DNA of 64,000 nt from an uncultured Pseudohongiella sp. Its GTDB lineage: Bacteria; Pseudomonadota; Gammaproteobacteria; Pseudomonadales; Pseudohongiellaceae. Shown here one piece after another: positions 1 to 64,000 of this stretch. Numbering within the stretch: position 1 is the first letter of the stretch; each line of letters begins with the position of its first letter. The DNA lies in assembly GCA_902591495.1 (NCBI GenBank), contig CACJAW010000004.1:1-64000 (forward strand), read 5' to 3'. The notes beneath the pieces are model-generated. The model was not told the origin of the DNA. It searched no databases and saw only the letters and a list, made by a program, of their open reading frames with translations. A program made the position numbers and the translations under genes.

Positions 1-2
1 GT

Positions 3-1739
3 GAGGATCTTTCTTGGAGAGAAAACCCGGTTGAAGAGCGATTGAGTCATGCGTTAGTAAAAGGAATTTCAAAATTTATTGAAGAAGATACAGAGCTAGC
101 TCGCCAAAACGTATCGAAGCCTATCGAGGTAATCGAAGGCCCGCTTATGCGCGGCATGGATCAGGTCGGTGATCTTTTTGGGTCAGGTAAGATGTTTTTA
201 CCCCAAGTAGTGAAAAGTGCCAGAGTCATGAAACAAGCTGTCTCGTATTTGCTACCTTTTATTGAAGCAGAGCAAGCTGGAGCACCTATACAAAGTAAAG
301 GAAAAATACTTCTGGCTACCGTTAAGGGTGATGTTCACGATATTGGTAAGAACATCGTAGGGGTAGTGCTTGGATGTAACAACTATGAAATTATTGATCT
401 TGGAGTCATGGTTCCCTGCGAAAGAATTCTGGAAGTTGCTGAGAAAGAAAATGTTGACATTATTGGATTAAGCGGTCTCATCACTCCTTCATTAGAAGAA
501 ATGATTCATGTGGCAAAAGAAATGCAGCGTCTCAATTTTTCTATTCCTCTATTGATTGGTGGTGCCACTACATCCAAGGCACATACTGCTGTAAAAATTG
601 AAGACAACTACAAGAACGATGGTACTGTATACGTGCCAGATGCTTCACGAAGCGTTTCAGTCGTCAATTCCCTATTAAGTGAATCAAAGAAAGCTGCATA
701 TTGTGAAACAATAAAATCAGAATATGAAAAAATCCGCACGAGAGTTTTGAATCGCAAATCAAAACTAAATTTACTTGACTATAAATCGGCCAACGACAAT
801 AGCCTATCAATAGACTGGAGTTTATACCAACCTACAAAACCGGCCTTTCTGGGTACAAAGGTATTTGAAAAGTACCCACTTGAGACTCTGATAAATTATA
901 TTGATTGGACTCCTTTTTTTATCACTTGGCAGCTAGCTGGAAAATACCCCGCGATACTCAATGATAAAACTGTTGGCAAGGCCGCAACTGATCTATTTAG
1001 TGATGCTCAAAAATTATTACAAAAAATGATAGAAGAAAATTTACTGGAAGCTCGCGCGGTCGTGGGTTTTTGGCCGGCAAGTAGAGTTGATAACAATGAT
1101 GTCATAGTCTCTCATGATTCTGTTAGTCATCCTGTAACTAAGTTTCATTTTCTGAGACAACAAATGCTTAAAGAAGAAGGCCTTTCTAATTTATGTCTTG
1201 CTGATTTTATCGCCCCGAAGAATTCAGCTACCGATGATTATATCGGCGGTTTTGTTGTAACCACTGGCATCGGTGAAAAGGCACTTGCAGAAATTTATGA
1301 ACATGATAACGATGATTATCAATCATTGTTAGTCAAAGCACTCGCTGATAGGCTGGCAGAAGCCTTTGCTGAACATATGCATGAAAGAGTTCGCAAAGAA
1401 TTTTGGGGGTATTGCAATAACGAATCTTTTAGTAATGAAGAGCTGATCTCAGAAGCTTATCGCGGAATAAGACCAGCACCAGGCTATCCGGCTTGTCCCG
1501 ATCACTCAGAAAAGGAGACTTTATTCAGATTGCTCGACGCGGAAAATCGGATTGGTGTCTCTCTAACGGAAAGTTTTGCTATGAGTCCAGCTGCCTCTGT
1601 GAGTGGTTTGTACTTCTCGCATCCCGAGTCACGCTATTTTTCTGTTGGTAAGATATCTAAAGATCAAATAAGGGATTTGGCAAGTAGAAAAGCCATGGAT
1701 GTTAATACTTTAACTACCCTTTTATCCCCTAACCTGTAA
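3..1739 (+). CDS. metH: Cobalamin-dependent methionine synthase, C-terminal part (5'-truncated by window edge)
   Basis: Frame is open from base 3 ([22 protein letters not shown]...); B12-binding motif [32 protein letters not shown] and activation-domain motif [15 protein letters not shown]...[23 protein letters not shown]. Confidence 0.97.
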
Positions 1740-1884
1740 TTTTATGTCACGGCTACAATGGCTTGAGTTCTACATAACTTAAAATAAGGTAATTGATCCG
1801 TATAATAATAACAGACAGTTTTAGATTATTTATTTATTGAGAGCGAGCGGTCGCTAGAATTTAGAAAATAAAGTAACAACCCAA

Positions 1885-3543
1885 ATGTATAGATACGACC
1901 AATACGACCATCAGATGCTTAGTGATCGCGTAAAACAATTCCGCGACCAAACAGAAAGATATCTCTCCGGAAAACTTAGCGAAGCTGAATATTTACCACT
2001 GCGACTTCAAAATGGTTTATACGTTCAAAGATTAGCGCCGATGTTGAGAGTAGCGGTGCCTTATGGATTGTTGTCATCAAACCAGCTGAGAAAACTAGCG
2101 TTCATCTCAAACCATTACGATAAAGGCTATGGGCATTTAACCACAAGGCAAAACATACAATTCAACTGGCCCGCAATAGAGGACGTACCCGATATTTTAC
2201 AGGACCTCGCAGATGTTGAAATGCATGCTATTCAAACTAGCGGAAATTGCATTAGAAACACCACCACAGATCAATTCGCCGGAGTATCACCAGATGAAAT
2301 TGAAGACAGCAGACCATACTGCGAATTAATTCGACAGTGGTCTTCATTTCACCCCGAATTCGCATATTTGCCCAGAAAATTTAAAATTGCAGTGTGTGGC
2401 ACCCTGACGGATCAGGCTGCGACTCAAGTCCATGATATAGGAATCTATTTGAAGGCAGGCCCCGAAAATAAAATTGGTTTTCAAATATTAGCCGGCGGTG
2501 GTTTGGGGAGGACACCGATGATAGGAAAAGAGATATTTGACTTCGTTGAAAGGCGTCACCTCCTCACGGCGCTAGAAGCAATATTACGTGTCTACAATCG
2601 GCTTGGAAGACGAGACAACAAGTATAAGGCACGAATTAAAATCCTGGTTAAGGAGACTGGAATAGATCAATTCAAAAATTTAGTTGTGCAAGAATGGAAT
2701 CAAATTAAAGATGGGCCACTTACCCTTACGGAAGACGAAATTACAAGATGTAAAAATTATTTTCTCGAAGCTAACTATGAAGAACTAGAAGATCATCCAA
2801 AGATACTGAAATCGGAACTTGATAGTAACCTACTATTCAACGCATGGTTCACGCAGAACATTCGCCAGCATAAAAAAGCAGGTTATTCGATAGTAACAAT
2901 ATGCTTCAAACAGACAGGTAGCGCGCCAGGAGACATAACTGACTCGCAGCTAGAGTTTGTAGCAGACTTAGCAGATGAATATAGCTTTGGTGAAGTACGG
3001 ATTACTCATCATCAGAACATTGTACTAGCAGACGTCAAACAGTCAGACCTTCCTTCTGTCTGGCAGAAGCTTAATAGTAAATCATTGTCGGTAGCAAACT
3101 TAAGTCTACTATCAGACGTTATTTGCTGTCCTGGCGGGGATTTTTGCGCTCTAGCAAATGCAAAGTCACTCCCAATAGCTGAATCAATACAGCGTAAGTT
3201 TTCGGATGAAAATTTCTTACGTGATGTTGGTGAGCTAAGAGTAAATATCTCTGGCTGCATGAACGCATGTGGTCATCATCACGTAGGTAATATCGGTATT
3301 CTTGGTGTCGATAAGAAGGGTGAAGAGTTTTATCAAATATCGCTAGGTGGTTCATCTAAAAATAAAGCTAGTATCGGAAAAATAATAGGGCCTGCTTTCT
3401 CCGAGCAAGAAATACCGGAGATTATAGACAAAATAATCAACATCTACCGAGCTTCCAGAAACAAAGGTGAAACATTTATAGAAACATATAATCGAATAGG
3501 GTTAGAACCATTCAAGGAATATGTATATGCAAAACCTGATTAG
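1885..3543 (+). CDS. cysI: Nitrite/sulfite reductase hemoprotein (siroheme / 4Fe-4S)
   Basis: Siroheme-Fe4S motifs CCPGGDFCALANAKSLPIA and NISGCMNACGHHHVGNIGILGV; TRQNIQFNWP; followed by a DUF934 gene. Confidence 0.93.
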   Translation: MYRYDQYDHQMLSDRVKQFRDQTERYLSGKLSEAEYLPLRLQNGLYVQRLAPMLRVAVPYGLLSSNQLRKLAFISNHYDKGYGHLTTRQNIQFNWPAIEDVPDILQDLADVEMHAIQTSGNCIRNTTTDQFAGVSPDEIEDSRPYCELIRQWSSFHPEFAYLPRKFKIAVCGTLTDQAATQVHDIGIYLKAGPENKIGFQILAGGGLGRTPMIGKEIFDFVERRHLLTALEAILRVYNRLGRRDNKYKARIKILVKETGIDQFKNLVVQEWNQIKDGPLTLTEDEITRCKNYFLEANYEELEDHPKILKSELDSNLLFNAWFTQNIRQHKKAGYSIVTICFKQTGSAPGDITDSQLEFVADLADEYSFGEVRITHHQNIVLADVKQSDLPSVWQKLNSKSLSVANLSLLSDVICCPGGDFCALANAKSLPIAESIQRKFSDENFLRDVGELRVNISGCMNACGHHHVGNIGILGVDKKGEEFYQISLGGSSKNKASIGKIIGPAFSEQEIPEIIDKIINIYRASRNKGETFIETYNRIGLEPFKEYVYAKPD

Positions 3544-4027
3544 GCAGCGAGCAATAGAACATGATGATTGGACGCTCGTTAAAGAGGCTTCAGGTCCAGA
3601 GATTTTACATGTCACTCAAGACAGAAACCTTATCGTACCAATTAAATTCTGGAATATGTACAAATTCGAGATCGAGAATTATTTGGGCAACATCACTATT
3701 TGGCTCGACAGTGACGAATTTTTGGACGAAATCAAGGAAGAGCTGAGTACTTTTTCGTTGATTGCGTTAAACTTTCCGGTGTTTTCGGATGGTAGACCAT
3801 ACAGTACTGCTAGAGAGCTCAGGCAAGGTAGGAAATTTACGGGAGAAATAAGAGCTGTCGGAGATGTTTTAAGGGATCAGATATTTTATATGTATCAGTG
3901 TGGTTTTGACTCGTTTTTGCTTAGGCACGATCAAGATCCTGTGTCTTGCATAAATGCACTCGATGACTTTAAAGCCAACTATCAAAGTACGGTACTCGAG
4001 AAAGATCCTTTATTTAGGCGCCGTTAA
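3521..4027 (+). CDS. DUF934 family protein, putative sulfite-reduction partner
   Basis: Overlaps the end of cysI by 23 nt; FPVFSDGRPYSTARELR...GEIRAVGDVLRDQIFYMYQCGFDSF is the typical DUF934 core. Confidence 0.88.
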   Translation: MYMQNLIRQRAIEHDDWTLVKEASGPEILHVTQDRNLIVPIKFWNMYKFEIENYLGNITIWLDSDEFLDEIKEELSTFSLIALNFPVFSDGRPYSTARELRQGRKFTGEIRAVGDVLRDQIFYMYQCGFDSFLLRHDQDPVSCINALDDFKANYQSTVLEKDPLFRRR

Positions 4028-5022
4028 CTACTCATACTGAGTACGTACCTACCTCTAGCTTTACCAGCTAAAAGTAGTTTAAGTTTGTCTGACAACTCAG
4101 CCATACTAATTTCTGTAACCAAATCCTCTAAATTATCAATTTTCCAATCAGCAGAAAATTTATTCCAAACACTACGCTTTGTGGCAAGGGGTATTTCCAC
4201 AGAATCAATCCCTAATAAATTCACCCCACGAAGAATAAAAGGCAAAACGGTTAGCGCAATACTAGGAGACTCTACTAATCCGCAAGCGGCAACGCTCCCC
4301 CCATACTTAATTTGCTTCAAGATATTTACTAATGTCTCACCACCTACCACATCTATTGCACCACCCCACTTCTCCCTCAATAGAGCTTTACTGCTAGCCT
4401 CGCTCAACTCGACTCGATCGATTACCTGCGCTCCTAAGGCCTCAAGAAAAGGTATCTCTGAAGTTTTTCCAGTGCTTGCGGTCACACTAAATCCCAGCTT
4501 AAGTAGCAATGCTATAGCTAGAACACCAACTCCTCCTGTAGCTCCTGTAACTAATATATCTCCGCTTTCAGGCGTTAGCCCGGCATCAATGAGCTTTTTG
4601 ACTGATAGTCCAGCCGTTAAACCAGCAGTACCCAGCATCATACTTTCCCTAAGACCTAAGTTTTCAGGCAGCGGTACTACCCAGTCTGATGGAACAGAAA
4701 TGTACTGTCCAAAACCACCATCAGTATTCATACCCAAATCATAACCGGTCACAATTACCTCATCGCCGGCCTCAAAATTTTTCGATTTTGAAAGAACTAC
4801 AACACCAGCAGCATCAATGCCCGGCGTATGAGGATATTTTCTTGTAACACCTTTGTTTCCTGAAGCCGAAAGTGCATCTTTATAATTTAACGAGGAATAA
4901 TTCACTTTTATTAACACATCACTCGGCGTCAATTCATTTATCGAACGTTTTATGATGGCCGAATCAAAATTATTTTCCGCATTCTCTGATACCCTATATG
5001 CTTCGAAAGATTGCTCTGCCAT
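4024..5022 (-). CDS. acuI: Zinc-free MDR oxidoreductase, acrylyl-CoA reductase (AcuI/YhdH family)
   Basis: NYSSLNYKDALSASGNKGVTRKYPHTPGIDAAGVV, VTGATGGVGVLAIALLLKLGF, AACGLVESPSIALTVLPFILRGVNLLGIDSVE. Confidence 0.9.
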   Translation of the reverse strand: MAEQSFEAYRVSENAENNFDSAIIKRSINELTPSDVLIKVNYSSLNYKDALSASGNKGVTRKYPHTPGIDAAGVVVLSKSKNFEAGDEVIVTGYDLGMNTDGGFGQYISVPSDWVVPLPENLGLRESMMLGTAGLTAGLSVKKLIDAGLTPESGDILVTGATGGVGVLAIALLLKLGFSVTASTGKTSEIPFLEALGAQVIDRVELSEASSKALLREKWGGAIDVVGGETLVNILKQIKYGGSVAACGLVESPSIALTVLPFILRGVNLLGIDSVEIPLATKRSVWNKFSADWKIDNLEDLVTEISMAELSDKLKLLLAGKARGRYVLSMSS

Positions 5023-5034
5023 TTATGTATCTCT

Positions 5035-6105
5035 CTATTGGTAAATATCGTGGTCTGATTTCCCGAACCATCGGCTAATTAGTCTGTGAGCAGACTCCTC
5101 CAACAGGTTCGCAAGTTTCACTTGTAAAGGCTTCTTTATTTCGAATTTAATTTCATATACATCAGATGTTTCACAGGCTTCGATAACGCACTCGTCACTC
5201 GTTTTTATATGGTCAACCATATACCTATCTTTGGCCTGCGAGCCTACCCATGTTTCGCCCGTGGCAATTGAGTCTATTTCAACACTGGGACGATAGGTTT
5301 TCACCCAATCTTTGAAAATCTGGTGTATATTTTCTACATCTTCTTTAACCTTATCTTTTCCTTTATTTGTTATTTCTCCAAAATGCGTAAGGGTCCTCTT
5401 ATATTCTCCAGCACTAATAATCTCATAATCCACATCGTACTTTTTTAATACTCTATGAAAATTGGGTAGCTGAACTAAAACTCCAATTGATCCTATAATA
5501 GCAAACGGTGCGGCTACCAACCTATCGGCTAAACAAGCCATCATGTAACCACCAGAGGCCGCAACTTTATCAACGCAAATGGTGAGAGGTATGTTTTTGT
5601 TTTTAACTCTTAATAGTTGAGATGAAGCTAAACCGTAAGCATGAACCATCCCGCCGGGACTTTCCAGTCGCAGAATAACCTCATCGTCCTTAGTTGCCAT
5701 AGATAATATGGCTGTTATTTCTTCTCTCAACGATTCCACTGCATCTGCAGCTATATTCCCTTCAAAATTCAAGACGAAATATCTCTTCGTTATAGAATCG
5801 TCTTTGTCTGAACCTTCTGTATTTTTAACTGTTGTTTTTTTCTTCCTTTTATTTTCAGCCTTTATTTTCTTTTTTTCGGATTTTTCAATTTCCTTTAATT
5901 GTTCTTTATCCAATATCGAAGCTCTCAAAGTATCTCTTAAACCATCTATGTGCTCGTTAATTTGAGTTACTCTGATATTCCCTTTCTTTTCTCCTTTTTT
6001 ATTTTTCTGTCCCGCTGAAGCAATTAGACCTGCAACGACCCCTATAGATAAGACAATCGTGATAGCCTTAGCCAAAAACATACCGTAATCAATTAAAAAC
6101 TCCAA
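5035..6105 (-). CDS. sohB: SohB-like inner-membrane S49 serine protease
   Basis: N-terminal TM segment; S49 motif VDKVAASGGYMMACLADRLVAAPFAIIGSIGVL and DYEIISAGEYKRTLTHFGE. Confidence 0.92.
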   Translation of the reverse strand: MEFLIDYGMFLAKAITIVLSIGVVAGLIASAGQKNKKGEKKGNIRVTQINEHIDGLRDTLRASILDKEQLKEIEKSEKKKIKAENKRKKKTTVKNTEGSDKDDSITKRYFVLNFEGNIAADAVESLREEITAILSMATKDDEVILRLESPGGMVHAYGLASSQLLRVKNKNIPLTICVDKVAASGGYMMACLADRLVAAPFAIIGSIGVLVQLPNFHRVLKKYDVDYEIISAGEYKRTLTHFGEITNKGKDKVKEDVENIHQIFKDWVKTYRPSVEIDSIATGETWVGSQAKDRYMVDHIKTSDECVIEACETSDVYEIKFEIKKPLQVKLANLLEESAHRLISRWFGKSDHDIYQ

Positions 6106-6171
6106 AATACTCTCCTACACCCACTTAGTATTTATTCAATGCCTAAATAGATATTTAGTTAAGGGGTTATT

Positions 6172-6939
6172 TTATGCTTTTATTCGTTCGATTTCCTCTT
6201 TATAGAGCTGAATCAGTTCACCAGCGACGCTTATTCCTGCTGACGGTACTGAAGGCAAATCTGCGATGTCAAACCAAGCAGCTTCCTCTAACTCTGTCGG
6301 CTCCAGCACTATCTCACCCGAAACATAATCCGCATGAAAACCCAGCATGAGCTGGCTTGGAAACGGCCAAGATTGACTCTTTATATATCTTACATTGTCA
6401 ACAAGGATACCTACTTCTTCTTTTATTTCTCGATGGACCGTACATTCAGCTGTTTCCCCTATTTCGATAAAACCTGCCAAACAACTGAAGAATCCGGATC
6501 GAAACCTTGAGCTTCGTGCTAACAAAACCTCCCTCCCTCTTGTTATCAGTACTATTGCACAAGGATTAATTCGAGGAAAATACTGAGTTTGACACGTTGG
6601 GCAATGCATTACTCTTTGTCCTTCTCCAGGCAGATTGCTACCACCACATGCACCGCAGTATTGATGAGATCTGTACCACTCCAATATTTGATTGGCCTTT
6701 CCTGCTATAAATGACTCTGCTCCAATATCTGAGAACATTACGCTTCGCAAAGACAAACACTCAGCAGATAGGCTATTGGAGATATCTGAATTGAGATCTA
6801 GGGCGTATACGCGTTGATTGGATGGTTCGACAAGAAGAAAGAAAGAGTCATCAGGAAGATAGCGGGCTATGGCGTTTACCTTCCAAATATACCGATCACC
6901 TGCAACAATTACTCTATAATCATAGAACAAGATCACCAT
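6172..6939 (-). CDS. nudC: NADH pyrophosphatase (Nudix, zinc-ribbon)
   Basis: Zn ribbon CGACGG...CPTCQTQYFPRINPCAIVLI and Nudix box GFIEIGETAECTVHREIKEEVGI. Confidence 0.93.
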   Translation of the reverse strand: MVILFYDYRVIVAGDRYIWKVNAIARYLPDDSFFLLVEPSNQRVYALDLNSDISNSLSAECLSLRSVMFSDIGAESFIAGKANQILEWYRSHQYCGACGGSNLPGEGQRVMHCPTCQTQYFPRINPCAIVLITRGREVLLARSSRFRSGFFSCLAGFIEIGETAECTVHREIKEEVGILVDNVRYIKSQSWPFPSQLMLGFHADYVSGEIVLEPTELEEAAWFDIADLPSVPSAGISVAGELIQLYKEEIERIKA

Positions 6940-7054
6940 ATCCGAATCTTTCAGCTCATTTAATTTAGCAAGATAATTAATACCAACACCTCAATAAATT
7001 AAACTCAAATGGCAGTTAACCGAAATCAAATCTAATTGTCGCATTCAAAACAGT

Positions 7055-7085
7055 CCTCTGTAGCCGGAACTTCCGACTACAGAGG
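7055..7085 (-). terminator. Hairpin CCTCTGTAG-C-CGGAACTTCCG-A-CTACAGAGG just 3' of nhaD, probable intrinsic terminator with a short U tract
   Basis: 9-bp perfect outer stem plus inner stem; minus-strand 3' flank ACTGTTTTG; 9 nt past the nhaD stop. Confidence 0.6.
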
Positions 7086-7093
7086 GAGAGAAA

Positions 7094-8431
7094 TTAGAGA
7101 GCTGGAGCAGAGAAGAAGTCCCAAAAGGTATACATAATTATTGTACAAGTCACCAATGTGGCCAACATTATTGGTAAGCCTTTCTTCATCCATAGAATGG
7201 GCGTGATGGCTAAGCTAGGATCATTCGCGTCTTTTGCCATTCTTTCAGAGATGGTAACAATGAAAACATTAGCGGTTGAACCGATGTGGGTTCCATTACC
7301 TCCCATGCCTACTCCAGCAGCCAGTCCCCAAAGTAATGGAGTGATATTTATACCCTGCGACTCCATTCCAGCAATAATAGGAATCATCGCGGCAGTGAAG
7401 GGGATATTATCGATAGCTGCTGATAAAACAGCCGCTACCCACATAAGTATAAGTGTGGCCGACAAGAGATCTGCCTGAACATAAGGTATTATGAATTGCC
7501 CCAGATACTCCAAAAATTTGCTATGCTCAACCCCGCCCACAATAATGAAAAGTGATATAAAAAACATCAATAACGCTAATTCGGTATGATGAAACGCCTC
7601 CTCCATATCGATATCTTTTCCGATGAAAATTAATGCCGACAATCCGAGGGCAGTCACAAACCAAGGCTCCCAATGCAAGGCATTATGCATAATGAAACCG
7701 ATCGTCATAACACCAAGAACTCCGATGGCTCCATACCACGTCCTAGGATCCGATAACGGTACTCTATCCTGTAAATCAAGCTCTTGGGGCTTAGTTGCCA
7801 ATTCCTCTTTGAATATAAACCTTAGCATAAACAAAACAACCATCCAGGCTACTAGCACCATCCAACCCATATGGATAAGGAAAGTGTTGAAGTCAATACC
7901 AAATGCCGAGCCAATCATTAAATTAGGAGGGTCACCAACCAAAGTCGCAACACCGCCAGTATCAGATAAGAGAGCAGCTGCTAGAAGAAAGGGAATAGCA
8001 GGTACTTTTAATGCCTGACAAATCAAGATTATAAGTGGCCCGAAAATTACCACTGTGGTTACGTTATCAAGAAGTAATGATAGCCCCGTGACAAGCGATC
8101 CGATAAGGGCGAGAAGCAAAAACAACCGACCTTTACTGAAATCCGCACACCAATAGGCTAGCCGTTGAAAACCACCCGTCGGGATCATAATCGAAACTAT
8201 TGTCATCATCCCACCAAGCAGAAAAACAACGTTCCAGTCAATCGCGTGAACCGCCTCTTCTGGGTCATAGAATCCCATGATCTGCCCACCAACAATCATA
8301 ATTGCTGCACCAGCCATAGCAGACTTGACGCGATGAATTTTATGAATTTCTTCAGTAAAAATTGCAACGAAAGTAAGGGTCAGTATTATTGCTGAGACCA
8401 ACATGTCGTTATTCCAAACTAGGGTTTCCAT
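7094..8431 (-). CDS. nhaD: NhaD-type Na+/H+ antiporter
   Basis: Polytopic; HAIDWNVVFLLGGMMTIVSIMIPTGGFQ, LLDNVTTVVIFGPLIILICQ, GVATLVGDPPNLMIGSAFGIDFNTFL. Confidence 0.9.
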   Translation of the reverse strand: METLVWNNDMLVSAIILTLTFVAIFTEEIHKIHRVKSAMAGAAIMIVGGQIMGFYDPEEAVHAIDWNVVFLLGGMMTIVSIMIPTGGFQRLAYWCADFSKGRLFLLLALIGSLVTGLSLLLDNVTTVVIFGPLIILICQALKVPAIPFLLAAALLSDTGGVATLVGDPPNLMIGSAFGIDFNTFLIHMGWMVLVAWMVVLFMLRFIFKEELATKPQELDLQDRVPLSDPRTWYGAIGVLGVMTIGFIMHNALHWEPWFVTALGLSALIFIGKDIDMEEAFHHTELALLMFFISLFIIVGGVEHSKFLEYLGQFIIPYVQADLLSATLILMWVAAVLSAAIDNIPFTAAMIPIIAGMESQGINITPLLWGLAAGVGMGGNGTHIGSTANVFIVTISERMAKDANDPSLAITPILWMKKGLPIMLATLVTCTIIMYTFWDFFSAPAL

Positions 8432-8645
8432 CTATAATTTTCCTCACTATTCGTTATTGGATTATTTATTTTAATTAGGAGTACTATGGTCGCCGCTACC
8501 TAATATTTTTTTTAGAAGTCGAATTTGTTAAGCCATATTTCTCAACAATTTTTTGCGTTTAAATACTAGTCCTTTGCTCTATTGTATTCAAGGTATTTCT
8601 AGAAGTATATCTTCGTAAAGAATTTGATTTAATTGGCTCTTTTCT

Positions 8646-9368
8646 TCAAGACTGTTCAAGAGAGTCTAATGAAAACCAAAGGCACCCTTCTTCACTTTTT
8701 TCATCAATATCTTTGAGGCGCGCTTCATGAGCTTGCAATTCGTCTGAGCTAGCATAATAGATCGGCACCTCATCCGCTCTAAAATTAATTCCTTGGTGCC
8801 GTGTTTCATCTTTTACAATATCGACCCCTTCTTTTAGCGAAAGACTGGATTGGCCGCTAGTCATCATAAGATAAACATCTGCTAAAATTTCCGCGTCTAG
8901 AAGCGCTCCGTGCAAATCTCTATGCGAGTTGTTTATTTCGTAGCGTTTGCATAAAGCATCAAGGCTGTTTCTCTGTCCGGGGTGTTTATCTCGAGCAAGA
9001 ATCAACGTGTCTAAGACAGAGCAATAATCTGTAAGCTTATTTTTACTCAGACGAAGCCTACTCAGCTCACTATCAATAAACGCGGTATCGAATGGTGCAT
9101 TATGGATAATAACTTCAGAACCCCTGATGAATTCGCAGAACTCTTGATAAATCTCACTGAATTTAGGTTTATCACTAAGAAATTCTGGTGTAAGACCATG
9201 AACTTCGATAGCGGCCTCATCGATATCCCGACCGGGATTCAAATATACCTGGAAATTCCTACCAGTTAATTTCCTATCTTCAATTTCTACACATCCGATT
9301 TCAATAATTCGGTGCCCTAGGGTCGGGTCAAGCCCGGTTGTTTCAGTATCAAGTACCACCTGCTTCAT
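8646..9368 (-). CDS. dnaQ: DNA polymerase III epsilon subunit (3'-5' exonuclease)
   Basis: MKQVVLDTETTGLDPTLGHRIIEIGCVEI, HNAPFDTAFIDSEL, HGALLDAEILADVYL; next to rnhA. Confidence 0.96.
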   Translation of the reverse strand: MKQVVLDTETTGLDPTLGHRIIEIGCVEIEDRKLTGRNFQVYLNPGRDIDEAAIEVHGLTPEFLSDKPKFSEIYQEFCEFIRGSEVIIHNAPFDTAFIDSELSRLRLSKNKLTDYCSVLDTLILARDKHPGQRNSLDALCKRYEINNSHRDLHGALLDAEILADVYLMMTSGQSSLSLKEGVDIVKDETRHQGINFRADEVPIYYASSDELQAHEARLKDIDEKSEEGCLWFSLDSLEQS

Positions 9369-9408
9369 TTGCGATCCTATTAACTCTTTTTACATAAGAA
9401 AAAACGCC

Positions 9409-9846
9409 TCAATCTAACTCATCAATTCCTTGATTCGCCAATTGATCAGCAATTTCATTTTCTGTATGTCCACTATGCCCTTTCACCCAGGCCCATTCTA
9501 CCTCATGCTTCTGAATTAGTTCATCCAGTCGCAACCACAAATCAGTATTTAAAACTTCCTTCTTACTAGCCGTTTTCCAGTTGCGTTTCTTCCAATTGTC
9601 CATCCACTCTGTTGCGCCTGTTAAAACATATTTGGAGTCAGTTGTAATCTTCACCTTGCAAGGTTTAGTCAGAGCAGATAGCCCTTCGATAGCCGCCTGA
9701 AGCTCCATGCGATTATTAGTCGTAGCAATCGCACCCCCGTATAACATTTTTTCTGCTTCTCCATACCTAATAAGTACACCCCAGCCTCCAGCACCAGGAT
9801 TACCCCTACATGCACCATCAGAAAAAATCTCAACAACCTGTTTCAA
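9409..9846 (-). CDS. rnhA: Ribonuclease HI
   Basis: [59 protein letters not shown]. Confidence 0.97.
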
Positions 9847-10645
9847 TAGTCAAACTTCTCTCAGAGGTTTTTATGTTAATATTTTCGGCAATTGGGATTG
9901 ATCCGCTTACCGGGCGAATCTTATTACTCCGACTCAGTGTTACAATTGGCGTAATTGGAGCAACCTGCTTAACGCACTGAATGTAATAAGATCCCCCAAA
10001 TGGGCTTTTCATCTTTTTACCATACTTTTCAAAAGTGTCCGCAAAATTCAGAATTCTCCCAATGTTAAAAGGTAAAAAATGAACAGCCCTTTCAGTCGAA
10101 ACAATTTGTAAATCTAACAACCGAAGCCAGTCGCTCAATCGAGTTACTGAAAGAAATCGCCCTTTCCATGGAGGTGTTTTTTTTCGCTTGAGTAATCTCC
10201 ATAAGCCCCAAACGCTGAATGGATTAAATCCGATAACCAGCATATTACCTCCGGGTCGAAGAATGCGAGTGGCCTCTCTTAACAATTCATGACTATCATT
10301 AGTAAAATCCAGCGCATGATATAATACAATGGAATCAATCGAATCGCTTGCTAACGGCAATTTTTCGCAATTTGCGACCGGCTTCACTAACCCAGGGCTC
10401 CACTCCGAAGAAAACATTATTTTGTGGCCTGCCGGACTGTCACTTATTAAGTCTTGATGTTCTTCAAGACCGATCTGTAAGATATGATATCCAAACAACC
10501 GCGAAATAATACCTTCAACCGACATTTTTTCAGCTTCAAAGACTTTTTGTCCCAGCGCCGAGCGACACCAGTCGCTAATGGAGACGACCTTAGAGGGTTT
10601 GCGTCTAAGCCTTGAATATTTATCATTTTTAAAGCTTTTACACAC
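9830..10645 (-). CDS. Class I SAM-dependent methyltransferase (YafS-like position next to rnhA)
   Basis: Methyltransf_11-like [56 protein letters not shown]. Confidence 0.85.
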
Positions 10646-10761
10646 CTTGACTGCTCTGACTCACCGCAAATATATGCATTTTAAGTATCGGACAGATAAT
10701 ACTAAGTAAAAACTGAACTTGTAATCATCTTAATACTCTATAATATGACGAATTCTTGAAC

Positions 10762-10777
10762 TAACTGATCTCAGTTA
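10762..10777. promoter_or_regulatory. 16-bp dyad TAACTGA-TC-TCAGTTA downstream of a TATAAT -10-like box, upstream of mltD
   Basis: Perfect 7-bp arms with 2-bp centre; TATAAT at 10739-10744. Confidence 0.35.
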
Positions 10778-10840
10778 ATTCACTAAAATCATTTAAATCA
10801 GTGGCTTAGCATAGGTTTAAGTGGTCTTTATAAAAGTTAT

Positions 10841-12454
10841 TTGCTGGCTACTATGACGTATTTTATACCTAAAACTATATTAGCAAACTTAAGAAAGTCA
10901 TTAGCACTGGGTGTGCAAATTCTTATGTTAGTGGCATGTCAATCCACTACCCAGGTGAAAATGGTGGAAATTGAGACAAGCTCAAATAATGATCATTCAA
11001 ATCAAACAGCTAATCAAGCTTTGGAAATGCCTCCTATAAGCCCAATTCAGGAAGAAGACGTTATTGAAAAATCTGATAATTTGTGGGTAAGGTTACAAAC
11101 TCAATTTCAATTAGAAGCTCACTACAAGAACCCGGCAGTTGATGAAGAGTTAACTGCTTACATATATAACCAAGCTTACTTTGATCGAATTACTGAAAGG
11201 GCAGAGCCATTTCTCTTTTGGATTGTAACTGAAATAGAACGTAGAAATTTGCCAATGGAACTTGCCTTAATTCCTATTGTCGAAAGCACTTTCAATCCAA
11301 ACGCATATTCACCAAAACATGCTGTTGGTCTTTGGCAATTTATTGGCCCGACCGCCAAAAGCTTTGGGTTACAGCAAGACTGGTGGTATGACGGTAGGCG
11401 AGACCCCAGAGCATCCACCGTAGCTGCTTTGGATTTTCTTGAACAGCTCTTTAAGGAATTTGATGAGGACTGGCTATTAGCTTTGGCCGCATATAATACT
11501 GGTCAGGGAAACGTCAATCGTGCCATTAAGAAAACTGCGCGCCGGAAAGAGAGTCCAGATTTTTGGTCTCTACCTTTAGCTCAAGAAACGAGAGCTCATG
11601 TTCCTAAGATACTAGCTTTAGCCAAATTGATATCCAACAGCAAAAGATATGGAGTCGAGTTAGCACCGATAGAAAACAAAGAACCACTTGCGATAATTGA
11701 AATTGATTCACAAATAGACCTGGCACAGGCAGCTAAACTTGCAAAATTGGATTATAGCGAGCTCAGACGCCTAAACCCTGGATACCTTCAGTGGGCGACA
11801 CATCCAGACAATCCACAAGTCATAGCCGTACCTATAGACCATGCAGACTTTTTGCGAGACGGAATTTCCAATCTAGGACCTGATCATTTTATTTCTTGGG
11901 ACAGGTACGAAATACAACCTGGAGACACCCTATCAGGTATAGCAATAAAACTGAGAACTAAAATTGATGTTTTAAAATCTGTCAACAAAATAAATGGTAC
12001 TCGGATTATTGCTGGAGATTCCTTGCTCATCCCCCGAACAAACGACCCATCTCTACTCGTAAATATCGGTCAAGAAAATCTTAGAGGTCGACGTATTCTG
12101 CCCACACCCAACATTTATATAGTTCGTAGCGGTGATAACCTATGGTCAATTGCAAGACGTTTTGACCTCAGATCAAAAGATATTGCTGGTTGGAATAACA
12201 TTCCCCTAGACTCTATTCTTAAACCAGGACAAGAGCTAAATTTAGAGTTTGAATCAAGATCCACTCGCACCACCAACATTTCTGACACTGCAAGTGCCGA
12301 AAACTATCGTGTAAGGTCTGGAGATGTACTATTTGAAATAGCAAAGAGATACAGGATTAAACTAGAAAATCTTCTGAAATGGAATAACCTTTCAGAGAGC
12401 GACCTAATCTACCCAGACCAACTAATCAGAATCGTCCCACCAGAAACTAATTAA
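10841..12454 (+). CDS. mltD: Membrane-bound lytic murein transglycosylase D with LysM repeats
   Basis: Lipobox-like LMLVAC; SLT motif ALIPIVESTFNPNAYSPKHAVGLWQFIGPTAKSFGL; three LysM-like segments (YEIQPGDTLSGIA, YIVRSGDNLWSIA, YRVRSGDVLFEIA). Confidence 0.95.
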   Translation: MLATMTYFIPKTILANLRKSLALGVQILMLVACQSTTQVKMVEIETSSNNDHSNQTANQALEMPPISPIQEEDVIEKSDNLWVRLQTQFQLEAHYKNPAVDEELTAYIYNQAYFDRITERAEPFLFWIVTEIERRNLPMELALIPIVESTFNPNAYSPKHAVGLWQFIGPTAKSFGLQQDWWYDGRRDPRASTVAALDFLEQLFKEFDEDWLLALAAYNTGQGNVNRAIKKTARRKESPDFWSLPLAQETRAHVPKILALAKLISNSKRYGVELAPIENKEPLAIIEIDSQIDLAQAAKLAKLDYSELRRLNPGYLQWATHPDNPQVIAVPIDHADFLRDGISNLGPDHFISWDRYEIQPGDTLSGIAIKLRTKIDVLKSVNKINGTRIIAGDSLLIPRTNDPSLLVNIGQENLRGRRILPTPNIYIVRSGDNLWSIARRFDLRSKDIAGWNNIPLDSILKPGQELNLEFESRSTRTTNISDTASAENYRVRSGDVLFEIAKRYRIKLENLLKWNNLSESDLIYPDQLIRIVPPETN

Positions 12455-12462
12455 AGTCAGTT

Positions 12463-13962
12463 TTGACAATAATGGCTCCGATCCAAACTAACACAGACGA
12501 CTTTTTCGGACATCCTTCCGGGCTATCAACATTATTTTTCACTGAGATGTGGGAACGAATGAGCTACTACGGAATGAGGGCCCTTCTAGTTCTTTTCATG
12601 ACAGTCAGTCTACAAGACGGAGGTATGGGGTTAACTGTTGCGTCCGCCACAGCAATCTATGGGATCTATACAGGAGCAGTTTATTTCTTTGGCTTACCCG
12701 GAGGCTGGATAGCCGACAGATTAATCGGCGGACAAAATGCTATTTTTTTTGGCGGGTTAGTCATAATAGCGGGCCATATTTTGTTAGCCATTCCAAGCAA
12801 CTATACATTTCTTATAGGTCTAGTTTTAGTGGCTCTAGGCACTGGCCTTCTTAAGCCCAATATTGGAGCTCTTGTAGGGCAATTGTACAAGGCAAATGAC
12901 AAGCGCTTAGAAGCAGGCTTCGCGCTTTATTATATGGGAATCAATATCGGGTCTTTGATTGGCTATTTAGTTTGTGGTTGGATACAGATAAATCTTAGTT
13001 ATCATGCCGCTTTCGGGGCTGCTGCTATAGGTATGGGCATCGGCCTGGCTCAATTCAAACTAACAGCATATAGATTAGAGGGACTCGCTACAAAACCAGC
13101 ACTCCCCTTATCAAGCGTTGGAAAGCAGACAAGCAAGGTTTTAATTCTCATATTTCTAGTCACAGTAATTTTGCTGGCTATATTGATAAATTCCGGTCAA
13201 ATCGTCTTGAATCCGGTAGAGGTAGCTCAACAAGTAACTGTCGTAATAGCTTTATTATTTTTTATGTATTTCGCAGGACTTTTCATTTGTGGAGCATTAA
13301 GTTTAAGTGAACGGAAAGCTTTTGGTGCAATCTTATTAATTTGTATTGCCTCTATTCTATTTTGGGCTGGTTTTGAACAAGCTGGATCATCTCTTAATCT
13401 CTTTACTAGAGATTTTACAAATCGACTTGTTGCAAATTTCGAAATTCCTACTGCTTGGTTCCAATCAATTAATTCGATCTTCATAATAATTTTATCACCC
13501 TTTTTTGCCTCACTTTGGATTAACCTCGGCAAGCGGTTAACCCAGCCATACTTTGGACTAAAATGCGCGGCTGGTTTATTAATAATGGCTTTAGGTTTTA
13601 TCGTGATGTTCTTTGCAGCGCAAGTTGCAGCGTCTGGCCTTAAAGTCGCCCCAAGTTGGCTTATCGCAACTTATTTTTTGCATACCGTAGGGGAATTATG
13701 TGTGAGCCCGGTAGCCCTATCGGCTATTAGTAAGCTGTCTCCTAAACGATTCACAGGCCAAATGATGGGTCTATTCACACTAACTTATTCTATTGGAAGC
13801 CTATTAGCTGGTTTAATTGCCGGTAAGTTTAATCCTGAAAATGTTCAGGAAATGCCTTTACTCTTCCTTCAGATTGGAACGTACTCAATCATTGCTGGAC
13901 TGATCGTCGGTTTCTGTAGCCTACTTTCAAGACAATGGGAATCTGTGCAGATCGAGAAGTGA
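12463..13962 (+). CDS. POT/PTR2 family proton-dependent oligopeptide transporter
   Basis: FFTEMWERMSYYGMRALLVLFMT, GLPGGWIADRLIGGQNAIFFGG, LYYMGINIGSLIGYLVCGWI. Confidence 0.93.
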   Translation: MTIMAPIQTNTDDFFGHPSGLSTLFFTEMWERMSYYGMRALLVLFMTVSLQDGGMGLTVASATAIYGIYTGAVYFFGLPGGWIADRLIGGQNAIFFGGLVIIAGHILLAIPSNYTFLIGLVLVALGTGLLKPNIGALVGQLYKANDKRLEAGFALYYMGINIGSLIGYLVCGWIQINLSYHAAFGAAAIGMGIGLAQFKLTAYRLEGLATKPALPLSSVGKQTSKVLILIFLVTVILLAILINSGQIVLNPVEVAQQVTVVIALLFFMYFAGLFICGALSLSERKAFGAILLICIASILFWAGFEQAGSSLNLFTRDFTNRLVANFEIPTAWFQSINSIFIIILSPFFASLWINLGKRLTQPYFGLKCAAGLLIMALGFIVMFFAAQVAASGLKVAPSWLIATYFLHTVGELCVSPVALSAISKLSPKRFTGQMMGLFTLTYSIGSLLAGLIAGKFNPENVQEMPLLFLQIGTYSIIAGLIVGFCSLLSRQWESVQIEK

Positions 13963-14004
13963 AACTATATTATTATCTAGTAATACTAATTAGGGATTAA
14001 AACT

Positions 14005-14793
14005 ATGAATTTCTTATCCGGAAAAAAAATATTGATATTGGGTGTCGCAAGCAAATTGTCTATAGCTTCAGGAATTGCGGCGGCCATGCATAAAGCCGGA
14101 GCCGAACTTGCATTCACTTACCAAAGCGAAAAACTGAAAGATCGAGTCACTGGCTTTGCCGAAAGTTGGGATTCCAATAAGGTCTATCCATGCGATGTCA
14201 CAGACGATAAACAGATTAGCGAACTCTTTTCAAAACTCAGCGACCATTGGGATGGGTTAGACGGCATAGTTCACTGTTTAGCGTTTGCCCCTGCTCATGA
14301 ACTTAATGGTAATTATGTCGATGTTACTACGAGAGAGGGCTTTATAACTGCGCATGAAATTAGTTCTTACAGCCTGGTAGCATTAGCTCAAAAAGGAAGA
14401 GATTTAATGGCTGGCAGAAATGGCTCCTTACTCACTCTGAGTTATCTCGGGGCGCTGAGAAGTCTTCCCAACTATAATGTCATGGGGCTCGCCAAAGCAA
14501 GCTTAGAGGCTAATGTAAGATACATGTCTGCTGGCTTAGGTCCTGAAGGAACTCGCGTTAACGCCATCTCTGCTGGCCCCATCAAGACCTTGGCCGCAGC
14601 GGGTATAAAAAGCTTCAGGAAAATGCTTGAGCATAATGCAAAGCAAACCCCTCTTAGAAGAAACGTAACGATTGAGGAAGTCGGAAATGCCGCTGCTTTC
14701 TTATGCTCAGACTTAGCCTCTGGCATTACCGGCGAAGTACTGTATGTCGATGGTGGGTTTAATACAACCGCTATGGGTACTCTTAATGATTAA
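14005..14793 (+). CDS. fabI: Enoyl-[acyl-carrier-protein] reductase FabI
   Basis: [68 protein letters not shown]. Confidence 0.95.
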
Positions 14794-14807
14794 TGCGACC
14801 CACTGCT

Positions 14808-16691
14808 TCAGAAGGCTTGCTCGAGATTAGTTTTAATATCGGAATTTTCGCGTAGGGATGTCATATAAGCCTGAAAATCGTTGTTTCCCATATCGGCCCT
14901 AAGAGAATCGAGCATGTTGTCAGATTGCTCGGCTGGAATGGAGTCTGCAGAACCCTCGTTAACCTGATTCAATTCTATCACGACAAAAGTGTCGTTATTT
15001 AAGGTTAAGTTGGTTCGGAGAAACCCGTCTCCCGGGTCCTGTAGGTTAAAGGCTTCTCTTACTATTTCTCTATTGACTGTGAATGAATTCCTATCGACAC
15101 CAACCTCATTAATCCATTCTAATTCATTTTGAGCTAACAGCTCATCTATCGAGAGACCACCCTGCAAAGCATCAAATAATTCCTGCCCAATATCTTGAAC
15201 CGCTTGTCTTTCCATCTCTGTTCTTAGAATAACGGCGATTTCAGCGTCAACATCGGCGAGCGGTAAAACAAAAGCTTCTCGAAATTCTGAAACTCGCAGC
15301 ACTAGAGATTGGGAGTCACTAAGTTCGATGACATCGCTATTATTTCTATCGATTAAAACTTCGTCTGAGTAGGCGGCACTCACAATCTCAGGATTTGCAA
15401 ATAAACCACTTCCTCCAGATCGTGTTATCGGATCGCTTTTTTCAACCTCAAGACTAAGAACTTCTTCTATTGTTTGTAAATCCCCAGTTTCAAACGCCAA
15501 ATTTGACAAATCTTGCAAACGCTCGGAGTAAATACTCTCAACTTCGGAAGCTGTTAATTCGCGCTCTAGCCTATCGCGCGTTTCTTCAAAACTTGGAAAG
15601 CTGTTGTTTGCATCTTGAGTAAGTTTTACTAAATGAACACCAAACTCTGATACAACGGGTGAAGAGACTTCGTTCAAAGCTAATACATTGAGGGTTTCTT
15701 CAATTTCGACAGGGAACGCTGTTCCATCGGTGAATCCAATGTCTCCTCCTTCCTCCGCAGAAACTGTATCTATAGAAACCTCTAAAGCTAGTTCAGAAAA
15801 ATTCTCACCAGCATCAATTCTGGTCTTAGTATTTTCCGCAAGCTCAATCGCCACCTCTTGAGGCACATCGGAACTAACTTCAAAAAGTATATGAGACGCA
15901 CGTTTTTCTGAGGACCCTTCAAATTCCTCTTTCTCCAAAGCGTACTGTTCCAATAAATCATTTTCATCGACATTAAGTTCTTCAGTAATTGAAGTCTTAT
16001 CCAGTAGGACATACTCAACAATCACCGACTCTTCCTCTGTGAATTGGTCTTTATTATTCTCATAATATGTTGTGATTTCATCATCTGCTATCGAAACTCC
16101 TAAAGTTCTTGTGCCCATGGTTACAGAAATATATCTAAAATCACGAGTCTGAGTTGACAATTTTGCGAATGATTCAAACTCTTCTTCAGTTACAAAATTT
16201 GAATTGGAAAATGCGTTTGCTAATTGAGACATCATCATTCTTTGCTCCAATGAGTCTCTATACATCGGCACTGTGAGTCCTTGGGTCGCCATCGTCCTAA
16301 CAGCGAGTTCAGAGTCAAATAAACCGTTAATTTGGAAGCTTTCTGTCGAAACAATATTACGGTCTATTTGATCAGATGAAATCGACATAGAATCACTCAA
16401 AGTCTTTTGGCGAAGTAGAGTTTCCTCAATAAGTTGATTGAGAGCTATTGACTCCAAAAAACTGGGATCAATACCATCTAAATTACCCCCAATTGATGTC
16501 ATTAAATTTTGAATGTTTTGATCCAGCTGAAACTGAGTTATATCTTCACCATTCACGTTTGCAACTGCCGGGGGTTGTGTAAATCCTCCGATGATAGACT
16601 CAACTCCAAATAACGCGAAAACCGCGATAATTATCCCGACTATGACTTTACCGATCGTACCGAGCGATTTTTCTCTAATATCCTGAAGCAT
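14808..16691 (-). CDS. ppiD: PpiD-like periplasmic chaperone / SurA_N + PpiC
   Basis: MLQDIREKSLGTIGKVIVGIIIAVFALFGVESI anchor; PpiC segment KRASHILFEV...GGDIGFTDGTAFP; next to hupB. Confidence 0.92.
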   Translation of the reverse strand: MLQDIREKSLGTIGKVIVGIIIAVFALFGVESIIGGFTQPPAVANVNGEDITQFQLDQNIQNLMTSIGGNLDGIDPSFLESIALNQLIEETLLRQKTLSDSMSISSDQIDRNIVSTESFQINGLFDSELAVRTMATQGLTVPMYRDSLEQRMMMSQLANAFSNSNFVTEEEFESFAKLSTQTRDFRYISVTMGTRTLGVSIADDEITTYYENNKDQFTEEESVIVEYVLLDKTSITEELNVDENDLLEQYALEKEEFEGSSEKRASHILFEVSSDVPQEVAIELAENTKTRIDAGENFSELALEVSIDTVSAEEGGDIGFTDGTAFPVEIEETLNVLALNEVSSPVVSEFGVHLVKLTQDANNSFPSFEETRDRLERELTASEVESIYSERLQDLSNLAFETGDLQTIEEVLSLEVEKSDPITRSGGSGLFANPEIVSAAYSDEVLIDRNNSDVIELSDSQSLVLRVSEFREAFVLPLADVDAEIAVILRTEMERQAVQDIGQELFDALQGGLSIDELLAQNELEWINEVGVDRNSFTVNREIVREAFNLQDPGDGFLRTNLTLNNDTFVVIELNQVNEGSADSIPAEQSDNMLDSLRADMGNNDFQAYMTSLRENSDIKTNLEQAF

Positions 16692-16734
16692 GTTTTGCTA
16701 CCAATAATTACCTTGATTTTTCAATCTTAGAAAT

Positions 16735-16758
16735 AAAAAGGCGCATCTTAGATGCGCC
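16735..16758 (-). terminator. Intrinsic terminator of hupB (GGCGCATC-TAA-GATGCGCC + U tract)
   Basis: 8-bp perfect GC-rich stem, 3-nt loop; minus-strand 3' flank TTTTTATTT. Confidence 0.75.
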
Positions 16759-16896
16759 CATTTTTCCCTTCATGTGAATAGTTAATTTATCCGCAGTATT
16801 CCTACAGACGCCGACTATTGAATTGATGCCATGTCAATGTTAGAAAAAGCCATCAATAAATGTAGTTCTGTAATGCGCTAGTGCGCTAATGACAAA

Positions 16897-17172
16897 TTAC
16901 TTATTAACCGAATCTTTTAGTGCTTTACCAGCCTTGAAGCTTGGCACTCTTGCAGCCTTAATTTCGATTGGCGCCCCAGTTTGTGGATTACGCCCAGTTC
17001 TTGCTGCTCTATTTTTAGTAGCAAAGGTACCGAAGCCCACCAAAACTACCGGATCATCTTTCTGTAAAGAAGCAGTAATGGTGTCTATCATTGCATCTAT
17101 GGCACGCCCAGCAGAAGCTTTGGGAAGGTCAGCACTCGCGGCAACAGCATCTATCAATTCTGATTTATTCAC
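16897..17172 (-). CDS. hupB: DNA-binding protein HU-beta (GTG start preferred over track start at 17226)
   Basis: (M)[68 protein letters not shown] at 17172 preceded by AAGGGGAT. Confidence 0.95.
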
Positions 17173-17426
17173 GTTATCCCCTTTTATATTATTAGTTAAA
17201 ATATTGATTTTGTAATTAAGTTGCAAATCATTAAGTTAAATACTTTTTTTAAGTAATACCAACTTAAACGTTAAGCACAAATTCGATTGATCCTCTTCAC
17301 AGCAAAATAGAAATATGAACAATTATAATGGCAGTGATTAGATTTATGAAATAGAACTTTTGGCCTATTCCAGTTGATTCTTTATACCAAGCCCTCGAAA
17401 GGCATGTCAACCTACAACACACGTAT

Positions 17427-18143
17427 TTAGTGGGTATTTATAGTACTTTCAGATTCTGGCTCATCAATTTCTGCTTGAGCGGTCTTTTTCTTTTTTACTA
17501 CCTTTTCTTTTGACCTTAAAGGAGTCGGCTGGAATTGAAGGGCAGTCTCTAGGACCTCATCAATCCATTTAACAGACACAATTTTAAGGTCTTCTTTAAT
17601 GTTATCAGGTATTTCTGCTAGGTCACGCTCATTATCTGCTGGTATTACTACTGTCTTTATATTTCCTCGGTGAGCTGCCAAAAGTTTTTCCTTCAAGCCC
17701 CCTATCCGCAAAACTTGGCCCTGGAGGGTAATTTCTCCTGTCATAGCAACATCTGCTTTAACAGGAATACTAGTTAGTACCGAAACTAGCGCCGTGCACA
17801 TACCGATTCCAGCACTCGGGCCATCTTTAGGAGTCGCTCCTTCAGGGACGTGAATGTGTAAATCTGATTTTTCATGGAAATTTGAATCCAAGCCTAACGA
17901 CTTCGACCTACTTCTGACGACTGTCAACGCAGCCTGGATTGACTCTTGCATTACATCCCCCAGTGAGCCCGTCTTAATGGTCTTGCCTTTCCCGTCCATC
18001 GCAATCGCTTCTATGTCTAACAGCTCACCACCTACCTGCGTCCAGGCCAAGCCTTTAACCTGACCTACTTTGTTTTGCTCATCTGCTTTCCCATAATCAT
18101 ATTTTTGAACTCCAGAGTACTTCTCCAACTCATCGCTTCCCAA
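17427..18143 (-). CDS. lon: Lon protease, C-terminal proteolytic fragment (out of frame with the N-terminal ORF)
   Basis: [25 protein letters not shown] (catalytic Ser), [37 protein letters not shown]; the same frame extends upstream to [28 protein letters not shown] without its own plausible start. Confidence 0.93.
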
Positions 18144-18201
18144 AATTTTTCGTGCGTCTTGCTCGCAAATAGAATGTTCCTTAACAACTTTTCTACAGAT
18201 C

Positions 18202-19848
18202 TTAGCTATTTCTCTCTAATCCTCGAACACCCGCTTCTTTAGTGTAAAAGCGAATCAAATCAAGTATAGAATCGCTGTTAAATACTATCTCTTTTGGTTT
18301 CAATCCGTTGTTTTTAACTTGCTTAGGCACAAGGTAACGTTCCGCGATGTTAGCTTTTTCGTCTTCTGTATAACCAGGAATTCGTATCACTTCCATTCTG
18401 TCCAAAAGTGGGCCCGGTATGTTCATACTATTAGATGTGCATACGAACATTACTTCGGATAAGTCATAATCAATTTCCAAGTAATGGTCGTTAAAACTAT
18501 GATTTTGCTCAGGATCTAGCACTTCAAGCAGCGCTGAGGCGGGGTCTCCCCTATTATCCATGCTCATCTTGTCTATTTCGTCCAATAGAAATAACGGATT
18601 CTTGACGCCTACTTTAGATAATTTCTGAAGCAGCTTGCCAGGCAGCGATCCTATGTAGGTTCGCCGATGACCTCGAATCTCTGCTTCATCTCTCACCCCA
18701 CCGAGAGCCATCCTTACAAATTTTCTGTTGGTGGCTCTTGCGATCGATTCTCCAAGAGAGGTCTTTCCCACACCTGGCGGACCAACTAAACATAATATCG
18801 GGCCCTTAAGTTTCTTGACACGTTTGTGAACAGCTAAATATTCAAGAATTCTCTCCTTGACCTCCTCTAAACCATAGTGGTCCGACTCAAGAATTTCCTC
18901 GGCTTTGCTTAAATCAAGTCTAACCTTGGAGCGTTTTTTCCAAGGCACGTTCACCATCCAGTCAAGGTAAGTTCTGACCACCGAGGCCTCTGAAGACATG
19001 GGGGACATCATTTTCAGCTTATGAAGTTCACTTAACGCCTTATCTCTGGCGTCTTTAGGCATACCGGCATCTTCAATTTTTTGCTTTAATTCGTCGGTTT
19101 CATTAGGGACATCCTCCAGATCTCCCATTTCTTTCTGAATCGCTTTCATCTGTTCATTGAGATAATACTCGCGCTGGCTTTTTTCCATTTGTTTTTTCAC
19201 CCTACCGCGAATTCTTTTTTCAACCTGAAAAAGGTCGATTTCAGCTTCAATTAAGGCCATCAAATGCTCTAGTCGCTCTTTCAGAGAAGACAATTCAAGC
19301 AGGTTTTGCTTTTCAGTCAACTGCAACGCCATATGTGAAGATATAGTATCAACTAAGCGACCAGGATCGTCGATACTGGATATCGAAGTCATTACTTCAG
19401 GTGGTATTTTTTTACTCAGTTGAACATACTGATCGAATTGCGATAACAAAGACCTGACGAGTGCAGATGCTTCCTGCTCGGACATTCCATCTGCTACCAA
19501 TAAACATGCTTCCGCTACTAGATAATCAGATTTTTCATTAATCTCTTTTATCTGTGCTCTTTCAAGACCCTCTACTAAAACTTTTACAGTACCATCAGGT
19601 AATCGGATTAGTTGCAGGATCGTCGCAATCGTTCCGATATTGAATAGTTGCTGAGCTTCAGGATCGTCTTCAGATGCATTTTTTTGAGCTACCAGCAAAA
19701 CTTGTTTATCCGTGGTCATAGCCTCCTCTAGAGCTTTTATAGACTTCGCCCTGCCTACAAAAAGCGGTTGGACGATTTGCGGATATACAACTACATCCCT
19801 AAGAGGTAAGAGAGGGAAGGTGGTCTTATTGGAGACTTCAACAGACAT
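18202..19848 (-). CDS. lon: Lon protease, N-terminal + AAA+ ATPase fragment (terminates prematurely after ...GVRGLERNS)
   Basis: [73 protein letters not shown]; stops in the sensor-2 region. Confidence 0.94.
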
Positions 19849-19852
19849 ACAG

Positions 19853-19916
19853 TTACCTAATTGATATTGGTATAGTAGAGAATGTGGTGCCTATCAACAG
19901 TAAATCAAGTTACTGT
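19853..19916 (-). promoter_or_regulatory. Putative lon promoter region with overlapping dyad ACAGTAA-N6-TTACTGT
   Basis: Minus strand: TTGATA-N17-TATACC; also a CTTGATT...CACCACATT stretch loosely resembling sigma-32; perfect 7-bp dyad 19897-19903/19910-19916. Confidence 0.3.
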
Positions 19917-19926
19917 ATACAAATAT

Positions 19927-21213
19927 TTATTCATCAACTGCTGACTGTTCTTGTTGATCAATATTTTCATACATCAGCAAAGGCTCTGACATTCCTTCGA
20001 TGACAGCACTATCGATAATGACCTTACTAACTTTGTCCAACGATGGGATCTTAAACATTGTGTCGAGTAAAACAGCCTCCATAATCGAGCGTAGGCCTCG
20101 CGCACCAGTTTTTCGCTCTTGCGCTTTTTTTGAAATCGCTTTTAGGGCATCGTCCCTGAATTGAATTTCAACATCTTCCATCTCAAATAACTTGGCGTAT
20201 TGTTTTGTGAGAGAATTTTTTGGTTCTCGGATGATGCGCACTAAAGCGTCTAGATCCAACTCATCTAAAGTAGCAATCATTGGAAGACGTCCTACAAATT
20301 CTGGAATAAGTCCGTACTTCACAAGATCCTCAGGCTCAACCCCTTGAAGAGTCTTGCCTACGTTTTGATCGTCTTCAGACGATCTAACTTCAGCATTAAA
20401 CCCGATACCGCTTTTATCGGACCTATCCCTTATGATTTTGTCTAATCCGGCAAATGCTCCACCACATATAAAAAGAATATTTGCGGTATCGACCTGAAGA
20501 AATTCTTGCTGAGGATGCTTTCGACCACCCTGCGGCGGAACCGACGCAACCGTGCCCTCAATTAGTTTTAGTAAAGCCTGTTGAACCCCTTCACCCGACA
20601 CATCACGTGTAATAGAAGGGTTATCAGATTTCCGAGAAATTTTATCAATCTCATCTATGTAAACTATCCCAATTTGCGCTTTTTCTACATCATAATCGCA
20701 CTTTTGAAGCAATTTTTGGATAATATTCTCAACATCCTCACCAACGTAACCAGCCTCGGTAAGCGTTGTTGCGTCAGCAATGGTGAAGGGAACATCGAGT
20801 AGCCTTGCTAGTGTCTCGGCTAGCAAAGTTTTACCTGTACCAGTAGGCCCAACCATAAGGATGTTACTTTTACCGAGCTCAACATCATCAGCTGATTTTT
20901 CATAATTGAGTCTTTTGTAGTGATTGTAAACTGCAACAGACAGAACTTTTTTTGCACTATCTTGGCCAATCACGTATTGGTCGAGCGTGTTTTTGATCTC
21001 CTCTGGGATCGGCAATTTGCGCTGATTCGTGTCTGTTTCTTTACCCTGAACTTCTTCTCGAATGATGTCGTTACACAAATCCACGCATTCATCACAAACA
21101 AAAACTGATGGACCCGCGATCAACTTCCTCACCTCGTGCTGGCTCTTTCCGCAGAAAGAACAGTACAAAAGCTTCCCGTTGTCGTCGCCTTTGTCATAAT
21201 TATCGTCTGACAT
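19927..21213 (-). CDS. clpX: ATP-dependent Clp protease ATP-binding subunit ClpX
   Basis: [30 protein letters not shown] zinc domain; [53 protein letters not shown]. Confidence 0.98.
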
Positions 21214-21369
21214 GGATTTGAGCTACCCTAAGTTTTACACTTTTGTTTTTAAACGATTCCAATTTTACTGCTTACTTCACTCACATTACGCTTCTTGAGA
21301 TCAGCTTGGTTTTCCCTTCATTCATGTTTGGACAGAGCAGGATATATAAATTTATCAAAATAAAACACA

Positions 21370-22005
21370 CTACTTGATATCGCCGCTTACTGTATTATCT
21401 ACTCTTTGCTGAATTACTTTATCAACCAAACCATAATCGCAAGCTTCGTCTGCCCCCATAAACCTATCCCTTTCAGTGTCTTTAGCTATCACTTGAATAT
21501 CTTTGCCAGCATTTAATGCAAGTATTTTGTTAAGTTTAGCTCTTAACTCTATGATTTCATTGGCTTGTATTTCAATATCTGAGGCTTGCCCCTGAGCGCC
21601 TCCGCTGGGCTGGTGAATCATTACGCGAGAATGGGGCAAAGCCATTCGTTTACCTTTTTCCCCTCCGGCTAGTAAAAATGCACCCATACTTGCTGCCTGA
21701 CCAATACACATGGTGCTCACATCAGGCTTTATAAACTGCATTGTGTCATATATCGATAATCCAGCGGTAACAGACCCTCCGGGGGAATTTATATAGAGGT
21801 GTATGTCTTTGTCTGGGTTCTCAGACTCTAGAAAAAGTAACTGCGCAACAATTAAATTTGCCATGTGATCTTCAATAGCACCGGTCAGAAAGATGACTCT
21901 GTCTTTGAGGAGTCTTGAATATATATCGTAAGATCTTTCTCCCCGCGATGTCTGTTCAACAACTACTGGAACAAGCGCTCCTTCGGGTTTTATAAAATTT
22001 TCCAT
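21370..22005 (-). CDS. clpP: ATP-dependent Clp protease proteolytic subunit
   Basis: [76 protein letters not shown]. Confidence 0.98.
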
Positions 22006-22078
22006 ATTAACTGAATTTCTCGATTTGAAGTGAGTTGAATCAGCAGATTTAAGTGCATCTGTCGATAAGGTTGTTGCC

Positions 22079-23401
22079 CTACTCTTGACTTTCCGTTGTT
22101 TGATCCTCTGGTTTTATAGCGTCCTGATAACCCATTTTCTTTTCGGTCACTTTAGCTTCTGCCAAAATGAAATCAAAAATCTCGTCCTCAACAACCTGCG
22201 ACTCTATGACAGACAATTGCTCTTTATTCCCATAGTACCAATTTATAACATCATCTGGGGATTCATATGTAGAAGCGAGCTCTTCAACTGACTCTCTCAC
22301 CTTCGCCGGATCGGCTTTGATTTTTTGCTCCTCCATGATTTCACCCATTAGAAGACCAAGAACAACTCTTTTCTCTGCCTGCTTCCTGAACAAATCATCA
22401 GGCAAGAGAGAGGGGTCTGGGCTGGCACTACCCCCCATTTGCTGGATCGCTTGGGACTTTAAATTGGCTATCTCAGTTTCAACTAAAGCTTTTGGGATAG
22501 AGACATCAGAATTTTCCACAAGAGCATTCATGACTGAATTTTTCATCTTATTTCGCGTTGCGCTCTTTAACTCCCTTTCCATGTTATTAGATATTTCTTC
22601 ACGAAAAGCTATCTCATCACCATCCTCTACACCGAAGCTTTTAAAAAATTCCTCATCGACTTCAGGCAGTTTTTGCTCCTTAACTGAATTTAAGGTAATT
22701 TCAAACTTCACCTCTGCAGAAGCTAGGTCAGAGTTATGGTAGCTATCTGGAAATTTAAGGTCTATAGAAAATGACTCTCCTGGTTTTTTCCCAATAATGC
22801 CAGCTTCAAACCCGGGAATCATTTGATCAGACCCGAGTAGCAAATTCGTTCCCTTAGCAGACCCTCCTTCGAAAGCTTCCCCGTCTCTTTTCCCTAAATA
22901 ATCGATGTTTACCAAGTCTTTGTCATTAGCCTTGCGAGATACATCAATCCAATCTTTTTTCTGCTCTCGGAGGGTCTCTACCATTTGATCAATGTCTTCA
23001 CCTTCAACATCAGCTATAGGTTTTTCTATGGTTATTTTTTTAAAATCAGGAAGCTTAACATCTGGGTAAACTTCAAATATGGCTACGAACTTTAGGTCTT
23101 GACCTTCGTCTGTGTCTACGGGTTCTATTTTTGGCTGTCCTGCAGGCTTCAGCTTCTCCTGCGCTACCGCATCATAAAAGGACTGACTCATCAATTCCCC
23201 GATTACCTCGCCTCTTACACCTTTGCCGAATCGTTTTTTAACTACATTAAATGGAACTTTTCCCTGTCTAAAGCCATTAAGCCTGACAGTTTTTGCGGCT
23301 TCTCTTAAACGCGAATCAACGCCAGTCTCGATTCTTTCACTCGGGACTGCCACAGTCATTTTCCGCTCTAACCCTTCTGTTGCCTCAACTGAAACCTGCA
23401 T
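22079..23401 (-). CDS. tig: Trigger factor
   Basis: [27 protein letters not shown] ribosome-binding motif; PPIase [19 protein letters not shown]; upstream of clpP. Confidence 0.97.
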
Positions 23402-23701
23402 GTAAACCTCTTTAAATCCTGATCATAACCACTATCTCAGACTTTTTGGACCACTCCAAGATCCGCTTGCAGAGAAACGACATTACCCTCTTTGTGGTAT
23501 AATTTTATTAAATTCAGTAAGTTAATCAAAATACGATCGCTAAGCGAGGGACGTGATTTTCCCATATCGGAGCACCTACTGTAAACTCCGACACCCAAGA
23601 TTCCTAAAATGCCTAAGGAACTTCATGCGATAAAACTTAAGTAGCAAACTTTTTTTAACGATGATTATAGACGTAATTAAAAAATCACACGACTTACACT
23701 T

Positions 23702-24340
23702 TTGGCGGAAATGAGCGTTTCAAGAAATCAGTCTATCGGTCTTATATTGGCGGGAGGTAAGGGCTCACGGATGGGCTTTAAAGATAAGCCCTTTCTCCGA
23801 ATTGGGGGAAGAACCATAGCTCAGTGGATTTTATCTCAATCAGAAAAACACATCGACGAATTTTTATTTAGCTTAAAACGAAACCACATTAAATATCACC
23901 AATTTGGGCATAAAATTGTTTGCGATATTTCAGAGCTTTCAACCGGACCGCTAATTGGTATCTATAGCGCTATGGAGTTTTTGTATCAGGAAAGGGGTCC
24001 AAATGAGTCCACTTTTATTCTAACTTTTCCAGGTGATGTACCTTTTTTTCCTGAAACACTAATTCCCACGCTGATGCACCGAATAGAGAAAAGTCCGCTA
24101 GATGTAGTTGTTGCAAGATCTGAACAACACTTACAACCGCTTTTTGCAGCATGGACTCTGTCTGCAAGAGAAAAAGTGAAAAAATTTATAAACAAGGGAT
24201 TTGTCGGCCCCAGGCAAATACTGCCACACCTTAATCACCAAGTGGTATTTTTTGAGGCTCAGTCCGAGCTAGAATTTTTAAATATAAACACTGAGCAAGA
24301 TCTTGAAACTGCTCAATATTTAACCACTAATCCACTATAA
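23702..24340 (+). CDS. mobA: Molybdenum cofactor guanylyltransferase
   Basis: GLILAGGKGSRMGFKDKPFLRIGGRTIAQWIL, FPGDVPFFPETLI, QHLQPLFAAW. Confidence 0.85.
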   Translation: MAEMSVSRNQSIGLILAGGKGSRMGFKDKPFLRIGGRTIAQWILSQSEKHIDEFLFSLKRNHIKYHQFGHKIVCDISELSTGPLIGIYSAMEFLYQERGPNESTFILTFPGDVPFFPETLIPTLMHRIEKSPLDVVVARSEQHLQPLFAAWTLSAREKVKKFINKGFVGPRQILPHLNHQVVFFEAQSELEFLNINTEQDLETAQYLTTNPL

Positions 24341-24505
24341 AATTAAATGCAAAATATTTTTTGACTTTAAATGATTACCTTATTTTATTGATTCTATTGG
24401 TTAAAGTCGAAATCCTTATGTTTTCAAAAACTACACTAAATCCATGAATTTATTGTAAATTTTTTACCCCCATTATTCATGCTCATATATTGAGAATTTT
24501 TACAA

Positions 24506-24520
24506 TGGCACGCAATTTGC
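24506..24520 (+). promoter_or_regulatory. Sigma-54 (RpoN) -24/-12 promoter TGGCACGCAATTTGC
   Basis: Exact match to TGGCACG-N4-TTGC with GG-N10-GC spacing, intergenic and pointing toward the 24654 ORF. Confidence 0.75.
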
Positions 24521-24561
24521 GCCCTTTAATTTGATCCCCAGTAGAATTATGGTAATTTGAC

Positions 24562-24631
24562 TCACTAGCTTGAGGTAGGACATCTCCAATTCGCGTAGAG
24601 CTTATTCAAAAGACTTACCTCAAGCTGGTGA
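24562..24631 (+). ncRNA. Structured leader / candidate regulatory RNA: 18-bp stem (16 Watson-Crick + 2 G-U) closing a 34-nt loop
   Basis: TCACTAGCTTGAGGTAGG (24562-24579) pairs with CTTACCTCAAGCTGGTGA (24614-24631). Confidence 0.6.
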
Positions 24632-24653
24632 AGACCATTTACAGGTAAAAATC

Positions 24654-24848
24654 ATGATAGAAAATCTGAACCCCAAAGGCATTCCAAGCGAACCTAAGTA
24701 TAACCATGATGAGACCCGAATTTTTTCGAGACAGAACGTCTGGTATTATACTTGCCCAAACGGTGACAACGTGGGCCCATTCAGATATCGGTCCGAGGCA
24801 AAATCGAGCCTCGATAAGTTTATTGAACAATTAAAAGACAGGTTATAA
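24654..24848 (+). CDS. Small (64 aa) conserved-looking protein, possibly DUF6316-like
   Basis: RIFSRQNVWYYTCPNGDNVGPFRYRSEAKSSLDKFIEQL; SD-like CAGG 8-10 nt upstream; downstream of a sigma-54 site. The overlapping antisense 63-aa ORF is less plausible. Confidence 0.75.
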   Translation: MIENLNPKGIPSEPKYNHDETRIFSRQNVWYYTCPNGDNVGPFRYRSEAKSSLDKFIEQLKDRL

Positions 24849-24863
24849 CAATCCGAAAGTATC

Positions 24864-25298
24864 TCAGTTCTCTTCAAAATCTAAAGAGACAGAATTGATA
24901 CAATATCGAAGTCCTGTCGTTTCACGCGGCCCATCGTCAAATACGTGCCCTAAATGCGATTTGCACGCACTACAAATAACCTCTACCCGAATCATACCGA
25001 GAGAACGGTCTTCGACTTCCGTGATTGTCTCCGGCCTAATTGGCTCATAAAAGCTTGGCCACCCTGAACCTGAATCATATTTTGCCTTGGACGAAAAAAG
25101 ATCTTGTCCGCATGCGCCACATATGTAGATGCCAACAGCTTTGTGATTTAAGAAGTTGCCAGTAAAGGCTCTCTCGGTTCCCTTTTGTCTTAGAACGGAG
25201 TACCTTGACTCACCAAGCAACTGCCTCCACTCAGAGTCGGTTCTATTAATTTCTTTAACGACTTCTATGTCGTCCACAATCACCCCCTTCAGAGACAC
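24864..25298 (-). CDS. msrB: Peptide-methionine (R)-S-oxide reductase
   Basis: CGACGQDLFSSKAKYDSGSGWPSFYEPI, CSACKSHLGHVFDDGPRETTGLRYCINSVSLDF. Confidence 0.96.
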   Translation of the reverse strand: MSLKGVIVDDIEVVKEINRTDSEWRQLLGESRYSVLRQKGTERAFTGNFLNHKAVGIYICGACGQDLFSSKAKYDSGSGWPSFYEPIRPETITEVEDRSLGMIRVEVICSACKSHLGHVFDDGPRETTGLRYCINSVSLDFEEN

Positions 25299-25431
25299 TC
25301 TTTTGTGCTTACCTCAGCAATACTGTACTATAATTTTGAGGTAATTATAATATTGTCAGTATCATAACAATTAAGAAATATTCACTTCCGATATTTTCCC
25401 ACAAAGTCTCAGAACTACGAGATAGTTTTCT

Positions 25432-26652
25432 ATGTTAAAGCAAATAACACAATCAAAGAAGCTGAATGATGTTTGTTATGATATTCGCGGGCCTGTTCTA
25501 GAAAAAGCGAATGCGCTGGAAAGTGAAGGTCATAAAATATTAAAGCTCAATATCGGTAACCCGGCACCTTTTGGATTCGAGGCCTCAGACGAAATCATTT
25601 CTAATGTTCGAAATCACCTTGCTGAAGCGCAAGGCTATATTGACTCTCAAGGATTGCTTGAAGCACGACAGGCAATAATGGAAGAATGCTTAGCGCAAGG
25701 AATAAGCGATGTTAATGTCGATGATATTTTTGTTGGAAATGGTGTCAGTGAGCTAATTTCCATGTCTATGCAAGCCCTCTTAAATGATGGAGATGAAGTT
25801 CTGATTCCTTCGCCCGATTATCCCCTGTGGACAGCATCGGTAACTCTAAGCGGCGGAAAGCCAATACATTATCGCTGCGATGAGCAAGCTGATTGGTATC
25901 CCTCGATTTCCGATATAAAGGCAAAAATTAACGATAAGACGCGAGCAATAATAATCATCAATCCGAACAATCCAACCGGCGCGGTTTATGATAAACAAAT
26001 ACTGATTGAGTTAATAGAAGTAGCAAGAGCAAACAACTTGATCATTTTTTCTGATGAGATATATGGAAAGATTACATTTGATAACACGCCGTTCATTCCA
26101 GTCGCAGCATTAAGCGAAGACGTCTTTACTGTGAGTTTTAGTGGATTAAGTAAAACTTATAAATTAGCTGGTTTTAGATGCGGCTGGATGGTGATGTCGG
26201 GACCTAAACAATTAGCTATAAATTACATTGAAGGCTTAAATATTTTATCTAACATGCGTTTATGCTCAAACGTTCTTGCTCAATTTGCTGTGGAACCCGC
26301 CTTAAGAAATGATTCATTGAGCCAACAGCTGACGCTGCCGAATGGTAGGCTAGAAAGTCAACGAAATATTACCTGGAATGCACTAAATAGTATTCCAGGC
26401 ATCAGCTGCGTCAAGCCGGGAGGAGCATTTTACCTCTTCCCTAGATTAGACCCTAAGTTCTACAACATCGATAATGATGAAGATTTAATCTTAGATGTAC
26501 TTTCTTCTGCAAAAATTCTGCTAGTTCAGGGAAGTGCCTTCAACATACCGGACAATCACCACTTCCGAATCGTATTTTTACCATCCGCCGATCAATTATC
26601 TGATGCTTTAGTAAAAATTGGTGGGGTGCTTGAAAAATATTATTCTCTCTAG
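25432..26652 (+). CDS. alaA: PLP-dependent aminotransferase, AlaA/YfbQ-like
   Basis: YDIRGPVLEKANALESEGHKILKLNIGNPAPFGFEA, VSFSGLSKTYKLAGFRCGWMV (PLP Lys). Confidence 0.88.
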   Translation: MLKQITQSKKLNDVCYDIRGPVLEKANALESEGHKILKLNIGNPAPFGFEASDEIISNVRNHLAEAQGYIDSQGLLEARQAIMEECLAQGISDVNVDDIFVGNGVSELISMSMQALLNDGDEVLIPSPDYPLWTASVTLSGGKPIHYRCDEQADWYPSISDIKAKINDKTRAIIIINPNNPTGAVYDKQILIELIEVARANNLIIFSDEIYGKITFDNTPFIPVAALSEDVFTVSFSGLSKTYKLAGFRCGWMVMSGPKQLAINYIEGLNILSNMRLCSNVLAQFAVEPALRNDSLSQQLTLPNGRLESQRNITWNALNSIPGISCVKPGGAFYLFPRLDPKFYNIDNDEDLILDVLSSAKILLVQGSAFNIPDNHHFRIVFLPSADQLSDALVKIGGVLEKYYSL

Positions 26653-27782
26653 CAATTAAAACCTGCAGCAAACAAAAACTCAGCCTCCTTCTGACTTAGC
26701 TTTTTGGGTGCAACATATTCACAAAATTCATATCGGCCGCTAAGTTTTAATCTCAACGTATCAAAAATAGAAGCTCTATCCTTTTCCTCACAGTTTCTAA
26801 GCAAGCTTTTGAATTCAGAACTAAAATCCATTATCGGTAAAACCTGATTAATCGCATCCGAGAATTTGCTTGAATCTCTCCTTACAGGTATGCTTTCTAA
26901 CTTCAAATGTGGGCTTGTCACTTCACTGTAATCAAAATTAAAACAACGGCAAAATTCTTTAAAGATTTTAATGGAAGCGGTCTTTTTTGCTTTTCCACTG
27001 TAGCCCGCAATATGGGGTGTTGCAATAAAAGATTTTTCTACCAACTGTTGATTACAAAAGGGCTCCCCACTCCAAACATCGATAACTGATATCAGTTGAG
27101 AATTTTGATTCAAAGAATCCAACAAACTTTCCTCATCAACAACTCCGCCCCTTGAGGTATTAATCAGAACAGTCTTATCAGATAATGAGTTCAAAAAGGT
27201 TTTATCAATTAGATTTTTTGTCTGATACTTTCCAGATGTCGTAAGCGGCACATGAACAGATATAACATCGCAACTAATTAGATGTTGCAATGGTTCATAC
27301 GATACAGATTCGAGAAATTCAGTACCTTTATCTTTTTGAGGTGGATCACAAATTAGCGTTTCCCAGTTAAGCGCCTTAATTTTTCCTGAAAGCTTACTTC
27401 CTATTGAGCCGTTTCCAATAATTCCAAATTTCAATCTATGTCCAGCGCTTATTTTATCGCCAAATATACTCGCTACAGCGGACAAACAATAATCGCTCAC
27501 AGCGTTTGCATTGCAGCCCTTTGCGTCTGCAAAATAGATACCCCTCTCAGCCAATTCATCAACAGATATATGATCAATTCCGCTTGTTGCTGTACCAACA
27601 AATTTCAAAGAAGTATTAGTCAGCAAATTTTTTGAAACTTCAGTCGTAGATCGTACAACAAGGGCATCAACACCTACTAGATTCTCATTCTTGATATCTC
27701 TTCCTGAAATTAAACTCAAATCTCCAAAAGGCGAAAATAACTCCTTTACTAAGGGCAAATTTTTATCAGCAAGTATTTTCAT
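26649..27782 (-). CDS. pdxB: 4-phosphoerythronate dehydrogenase
   Basis: MKILADKNLPLVKELFSPFGDLSLISGRDI, FVGTATSGIDHISVDELAERGIYFADAKGCNANAVSDYCLSA, GIIGNGSIGSKL, TPHIAGYSGKAK. Confidence 0.92.
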   Translation of the reverse strand: MKILADKNLPLVKELFSPFGDLSLISGRDIKNENLVGVDALVVRSTTEVSKNLLTNTSLKFVGTATSGIDHISVDELAERGIYFADAKGCNANAVSDYCLSAVASIFGDKISAGHRLKFGIIGNGSIGSKLSGKIKALNWETLICDPPQKDKGTEFLESVSYEPLQHLISCDVISVHVPLTTSGKYQTKNLIDKTFLNSLSDKTVLINTSRGGVVDEESLLDSLNQNSQLISVIDVWSGEPFCNQQLVEKSFIATPHIAGYSGKAKKTASIKIFKEFCRCFNFDYSEVTSPHLKLESIPVRRDSSKFSDAINQVLPIMDFSSEFKSLLRNCEEKDRASIFDTLRLKLSGRYEFCEYVAPKKLSQKEAEFLFAAGFNC

Positions 27783-27791
27783 GTTTAATTA

Positions 27792-28757
27792 TTAATCCTG
27801 AGTATTCTGCCGATTTAAATCCGTAATCATACTTTGCAATCTTTTTTTATCAGACTCTCGAAATTTGTATTTATTAAGAAATAAAGAAAAAGCCGACCTG
27901 TCAATTCCTCTTAGACTTAACTTATTAAGAGAAATCGAAGTAAAGCTTTCATTTTCATCGTCAACATTGCATGCGATAGTAGCAAGGCTTTTGCTAAGAA
28001 AAGCAGCCTCCTTGTTTTCACGTAAAGTATTCATCAAATTTAAAGAACCCCGTATCGTCAGCTTAGACACCTCATCTATATTCCTATATATCCCTTCAAG
28101 ACTACCGAATTCCTTTAGCAAAATTTTAGCTTTGACGGGACCAACTCCTGAAACCCCGCTAATACAATCTACTGCATCCCCAACCAACCCTAGGTAATCG
28201 GAGAATTGATTAGGGGATACTCCAAACTCATTAAGGATGTCGTCGGAGTAACGGCGTTTGTTTGCGCTAAAATCCCAAAGGCAATCCTGCTCTGTAGTTA
28301 GCAATTGAGCAAGGTCTTTATCTTTAGTCAGAATTTGAATTGAAGTATTAGGCGTGCTTGATCTGATCTTAGTGGCTAGCGTACCTATAATATCATCGGC
28401 CTCATAGACCTTACTCGAAAACGTCGACATACCCAATAGTGAAGAAACTTCGAAACAGCCTGCAAGCTGCATTCCAAGATTCTCATCTGGTAACTCTCGA
28501 TTAGATTTATAATCTGGGCTAAGTTTATGGCGAAAACCAGTAAATAAACTTTCATCATGAGCAACTGCAATGAACCTTGGTTGGATACGTCTTATTAATT
28601 GAATTAGAAATTGTGTGAACCCAAATAATGCACTCAAATCTTCACCCTTTTCGTTCGAGCAAACGATATAAGGCGAGAAGTGAGCTTGAAATATGTATAT
28701 CGACGCATCGATGAAAAAAACTAACAGTTCTGAGTCAACCTCATCTCTGTTTTTCAT
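27792..28757 (-). CDS. 5'-3' exonuclease / flap endonuclease (Xni/PolA-N-like)
   Basis: [71 protein letters not shown] (H3TH). Confidence 0.85.
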
Positions 28758-29013
28758 TAGAATCTTTCTTTTGAATCAAATAGACATACTCACCTGAATC
28801 CTCTACGGCGGAAACTAGCTCATGTCCTAAAAACAAACAAAATTTTGGCACGTCACGCTGCGTTGATGGATCTGTTGCGATAAGTCGCAAAAGAGAACCT
28901 GCAGCTATATCTCTAATTTTATTATGGAGCAACATTACAGGTTCTGGGCAGTACAAGCCCCTGGCATCCAAGTCAATTTGATCCTCATCTAAATCCTTTT
29001 TATTTGATGCCAT
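28741..29013 (-). CDS. TusA/SirA-family sulfur-carrier-like protein
   Basis: [53 protein letters not shown] (CPxP motif). Confidence 0.9.
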
Positions 29014-29039
29014 AAATTGAAACCATTACCTGTCAGGAG

Positions 29040-29246
29040 CTAATCTACTTTAACCAAATTACAAGATGAAGTTTCCGAATCAAACAACAGTTTGATCTCT
29101 CCATTTAACAACTGAGACTTAACTTTTTCTACCTTTTCATCAAGGGTATATTCTCTATGCCCGTAATCGGTACCCTCTCTTGATATAAATTCTTCAATAA
29201 TTGCCAATAAAGTTTGTTCGGGTACTTGGTTATGCGGAATTTCCAT
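29040..29246 (-). CDS. YheU family protein
   Basis: MEIPHNQVPEQTLLAIIEEFISREGTDYGHREYTLDEKVEKVKSQLLNGEIKLLFDSETSSCNLV. Confidence 0.85.
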   Translation of the reverse strand: MEIPHNQVPEQTLLAIIEEFISREGTDYGHREYTLDEKVEKVKSQLLNGEIKLLFDSETSSCNLVKVD

Positions 29247-29298
29247 CTAAATCCCATATATTTTTAAGGCAAATGACATTAGTAGTCTTAAGATAAGC

Positions 29299-30126
29299 TT
29301 AAGACACTTCTAATAAATCTATATTCTTCACCATTTGTTTTGAACTCTCTAATTCAGCAAACGGGTAAAGCGAAACATCAGCTAATTGTGAAATCGAAAC
29401 GTTACAGATGCTTCTAAAAATTGATTCTACTCTACCTGGAAATTCTTTGTCCCATTGTCTTAACATCTGTTTAATAACTTGCCGCTGGAGATTATTTTGG
29501 CTCCCACACAGATCGCATGGAATTATGGGAAACTTCATGAGCTCTGAGAATTTCTCCAACTCGGATTCTTTGCAATAGGCTAACGGCCTGATAATTATAT
29601 TTCGTTTATCATCACTCAGGAGTTTAGGCGGCATCGCCTTTAACTTACCTCCATGAAACATATTAAGGAATAATGTTTCTACGATGTCATCTCTATGGTG
29701 ACCCAAGGCGATTTTATCGGCTCCTATCTCATCAGCAAAGTTATATAGAATCCCCCTTCTCAACCTTGAGCAAAGACCACAATATGTTTTACCGCTTGGT
29801 ATTTTTTCTTTAACAATAGAGTATGTATCCCGCTCCAATACGGTATACGTAACTCCTAAATCTTCAAGATGCTTAGGTAAGATTTCCCCAGGAAATCCAG
29901 GCTGCTTCTGATCTAGGTTAACAGCATGAATCTCAAAGCTAATCGGGGCATGCTTTTTAAGACTGAGTAAAACATCCAGCAGTGCATAGGAATCTTTACC
30001 ACCAGACATACATACCATCACTAAATCACCATCCGCGATCATGCTAAAGTCTGAGATAGCATGACCAACATCGCGACGAATATTTTTTCGGCATCGATTT
30101 AATTTAATTGTTTCTTTGACGTCCAT
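29299..30126 (-). CDS. ttcA: tRNA 2-thiocytidine(32) synthetase TtcA (internal ATG at 30126 preferred)
   Basis: [22 protein letters not shown]-loop, [36 protein letters not shown]. Confidence 0.95.
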
Positions 30127-30140
30127 ATTTTTAAGAAACA

Positions 30141-33475
<3,335 letters not shown>

Positions 33476-33615
33476 TTTATTTCTTCCAAATCAAAAATTA
33501 CTTGTGTTCAAGCTTATATTATACCGCTCACTCGAAAAATTAATAAACCTCAGCTAAAATCAAGCTTAAATAAGGTTTGTAACTTTATAAATCTCAGCCT
33601 TAAGGGAGCCCTAAA

Positions 33616-34656
33616 ATGCGAGCATTTCTTGGGATTGTTTCTTTGATATTCTTTGTGAATGTGACTGACGCAGCGAATGATATTGACAGTCATGGGGTTA
33701 TCCTTGCTTATCACCATGTATCAACTGACACTCCTCCCTCAACCAGCATATCTCCTGAAGATTTTGAAAAGCATCTACACTACTTAAAGGAAAATGATTT
33801 CAACGTCATTGCACTAAATCAGATGATAGAGACCCTAAAAGCTGGTGAAAAGCTACCAAATAAAGCCGTGGCGATAACCTTTGATGATGGCTACATTTCG
33901 ATTTATGACACGGCATTCCCGATGCTGCAGTCTTATGGATTCCCATTTACCTTATTTTTAAGCACTGGCCCAATAGACAGACAACAGCAGAATTTCATAA
34001 ATTGGGAGCAGATAAAGGAGATGTCGAGTGCCGGCGTCATTATCGCAAATCATATGGTTGAGCACCCTTATATGTTAGATAGGGGCCAAGACGAGTCAGA
34101 CGTTGAATGGATTAATCGCCTTGAAAAAGAGTTATTAAAGGCAGAGTTGAGAATTGAACAACAAACCGGACAGTCCCATCGGTATCTTGCCTACCCTTTT
34201 GGGGAATTTAACACTGAAATTAAAAATATGCTTGAAGCCAATGACTTTATCGGTCTCGCGCAAAACTCAGGAGCAGTTGGGGTTAACTCTGACTTTCTAG
34301 CACTACCGCGGTTTCCTTTAGCGTCAATTTATGCAAATCTTGAGACGGCAAAAATTAAGTTAGATTCCAAAGCCTTCAATGTTGATCTAATACAACCGCT
34401 ATCTCCTGTTACGCAGGATCGAAACCCGTCTGTTACACTCAAATTTAATGACGGTAATTATAATTTGTCTCAAATTGGATGCTTCGCAAATAGCAGACCC
34501 TTACCAATGACCTGGATTGATAAAAGTCAGGGATTATTGAAGATAGAGCCCAATGATAGTTACTCAGGAAGACGTTGGAGATACCTTTGCACAGCACCAG
34601 TTACCGGCGAAAACCGCTTCTATTGGTACTCTGTTCAATGGATCAAACCTGATTAG
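33616..34656 (+). CDS. Secreted polysaccharide deacetylase family protein
   Basis: Signal peptide MRAFLGIVSLIFFVNVTDA; NodB-like VAITFDDGYISIYDTAFPML, IANHMVEHPYM, YLAYPFGEFN. Confidence 0.88.
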   Translation: MRAFLGIVSLIFFVNVTDAANDIDSHGVILAYHHVSTDTPPSTSISPEDFEKHLHYLKENDFNVIALNQMIETLKAGEKLPNKAVAITFDDGYISIYDTAFPMLQSYGFPFTLFLSTGPIDRQQQNFINWEQIKEMSSAGVIIANHMVEHPYMLDRGQDESDVEWINRLEKELLKAELRIEQQTGQSHRYLAYPFGEFNTEIKNMLEANDFIGLAQNSGAVGVNSDFLALPRFPLASIYANLETAKIKLDSKAFNVDLIQPLSPVTQDRNPSVTLKFNDGNYNLSQIGCFANSRPLPMTWIDKSQGLLKIEPNDSYSGRRWRYLCTAPVTGENRFYWYSVQWIKPD

Positions 34657-35491
34657 GCGGGGCATCTCTCTCCCTAAGGTTGTTCTGGATAATGATTCTT
34701 TGTATCTCCTCTACGTATCCGGCCCCTCTTTGCGAGTATCTTCCAAGCCCTATAGATAAGGACATTGGATCTATCTTTAGGCCACGCTCTCTCATTTTAA
34801 ATCGAAGGTCTCTAAGATAGGCATACGAAACATGAGTGTTAATGTTTAGAAAATAAGACTTAACCGATTTTTCGACAGTATCAAAATACCTCACCTCGTG
34901 TGTTGCACCAGAAATTCGTCTTGATGGCACGATGCCACAACCTTCTTCGTAACACCACTGGCCAAAAACATTATTCCCTTCAATCGTGAATCGCGAAGTC
35001 CCCCAAGCCGATTCATTCGCAGCCTGCGCTAAAGCCATAGAAACAGGAATCAAATCGACCCGCAGCAAAAGCTCATCAACCATAGCTGCAATGGTCATAC
35101 CTTTGTGGTCGATACGATATGTCTCGCTTAGATTTGCAACCTCAGCAGTTTCTTTTATGCTCGGAGTTCCTTTCTCAATATTTTCTCGGATTTCGAGCAG
35201 CCTAGAGCGAAGATTCCTTATTTCTTGATTTTCAGCATCTAAAAAACTTTGCATGTAATCCAAAAACTGTCGCTTCTTATCATCTACATCAACGATTTTA
35301 GTGAAATCTGGAAATACAGTGACCGGAATCTGAGGAAGAGGTTTTATAACCAACGGGACAGCAGGATTAGATGAATATTGGGAGATAACTATCGACGTGA
35401 ATATGGCTAACGGTAACAACACTTTAACAAAAGTGTATTTGTAAACTCCGCCCAAAAGTCGTTCAATTTTTAAAAATTCACGAATGTCCAA
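34643..35491 (-). CDS. Bax-like glucosaminidase domain protein
   Basis: MALAQAANESAWGTSRFTIEGNNVFGQWCYEEGCGIVPSRR...HEVRYFDTVEKSVKSYFLNINTHVSYAYLRDLR. Confidence 0.88.
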   Translation of the reverse strand: MDIREFLKIERLLGGVYKYTFVKVLLPLAIFTSIVISQYSSNPAVPLVIKPLPQIPVTVFPDFTKIVDVDDKKRQFLDYMQSFLDAENQEIRNLRSRLLEIRENIEKGTPSIKETAEVANLSETYRIDHKGMTIAAMVDELLLRVDLIPVSMALAQAANESAWGTSRFTIEGNNVFGQWCYEEGCGIVPSRRISGATHEVRYFDTVEKSVKSYFLNINTHVSYAYLRDLRFKMRERGLKIDPMSLSIGLGRYSQRGAGYVEEIQRIIIQNNLRERDAPPNQV

Positions 35492-35588
35492 TAATTTAGC
35501 CCTTTCGCATAATTTTTAGAAAACAAGCATTATCTTATCAGATACAATGCTATGGAGATAATAAATTCAAATCAATATCGACCTAAAC

Positions 35589-35912
35589 TTATCCCCTTTC
35601 ATCTACTTTACTGCCACCAAGGCAAGTCGGTGAATTAGGTGGGTATACATCTTTGCTTGACCACTCATCCACAGTAAATAGATGTAATGCTAAGGCATGC
35701 ACGCCATTCGATAATTCTTCAGAAAGCAGCTGATATACGGCTTGATGGCGCTTAACTCTCGTAAGGTTTGAAAAATAATTAGAAACAATTGTCAAATTAA
35801 AATGAGATTCTGTTGCGGGCCCACTGTGTAAATGGCTTTCATTTTGTACAGAAACACTTTCAGTCTGAAAGGCTGCTTTAACTTTCTTTTCTATCGAAGC
35901 TTCGACGGACAT
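35589..35912 (-). CDS. bolA: BolA family protein (internal ATG at 35912 preferred)
   Basis: IEKKVKAAFQTESVSVQNESHLHSGPATESHFNLTIVSNYF...KRHQAVYQLLSEELSNGVHALALHLFTVDEW. Confidence 0.9.
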   Translation of the reverse strand: MSVEASIEKKVKAAFQTESVSVQNESHLHSGPATESHFNLTIVSNYFSNLTRVKRHQAVYQLLSEELSNGVHALALHLFTVDEWSSKDVYPPNSPTCLGGSKVDERG

Positions 35913-36036
35913 TGCAGTATAAGAAGATAACACTCTAAGAAGATTAATATTGGGAGTATACTCTATCTCTGGAGGCTCGTAATCATTTATACAGCTTCTT
36001 TGAAATCCGAATTTCGAGTGTAAATGAGAGCACAAA

Positions 36037-36873
36037 ATGGTTATTTCTTGGTACCCGGGTCACATGCGGACAGCAAGCCGAGAGCTAAAACGCACTGTGA
36101 AAGAATCACAGGCGATTATTGAACTTGTCGATGCTAGAGCCCCCGAGAGTAGTTCAAACCCTATGCTTAAAGTATTAACTGATGGCTTACCAAAAATCAC
36201 CATACTGACTAAAGGCGATCTCGCTAATCAAGATACAACAACCTGTTGGAAGAAGTTTATTGAAGAAAATTACACAACTAGATGTTTAGTCAGTGACTAC
36301 GATAATCCAATCAGCGTCCGCAATCTGCTAAAAGAGCTAAATTCAATATTGAGCAAACGTCTGAGCGCTAATAAACAAAGACAAATTATTATCACCGGAG
36401 TTCCAAACGTCGGTAAATCTACACTACTGAATTCGTTAATTGGGCGAAAGGTAGCCAATACAGGAAATGAACCGGCAATCACTCGCTCACAACAGCGAAT
36501 AAAAGTAGAGCAAGGTTGGTATTTGGTCGACACACCGGGTTTACTATGGCCAAAACTTGAAAATCAAGATAACGCCAGAATACTCGCGTGTTTGGGTACT
36601 ATTAGAAATACGGCTATCGATATTGAAGAAATTGGATGGTTTCTCGCAGAAACTCTTAGGCGGGAATATCCAAATGTTCTTAAAATACGTTACGATATGA
36701 ATGAGATCCCTAAGTCCATGGAAATCTTATATGAGAGCATTGCTCAGAAAACAGGATCTTTGTTAAAAAAAGGGCAGCCCGATTATCGCAAGGTATCTCA
36801 AGTTCTTTTGAATGATTTTCGTTCAGGAAGGCTAGGAAGACTCAGTTTAGAGCGCCCCCAACAGACACCATAA
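36037..36873 (+). CDS. ylqF: YlqF/RbgA-type circularly permuted ribosome-assembly GTPase
   Basis: WYPGHMRTASRELKRTVKESQAIIELVDARAPESSSNPML, ILTKGDL (G4) preceding GVPNVGKSTLLNSL (G1), DTPGLLWP (G3). Confidence 0.92.
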   Translation: MVISWYPGHMRTASRELKRTVKESQAIIELVDARAPESSSNPMLKVLTDGLPKITILTKGDLANQDTTTCWKKFIEENYTTRCLVSDYDNPISVRNLLKELNSILSKRLSANKQRQIIITGVPNVGKSTLLNSLIGRKVANTGNEPAITRSQQRIKVEQGWYLVDTPGLLWPKLENQDNARILACLGTIRNTAIDIEEIGWFLAETLRREYPNVLKIRYDMNEIPKSMEILYESIAQKTGSLLKKGQPDYRKVSQVLLNDFRSGRLGRLSLERPQQTP

Positions 36874-36903
36874 TTTTTAACTCAAGCACTAGAGACTTAT
36901 TTT

Positions 36904-39870
36904 TTGAAAATGAAACAACCTGAATCTATCGCAACTAAGCATGCTATCAACACCGTTGTCCATCCCGCTTTCTCGCTTCTAGAAGAAACTCACATTTCAT
37001 CGCTGAACTTGAACATCGAAAAATATGAACATAAAGAAACCGGGGCCTTACACTACCACCTTGCTAGTGAAAACGAAGAAAATGTCTTTTTAGTCGCATT
37101 TCGGACAGTTCCGATGGACTCGACTGGAGTAGCTCATATTCTAGAGCATACCGCACTTTGTGGCAGTGAACGTTATCCGGTAAGAGATCCTTTTTTTATG
37201 ATGATCCGCCGTTCGCTAAATACATTCATGAACGCGATGACGAGCAGCGACTGGACAGCATACCCATTCGCCTCAAAGAACAAAAAAGACTTTAACAATT
37301 TGCTTAAAGTTTATCTAGACTCTGCTTTTTTTTCTCGAATCGACCACCTCGACTTTCTTCAAGAAGGTCATCGGTTGGAGTTCGAAGAACCGAACAACCC
37401 AAAATCGTCGTTGCAGTTCAAAGGTGTTGTCTATAATGAAATGAAAGGTGCCATGAGCTCCACAAGTAATGTTTTGTGGCAAACACTCAACAAATATCTC
37501 TATCCAACAACTACCTATCACTACAATAGTGGCGGGGAGCCAGATCATATTCCTGATTTAAGTTATAGCGACTTACTCTCATTCTATAAGTCGCATTATC
37601 ATCCAAGCAATAGTGTAATTATGACTTTTGGTGATACCCCGGCGATCGACCATCAAACCGAATTTGAGAGTCTAGCGCTATCCCGCTTTTCCAGACTTGA
37701 CTCGGACATAAAGGTGGGATTCGAAAAGCGTTACCTCAGCCCCATTCGAGCAGAAGAGTTCTATCCGAGCGAGAAGGATGACCCGAACAACACACATATA
37801 GTCATAGGTTGGCTTCTTGGCAGTAGCGTACATATCAAAGATTTTTTTAAAGCTCAGTTGCTGACAAATGTGCTTTTAGATCATAGCGGCAGCCCCTTGC
37901 TCAAAAAATTAGAGACTACCGATCTAGGAAGTTCTCCTTCGCCCTTATGCGGTCTAGATGATGGCAACAAGGAGATGAGTTTTATGGTCGGACTTGAAGG
38001 CTGCCTAGAGGAAGACAGTCTGAGGGTGGAAGGTTTTATTCTTGATAGTCTCAATGAATTTGTTGATCAAGGCATTCCCCACGAACAGGTAGAGGCCGCA
38101 CTTCACCAGCTCGAACTTAACCAACGCGAAATTTCAGGAGATAGCTATCCTTATGGTCTGCAATTATTGATGTCAGGACTGTCTGTAGCTCTGCACAATG
38201 GCGACCCAACAAAAGTTTTGGACATTGATCCCATATTGATGGAATTGAGAGAAGCGGCCAAGAGCGAAACTTTTATACCAAACTTAATAAAAGAACTTTT
38301 AATAGAAAATCAGCACAGGGTAACTTTAACACTGAGACCAGACCCTGACTTGGCAACAAAGAAAGTTAAAGCTGAAGAGTCAATTCTTAGTAATATAAAG
38401 AAAAACCTCTCAAGTGATCAAGTCAAACAAATTATAAGTCAGGCGAAAGATTTATCTGAAAGGCAAGCAGAGCAGGATAACCCAGACGTGCTGCCCAAAG
38501 TCACACTAGAAGATGTACCACTAAACATTTCTGAACCAACCCCGACAGAAAATGCTTTATCAAAATCTGGAATCGCCCATACTTTTTTCGGCCAGCCAAC
38601 GAACGGATTGGCATACCAGCAGATAATAATTGAATTGCCTGAATTGTCCAATGAGCTGCTAGAAATATTGCCACTTTATACCTCTTGCTTACCAGAATTC
38701 GGTATTGGTCAGCAAGATTATGAGGCCGTGCAAACATGGCAATCAAGAATCTCGGGAGGCGTTAATTGCTTTAGCAGCATCAGAAGCGGTTTAAGCAATG
38801 AGCAAGAATCTAAGTCATTTATTTCTCTGTCCTCAAAGGCTCTGGCGAAAAATCACTCTGAATTGTCGAATCTGTTATATCAGACTATAGCTAATGTCAG
38901 ATTTGATGAGTCAGATAGGCTGGCAGACTTAATCGAACAAATTTGCTCAAGAAAGGAAAATAGCTTAACTGGTCAAGGGCACTCCCTCGCGATGAGCTTG
39001 GCTTCAAGTGGCTTCAGCCCTGCAGCCAAACTTATGCATGAATTTAACGGTTTAGAAGGAATCAAACGTCTCAAATTCACTAGAAAACAGATCTCTAAAG
39101 AAAGATTTTCAGAAGGATTGCTTGATAAGTTCAAACAGCTACATGAGATTCTCATCAACAATCCTTTTCAACTTTTGACAATTACGGAATTAGATAAGCA
39201 AGAAAAAGCGATACACGACTTAGACACTCTCTGGACAAGTAATTTTAGTAATCAGGCTAGCGACAACGGCTTCTCTCTGCCTGAAACAAGAAGTAAGTTA
39301 GCTGAAGCTTGGACGACATCGACCCAAGTTAATTTCTGTGCCAAAGCATTTCCGACGGTACCGTTTAAACATAAAGATAATGCCACCTTGCACGTACTAG
39401 CGGGCTATCTAAGAAATGGTTTTCTTCATCGAGCAATTCGGGAAACAGGCGGCGCCTACGGTGGTGGAGCAAGTCAGGACTCAAATTCGGCTTCCTTTCG
39501 TTTCTTCTCATATAGAGACCCACGCTTAGAAGAAACCCTCGATGATTTTGACGCATCGATTGACTGGCTTAACTCATCTTCACATGAAAATTATCAACTT
39601 GAAGAGGCCATACTCGGAGTAGTATCAACGTTAGATAAACCGGCATCACCAGCAGGAGAGGCAAAACAAGTGTTTTACAATAAGCTTTTCGGGAGTGGAC
39701 TCGATACAAGGAAAGCATTTAGAGACCAAGTATTAAGCACAACGTTTAAAGATCTGATGGAGGTCTCAGACAAATACTTAAAGCCTACAAATGCAAGCAC
39801 AGGGCTCATAACCAATATAGATTCGATTCAAAAATTAAAAATCGAAGACTTAGTAATAAAAAATATTTAA
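36904..39870 (+). CDS. M16C (presequence protease/insulinase-like) metallopeptidase
   Basis: HILEHTALCGSERYPVRDPFFMMIRRSLNTFMNAMTSSDWTAYPFAS (HxxEH), GVVYNEMKGAMSS; 988 aa. Confidence 0.93.
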   Translation: MKMKQPESIATKHAINTVVHPAFSLLEETHISSLNLNIEKYEHKETGALHYHLASENEENVFLVAFRTVPMDSTGVAHILEHTALCGSERYPVRDPFFMMIRRSLNTFMNAMTSSDWTAYPFASKNKKDFNNLLKVYLDSAFFSRIDHLDFLQEGHRLEFEEPNNPKSSLQFKGVVYNEMKGAMSSTSNVLWQTLNKYLYPTTTYHYNSGGEPDHIPDLSYSDLLSFYKSHYHPSNSVIMTFGDTPAIDHQTEFESLALSRFSRLDSDIKVGFEKRYLSPIRAEEFYPSEKDDPNNTHIVIGWLLGSSVHIKDFFKAQLLTNVLLDHSGSPLLKKLETTDLGSSPSPLCGLDDGNKEMSFMVGLEGCLEEDSLRVEGFILDSLNEFVDQGIPHEQVEAALHQLELNQREISGDSYPYGLQLLMSGLSVALHNGDPTKVLDIDPILMELREAAKSETFIPNLIKELLIENQHRVTLTLRPDPDLATKKVKAEESILSNIKKNLSSDQVKQIISQAKDLSERQAEQDNPDVLPKVTLEDVPLNISEPTPTENALSKSGIAHTFFGQPTNGLAYQQIIIELPELSNELLEILPLYTSCLPEFGIGQQDYEAVQTWQSRISGGVNCFSSIRSGLSNEQESKSFISLSSKALAKNHSELSNLLYQTIANVRFDESDRLADLIEQICSRKENSLTGQGHSLAMSLASSGFSPAAKLMHEFNGLEGIKRLKFTRKQISKERFSEGLLDKFKQLHEILINNPFQLLTITELDKQEKAIHDLDTLWTSNFSNQASDNGFSLPETRSKLAEAWTTSTQVNFCAKAFPTVPFKHKDNATLHVLAGYLRNGFLHRAIRETGGAYGGGASQDSNSASFRFFSYRDPRLEETLDDFDASIDWLNSSSHENYQLEEAILGVVSTLDKPASPAGEAKQVFYNKLFGSGLDTRKAFRDQVLSTTFKDLMEVSDKYLKPTNASTGLITNIDSIQKLKIEDLVIKNI

Positions 39871-40047
39871 TTAAATCAATTTTTTATAAGTATTTTAGAA
39901 TAATTCTGATGAAGTATTAAATCTTTTTAACAATTAGAAGTAGTGAATGAGGGAACTTTTAAGAAGATAGACGGTCATATTATGTGTAGGTAAGTGTTTA
40001 ACAAAATAGTGGGTTTTGTTTCATTTATCTCTCCCTTGTTAAGCTAG

Positions 40048-40082
40048 GGCCCGATGGGAATTCTCATCGGGCCTTTTCTTTT
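40048..40082 (+). terminator. Strong intrinsic terminator GGCCCGATGGG-AATT-CTCATCGGGCC-TTTTCTTTT
   Basis: 11-bp stem (one G-U), AATT loop, U-rich tail; 177 nt past the M16C stop. Confidence 0.85.
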
Positions 40083-40224
40083 AGCTACTACTTCGCTTAA
40101 CGCATCAAAGATGTCTCCTCAAGAGATAAATTACTTCCATTTGAAGCCGATATTACTATACTACGTTACAGCTGGACGCACGCTCCAGTGGGACTAAATT
40201 TCAGGCATCGAGAAAAAGTAGAAT

Positions 40225-42009
40225 ATGAAGCCTACAGACATTAAAAACCCAGACTACTTCCATAAAGTCGTAGATTGTCAGTGGGCGTGCCCTGCCCATA
40301 CACCTGTTCCAGAATACATTCGACTGATAGCGGAGAAGCGTTACTCAGATGCCTATATGATAAATTGGCACTCAAACGTATTTCCAGGAATACTTGGCAG
40401 AACCTGCGACCGCCCCTGCGAACCTGCCTGTCGAAGAGGAAGAGTTGAAGAGGAGCCCGTCGCTATTTGCCGTTTGAAAAGGGTAGCGGCAGATTATAAA
40501 TCCGACATAAAGGATCGCTTACCGAGTGTTCCAGAGAAAAAGAATGGCAAACACATTGCACTGGTGGGTGCTGGACCTGCTTCATTGACGGTTGCGAGAG
40601 ATTTATTGCCTTTGGGTTATGAGATCACTCTGTTCGAGAAAGATCACTTAAGCGGTGGTGCTATGCGAACTCAAATTCCGCGTTTTCGTTTACCCTCAGA
40701 AGTGTTAGAGGAAGAGCTCCATTATATTCTAGATATGGGAATCAATTGTCGGTTTGGGGAAGAAATTACCAGCATGAAAGCCTTGCTCGACGAAGGGTTT
40801 GACGCAATATTTGTGGGTACTGGAGCACCATTGGGTAAAACACTCAAATTGCCGGGTTTTGAAGAGGCTAAATCAAACATTCATACCGGCATTGAGTGGT
40901 TAGCGAATGTTGCGTTTGAGCACATAAGCTCAATAGGCAAGAAAGTTATAGTGCTGGGAGGCGGCAATACTGCTATGGACTGTTGCAGGACCTCAAAACG
41001 TTTAGGAGGTGAGCAAGTAACCGTTACTGTCCGCAGTGGATTTGATGAAATGAAAGCGTCTCCTTGGGAAATTGAAGACGCCATAAATGAAGATATTCCT
41101 ATCGTAAATTTCCATGTACCAAAGCGCTATATATTAGAAAACGGTAGGCTTTCTGGAATGGAATTTGAGAAAGTTAAAAAAGAGTATGATTCAGACGGAA
41201 GAAGGCTCTTGACCCCAACTGGTGAAGACCCCGTGATAATTCCCTGTGATGATGTACTTTGTGCCATTGGGCAGGAGAATAGTTTTCCCTGGATAGAAAA
41301 AGATTTAGGAATCGAGTTTGACCAATGGGAATTACCGACTCTGAACAAAAACACCTTCCAGTCGACAAATGAGAGAGTATTTTTTGGAGGCGACTCTGCT
41401 TTAGGCCCTGATAATATTATTACTGCTGTTGCCCATGGACACGATGCTGCGCTTTCTATTCATCTGACCTGCCAAAATGAAGATATCAACGATAGGCCGT
41501 CACCTATAACAAATTTAAGTAGTCAAAAAATGGGTATACACCAATGGTCTTATGATAATGATATTAGCAACGATGTGCGTTACGCGGTTCCTCATGCTCA
41601 AAAGGAAAAGACTTTAAATGATTTAAATTTAGAAGTGGAATTAGGCTTTGATGAACAACTCGCTTTCAACGAGACAATGCGTTGCCTTAATTGTGATGTA
41701 CAAACAGTTTTTACCGACAAATTGTGTATCGAATGTGACGCTTGCGTCGATATCTGTCCAACGGATTGCATTACTTTTACAAATAATTCTGACGAGCAAT
41801 CACTTAGAGGAAATCTTTTAGCTCCTGCTCCGAATCAAGACCAGGATATTTACGTATCCGACTGTCTCGAGACAGGCCGAATCATGGCTAAAAATGAAGA
41901 TCTTTGCTTGCATTGTGGTCTATGCGCTGAGCGATGCCCAACCTCTGCGTGGGATATGCAGAAGTATCTCTTTAACACAGCTAAGGCGGAGCACGCGTGC
42001 CAGAATTAG
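40225..42009 (+). CDS. GltD/NfnB-like FAD/NAD(P) oxidoreductase fused to C-terminal 2x[4Fe-4S] ferredoxin domain
   Basis: N-terminal Cys cluster CQWACPAHTPVPEYIRLI...GRTCDRPCEPACRRG; IALVGAGPASLTVARDLLPLGYEITLFEK; VIVLGGGNTAMDC; ferredoxin CIECDACVDICPTDC and CLHCGLCAERCPTSAW. Confidence 0.92.
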   Translation: MKPTDIKNPDYFHKVVDCQWACPAHTPVPEYIRLIAEKRYSDAYMINWHSNVFPGILGRTCDRPCEPACRRGRVEEEPVAICRLKRVAADYKSDIKDRLPSVPEKKNGKHIALVGAGPASLTVARDLLPLGYEITLFEKDHLSGGAMRTQIPRFRLPSEVLEEELHYILDMGINCRFGEEITSMKALLDEGFDAIFVGTGAPLGKTLKLPGFEEAKSNIHTGIEWLANVAFEHISSIGKKVIVLGGGNTAMDCCRTSKRLGGEQVTVTVRSGFDEMKASPWEIEDAINEDIPIVNFHVPKRYILENGRLSGMEFEKVKKEYDSDGRRLLTPTGEDPVIIPCDDVLCAIGQENSFPWIEKDLGIEFDQWELPTLNKNTFQSTNERVFFGGDSALGPDNIITAVAHGHDAALSIHLTCQNEDINDRPSPITNLSSQKMGIHQWSYDNDISNDVRYAVPHAQKEKTLNDLNLEVELGFDEQLAFNETMRCLNCDVQTVFTDKLCIECDACVDICPTDCITFTNNSDEQSLRGNLLAPAPNQDQDIYVSDCLETGRIMAKNEDLCLHCGLCAERCPTSAWDMQKYLFNTAKAEHACQN

Positions 42010-43853
42010 TTACGACGACTAAAGTCAATACATTACCAAAAACTAATGACTTCGTAATCAAATTTGCTAACGTAAATGGTTCAGGCTCTGCTAGTGCTAA
42101 CAATATGTTTGCGAAAGCAATATTTCGAATGGGCATTCCTGTCAGCCCTCATAATATTTTCCCATCCAATATTCAAGGACTCCCCACTTGGTATGAAGTC
42201 AGAGTATCTGACAAAAATTATCTAGGACGAAGAGAGGGTATAGATTTGATGGTTGCTATGAATGAGCAGACCATTCAATCGGACATAAATTCAGTAATTC
42301 CTGGAGGCTTTGTTCTTTACGATTCTTCGAAGCCTTTGTCGGAAGGACTTATCCGGGAGGATGTTCATTATCTACCAATCCCTCTAAAGGATATCTGCTT
42401 AACAGAATTTGAAAAACCATCTCAACGACAACTCTTTAAAAACATAGTCTATGTCGGAGCCCTAGCCGCCTTCATAGACATTGACTTTAACGTGCTTACG
42501 GAAATGGTGAGTGACCAATTTCGAGGCAAGGAAAAACTCATCGCACCAAATATTCATGCCTTAGAACTTGGATACCAATTTGCGAGAGAAAACTTTACGT
42601 GCCCTCTTCCGTTAACGCTAGAAAGACGAGATCTTACTTCAGATAAAATATTGATGGACGGCAATACTGCGATAGGTTTGGGATGTGTTTATGGTGGTGC
42701 TACAGTCGCGTCTTGGTACCCACTAACACCTTCCACAAGCGTTGTTGACGCTTTTGACAAATACTGCAAGCGACTGCGCAAAGACCCAAAAAATGGCAAA
42801 AACAAATTTTCCGTTGTTCAAGCTGAAGATGAATTGGCAGCAATAGGGATGGCAATAGGAGCTGGATGGAATGGAGCAAGGGCATTTACTGCATCTTCAG
42901 GCCCGGGCGTATCTCTTATGCAAGAATTTTTGGGACTAGCCTATTTCTCTGAGGTTCCCGTAGTGTTATTTGATATTCAAAGGGTTGGCCCATCAACAGG
43001 GATGCCTACTCGAACGCAACAGGGAGATCTTCTTACATGTGCCTATGCGTCTCACGGAGATACGAAACAGATTCTATTATTTCCATCAACCCCGAAAGAA
43101 TGTTTTGAATTTGCGGCTGATTCTTTCGACATTGCTGATAGACTTCAAACTCCTGTAATCGTGCTCAGCGACCTCGAGCTCGGAATGAATGAGCAAATAT
43201 GCGACCCCTTAAACTGGGATGACGATAGGCAGTATGACCGAGGCAAAATACTCAACGAGCAACAATTAGATGAAATAGAAAAGTATGGCCGTTACCAAGA
43301 CATCGATGGAGACGGCATTCCTTATCGAACATACCCCGGAACACACCCAAGTAAAGGAAGTTATTTCACAAGGGGTAGCTCCCATGACGCGAATGCCGCC
43401 TATACGGAAGATGGCGATATATATGCCGAGATCATGGATAGGATATCACTCAAATTCAAAACCGCTCTAAATTATATACCTGAGCCTGAAATTTCGTCGC
43501 TGGGATCCAACACCCGAGGAGTAATTTATCTAGGAACAACAACGTCAGCGATAAAGGAGACTTTGGATAATCTCCAGAAAAAAGGCATATCCCTCGACAC
43601 AATGAGATTAAGGGGGTTTCCATTTCATGAGAGCGTGAGAGATTTCATCAACGAACACGAAATTGTTTACGTTATTGAACAAAATAGAGACGCACAATTA
43701 AAAAGTCTCTTGAAGATAGAATGCAATGCCAGTGAGGAACAAATGTTTTCGATACTAAGTTATAACGGCGTCTTAATCACTGCGCAACAAATCGAAAAAG
43801 AAATCCTTGATTCTTTGTCTACATCCAATAACGCAGGAGAAATATCTGCTTAG
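41997..43853 (+). CDS. 2-oxoacid:ferredoxin oxidoreductase, fused gamma-alpha subunit (KorA-like)
   Basis: GNTAIGLGCVYGGATVASWYPLTPSTSVVDAF, QAEDELAAIGMAIGAGWNGARAFTASSGPGVSLMQEFLGLAYFSEVPVVLFDIQRVGPSTGMPTRTQQGDL; overlaps the upstream gene by 13 nt. Confidence 0.92.
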   Translation: MPELVTTTKVNTLPKTNDFVIKFANVNGSGSASANNMFAKAIFRMGIPVSPHNIFPSNIQGLPTWYEVRVSDKNYLGRREGIDLMVAMNEQTIQSDINSVIPGGFVLYDSSKPLSEGLIREDVHYLPIPLKDICLTEFEKPSQRQLFKNIVYVGALAAFIDIDFNVLTEMVSDQFRGKEKLIAPNIHALELGYQFARENFTCPLPLTLERRDLTSDKILMDGNTAIGLGCVYGGATVASWYPLTPSTSVVDAFDKYCKRLRKDPKNGKNKFSVVQAEDELAAIGMAIGAGWNGARAFTASSGPGVSLMQEFLGLAYFSEVPVVLFDIQRVGPSTGMPTRTQQGDLLTCAYASHGDTKQILLFPSTPKECFEFAADSFDIADRLQTPVIVLSDLELGMNEQICDPLNWDDDRQYDRGKILNEQQLDEIEKYGRYQDIDGDGIPYRTYPGTHPSKGSYFTRGSSHDANAAYTEDGDIYAEIMDRISLKFKTALNYIPEPEISSLGSNTRGVIYLGTTTSAIKETLDNLQKKGISLDTMRLRGFPFHESVRDFINEHEIVYVIEQNRDAQLKSLLKIECNASEEQMFSILSYNGVLITAQQIEKEILDSLSTSNNAGEISA

Positions 43854-43885
43854 CGCAACGCTAACTGAACTGGAAATAGTTAACA

Positions 43886-44941
43886 ATGAGTTATATAAGA
43901 AAACCAAAATTTCAACATCCTGACCTACAACCTAATGCCTTAGGTTTCACTCGCCGGGACTATGAAGGCACGTTAACTACGCTATGTGGTGGTTGTGGGC
44001 ATGACTCTATTAGTGCCGCCATTATACAAGCCGCAGCAGATATGAGTCTCGAACCACACAGAGTTGCAAAAATCTCAGGAATAGGATGCTCCTCTAAAAT
44101 ACCTTCCTACTTCCTTAGCAAATCTCATGGGTTCAATTCAGTTCATGGAAGAATGCCGTCTGTCGCAACTGGCGCGAACCTCGCCAATAAGAATCTGCAT
44201 TATATAGGCATCTCTGGAGATGGAGATAGCGCATCAATCGGTCTTGGGCAGTTTTGTCATATAGTTAGACGTCGAATCAACATGCTCTATATCGTGGCTA
44301 ATAATGGTACATATGGACTCACTAAAGGCCAGCTTTCAGCAACCGCTGATCTAGGATCTATAACAAAAGCCGGCGACGAATCTTTGTATGACAATATAGA
44401 TATGGCAAGCCTTGCAATTGAGCTAGGAGCGAGCTTTGTAGCCAGATCATTTTCTGGGGATAAACAGCAACTTATTCCTCTTATTCAAGCTGGCCTTACT
44501 CATAAGGGATTTGCTTTTATTGACGTGGTTAGCCCCTGTGTCACCTTCAATAACACCGATCTCTCCGCACACGGGTACAAAAATACTTGGGAGAACTATG
44601 TTTCTCTTGGTCAAATTGACTTCGTTCCGATGCGAGAGGAGATCACTACTAGTTACTCAGCTGGTAAGGATAAAGAAATCACTCTGCATGATGGGTCTGT
44701 AATTCACCTTCACAAAACTGATGCCAATTATGACCCTTCAAATAAAGAAAACGCCATCAACCATATTAACACTCATAAAAAGAACGGAGAGATAGCAACA
44801 GGGTTATTATATATCGATCAGTCAATGGCAGATTTTCATGAGTTGCAAGACACGGTAGATAAGTCCTTGAATGAACTAAACTCTAGTGAGCTGTGTCCTG
44901 GTAATGAAGCTTTGCAAAATATAAATCAGACCTTTAAGTAG
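43886..44941 (+). CDS. 2-oxoacid:ferredoxin oxidoreductase, beta (TPP) subunit (KorB-like)
   Basis: CGGCGHDSISAAI, GIGCSSKIPSYF, TPP motif GDGDSASIGLGQFCHIVRRRINMLYIVANNGTYGLTKGQ, DVVSPCVTFNN. Confidence 0.93.
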   Translation: MSYIRKPKFQHPDLQPNALGFTRRDYEGTLTTLCGGCGHDSISAAIIQAAADMSLEPHRVAKISGIGCSSKIPSYFLSKSHGFNSVHGRMPSVATGANLANKNLHYIGISGDGDSASIGLGQFCHIVRRRINMLYIVANNGTYGLTKGQLSATADLGSITKAGDESLYDNIDMASLAIELGASFVARSFSGDKQQLIPLIQAGLTHKGFAFIDVVSPCVTFNNTDLSAHGYKNTWENYVSLGQIDFVPMREEITTSYSAGKDKEITLHDGSVIHLHKTDANYDPSNKENAINHINTHKKNGEIATGLLYIDQSMADFHELQDTVDKSLNELNSSELCPGNEALQNINQTFK

Positions 44942-44969
44942 TTTATTTCAAGATTGATTTAAGTTCTCC

Positions 44970-47659
<2,690 letters not shown>

Positions 47660-49474
47660 CTACCCACGACCCCCAGCTACCTTAAGCTGGTTTAGCTCAA
47701 AATCTCGAATTCGCTGTCGATAGTGTTCAATTGTTTGCGATGTTAGGACATTTCGCTGATCATCCTTTAATTCGCCACCCAAATCATTGCTAATTTGCTG
47801 CGCGGCATTCAGCATTTTTTCAAAAGCTTGTAAGTTATTTAAACTTGTTGGTAAAGCGAGGAAAAAGCTAACACCAATAGTAGAAAACTCACTCAATTGA
47901 TCAAGGTCAAATGTCCCAGGATTTAAAGCATTTGCCGCGCTACAGATTAAATTGGGGTCTTCTTCTATACCATCGTAAAGATGGAATATACCCATTTCTC
48001 CATATCGGAATCCTGCTCTTTCAATCGTTTGAACCAAATACCTTCCCTCAAATACGCTTCCTGAGGGAGACATAACACTCATGACTAAGACCTCCAGAGG
48101 GTCAGGGTTTAGCGGTTTATTCGAAATCTTTGATCGATTCTCCTGCTTGTCAGTATCCGAACGACCGGCGCTAATTGCTGCCGCTGCCTGTTCTATACTC
48201 GTCACATTGTCCAGATTGGAGGCTTGTTCGTAATCATCTCTCTGTTGTTCTTGCGTTGGATCAAAATCATTTTCATCATTTTCATTGTCTTGATAAGACA
48301 AGTCACTCTCGTTCTGATCAATGAAATCTTCCAATTCCTCAATAAGATCAGATTGCAAGGTTGATTCTTTGTCTTCCAAAATAGGAGTTTTCTCAAGAAA
48401 ATCTTCATCCGGTTTTGACTTAAAAACTGAGAGTAACTTATTCAATCCACCCCTTAATGTTGGATTTTTATTATTCGAGGCCTGCCTATCTTCCGCAGAA
48501 CCCTCTTCTGCATCAGAAGGGATCTGAGGCTCATCAAAACCTATTCTCTCTCCAGCAGTCATCGAAAAGTTTTCAAAACTTCCAGAATCAGAGAAATCAT
48601 CGCTCTCCAAAATATCCGGAGAATTTTCCCCCGGAAGGCTGCCTTCTGTAACGGCCGCGGAAAACTCGTTCGGTTTATCGCTAACTAAACTAGCTGAGTT
48701 TGATTTTTCAAATCCTTTGACAGGCGGAGTTGTGTAGTCGATTCCGATTGAATCAGGACGAGCTTCCTCATGATTGCTATCTGATACTGCATAGAGCTCA
48801 TCATCTTCGTACCATTCATTTTCTGGATAATCAGAAATTTCGAGTTCGGAAGATGTCTCTTCAATTGAACCGACGGCATTTAAATCTTCATGTAAGTCAT
48901 ATGCGTTTTTATACTGGGACGCCTCAGGACCAGGATCATCACTGGCCACCCCATAAGGCTCATGCTCAGTAACTTCTTCAAATTCATGTGGGGCAACACT
49001 GTTACTTTGGAGTTCCTCCGCCACAATATGGGTATAACTCCAATCGGACTCCGGCCCTTGTTTCAAGATATTAGGGACAGCTAATCCTGCTGTATCTGCA
49101 TTAAATTGCGTATGGACAGGATCTTTATCTTCAGCACCTAGTTCGCCTGAATCTATCCCAGAGTCTCCCAATTCGACTACATCCATCAGAATTGGGATCA
49201 AGTCGTCATTGTGTGATGCTGGCTTATTTTGCCTGTCAAAGGAGTCATCAGATTGAAAGTCTTGAGAGGCATCGGCTCTACTAACCACTCGAGCTCCACC
49301 AGTTGGTAGCTCAGCTAGTTCTAATTCCTCAGGATCGAAGTCTTGCGGAATATTTTTATCTATAGTTAAACGAATTTGTCCCTTACGAACCTGAATTGCA
49401 ACAAAAAGCCCACGCAGAAGAACCGCGACCATTACAAACCCAAGGAGTAAAATTATAAGCTCTCGCGGATCCAT
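47660..49474 (-). CDS. zipA: Cell division protein ZipA with very long acidic linker (internal ATG at 49474 preferred)
   Basis: N-terminal anchor MDPRELIILLLGFVMVAVLLRGLFVAIQVRKGQI; C-terminal EVLVMSVMSPSGSVFEGRYLVQTIERAGFRYGEMGIFHLYD; between smc and ligA. Confidence 0.9.
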   Translation of the reverse strand: MDPRELIILLLGFVMVAVLLRGLFVAIQVRKGQIRLTIDKNIPQDFDPEELELAELPTGGARVVSRADASQDFQSDDSFDRQNKPASHNDDLIPILMDVVELGDSGIDSGELGAEDKDPVHTQFNADTAGLAVPNILKQGPESDWSYTHIVAEELQSNSVAPHEFEEVTEHEPYGVASDDPGPEASQYKNAYDLHEDLNAVGSIEETSSELEISDYPENEWYEDDELYAVSDSNHEEARPDSIGIDYTTPPVKGFEKSNSASLVSDKPNEFSAAVTEGSLPGENSPDILESDDFSDSGSFENFSMTAGERIGFDEPQIPSDAEEGSAEDRQASNNKNPTLRGGLNKLLSVFKSKPDEDFLEKTPILEDKESTLQSDLIEELEDFIDQNESDLSYQDNENDENDFDPTQEQQRDDYEQASNLDNVTSIEQAAAAISAGRSDTDKQENRSKISNKPLNPDPLEVLVMSVMSPSGSVFEGRYLVQTIERAGFRYGEMGIFHLYDGIEEDPNLICSAANALNPGTFDLDQLSEFSTIGVSFFLALPTSLNNLQAFEKMLNAAQQISNDLGGELKDDQRNVLTSQTIEHYRQRIRDFELNQLKVAGGRG

Positions 49475-49580
49475 AAATTTTTCGCCCAAAACAGTATTTA
49501 CTAGAAACTTGTAAGGTTATCTTACAGTTAGCATGAATTCTTTAGCTCAAAAAAGACCTTAGGGGCTAAAAATCACAAAT

Positions 49581-52500
49581 TTACGTTGCTGCTAGCTCGG
49601 CCGCCTCATCGATATCAACTGCAACCATTCTTGATACACCAGCCTCGTGCATCGTCACACCCAAAAGTTGGTTAGCCATCTCCATTGTGATTTTATTGTG
49701 GGTAATAAATATGAACTGGACACTTTCCGACATTTCCTTTACCAGGTTGGCGTAACGTTGGACATTCGCATCATCAAGGGGGGCATCAACCTCATCCAGC
49801 ATACAAAATGGTGACGGATTTAAGTGGAAAATTGAAAAAACTAAAGCGATGGCGGTCATAGCTTTCTCACCGCCCGACAGAAGGTGAATGGTGCTATTTC
49901 TCTTGCCAGGAGGACGGGCCATGATCGCAACTCCGGTGTCTAAGAGGTCGTCTCCCGTCATATCTAGATAGGCTTGCCCACCACCAAATATCCTTGGAAA
50001 CAGGCTTTGCAATCCTGAATTAATCTTATCGAAGGTTTCTTTAAAGCGCTCTCTTGTTTCTTTGTCAATCTTGCGAATCGCGTTCTGCAAAGTGTTTAAA
50101 GCCTTTTCTAAATCATCATTTTGACTATCCAGAAAAACCTTTCTTTCACTCTGGTGTTTGTGCTCATCAATTGCTGCCAGATTTATGGGGCCAAGTCTTT
50201 GAATTCGATTACTTAGTTTTTCCAACTCTAAAGCACACTGCTCTTCCTCAAGATCCTCCGGCAGTCTTTGAAGCACTTGAGCCAGCTCAAAGCCTCCATC
50301 ATTCAGCTGTGCCAGGATTCCCTCGCGCTTCACCGAATACCCCTCGCTTTCGAGTCGTACCTGCATTAACTCTTCTTGAGACTTGTTCAACTGCTCCCCT
50401 ATTCCATTACGTTTCTGCTCTAATCCTCTGATAATATGTTCATTTTCTGCCAAATTGGTTTTGGCTTGCGTGAGTTCTTTTTCAACACCAAGGCGCTGTT
50501 TCAGCAAAGTTTCTAATTGCCCTCGCATGTCCTCCATAGGCTCGTCCGACTCATCGATCTGCCCCTCGAGCATTTGGACTCTCTCTTTCGACCTTTCGAC
50601 CTGAGTTGCCATACGATCCATAGTCTCTCGAGTTGATTTCAACTGCGCTTGCACTGACTGCTTCCTGAGTTCAAGTTCATGAGATAAATCCTTGAATTTT
50701 TTAACTTGATCTCTCGCTTCTTGTAACTCGCTCTGATTGCGCTCACGTTCTTGTTCAAGCTTTTCCCGAACACCCGCATCATCAGCCATAACATCTAATG
50801 CTTTTTCCAGATTAGATCTACTTTGTGAGATATTTTTCTCCTCAACAGCAAGCAGTTCCTCAAGGCTCGATAATTCATTTTGTATTCTTTGTTTACGTAC
50901 CTGGGCTTCGCTTTCTTTTGCTCGCTGGGCACTTATTTTAGACTTTAAATCACCCAGCTGCTTATTCGACTCGACAATACTGTGCTGAAGTTGCTCTCGC
51001 TGGAGCTCCTTTTCTTTTAGAGTTTTCTGAAGGCGTTTTTCTTCTTCTGAAAAATTTTGAGAAGATGAGTTTAATTGATTGATATTGTTATTAATTTTCT
51101 CCAATTTTTCACGACGATCCATGATCGAGTCTTTTGCTGATTTATTCCTAAATTGTATCCAGTTTACGCCCATCCAAATCCCATCGGGCGTAACAATAGA
51201 TTCGTTCTTAGACAATAATTTCCTCTGAACAATCGCGTCCTCGAAACTATTAGCTGTAAAAACATTCTGAAGTTTCGTCGAGATATCCCAAGAGCAGTCA
51301 ATTTTTTTAGAAAGTAGTGGTAATTTAGATTCTAAATTATTGTTTTCAGTTTTATTTTCTTGCCAGTTAACTACAGAAACATTGCATTGAGGGAGTTCTG
51401 AAAACATCGTTTTTAGCGTAGCCGCTTCCTGAACACAAATAGCATTTAACGAATCACCCAAAACCGCCTCAGCCGCAAGTTCCCAGCCCGGTTCAATTGA
51501 CAATTCGTCGATCAGGTCAGCCTCTTTGCTGTGCCCACTTCTCTGTAACCAAGATTCAATTGCTTTGGAATCCTGACCTGAGCCTGCTTTTTCGAGAGCT
51601 TCCAAAGAAGACCTCTCCCCCTCACACATTTGTAGCTCACGGCGAACCCGATTAAGCTGCTCAGAACAATCAGCCGAAGCTAAGCGGATCTTTTCAATTG
51701 CTTCGCTGCAACTGGCCATTTCTGCTTGGCTTTTCTGGATTTTATTTTCGAGATCGTCAGCTTGAGTGAGCCAGTCATCCAACTCTACAAATTTTCCTAC
51801 CTTCTCGAGAGATTCTAGCTCTTCATTGAGATTCTGCTTTTGTTGGAGCGATCTTCCAACGCTGTTTTCCAGTTGCTGGATTCTTGATTGCTCAACCTCT
51901 GCAGTCTGTCTCGGAGCTTCCGCTCTTTTGTTAAACGCCTCCCATTCTTCCTGCCAATCCCCTGTTATTTTCTCTGCATTAGTGAGGAGGTTGTTTGCAT
52001 TTCGCTCTGACTTTTCAGCGGTCTCTAATTCTGGAGACACCTCTCTTAGCTTCTCTTCAAGATTCGTAATTTTTATCAAATCAGTGTCTAGCTCTTCTTG
52101 AGTTTGCTTCCAGCCTTGCTCTGTATCAGCTAAATCAAGCTTAAGCTGTTCAACTCTCTCGATTCTATGTTCGATAGACTGCTCAATCCTTGTGATATCA
52201 TTTCCTAGACTATAAAACCTAGCTTGGACTGCACCTAAGGCGTCGGTTAATTCAGCATTTTCAGTGAGGTGTTTTTCGGAGTCTGCATCAAGACGCCTTT
52301 GATCGGCAATCTTAGATTCCACCTCTAATTGAAGTTTATTTATTTTCTCCTGATTAGCCTTTAGCTCTTTATCTAAATTTGACCATCGAATCACATTTAA
52401 GTTAGCTGTAGTCTCTCTTTCTTCCTGCTTTAACTGACCATATTTTTCTGCGGCCACTGATTGTCTCTTTAGGTGTTGTAGCTGACGCTCTAGTTCATCT

Positions 52501-53093
52501 CTAATATCTGACAACCGATCAAGGTTTTCTTTGGTTCTCTTTATTCGTCTCTCTGTTTCTTTTCTTCGTTCTTTATATTTTGATATTCCAGCCGCCTCTT
52601 CGATATAAATTCTTAGCTCTTCGGGCTTTGACTCGATAAGCCTAGAGACCATACCCTGTTCTATAATTGAATAACTTCTAGCACCTAAACCAGTTCCCAG
52701 AAAAATGTCCGTTATATCTTTTCGCCTGCAGGAAGTTCCGTTAAGCGAATAAACAGAATTGCCATCCCTATCGACCTTTCGTCTTACAGCTACTTCGTTA
52801 TAATTTACGTATTCACCAGTTAATTTCCTGTCTTGATTGTCAAAAACAAGTTCAACAGAAGCCTGACCTACAGGTTTTCGAGCGCTAGAGCCATTGAATA
52901 TAACGTCTGTCATGCTCTCGCCTCGTAAATTTTTGGCTGAGCTCTCCCCCATTACCCACCTAACAGCATCTATCACGTTTGACTTACCGCATCCATTCGG
53001 GCCAACTACCGCACCTAAATTCGAGGGGAAATTAATTACCGTTGGATCAACGAAAGATTTGAAGCCCGACAGCTTGATACTTTTCAGACGCAT
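49581..53093 (-). CDS. smc: Chromosome segregation protein SMC
   Basis: MRLKSIKLSGFKSFVDPT...VVGPNGCGKSNVIDAVRWVMGESSAKNLRGE; LSGGEKAMTAIALVFSIFHLNPSPFCMLDEVDAPLDDANV; central coiled coil. Confidence 0.97.
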   Translation of the reverse strand: MRLKSIKLSGFKSFVDPTVINFPSNLGAVVGPNGCGKSNVIDAVRWVMGESSAKNLRGESMTDVIFNGSSARKPVGQASVELVFDNQDRKLTGEYVNYNEVAVRRKVDRDGNSVYSLNGTSCRRKDITDIFLGTGLGARSYSIIEQGMVSRLIESKPEELRIYIEEAAGISKYKERRKETERRIKRTKENLDRLSDIRDELERQLQHLKRQSVAAEKYGQLKQEERETTANLNVIRWSNLDKELKANQEKINKLQLEVESKIADQRRLDADSEKHLTENAELTDALGAVQARFYSLGNDITRIEQSIEHRIERVEQLKLDLADTEQGWKQTQEELDTDLIKITNLEEKLREVSPELETAEKSERNANNLLTNAEKITGDWQEEWEAFNKRAEAPRQTAEVEQSRIQQLENSVGRSLQQKQNLNEELESLEKVGKFVELDDWLTQADDLENKIQKSQAEMASCSEAIEKIRLASADCSEQLNRVRRELQMCEGERSSLEALEKAGSGQDSKAIESWLQRSGHSKEADLIDELSIEPGWELAAEAVLGDSLNAICVQEAATLKTMFSELPQCNVSVVNWQENKTENNNLESKLPLLSKKIDCSWDISTKLQNVFTANSFEDAIVQRKLLSKNESIVTPDGIWMGVNWIQFRNKSAKDSIMDRREKLEKINNNINQLNSSSQNFSEEEKRLQKTLKEKELQREQLQHSIVESNKQLGDLKSKISAQRAKESEAQVRKQRIQNELSSLEELLAVEEKNISQSRSNLEKALDVMADDAGVREKLEQERERNQSELQEARDQVKKFKDLSHELELRKQSVQAQLKSTRETMDRMATQVERSKERVQMLEGQIDESDEPMEDMRGQLETLLKQRLGVEKELTQAKTNLAENEHIIRGLEQKRNGIGEQLNKSQEELMQVRLESEGYSVKREGILAQLNDGGFELAQVLQRLPEDLEEEQCALELEKLSNRIQRLGPINLAAIDEHKHQSERKVFLDSQNDDLEKALNTLQNAIRKIDKETRERFKETFDKINSGLQSLFPRIFGGGQAYLDMTGDDLLDTGVAIMARPPGKRNSTIHLLSGGEKAMTAIALVFSIFHLNPSPFCMLDEVDAPLDDANVQRYANLVKEMSESVQFIFITHNKITMEMANQLLGVTMHEAGVSRMVAVDIDEAAELAAT

Positions 53094-53316
53094 TGAAGTC
53101 TCGCGGATGCTGTCTTGTTATGGTAAGAATTTAATAGGAATCTACAAGTCACGTAGTTTACTTTACGTCGGCAATCAACTTAGTATTTTCTGAAAATTGA
53201 GGTGTCAATTTTATCCAATTAATGATTCCATTGACACAGTAATCTGCATAATAGACAAAAATAGTTGTTGGTAAGAAAAAATGTGAAATTCTAAAATAGT
53301 AAAATAAAGGAGTCGG

Positions 53317-53341
53317 AGGAATGACGTAATCGCTCATTCCT
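53317..53341 (-). terminator. Possible katG 3' hairpin AGGAATGA-N9-TCATTCCT
   Basis: 8-bp perfect stem 22 nt after katG stop; U tract weak. Confidence 0.4.
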
Positions 53342-53362
53342 CTTACTCAGTAAATTGGCCTA

Positions 53363-55579
53363 TTACGAATCTAAATCGAACCTATCTAAGGTCATTACCT
53401 TAGTCCAGGCAGCCACAAAGTCCTCAACAAATTCTTCTTTTGCGTCATCAGCCGCATAAAACTCTGAAATCGCGCGCAATTCTGAGTTAGAACCAAATAT
53501 CAGATCAACCGGAGTTGCGGTATAAAGAATCGCATTGGAGCCTTGCTCTCGTCCTTCATATACCCCTTCTTCTGAAGATGGAGCCCACCTAATCGACATA
53601 TCAACGAGATTAACAAAGAAGCTATTGTCCAAGACACCGGGAGAACTTGTCAGAACACCATGAGAACTGCTGTCTGCGTTAGCATTTAAAGCTCTCATTC
53701 CTGCCACTAGCACTGCCATTTCAGGCGCAGTTAAATTCAGTAGAGCAGCTTTTTCGACAAGCATCTCTGCAGGAGACCGTTGGTTATCATCACCAAAATA
53801 GTTTTTAAATCCATCCGCTGAAGGCTCTAAGACAGAGAAGGAGTTCTCATCGGTCTGATCTTGGGATGCGTCGGCTCGACCTGGGATAAAAGGAACCTCT
53901 ATGTCAAAACCACCCTGAGATGCGGCTTCTTCTATGGCGACGGCTCCAGCTAGCACAATTAGGTCGGCCAATGAAACACTTCGACGTGAGTTACTGTTAT
54001 TGAAGTCCATTTGTATATCACTAAGAACACCGAGAACTCGATCGATCTCATTTGAATCGTTTACTGCCCAGGAGCGCTGTGGTGCTAACCTTATACGAGC
54101 CCCATTTGCACCTCCCCTGTAGTCTGTACCTCGAAAGGACGATGCTGAAGACCATGCAGTTCTAACTAATTCAGAGACATTAAGATTTGATCCAGCAATT
54201 GCTGATTTTAACTCAGAAATATCGCCTTCTCTTAAATTCGACCCTGTCGATGGGATCGGATCTTGCCATACTAGCTCCTCGTCAGGCGCAAGATTCCCCA
54301 GATAGCGTGAGCTTGGCCCCATATCGCGATGCGTGAGTTTGAACCAAGCCCTTGCAAAAGCATCTTCAAACAATTCTGGATTTTCAAGCCAGCGACTGGT
54401 GATGGCACGATATTCAGGATCAACTCTCAACGCCAAATCAGTAGTAAACATCATAGGCGCATGTCTAATGTTAGAGTCGTGAGCATCAGGCACCAAATTA
54501 GAAGCGGCTCCCTCAGCAGGTTCCCACTGAGTTGCACCTGCTGGACTTTGAGTTTGAACCCACTCATAACCATAGAGGTTTTCCAGGTAATTGTGAGTCC
54601 AAGCCGCAGGATTTATCGTCCAGGCCCCCTCTAAGCCACTTGTAATTGTGTCAGCTGCATTACCCGAGCCATAGGTATTTTTCCAACCTAAACCTTGCTC
54701 CTCGATTGTCGCTCCTTCAGGCTCAGCACCAACGTAGTCATCCGGACTAGCGGCACCATGAGCTTTTCCAAATGTATGCCCTCCGGCAATTAGTGCCGCA
54801 GTTTCCTCATCGTTCATGGCCATTAGACCAAAAGCCTCTCTGATAGCATCAGCAGCAGACTGCGGGTCAGAATTTCCTCCTGGCCCTTGTGGGTTCACAT
54901 AAATCAGTCCCATTTGAGTCGCACCAAAAGGTTTCAGCAATTTTCCATCACCCCCTCGACGATTCGAGGCTAACCACTCACCCTCCGGTCCCCAATTAAC
55001 ATCTTCAGGCATCCATGAATCTTCTCTACCTCCCGCAAACCCGAAGGTCTCAAAACCCATCGACTCCATAGCAACTGTACCAGCAAGAATCATTAGATCT
55101 GCCCATGAAATGGACCTACCATACTTTTTCTTTATTGGCAGCAGCAGATATCTTGCCTTGTCTAAATTGGCATTATCTGGCCAACTGTTTAAGGGTGCGA
55201 AACGTTGCAATCCACCATCAGCGCCTCCTCTACCATCTGTAGTTCTATAAGTGCCAGCGCTATGCCAGGCCATCCTGATAAAAAACGGGCCATAATGACC
55301 AAAGTCTGCAGGCCACCAATCTTGTGAATTTGTCATAAGCTCAATTAGATCGCTTTTTAGAGCATCCATATCAAGGCTTTCATATGCCTCTCGGTAATTA
55401 AAACTATCACCCATTGGGTTTAAATGACTTGCACTATTATTCAGAGGCTCCAAGCTCAGTTGATTTGGCCACCAATAATCATTGTCTGGCATGGAATTCT
55501 GTGCTGACGATTCACCCATAGTGAAAAACAAAACTGGTAAAATGACCGCTAAAAAAGATGATGGTTTTTTTCGAATCAC
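53363..55579 (-). CDS. katG: Catalase-peroxidase with N-terminal signal peptide
   Basis: [71 protein letters not shown]; signal-like [28 protein letters not shown]. Confidence 0.96.
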
Positions 55580-55777
55580 AACTCTTCTCCCCTAAACTAC
55601 TAATGATGTGAATAGAGTGATAAATTACCGTGGCATGAAGATTTTGTACAATGATTATTTTCGATACAGGTAATTGGATTTTTCTGTTAGCTGTAACCTA
55701 TCAGATTTATGTTAGTAAAACTGTTGATATCTAGATCGCATTGATTTCCAATTGATGATAAAAATTAGGGAATAAAG

Positions 55778-56914
55778 TTGAATAAAGCATCGTTATTAAT
55801 CTTGTTATTGTTTGCATCTTCAGCCACCCCCCAAGACCTCACACTAGACGCATCTCTAGGGTTGTTTGATTTAGTATCTGGTTTTGAAGATGACCCGCTA
55901 GTGATCCCAATCGCCGCAGGAGGACAAGAAAGCGCGGAAGAATTAGGCAGTGACTGTTATGGATTGGTTGCTGACCGTCCAGATGTATCTATCAATTATT
56001 CGAGTGGAGAGTTTGAGTTAAATTTTGCTGTTCTGAGTGAAATTGACACTACGCTAGTAATTAACACTCCAAACGGTCAATGGGTATGCAATGATGACTA
56101 TAATTTGGTAAATCCCGGAATAAGTTTTGACGATCCTCAAAGTGGTCAATACGACATTTGGATAGGGGTTTATTCGGCAAACGATGAGCTCGATATGTCC
56201 CAACTTTTAGTATCAGAAGCTGATATTGATGATTTGTTTGGCTTGTATGAAAATTTTAGTCAAGGCAACGACGAGAATGTTGCCAGCGGTGGCTCAGGGA
56301 CCGGTTTTGTAATTAACAGCGATGGTCATGTGTTGACAAATTTTCACGTTATCGAAGGTTGTTCAGAAATCACTTTCCAGATTCGTGGTATCGAAGCTAA
56401 GAGTGTGTCGTTAATATCATCTAATCCGTCAGCTGATTTAGCCTTACTAAAACTTAATAGTTTTGACGGAGACCCGGCGAAATTCTCACCAGTAACCCAG
56501 ATTCAAATGGGTTCCGAACTTTTTGTGTATGGATTTCCTCTCGCGGGAGACTTATCAGCTCAAGGAAATTTTACTAACGGAATTGTAAGTTCAACGAACG
56601 GTTTAAATGATGACATGACACAATTTCAAATGACTGCGCCCGTCCAGCCTGGCAATAGTGGAGGGCCTGTTCTAAATAGAAATGGTAACGTGCTGGGTGT
56701 AGTCGTAGCCACGGCAAATCAGGATTTTTTTCGACAGCAACGAGGCACTGACACACAAAATATAAACTTTGCTATACATGGCGAGATCACTAAACGATTT
56801 TTGGAAAATAACAATATACCTCATGAAGTAGCCGAGAGTGAAACCGACACGATGTTACTCTCAGAAGTTGCAAGTCGAGCTCAGGAATATACTGGAATTT
56901 TACTATGCTTATGA
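55778..56914 (+). CDS. Secreted trypsin-like (S1) serine protease with N-terminal accessory domain, no PDZ domain recognised
   Basis: Signal MNKASLLILLLFASSATPQ; SGTGFVINSDGHVLTNFHVIEGC (His), SADLALLKL (Asp), PVQPGNSGGPVLN (Ser). Confidence 0.88.
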   Translation: MNKASLLILLLFASSATPQDLTLDASLGLFDLVSGFEDDPLVIPIAAGGQESAEELGSDCYGLVADRPDVSINYSSGEFELNFAVLSEIDTTLVINTPNGQWVCNDDYNLVNPGISFDDPQSGQYDIWIGVYSANDELDMSQLLVSEADIDDLFGLYENFSQGNDENVASGGSGTGFVINSDGHVLTNFHVIEGCSEITFQIRGIEAKSVSLISSNPSADLALLKLNSFDGDPAKFSPVTQIQMGSELFVYGFPLAGDLSAQGNFTNGIVSSTNGLNDDMTQFQMTAPVQPGNSGGPVLNRNGNVLGVVVATANQDFFRQQRGTDTQNINFAIHGEITKRFLENNNIPHEVAESETDTMLLSEVASRAQEYTGILLCL

Positions 56915-58359
56915 TAGATTTTTTTACAAATAAACTTCTTAAGAAACATTTCTATGGAAATTTTTTTTCATCTTATGTCCTATTAATTTTCATGTCAGCA
57001 ACTGTTTTTTCTGCAGAGCAGCAAGCTGGGTTTAATATAACAGCCCTTGATCGTTACGTGAGGGAACCAGATCCTAATTATTCATATAACATTATCAAAA
57101 CCATTGGTCATGAAGACTATGACACTTTCATCCTCGAGATGACTTCCCAGAAATGGTTAACTGAAGAAGAAGTAAATCACCCATTATGGGAACATTACAT
57201 GGTGATCGTAGCTCCTACCGAATTAAGAAGTGACATAGGCTTCCTTACGATTACCGGCGGCAGTAAAGCAAACAATGCACCGAGTGAGGCTCTTCAAACT
57301 GACATTAAAAGAGCTCTAGAAACAGGCACTGTAGTGAGTACACTCTACATGGTTCCTAATCAACCCTTAACCTTCTCAGATGATGATGGTCTTCTGCGTG
57401 CAGAGGACTCTATCATTGCATATACTTGGGATAAATATCTCAGAAGTGGTGATGATAAATGGCCGCTGAGACTTCCAATGACAAAAGCTGCTGTTAGGGC
57501 AATGGATACCATTTCCGATCTGATGATGGATAAAGATGGGGGCGGCAGGGCGGTAGACAAATTTGTTGTGGCCGGAGGATCCAAAAGAGGTTGGACAACT
57601 TGGACAACAGCCGTTGTGGACAACCGGGTCATTGCAATTATGCCGATCGTGATTGATATGTTAAATGTCAGCGAGTCTTTCAAACATCACTTTGAAGTTT
57701 ATGGAGCCTATTCAATGGCAGTCCTAGATTACGTTATCAGTGGAAATGTTAATTGGATTGATACACCTCAATGGGATGCTCTTATGGATATTGTTGAACC
57801 CTATGAGTATCGACACCGGCTCTCGTTACCAAAATACATTTTAAATTCAACGGGTGATGAATTTTTCTTACCCGATTCGTCTCAGTTTTACTGGAGAGAC
57901 CTGGTCGGTGAAAAGCACTTAAGATACGTACCAAACTCAAATCACAGCATGGCTGACACCGATATCTACGATAGTGTTGACGCCTGGTATCACTCAATCG
58001 TGCATAATGTAAAACCTCCCCGCTATTCATGGGATTTATCAGAGGATGGAACTATTAACGTATTTTCTTTCGACAAACCTGAGAAAGTATTACTGTGGCA
58101 AGCACATAATCCCGATAAACGAAATTTCACTCAGGCACTTATCGGAAAAGCCTATAGTAGCTCTCTGATAACAGAGAGCGAACCAGGCGTCTACAAAGTC
58201 AAACTAGATCCACCTGAAACTGGCTTTACCGCTTGCTATGTTGAAATGCATTACCCTAGTGGTATTGAAACGCCCTTTAAATTTTCGACCGGCGTAAAGG
58301 TTGTACCAGACATTACTGAACATACCTGGGAATTTAAACCTGACAGTGCACGTAACTAG
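56905..58359 (+). CDS. PhoPQ-activated pathogenicity-related protein (PqaA-like alpha/beta hydrolase fold)
   Basis: LDRYVREPDPNYSY, TVVSTLYMVPNQPLTF, EDSIIAYTWDKYL, VAGGSKRGWTTWTTAVVDNRVIAIMPIVIDMLN. Confidence 0.88.
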   Translation: MLMIDFFTNKLLKKHFYGNFFSSYVLLIFMSATVFSAEQQAGFNITALDRYVREPDPNYSYNIIKTIGHEDYDTFILEMTSQKWLTEEEVNHPLWEHYMVIVAPTELRSDIGFLTITGGSKANNAPSEALQTDIKRALETGTVVSTLYMVPNQPLTFSDDDGLLRAEDSIIAYTWDKYLRSGDDKWPLRLPMTKAAVRAMDTISDLMMDKDGGGRAVDKFVVAGGSKRGWTTWTTAVVDNRVIAIMPIVIDMLNVSESFKHHFEVYGAYSMAVLDYVISGNVNWIDTPQWDALMDIVEPYEYRHRLSLPKYILNSTGDEFFLPDSSQFYWRDLVGEKHLRYVPNSNHSMADTDIYDSVDAWYHSIVHNVKPPRYSWDLSEDGTINVFSFDKPEKVLLWQAHNPDKRNFTQALIGKAYSSSLITESEPGVYKVKLDPPETGFTACYVEMHYPSGIETPFKFSTGVKVVPDITEHTWEFKPDSARN

Positions 58360-58404
58360 CAAGTTCATACCTCTAACAAGAATCTATGAACTGAACTTTA
58401 AGTC

Positions 58405-58833
58405 TCAATTTTTATGAGTATATTTGCGCCCAGCATAGTCGAAATCTCTGAGCTCACGGTTTCGACGATCATTGAGAAAATAATTACAATGATAAGATCG
58501 AATTTCTGAGATTTTGTTATCCACGAAAACAAACCACTCTGTACCCCTCAAAATTTCATGCTTTAACTCGATTGAGGGCTTCCATCTCATAGACCACTCA
58601 ATGACCGCTTCAGGCTCACTTACGAGAGCATGATCTATTCCCCAAGTAGCTTCTGTTTTTGGTGCAACTTTACACCAGTAATTTGCTAGGCCTACTGCCG
58701 ATCTTACCGGCTCATGATCTACGAAGTAATGCACAATATCATCTGTAAAGGTTGATTTCATAAGTGCCGCATCACGCTGATTACAGGCATCATAATACTT
58801 CTCAATTATCTGAATATAAGGATGCTTAGTCAT
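58405..58833 (-). CDS. SnoaL-like / nuclear transport factor 2-fold protein
   Basis: IIEKYYDACNQRDAALMKSTFTDDIVHYFVDHEPVRSAVGLANYWCKVA...WFVFVDNKISEIRSYHCN. Confidence 0.75.
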   Translation of the reverse strand: MTKHPYIQIIEKYYDACNQRDAALMKSTFTDDIVHYFVDHEPVRSAVGLANYWCKVAPKTEATWGIDHALVSEPEAVIEWSMRWKPSIELKHEILRGTEWFVFVDNKISEIRSYHCNYFLNDRRNRELRDFDYAGRKYTHKN

Positions 58834-58860
58834 ATGCTCCGGAAAGATATAATAATGCCG

Positions 58861-59424
58861 TTAAAATTTCCGCGTCTCCTCTATGGCCTTAATAACTCTC
58901 TCATATCTCTGAGATTGCTCAGTTAAAATTGTGCGGACCTCTTCTTTTGAAATTTTCTGACAGTCACCCTCAACTACTGGACCAGAGACATCATCTATCA
59001 AACTAACATCTTCAACATCAGCTTCCGGTGTTTCACTTTTATTTTTATAGAGAAACCTACCAGACATCCGATCAATCTCTATGAAAATTTCACTACCCAC
59101 ATACAGGTCAATTCTCTCAAGACCCATATTTATTTTAAAATCCGACGTAGAAGGTTGGGAGTCTAAAAGATTTAGATCTCTTAACAATTCATTAGCTGTG
59201 TAACTTTGGACCGGAAAGCTTTCATCTGTATATAAATTGTAGCCCCGCCACAAACCCAAAGCTTCTGAAATTTGCCAAACCTCCCCCTGAAGCGCTCTCT
59301 CTCTATTCCCATCGAGAGAAATTTGGGACCATGGATTATCATACTGGCAATAAAGATAGAGGTTGTCATCCTGCGCAAAAACGCAACTAGGCAATAATAT
59401 TAGAATAAAATATAAATTTTTCAT
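58861..59424 (-). CDS. Hypothetical secreted protein
   Basis: Signal peptide MKNLYFILILLPSCVFAQ; codon-consistent ORF; no family recognised. Confidence 0.7.
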   Translation of the reverse strand: MKNLYFILILLPSCVFAQDDNLYLYCQYDNPWSQISLDGNRERALQGEVWQISEALGLWRGYNLYTDESFPVQSYTANELLRDLNLLDSQPSTSDFKINMGLERIDLYVGSEIFIEIDRMSGRFLYKNKSETPEADVEDVSLIDDVSGPVVEGDCQKISKEEVRTILTEQSQRYERVIKAIEETRKF

Positions 59425-59511
59425 TAGTCTATTGTACCAACTGAAAACTGATCGCTAAAAATAAATTTTTCAACATGCTATAAACAACGATTAAGATAGC
59501 TTATCAACGCT

Positions 59512-60018
59512 TCATGAGAACCATGGATGCACACCAAATTGATTTTTAGCCACATCTTGTCCGCTTTCAATTCTCAATTTGATTCCCTTAGTAACTGCTC
59601 GGAGGTATTGACGAAGCCTAGGGCGTAACCAGAATACATGAATAAAAAACCTTAAAGCTTTGAAGTAGCGAAGCAGAAAAGCCGATCTCACTTCGATGGA
59701 AATCATGCATTCGGATTCACAAATCTCTTCCAGACGCCAAGAGACCATTGACTTTTCCCCATTTCGTTTACCAATTACAAGATCATAGCCTACACCGTCT
59801 ATCCATTTGCAGAATTCGCGCTCATAAATCAAACCGCTGTAATAATGAACCTCATCTTTTGAGTTATGCTCTTGCCAATGTTTAACAGGATTTTTTGCAC
59901 AATAAGGATGGAATTTTTCAAGGTTCCCTGGCGTAGAAATCAGTTGCCATACTTCCGGCGCAGAAGCATGAACAGTTGTTGAAATCTTTACCGGCCAATT
60001 AAGATCCTTCACCTGCAT
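59512..60018 (-). CDS. SRPBCC/START-like polyketide cyclase-type protein
   Basis: VKISTTVHASAPEVWQLISTPGNLEKFHPYCAKNPVKHW...WRLEEICESECMISIEV. Confidence 0.78.
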   Translation of the reverse strand: MQVKDLNWPVKISTTVHASAPEVWQLISTPGNLEKFHPYCAKNPVKHWQEHNSKDEVHYYSGLIYEREFCKWIDGVGYDLVIGKRNGEKSMVSWRLEEICESECMISIEVRSAFLLRYFKALRFFIHVFWLRPRLRQYLRAVTKGIKLRIESGQDVAKNQFGVHPWFS

Positions 60019-60042
60019 AACTATAAGTGCTCTCCAGAACAG

Positions 60043-60900
60043 CTATCTTATATTTCTAATAGAATCATATGGCACATACCAAATATCCTTTTCCCCCTTA
60101 CCTCCTGATCTCTCGGAGTCAAAGTAAAACAAACTATAATCAGGAGAAAAAGCCGGACACCTGTCCGCAGTTTCAGTATTTACCTCTGGGCCCAGATTAA
60201 CCAAATCTGACCAAATCCCGTTAGGCTCTAGGTGAGAAACATAAATATCTTCACCTCCGTAACCTTCTGGCAAGGCTGCAGTAATGTATAACGATTTTCC
60301 ATCTTTCGAAGGTAGTGAATGATGCTCATCAAATTTGCTATTAATATTTGGTCCCATATTTACTGCCTCCTGCCAAACTCCATGTATTTTTTCCGAGGTC
60401 CAAATATCATTAGCGCCATAACCTCCAGGACGTGTTGAAGTCCAGTAAGCAATTTCCCAATTATCGCCAGAAAAATAAATACAGTGGTCCATATATGGAG
60501 TGTTGAATGGTCCTTCGAGATTCATTGGCGATCCCCAGCCGTTTTCTGTTCGACTGCTGACCCACAAATCCATACTACCTTTGCCACCTGGTCGATCACT
60601 CATGATAAATAATTGAGATCCATCTGGAGATAGTAAGGGCTCAAAATCCGAGTATTCGTCGGAACTCACCTCAAGGACAACAGAAGGCTCAGACCACTCC
60701 GAACCATCAAAATAAGAAACACAGATGTCACTCCCAGATCGACCTTCCCTATTGTGACAGTTTATATACACCTCTTTACCATCAACAGAAAACGTTGGCT
60801 CTGCGTCCAGATGCATTGAGTTTATAGACTCCATATTAATAGGATCAGACAAACAATGTCCCGACAGAAGAAAGATTGCACCTAACTTATAATTTCTCAT
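60043..60900 (-). CDS. PD40/WD40-like beta-propeller protein, secreted
   Basis: Repeated LSPDGSQLFIMSDRPGGKGSMDLWVS, WTSTRPGGYGANDIWTS, SPDYSLFYFDSERSGGKGEKDIWYV. Confidence 0.85.
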   Translation of the reverse strand: MRNYKLGAIFLLSGHCLSDPINMESINSMHLDAEPTFSVDGKEVYINCHNREGRSGSDICVSYFDGSEWSEPSVVLEVSSDEYSDFEPLLSPDGSQLFIMSDRPGGKGSMDLWVSSRTENGWGSPMNLEGPFNTPYMDHCIYFSGDNWEIAYWTSTRPGGYGANDIWTSEKIHGVWQEAVNMGPNINSKFDEHHSLPSKDGKSLYITAALPEGYGGEDIYVSHLEPNGIWSDLVNLGPEVNTETADRCPAFSPDYSLFYFDSERSGGKGEKDIWYVPYDSIRNIR

Positions 60901-60956
60901 AATTTTTCTACATCTTTTACAGTAAAAATTGGTAAAACTAAGAATATTTATCTTAT

Positions 60957-62177
60957 TTAATCCTTTATTAAACCCTTCTGCGTGCTTAGTTCTCTAATTT
61001 TTTCTGCCCGTCTTGTCAGGTTACCACGACCTGAAGTTAAACGTTTAGCGGCTAGATCTATTTCGCTATCTGCATGTGTAATTGCTTTTTTAACTGCGCC
61101 GAGTGTCTCTCCAAACTTCAAAAACCCATCATACATCTTGTCAACTTCCTCTATGATTGTCTTTATATTCTCTATTTGGCTATGGCGGCGCCAGAGATAC
61201 GCCACACTCCTCAATGCGGGAAGCAACATAGACTGGCTAACTAGGACTACATTCTTTTCAATGGCCAGATCTTGCAAACTTGGATCTTCATCCATAGCTG
61301 TGATCAAAGCAGATTCTATTCCCATAAATAACATTACATAGTCTACTGTTAGCAATCCTTCAGCTGTTTCGTATCTTTTTTCTGATAAACTTTTAATATG
61401 ATTTCTAATCGATAGAAGGTGTTGTTGGAGATGTTCTTCTTTCTCTTCAGAAGATTTTGTGTTCACATATCTGCTATACGCTACCAAAGATACTTTCGAG
61501 TCGACGATTACCACCTCCGACTGATCCTCTCCGTCCCCTGGCATTTTTATGAGTACATCTGGTTTTAGGGGTCGTCCCTCTTCGTTTTTTAAATTGAACC
61601 CCTTACCCTGCTCAAAAAAGTTTACTCCTTCCTTTAAACCCGATTTTTCTAGGAGTGCCCGAAGAACTATTTCTCCCCATGCTCCTTGAGCACGCTGATC
61701 TCCCCTTAAAACCTGTGACAGTCCCTCTGCCTTTTCACCAAGGCCAGCGCTCAATGCATTTAGGTTTGAAATTTCCTGCTTAAGCGTAGCCTTTTCTTTG
61801 ATATCAGTCTCTCTGTATGTCTTTGTTTCTCTCTTAAACTCCTCAATTTGTTTTTTTAACGGGGTTATGATCGTGTCCAGCTCCTCCGAGTGTTTCTCCC
61901 GGTTAGTTTTAGCGAGCTCTAAAAGGATCGAATTAGCTGAAGCTTTGAATTGTTCTTTGAGCACCCCTTGACGACTTTCTAGCTCAGCATTCTTTGCTTC
62001 AGCCTTTGTTTTTTCTTCAAACAGTCTGCTATTCACTTCCCTTTGAGATTCTAATTCCATCCGTAGACCTTTTAATTCACGATTCTTCATTGTGGCTAAA
62101 ATCAAAAAGCTACTTATGCATCCAATTACAAGACTTACAAAACTTACAAGAAAGAAAACAAGCATAGAAGTGTTCAT
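60957..62177 (-). CDS. rmuC: RmuC-like DNA recombination protein
   Basis: N-terminal TM, coiled coil, QRAQGAWGEIVLRALLEKSGLKEGVNFFEQ, RPLKPDVLIKMPGDG...VVIVDSKVSLVAYSRYV. Confidence 0.93.
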   Translation of the reverse strand: MNTSMLVFFLVSFVSLVIGCISSFLILATMKNRELKGLRMELESQREVNSRLFEEKTKAEAKNAELESRQGVLKEQFKASANSILLELAKTNREKHSEELDTIITPLKKQIEEFKRETKTYRETDIKEKATLKQEISNLNALSAGLGEKAEGLSQVLRGDQRAQGAWGEIVLRALLEKSGLKEGVNFFEQGKGFNLKNEEGRPLKPDVLIKMPGDGEDQSEVVIVDSKVSLVAYSRYVNTKSSEEKEEHLQQHLLSIRNHIKSLSEKRYETAEGLLTVDYVMLFMGIESALITAMDEDPSLQDLAIEKNVVLVSQSMLLPALRSVAYLWRRHSQIENIKTIIEEVDKMYDGFLKFGETLGAVKKAITHADSEIDLAAKRLTSGRGNLTRRAEKIRELSTQKGLIKD

Positions 62178-62374
62178 GTAAGTCCCTCACAAGACTATTA
62201 GTTACCAAACTTAGGTCATGACTGCCAAGAAGAGCGTTTGTAATACTTACCTTTCGGCCCTTTCAATTGGTAGCAGTTTATCTCAGACTTGAGTTTGAAG
62301 ACAGGGAGAAAGTTACTACGATCGAGGTGCTCATGAGTGCGAGAAGGGATGAGGCTTAATTATTATTTACGAAC

Positions 62375-62422
62375 CTTAAAGCCCCGGCTGTAATAACAGC
62401 AGCAGGGCTTTAAGTAGTTTTT
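62375..62422 (+). terminator. Two-tier hairpin CTTAAAGCCC-cg-GCTGT-aata-ACAGC-agca-GGGCTTTAAG followed by TAGTTTTTCC
   Basis: 10-bp perfect outer stem and 5-bp inner stem; best U tract is on the + strand; could also act for the 62447 minus-strand gene. Confidence 0.6.
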
Positions 62423-62446
62423 CCTAAAACTAAGTAGAAATTCAAA

Positions 62447-63139
62447 TTACCAAGATTTTAGCAGCTGGACCATAGCGGTACCTTCAACCGTCCTTATGTC
62501 ACGAACACTTGAAGCATAGGCTTCCCAACCATCTTGAGACTGGGGTTGATTTGTCAACAGTTCGCCAACAGAATTCGCCCAATTCACAACAATATGTGTA
62601 GTTGGGTTTTCCCCATCTGCGACACTTGAGCTCAAAAACGATTGTCCGACATCTGAGTTCTGATCGATAAAACTAGCCAGGGCCTGCGCATAGGTGCTGG
62701 GATCCGAGACAGACATGAAGTAATACATACCAGCCCAATTCGCGCTCGTAATGTTGTCAGCGCTACCACCAGCAAAAAGTATTTCTCCGATATTACTATT
62801 TACAAGGGTGCCAGCTTCATTCATTTCCTGTATAAACGCAGCCCAATCAGACGAAATAGCATTCCTTGCGAAGGCCTGATCTAATTCTTCTGCTGAGTTA
62901 TGCACCGTGACAATGTTATGCGTTGCTTCACTTTCCCCATTTGCAATGTATTGATAGAGCCTTACGTTTCCAGTAAACGCCTGTCCGGTTGGACTCGCCA
63001 TAAACTTATCCATAGCTGCTAAAACCCCTGCAGGATTAGTCACCGCTATATCATAACCTTGGAACATTGCCTGACCGAAACTAAGCTGTGAAAACATGAA
63101 TGATACAAGAACAGTAATACAGTTAATGATATTTCTCAT
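62447..63139 (-). CDS. Hypothetical secreted protein with two related ~95-residue modules
   Basis: Signal MRNIINCITVLVSFMFSQLSFGQ; internal duplication visible by eye (ANGESEATHNIVTVHNSAEEL vs ADGENPTTHIVVNWANSVGEL). Confidence 0.8.
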   Translation of the reverse strand: MRNIINCITVLVSFMFSQLSFGQAMFQGYDIAVTNPAGVLAAMDKFMASPTGQAFTGNVRLYQYIANGESEATHNIVTVHNSAEELDQAFARNAISSDWAAFIQEMNEAGTLVNSNIGEILFAGGSADNITSANWAGMYYFMSVSDPSTYAQALASFIDQNSDVGQSFLSSSVADGENPTTHIVVNWANSVGELLTNQPQSQDGWEAYASSVRDIRTVEGTAMVQLLKSW

Positions 63140-63319
63140 TAATAATTTCCCCTTTTCTATATTGATGAATTAAATGTCCTCACTAGAAGACTTCTTAAGT
63201 ATACAAAATTAGAAATTAACTAATAGTCCTATTTGCCCTAAAGGATTAGTTTTTAAAAGCCTTGGTAATTGATAGCAATGTTCATTATGATTCTTAAAAT
63301 AGTTAAACGAGCGAGAGGT

Positions 63320-64000
63320 ATGATTTTGATTAATTCCAAAAAGGTTATGCGTGTAAAACTTCGAGCTGACCGCTCATCAAAAATGCTTCTCTCTGCATTT
63401 TATATATGCCTTTCCAGCGTCATGTTAGTAATGAGCTCATTTGCTCAGAATTCGTCGCAGCCGCTTTTTGAATACAGTGCGATAAATCATCCGGTAATGG
63501 GCAAATCTGGGATGGTTGCGAGTCATAACGTCTTGTCCAGCGAAATCGCTGCGGAGATTATGGCAAATGGCGGAAATGCTATTGATGCTGGAGCAGCTCT
63601 TGGCTTTGCGCTTGCTGTTACCCTTCCCAGAGCCGGCAATATCGGAGGCGGGGGATTCATGCTTGTACACGTGGCAGATCTCAACAAAACAATCGCCATC
63701 GATTTTAGAGAAACTGCACCCGCCGCTGCCACTCAGGAGATGTTTTTCGACGCCGAAGGCAACGTAGTCGTTGATGAGACCTACCGCTTTTCCCACAAGT
63801 CATCTGCAATCCCAGGTTCAGTAGCCGGACTTGCACACATAGTCGAAAAATACGGAACTATGTCCCTTTCGGACGTTTTACAACCGGCAATTCGCTTGGC
63901 GCGCGACGGCATAAAAGTAACTTACGACCTTGCCTCGGACCTTGAACGAAGTCAGCGGCTAAAAAACAACCCCGCCAGCCTCAAGAAATTTTATAAGCCT
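63320..64000 (+). CDS. ggt: Gamma-glutamyltransferase, N-terminal part (3'-truncated by window end; missing from supplied ORF track)
   Basis: Read directly: signal MLLSAFYICLSSVMLVMSSFAQ then MVASHNVLSSEIAAEIMANGGNAIDAGAALGFALAVTLPRAGNIGGGGFMLVHVADLNKTIAIDFRETAPAAATQEMFFD; open for 227 codons to the edge. Confidence 0.92.
   Translation, partial: MILINSKKVMRVKLRADRSSKMLLSAFYICLSSVMLVMSSFAQNSSQPLFEYSAINHPVMGKSGMVASHNVLSSEIAAEIMANGGNAIDAGAALGFALAVTLPRAGNIGGGGFMLVHVADLNKTIAIDFRETAPAAATQEMFFDAEGNVVVDETYRFSHKSSAIPGSVAGLAHIVEKYGTMSLSDVLQPAIRLARDGIKVTYDLASDLERSQRLKNNPASLKKFYKP

Follow-up and report, generated by a model that had tools for sequence, protein, structure and literature searches.

The stretch of DNA examined here, referred to as the window, comprises 64,000 nucleotides from an uncultured Pseudohongiella sp. 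whose assembled genome (2.1 Mb) is 66% complete. Between positions 23702 and 25298, a gene for a MobA-like NTP transferase (23702-24340, forward strand; PF12804, E = 2.6e-28) is followed by about 165 bp of intergenic DNA, a box, TGGCACGCAATTTGC, at 24506, a hairpin, an ORF of 64 aa (24654-24848, forward strand) and a convergent msrB (24864-25298, reverse strand; SelR, E = 3.1e-50). The initial annotation had read the region as an activator-driven sigma-54 unit, and the features it listed are all present. The 11-base RpoN core with GG-N10-GC spacing is found as TGGCACGCAATTTGC at 24506-24520 with zero mismatches, the 18-bp hairpin occupies 24562-24631 and folds well below shuffled sequences, and both the ORF and the convergent msrB were recovered. 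Further upstream, near 23540-23600 and beside tig, lies a motif, GCGATTYTSCCAYAG...TTATTCAAYC, that is seen again beside tig in many relatives (L134, L135, L154, L168, L170 and L086-L096) and probably belongs to the promoter region of tig.

The hairpin is part of a structured RNA whose core, assuming a start from the -10-like element discussed below, would extend from 24560 to 24638 on the forward strand (the model match covers 24544-24638). The leader folds at -37.1 kcal/mol (z = -4.3 relative to shuffles), and the hairpin taken alone gives z = -5.9. The closing helix, P1, has its 5' arm at 24562-24579 and its 3' arm at 24614-24631, and is followed by a near-invariant unpaired tail, AGACCA (24632-24637), of which AGACC is found in all 44 alignment rows. 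Copies in the genus share one layout, in which the box is followed by about 40 nt, then ACTCGYTAGC..., variable inner hairpins and ...GCTAGCGGAGACCA. Among 39 genus copies P1 is 97.6% paired, and 14 of its 18 pairs are altered on both sides. When copies from other genera are added to give a non-redundant set of 44, 95.2% of cells are paired and 15 of 18 pairs are altered on both sides (119 cells). None of 500 shuffles reaches the observed value, and helices slid along the alignment are at most 52.5% paired. The inner loops are not conserved, and less so than the promoter. No consensus fold was found in the upstream region. No family in Rfam 15 matches the RNA, and none appears at the RNA itself up to E = 1; four weak Rfam matches in one locus (L097) sit elsewhere.

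A long inverted repeat of this kind could also act in the DNA, as a protein site, a cruciform or the remnant of an insertion, and the RNA model does weakly match the opposite strand as well. Those opposite-strand matches were rejected as further copies, being echoes of the palindromic helix. Against a DNA-level role, P1 has 70 G-U cells but only 13 A-C cells, the excess expected if it is the forward-strand RNA that is under constraint; compensatory changes occur along the helix, and each genome has a single locus, which keeps a constant distance to a promoter-like element. Taken with these observations, a DNA repeat is very improbable, and the alignments demonstrate both the structure and the strand of the RNA.

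In genera that lack DUF6316 (the domain of the 64-aa ORF, see below) the RNA has a different interior (L238-L243, L133-L135, L154, L160 and L170). The two hairpins are there often replaced by one with a CCACA-type loop and then an A-rich strand of the AACAACA type. By eye only, this strand and the CCACA loop resemble Hfq/Crc-type sites.

A model built from the genus copies detects one locus each in 47 of 84 genus genomes and no copy in the other 37, which means that the lineage can do without the RNA. Run against 394 genomes of the order, the same model finds matches only in the family, apart from one that is borderline. With a broader model, one locus each is detected in 77 of 137 family genomes, representing 6 of 8 genera (OM182/Pseudohongiella-type). 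The single locus per genome that emerges from all these comparisons rules out a mobile or repeated element. An exact-pattern scan of 85,462 species, one genome per species, returned 57 stretches, 56 of them with the helix and with titles that point to OM182, Pseudohongiella and unnamed Gammaproteobacteria. The remaining match (L151), in a cyanobacterium, was rejected as chance because no matching helix was seen on inspection. One RNA-bearing record (L166, CAMDML010000002.1) is titled Klebsiella pneumoniae, evidently wrongly; in length and sequence it is the same contig as L133 (G367), which is from this family.

The 64-aa ORF encodes a DUF6316-like protein. Its residues 21-60 align to DUF6316 (PF19837) with 27.8 bits, just under the Pfam cut-off of 28.5, and the homology is backed by an alignment of 36 relatives in which the N-terminal third is variable. 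Relatives were found in 63 of the 84 genus genomes. An AlphaFold model of moderate confidence (pLDDT 70.6) has three strands and one helix and gave no significant match when compared with the PDB; DUF6316 is mentioned in none of the papers searched.

The initial annotation had made this ORF an integral part of the unit, a claim that does not survive comparison. Of 63 scanned loci in the genus, 42 have the box and RNA layout ahead of the DUF6316 gene, and DUF6316 follows the RNA in 43 of the 56 pattern-scan loci. In one of these, L187 (identical to L103), the gene is frameshifted. DUF6316 is absent in 11 of the 56, where downstream sequence is available. In these the RNA lies beside convergent msrB (L168, L170, L171), beside a convergent RND/MMPL gene (L160, L177, L178, L188) or ahead of other genes (L137, L146, L166, L169). 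Two others, L154 and L148, end early downstream; for L148 a longer copy (L130) reveals the ORF 416 nt further on. When the whole family was searched, two further genera proved to have copies adjoining convergent RND genes, and other copies precede what by inspection are DUF6316-like starts. Conversely, about 20 species of the genus keep DUF6316 with neither RNA nor box upstream. Loss of promoter and hairpin with retention of the ORF, the pattern that the initial annotation had named as telling against its reading, thus does occur, but so does the opposite. Promoter and hairpin are kept together across relatives and independently of the ORF. Since each persists without the other, the product conserved here is the RNA, with the ORF no integral part of the unit, which bears out the earlier suggestion that the output may be the RNA.

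The distance from RNA to ORF in the scanned set ranges from 1 to 257 nt, and no intrinsic terminator was found between them in 42 loci scanned, so co-transcription of RNA and DUF6316 is likely where both occur. DUF6316 is a dispensable neighbour, probably carried on the same transcript as the RNA in the window. Because most carriers in the window's genus have the RNA just upstream of DUF6316, a leader role may be common there. A stricter form of this idea makes the RNA a cis-acting leader, a riboswitch or attenuator, that controls DUF6316. The 43 of 56 loci and the lack of an intervening terminator fit such a role, but the RNA and its promoter are preserved in loci where the ORF is absent or disrupted or has given way to unrelated or convergent genes, the spacing is far from constant, and the inner loops are not conserved. 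Control in cis as the function of the RNA is, on this evidence, improbable. Intrinsic terminators were likewise not found in the 300 nt that follow 17 copies lacking DUF6316, and the 3' end of the RNA may arise by Rho termination or processing.

The box that precedes the RNA, TGGCACGCAATTTGCGCCCT (24506-24525, forward strand), contains a perfect sigma-54 -24/-12 core, and its family consensus is TGGCAYRNWWWTTGC followed by G or C. The core is the sole exact match within the window; a second in the 2.1-Mb genome lies upstream of a flhA-like gene. With up to 2 mismatches allowed, 9 matches were found in the window compared with 10.9 expected from shuffles, and for want of any excess the weight of the site lies in its exactness and conservation. 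All 62 of the non-redundant copies carry TGGCAYRN4TTGC, and its spacing is exact. Selection of 46 of these relied in part on a pattern containing the core, and the remaining 16, all in other genera, provide the clean test. These 16 loci were first found without using the box, by an RNA model beginning 38 nt downstream of it, and the core stands at the same offset in every one; the box is thus an independent observation there. A chance promoter match is ruled out by the constant offset of the box in every copy. T-G-G-C-A and T-T-G-C do not vary among the 62 copies; T or C occurs at position 5 and A or G at position 6.

A second element is held in register with the box. The pattern TAnnnT, which in the window is TATGGT at 24548-24553, has an offset of 42 bp from the box start in 58 of 62 copies, and none of the 62 departs from this by more than 1 bp; counts at any other offset are at most 5. 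ACTCG usually lies 6-7 nt beyond it. A putative and degenerate -35-like hexamer, TTTAAT, is located at 24525-24530; compared with TTGACA, its first T is present in 62 of 62 copies and its second in 52 of 62, so that only the first T is invariant. A search of the 84 genus genomes for the box together with the -10-like pattern gave 42 matches, every one at the RNA locus, and no other target. Because the combination occurs nowhere else in the 84 genomes, the promoter serves this RNA alone.

Upstream of the box, most of the genus carries tandem elements of the TATCTYATTGTTT type about 59 bp apart, which are possible activator sites. The corresponding region in the window (24381-24450, forward strand) resembles two such elements and is degenerate and weak in this species; in other genera the elements were not recognised by eye. 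In loci L100-L129, in the region equivalent to 24381-24450, TTTTCAAAA precedes the second tandem element, and the two elements stand at a near-fixed distance upstream of the box.

Which sigma factor reads this promoter is the point on which interpretations diverge, and the two elements predict different starts, near 24532 for sigma-54 (by arithmetic) and at 24560 for the -10-like element, which would place the 5' end of the RNA at its helix. In the simplest case RNA polymerase with sigma-54 would bind the -24/-12 box, an enhancer-binding protein would activate it, and TAnnnT would either lie within the RNA or act as a weak additional promoter. The invariant core and spacing support this, as does the variation at positions 5 and 6, which matches that of known sigma-54 sites. 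The tandem elements of the genus lie at a typical enhancer distance, and there is precedent in sigma-54 sRNAs such as GlmY (PMC3844500, PMC6075780). Sigma-54 is also available, since rpoN is present in nearly all carriers of the RNA and the window's genome holds rpoN and at least 5 enhancer-binding proteins, genes that the initial annotation had proposed looking for. The two carriers in which rpoN was not found (G001 and G015) are only 72-75% complete, and an apparently broken rpoN in a further genome (G013; L194, G013:C27) is likely an assembly error because neighbouring genes are frameshifted too. Loss of rpoN is uninformative as a test of sigma-54 dependence, the gene being nearly universal. 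Against a plain sigma-54 promoter, the -12 GC is followed by G in 60 copies and by C in 2, whereas 27 of the 29 intergenic Salmonella sigma-54 sites have A or T there, a preference that is usual and not absolute (PMC3844500). The same genome's ordinary sigma-54 sites, ahead of flhA-, glnK- and flgB-like genes (so named by inspection of translated starts), carry T or A there. Positions 8-9 of the box are A or T only, which known sigma-54 sites do not need, and the fixed distance to TAnnnT is left unexplained. The sigma-54 assignment of the box is thus plausible with specific evidence against it, and a plain sigma-54 unit is a tentative reading, with chances short of even. Ordinary-looking sites of the kind just mentioned were seen at L006, L010 and L017; because they precede flhA-, glnK- and flgB-like genes, the sigma-54 regulon of this genome probably includes flagella and nitrogen.

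An alternative is that a promoter of the sigma-70 type, made of the degenerate -35 and TAnnnT, starts the RNA at 24560, and that the box is the site of a putative regulator and merely resembles a -24/-12 element. The constancy of TAnnnT at 42 bp, the position of ACTCG just beyond it and the invariant T at the expected -35 all argue for this. The box is in addition a near-palindrome, GCA-N7-TGC, with an A/T-only centre and a G/C flank, unlike sigma-54 sites. However, an unrelated regulator site is unlikely to match the full sigma-54 core and spacing by chance, no regulator was identified, and elsewhere in the genus the box with its -10-like pattern does not recur. A sigma-70-type start is as likely as the plain sigma-54 unit, again with chances short of even. 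It is possible too, if rather unlikely, that the promoter is a composite, in which the -24/-12 and -10 elements of a new RNA family are kept in a fixed 42-bp register, so that the sigma-54 and sigma-70 holoenzymes take turns or one of them shuts out the other, and the RNA would then have two 5' ends. What stands of the activator-driven unit first proposed is a conserved promoter-like element before a structured RNA, in a genome with rpoN and enhancer-binding proteins. Strict dependence on sigma-54 is less certain, in view of the G or C after the -12 GC in 62 of 62 copies and the fixed TAnnnT.

Whichever sigma factor is used, the locus is probably a gene devoted to a small structured RNA with no Rfam entry, as judged from sequence comparison. 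Its promoter would consist of the invariant box (TGGCAYRNWWWTTGC and then G or C) and TAnnnT 42 bp from the box start, read by sigma-54, by sigma-70 aided by an activator bound to the box, or by both in turn. The RNA would be transcribed in response to a stimulus, beginning at or slightly before ACUCG. Its first 80 nt or so would fold into the long closing helix P1 (18 bp here) around variable inner hairpins, leaving the inner loops and the AGACCA tail exposed. P1 may protect the 5' end, and the tail, the inner loops or both may make contact with a target, either RNA or protein. Where a species has DUF6316, the transcript would continue into that gene, and the RNA would double as its 5' leader.

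If this is correct, the locus defines, in bacteria that are mostly uncultured, an RNA family that Rfam lacks and that has strong structural support. It also presents a promoter whose fixed register is fully explained by neither plain sigma-54 nor plain sigma-70, and so a clean test case for two promoter types sharing one site. To start from the ORF in interpreting the locus would have led to the wrong product.

No small RNAs of OM182 or Pseudohongiella were found in the papers searched. Small RNAs driven by sigma-54 include Qrr of Vibrio and the CrcZ-type sRNAs of Pseudomonas and Azotobacter; glmY also has an overlapping sigma-70 promoter. The likeness to the Qrr and CrcZ-type sRNAs is one of promoter class only. 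In contrast to them, the RNA described here has no Rfam match, one copy per genome, no common gene context that could be seen and no recognisable intrinsic terminator. GlmY and GlmZ of the Enterobacteriaceae are structured sRNAs that are listed with sigma-54 sites in Salmonella (PMC3844500), and PMC6075780 describes a sigma-54 promoter of glmY activated by QseF (GlrR). The present RNA has no similarity to GlmY/GlmZ by Rfam and its gene context differs. It differs from them also in its -10-like element 42 bp from the box start, which places its two possible starts about 28 nt apart.
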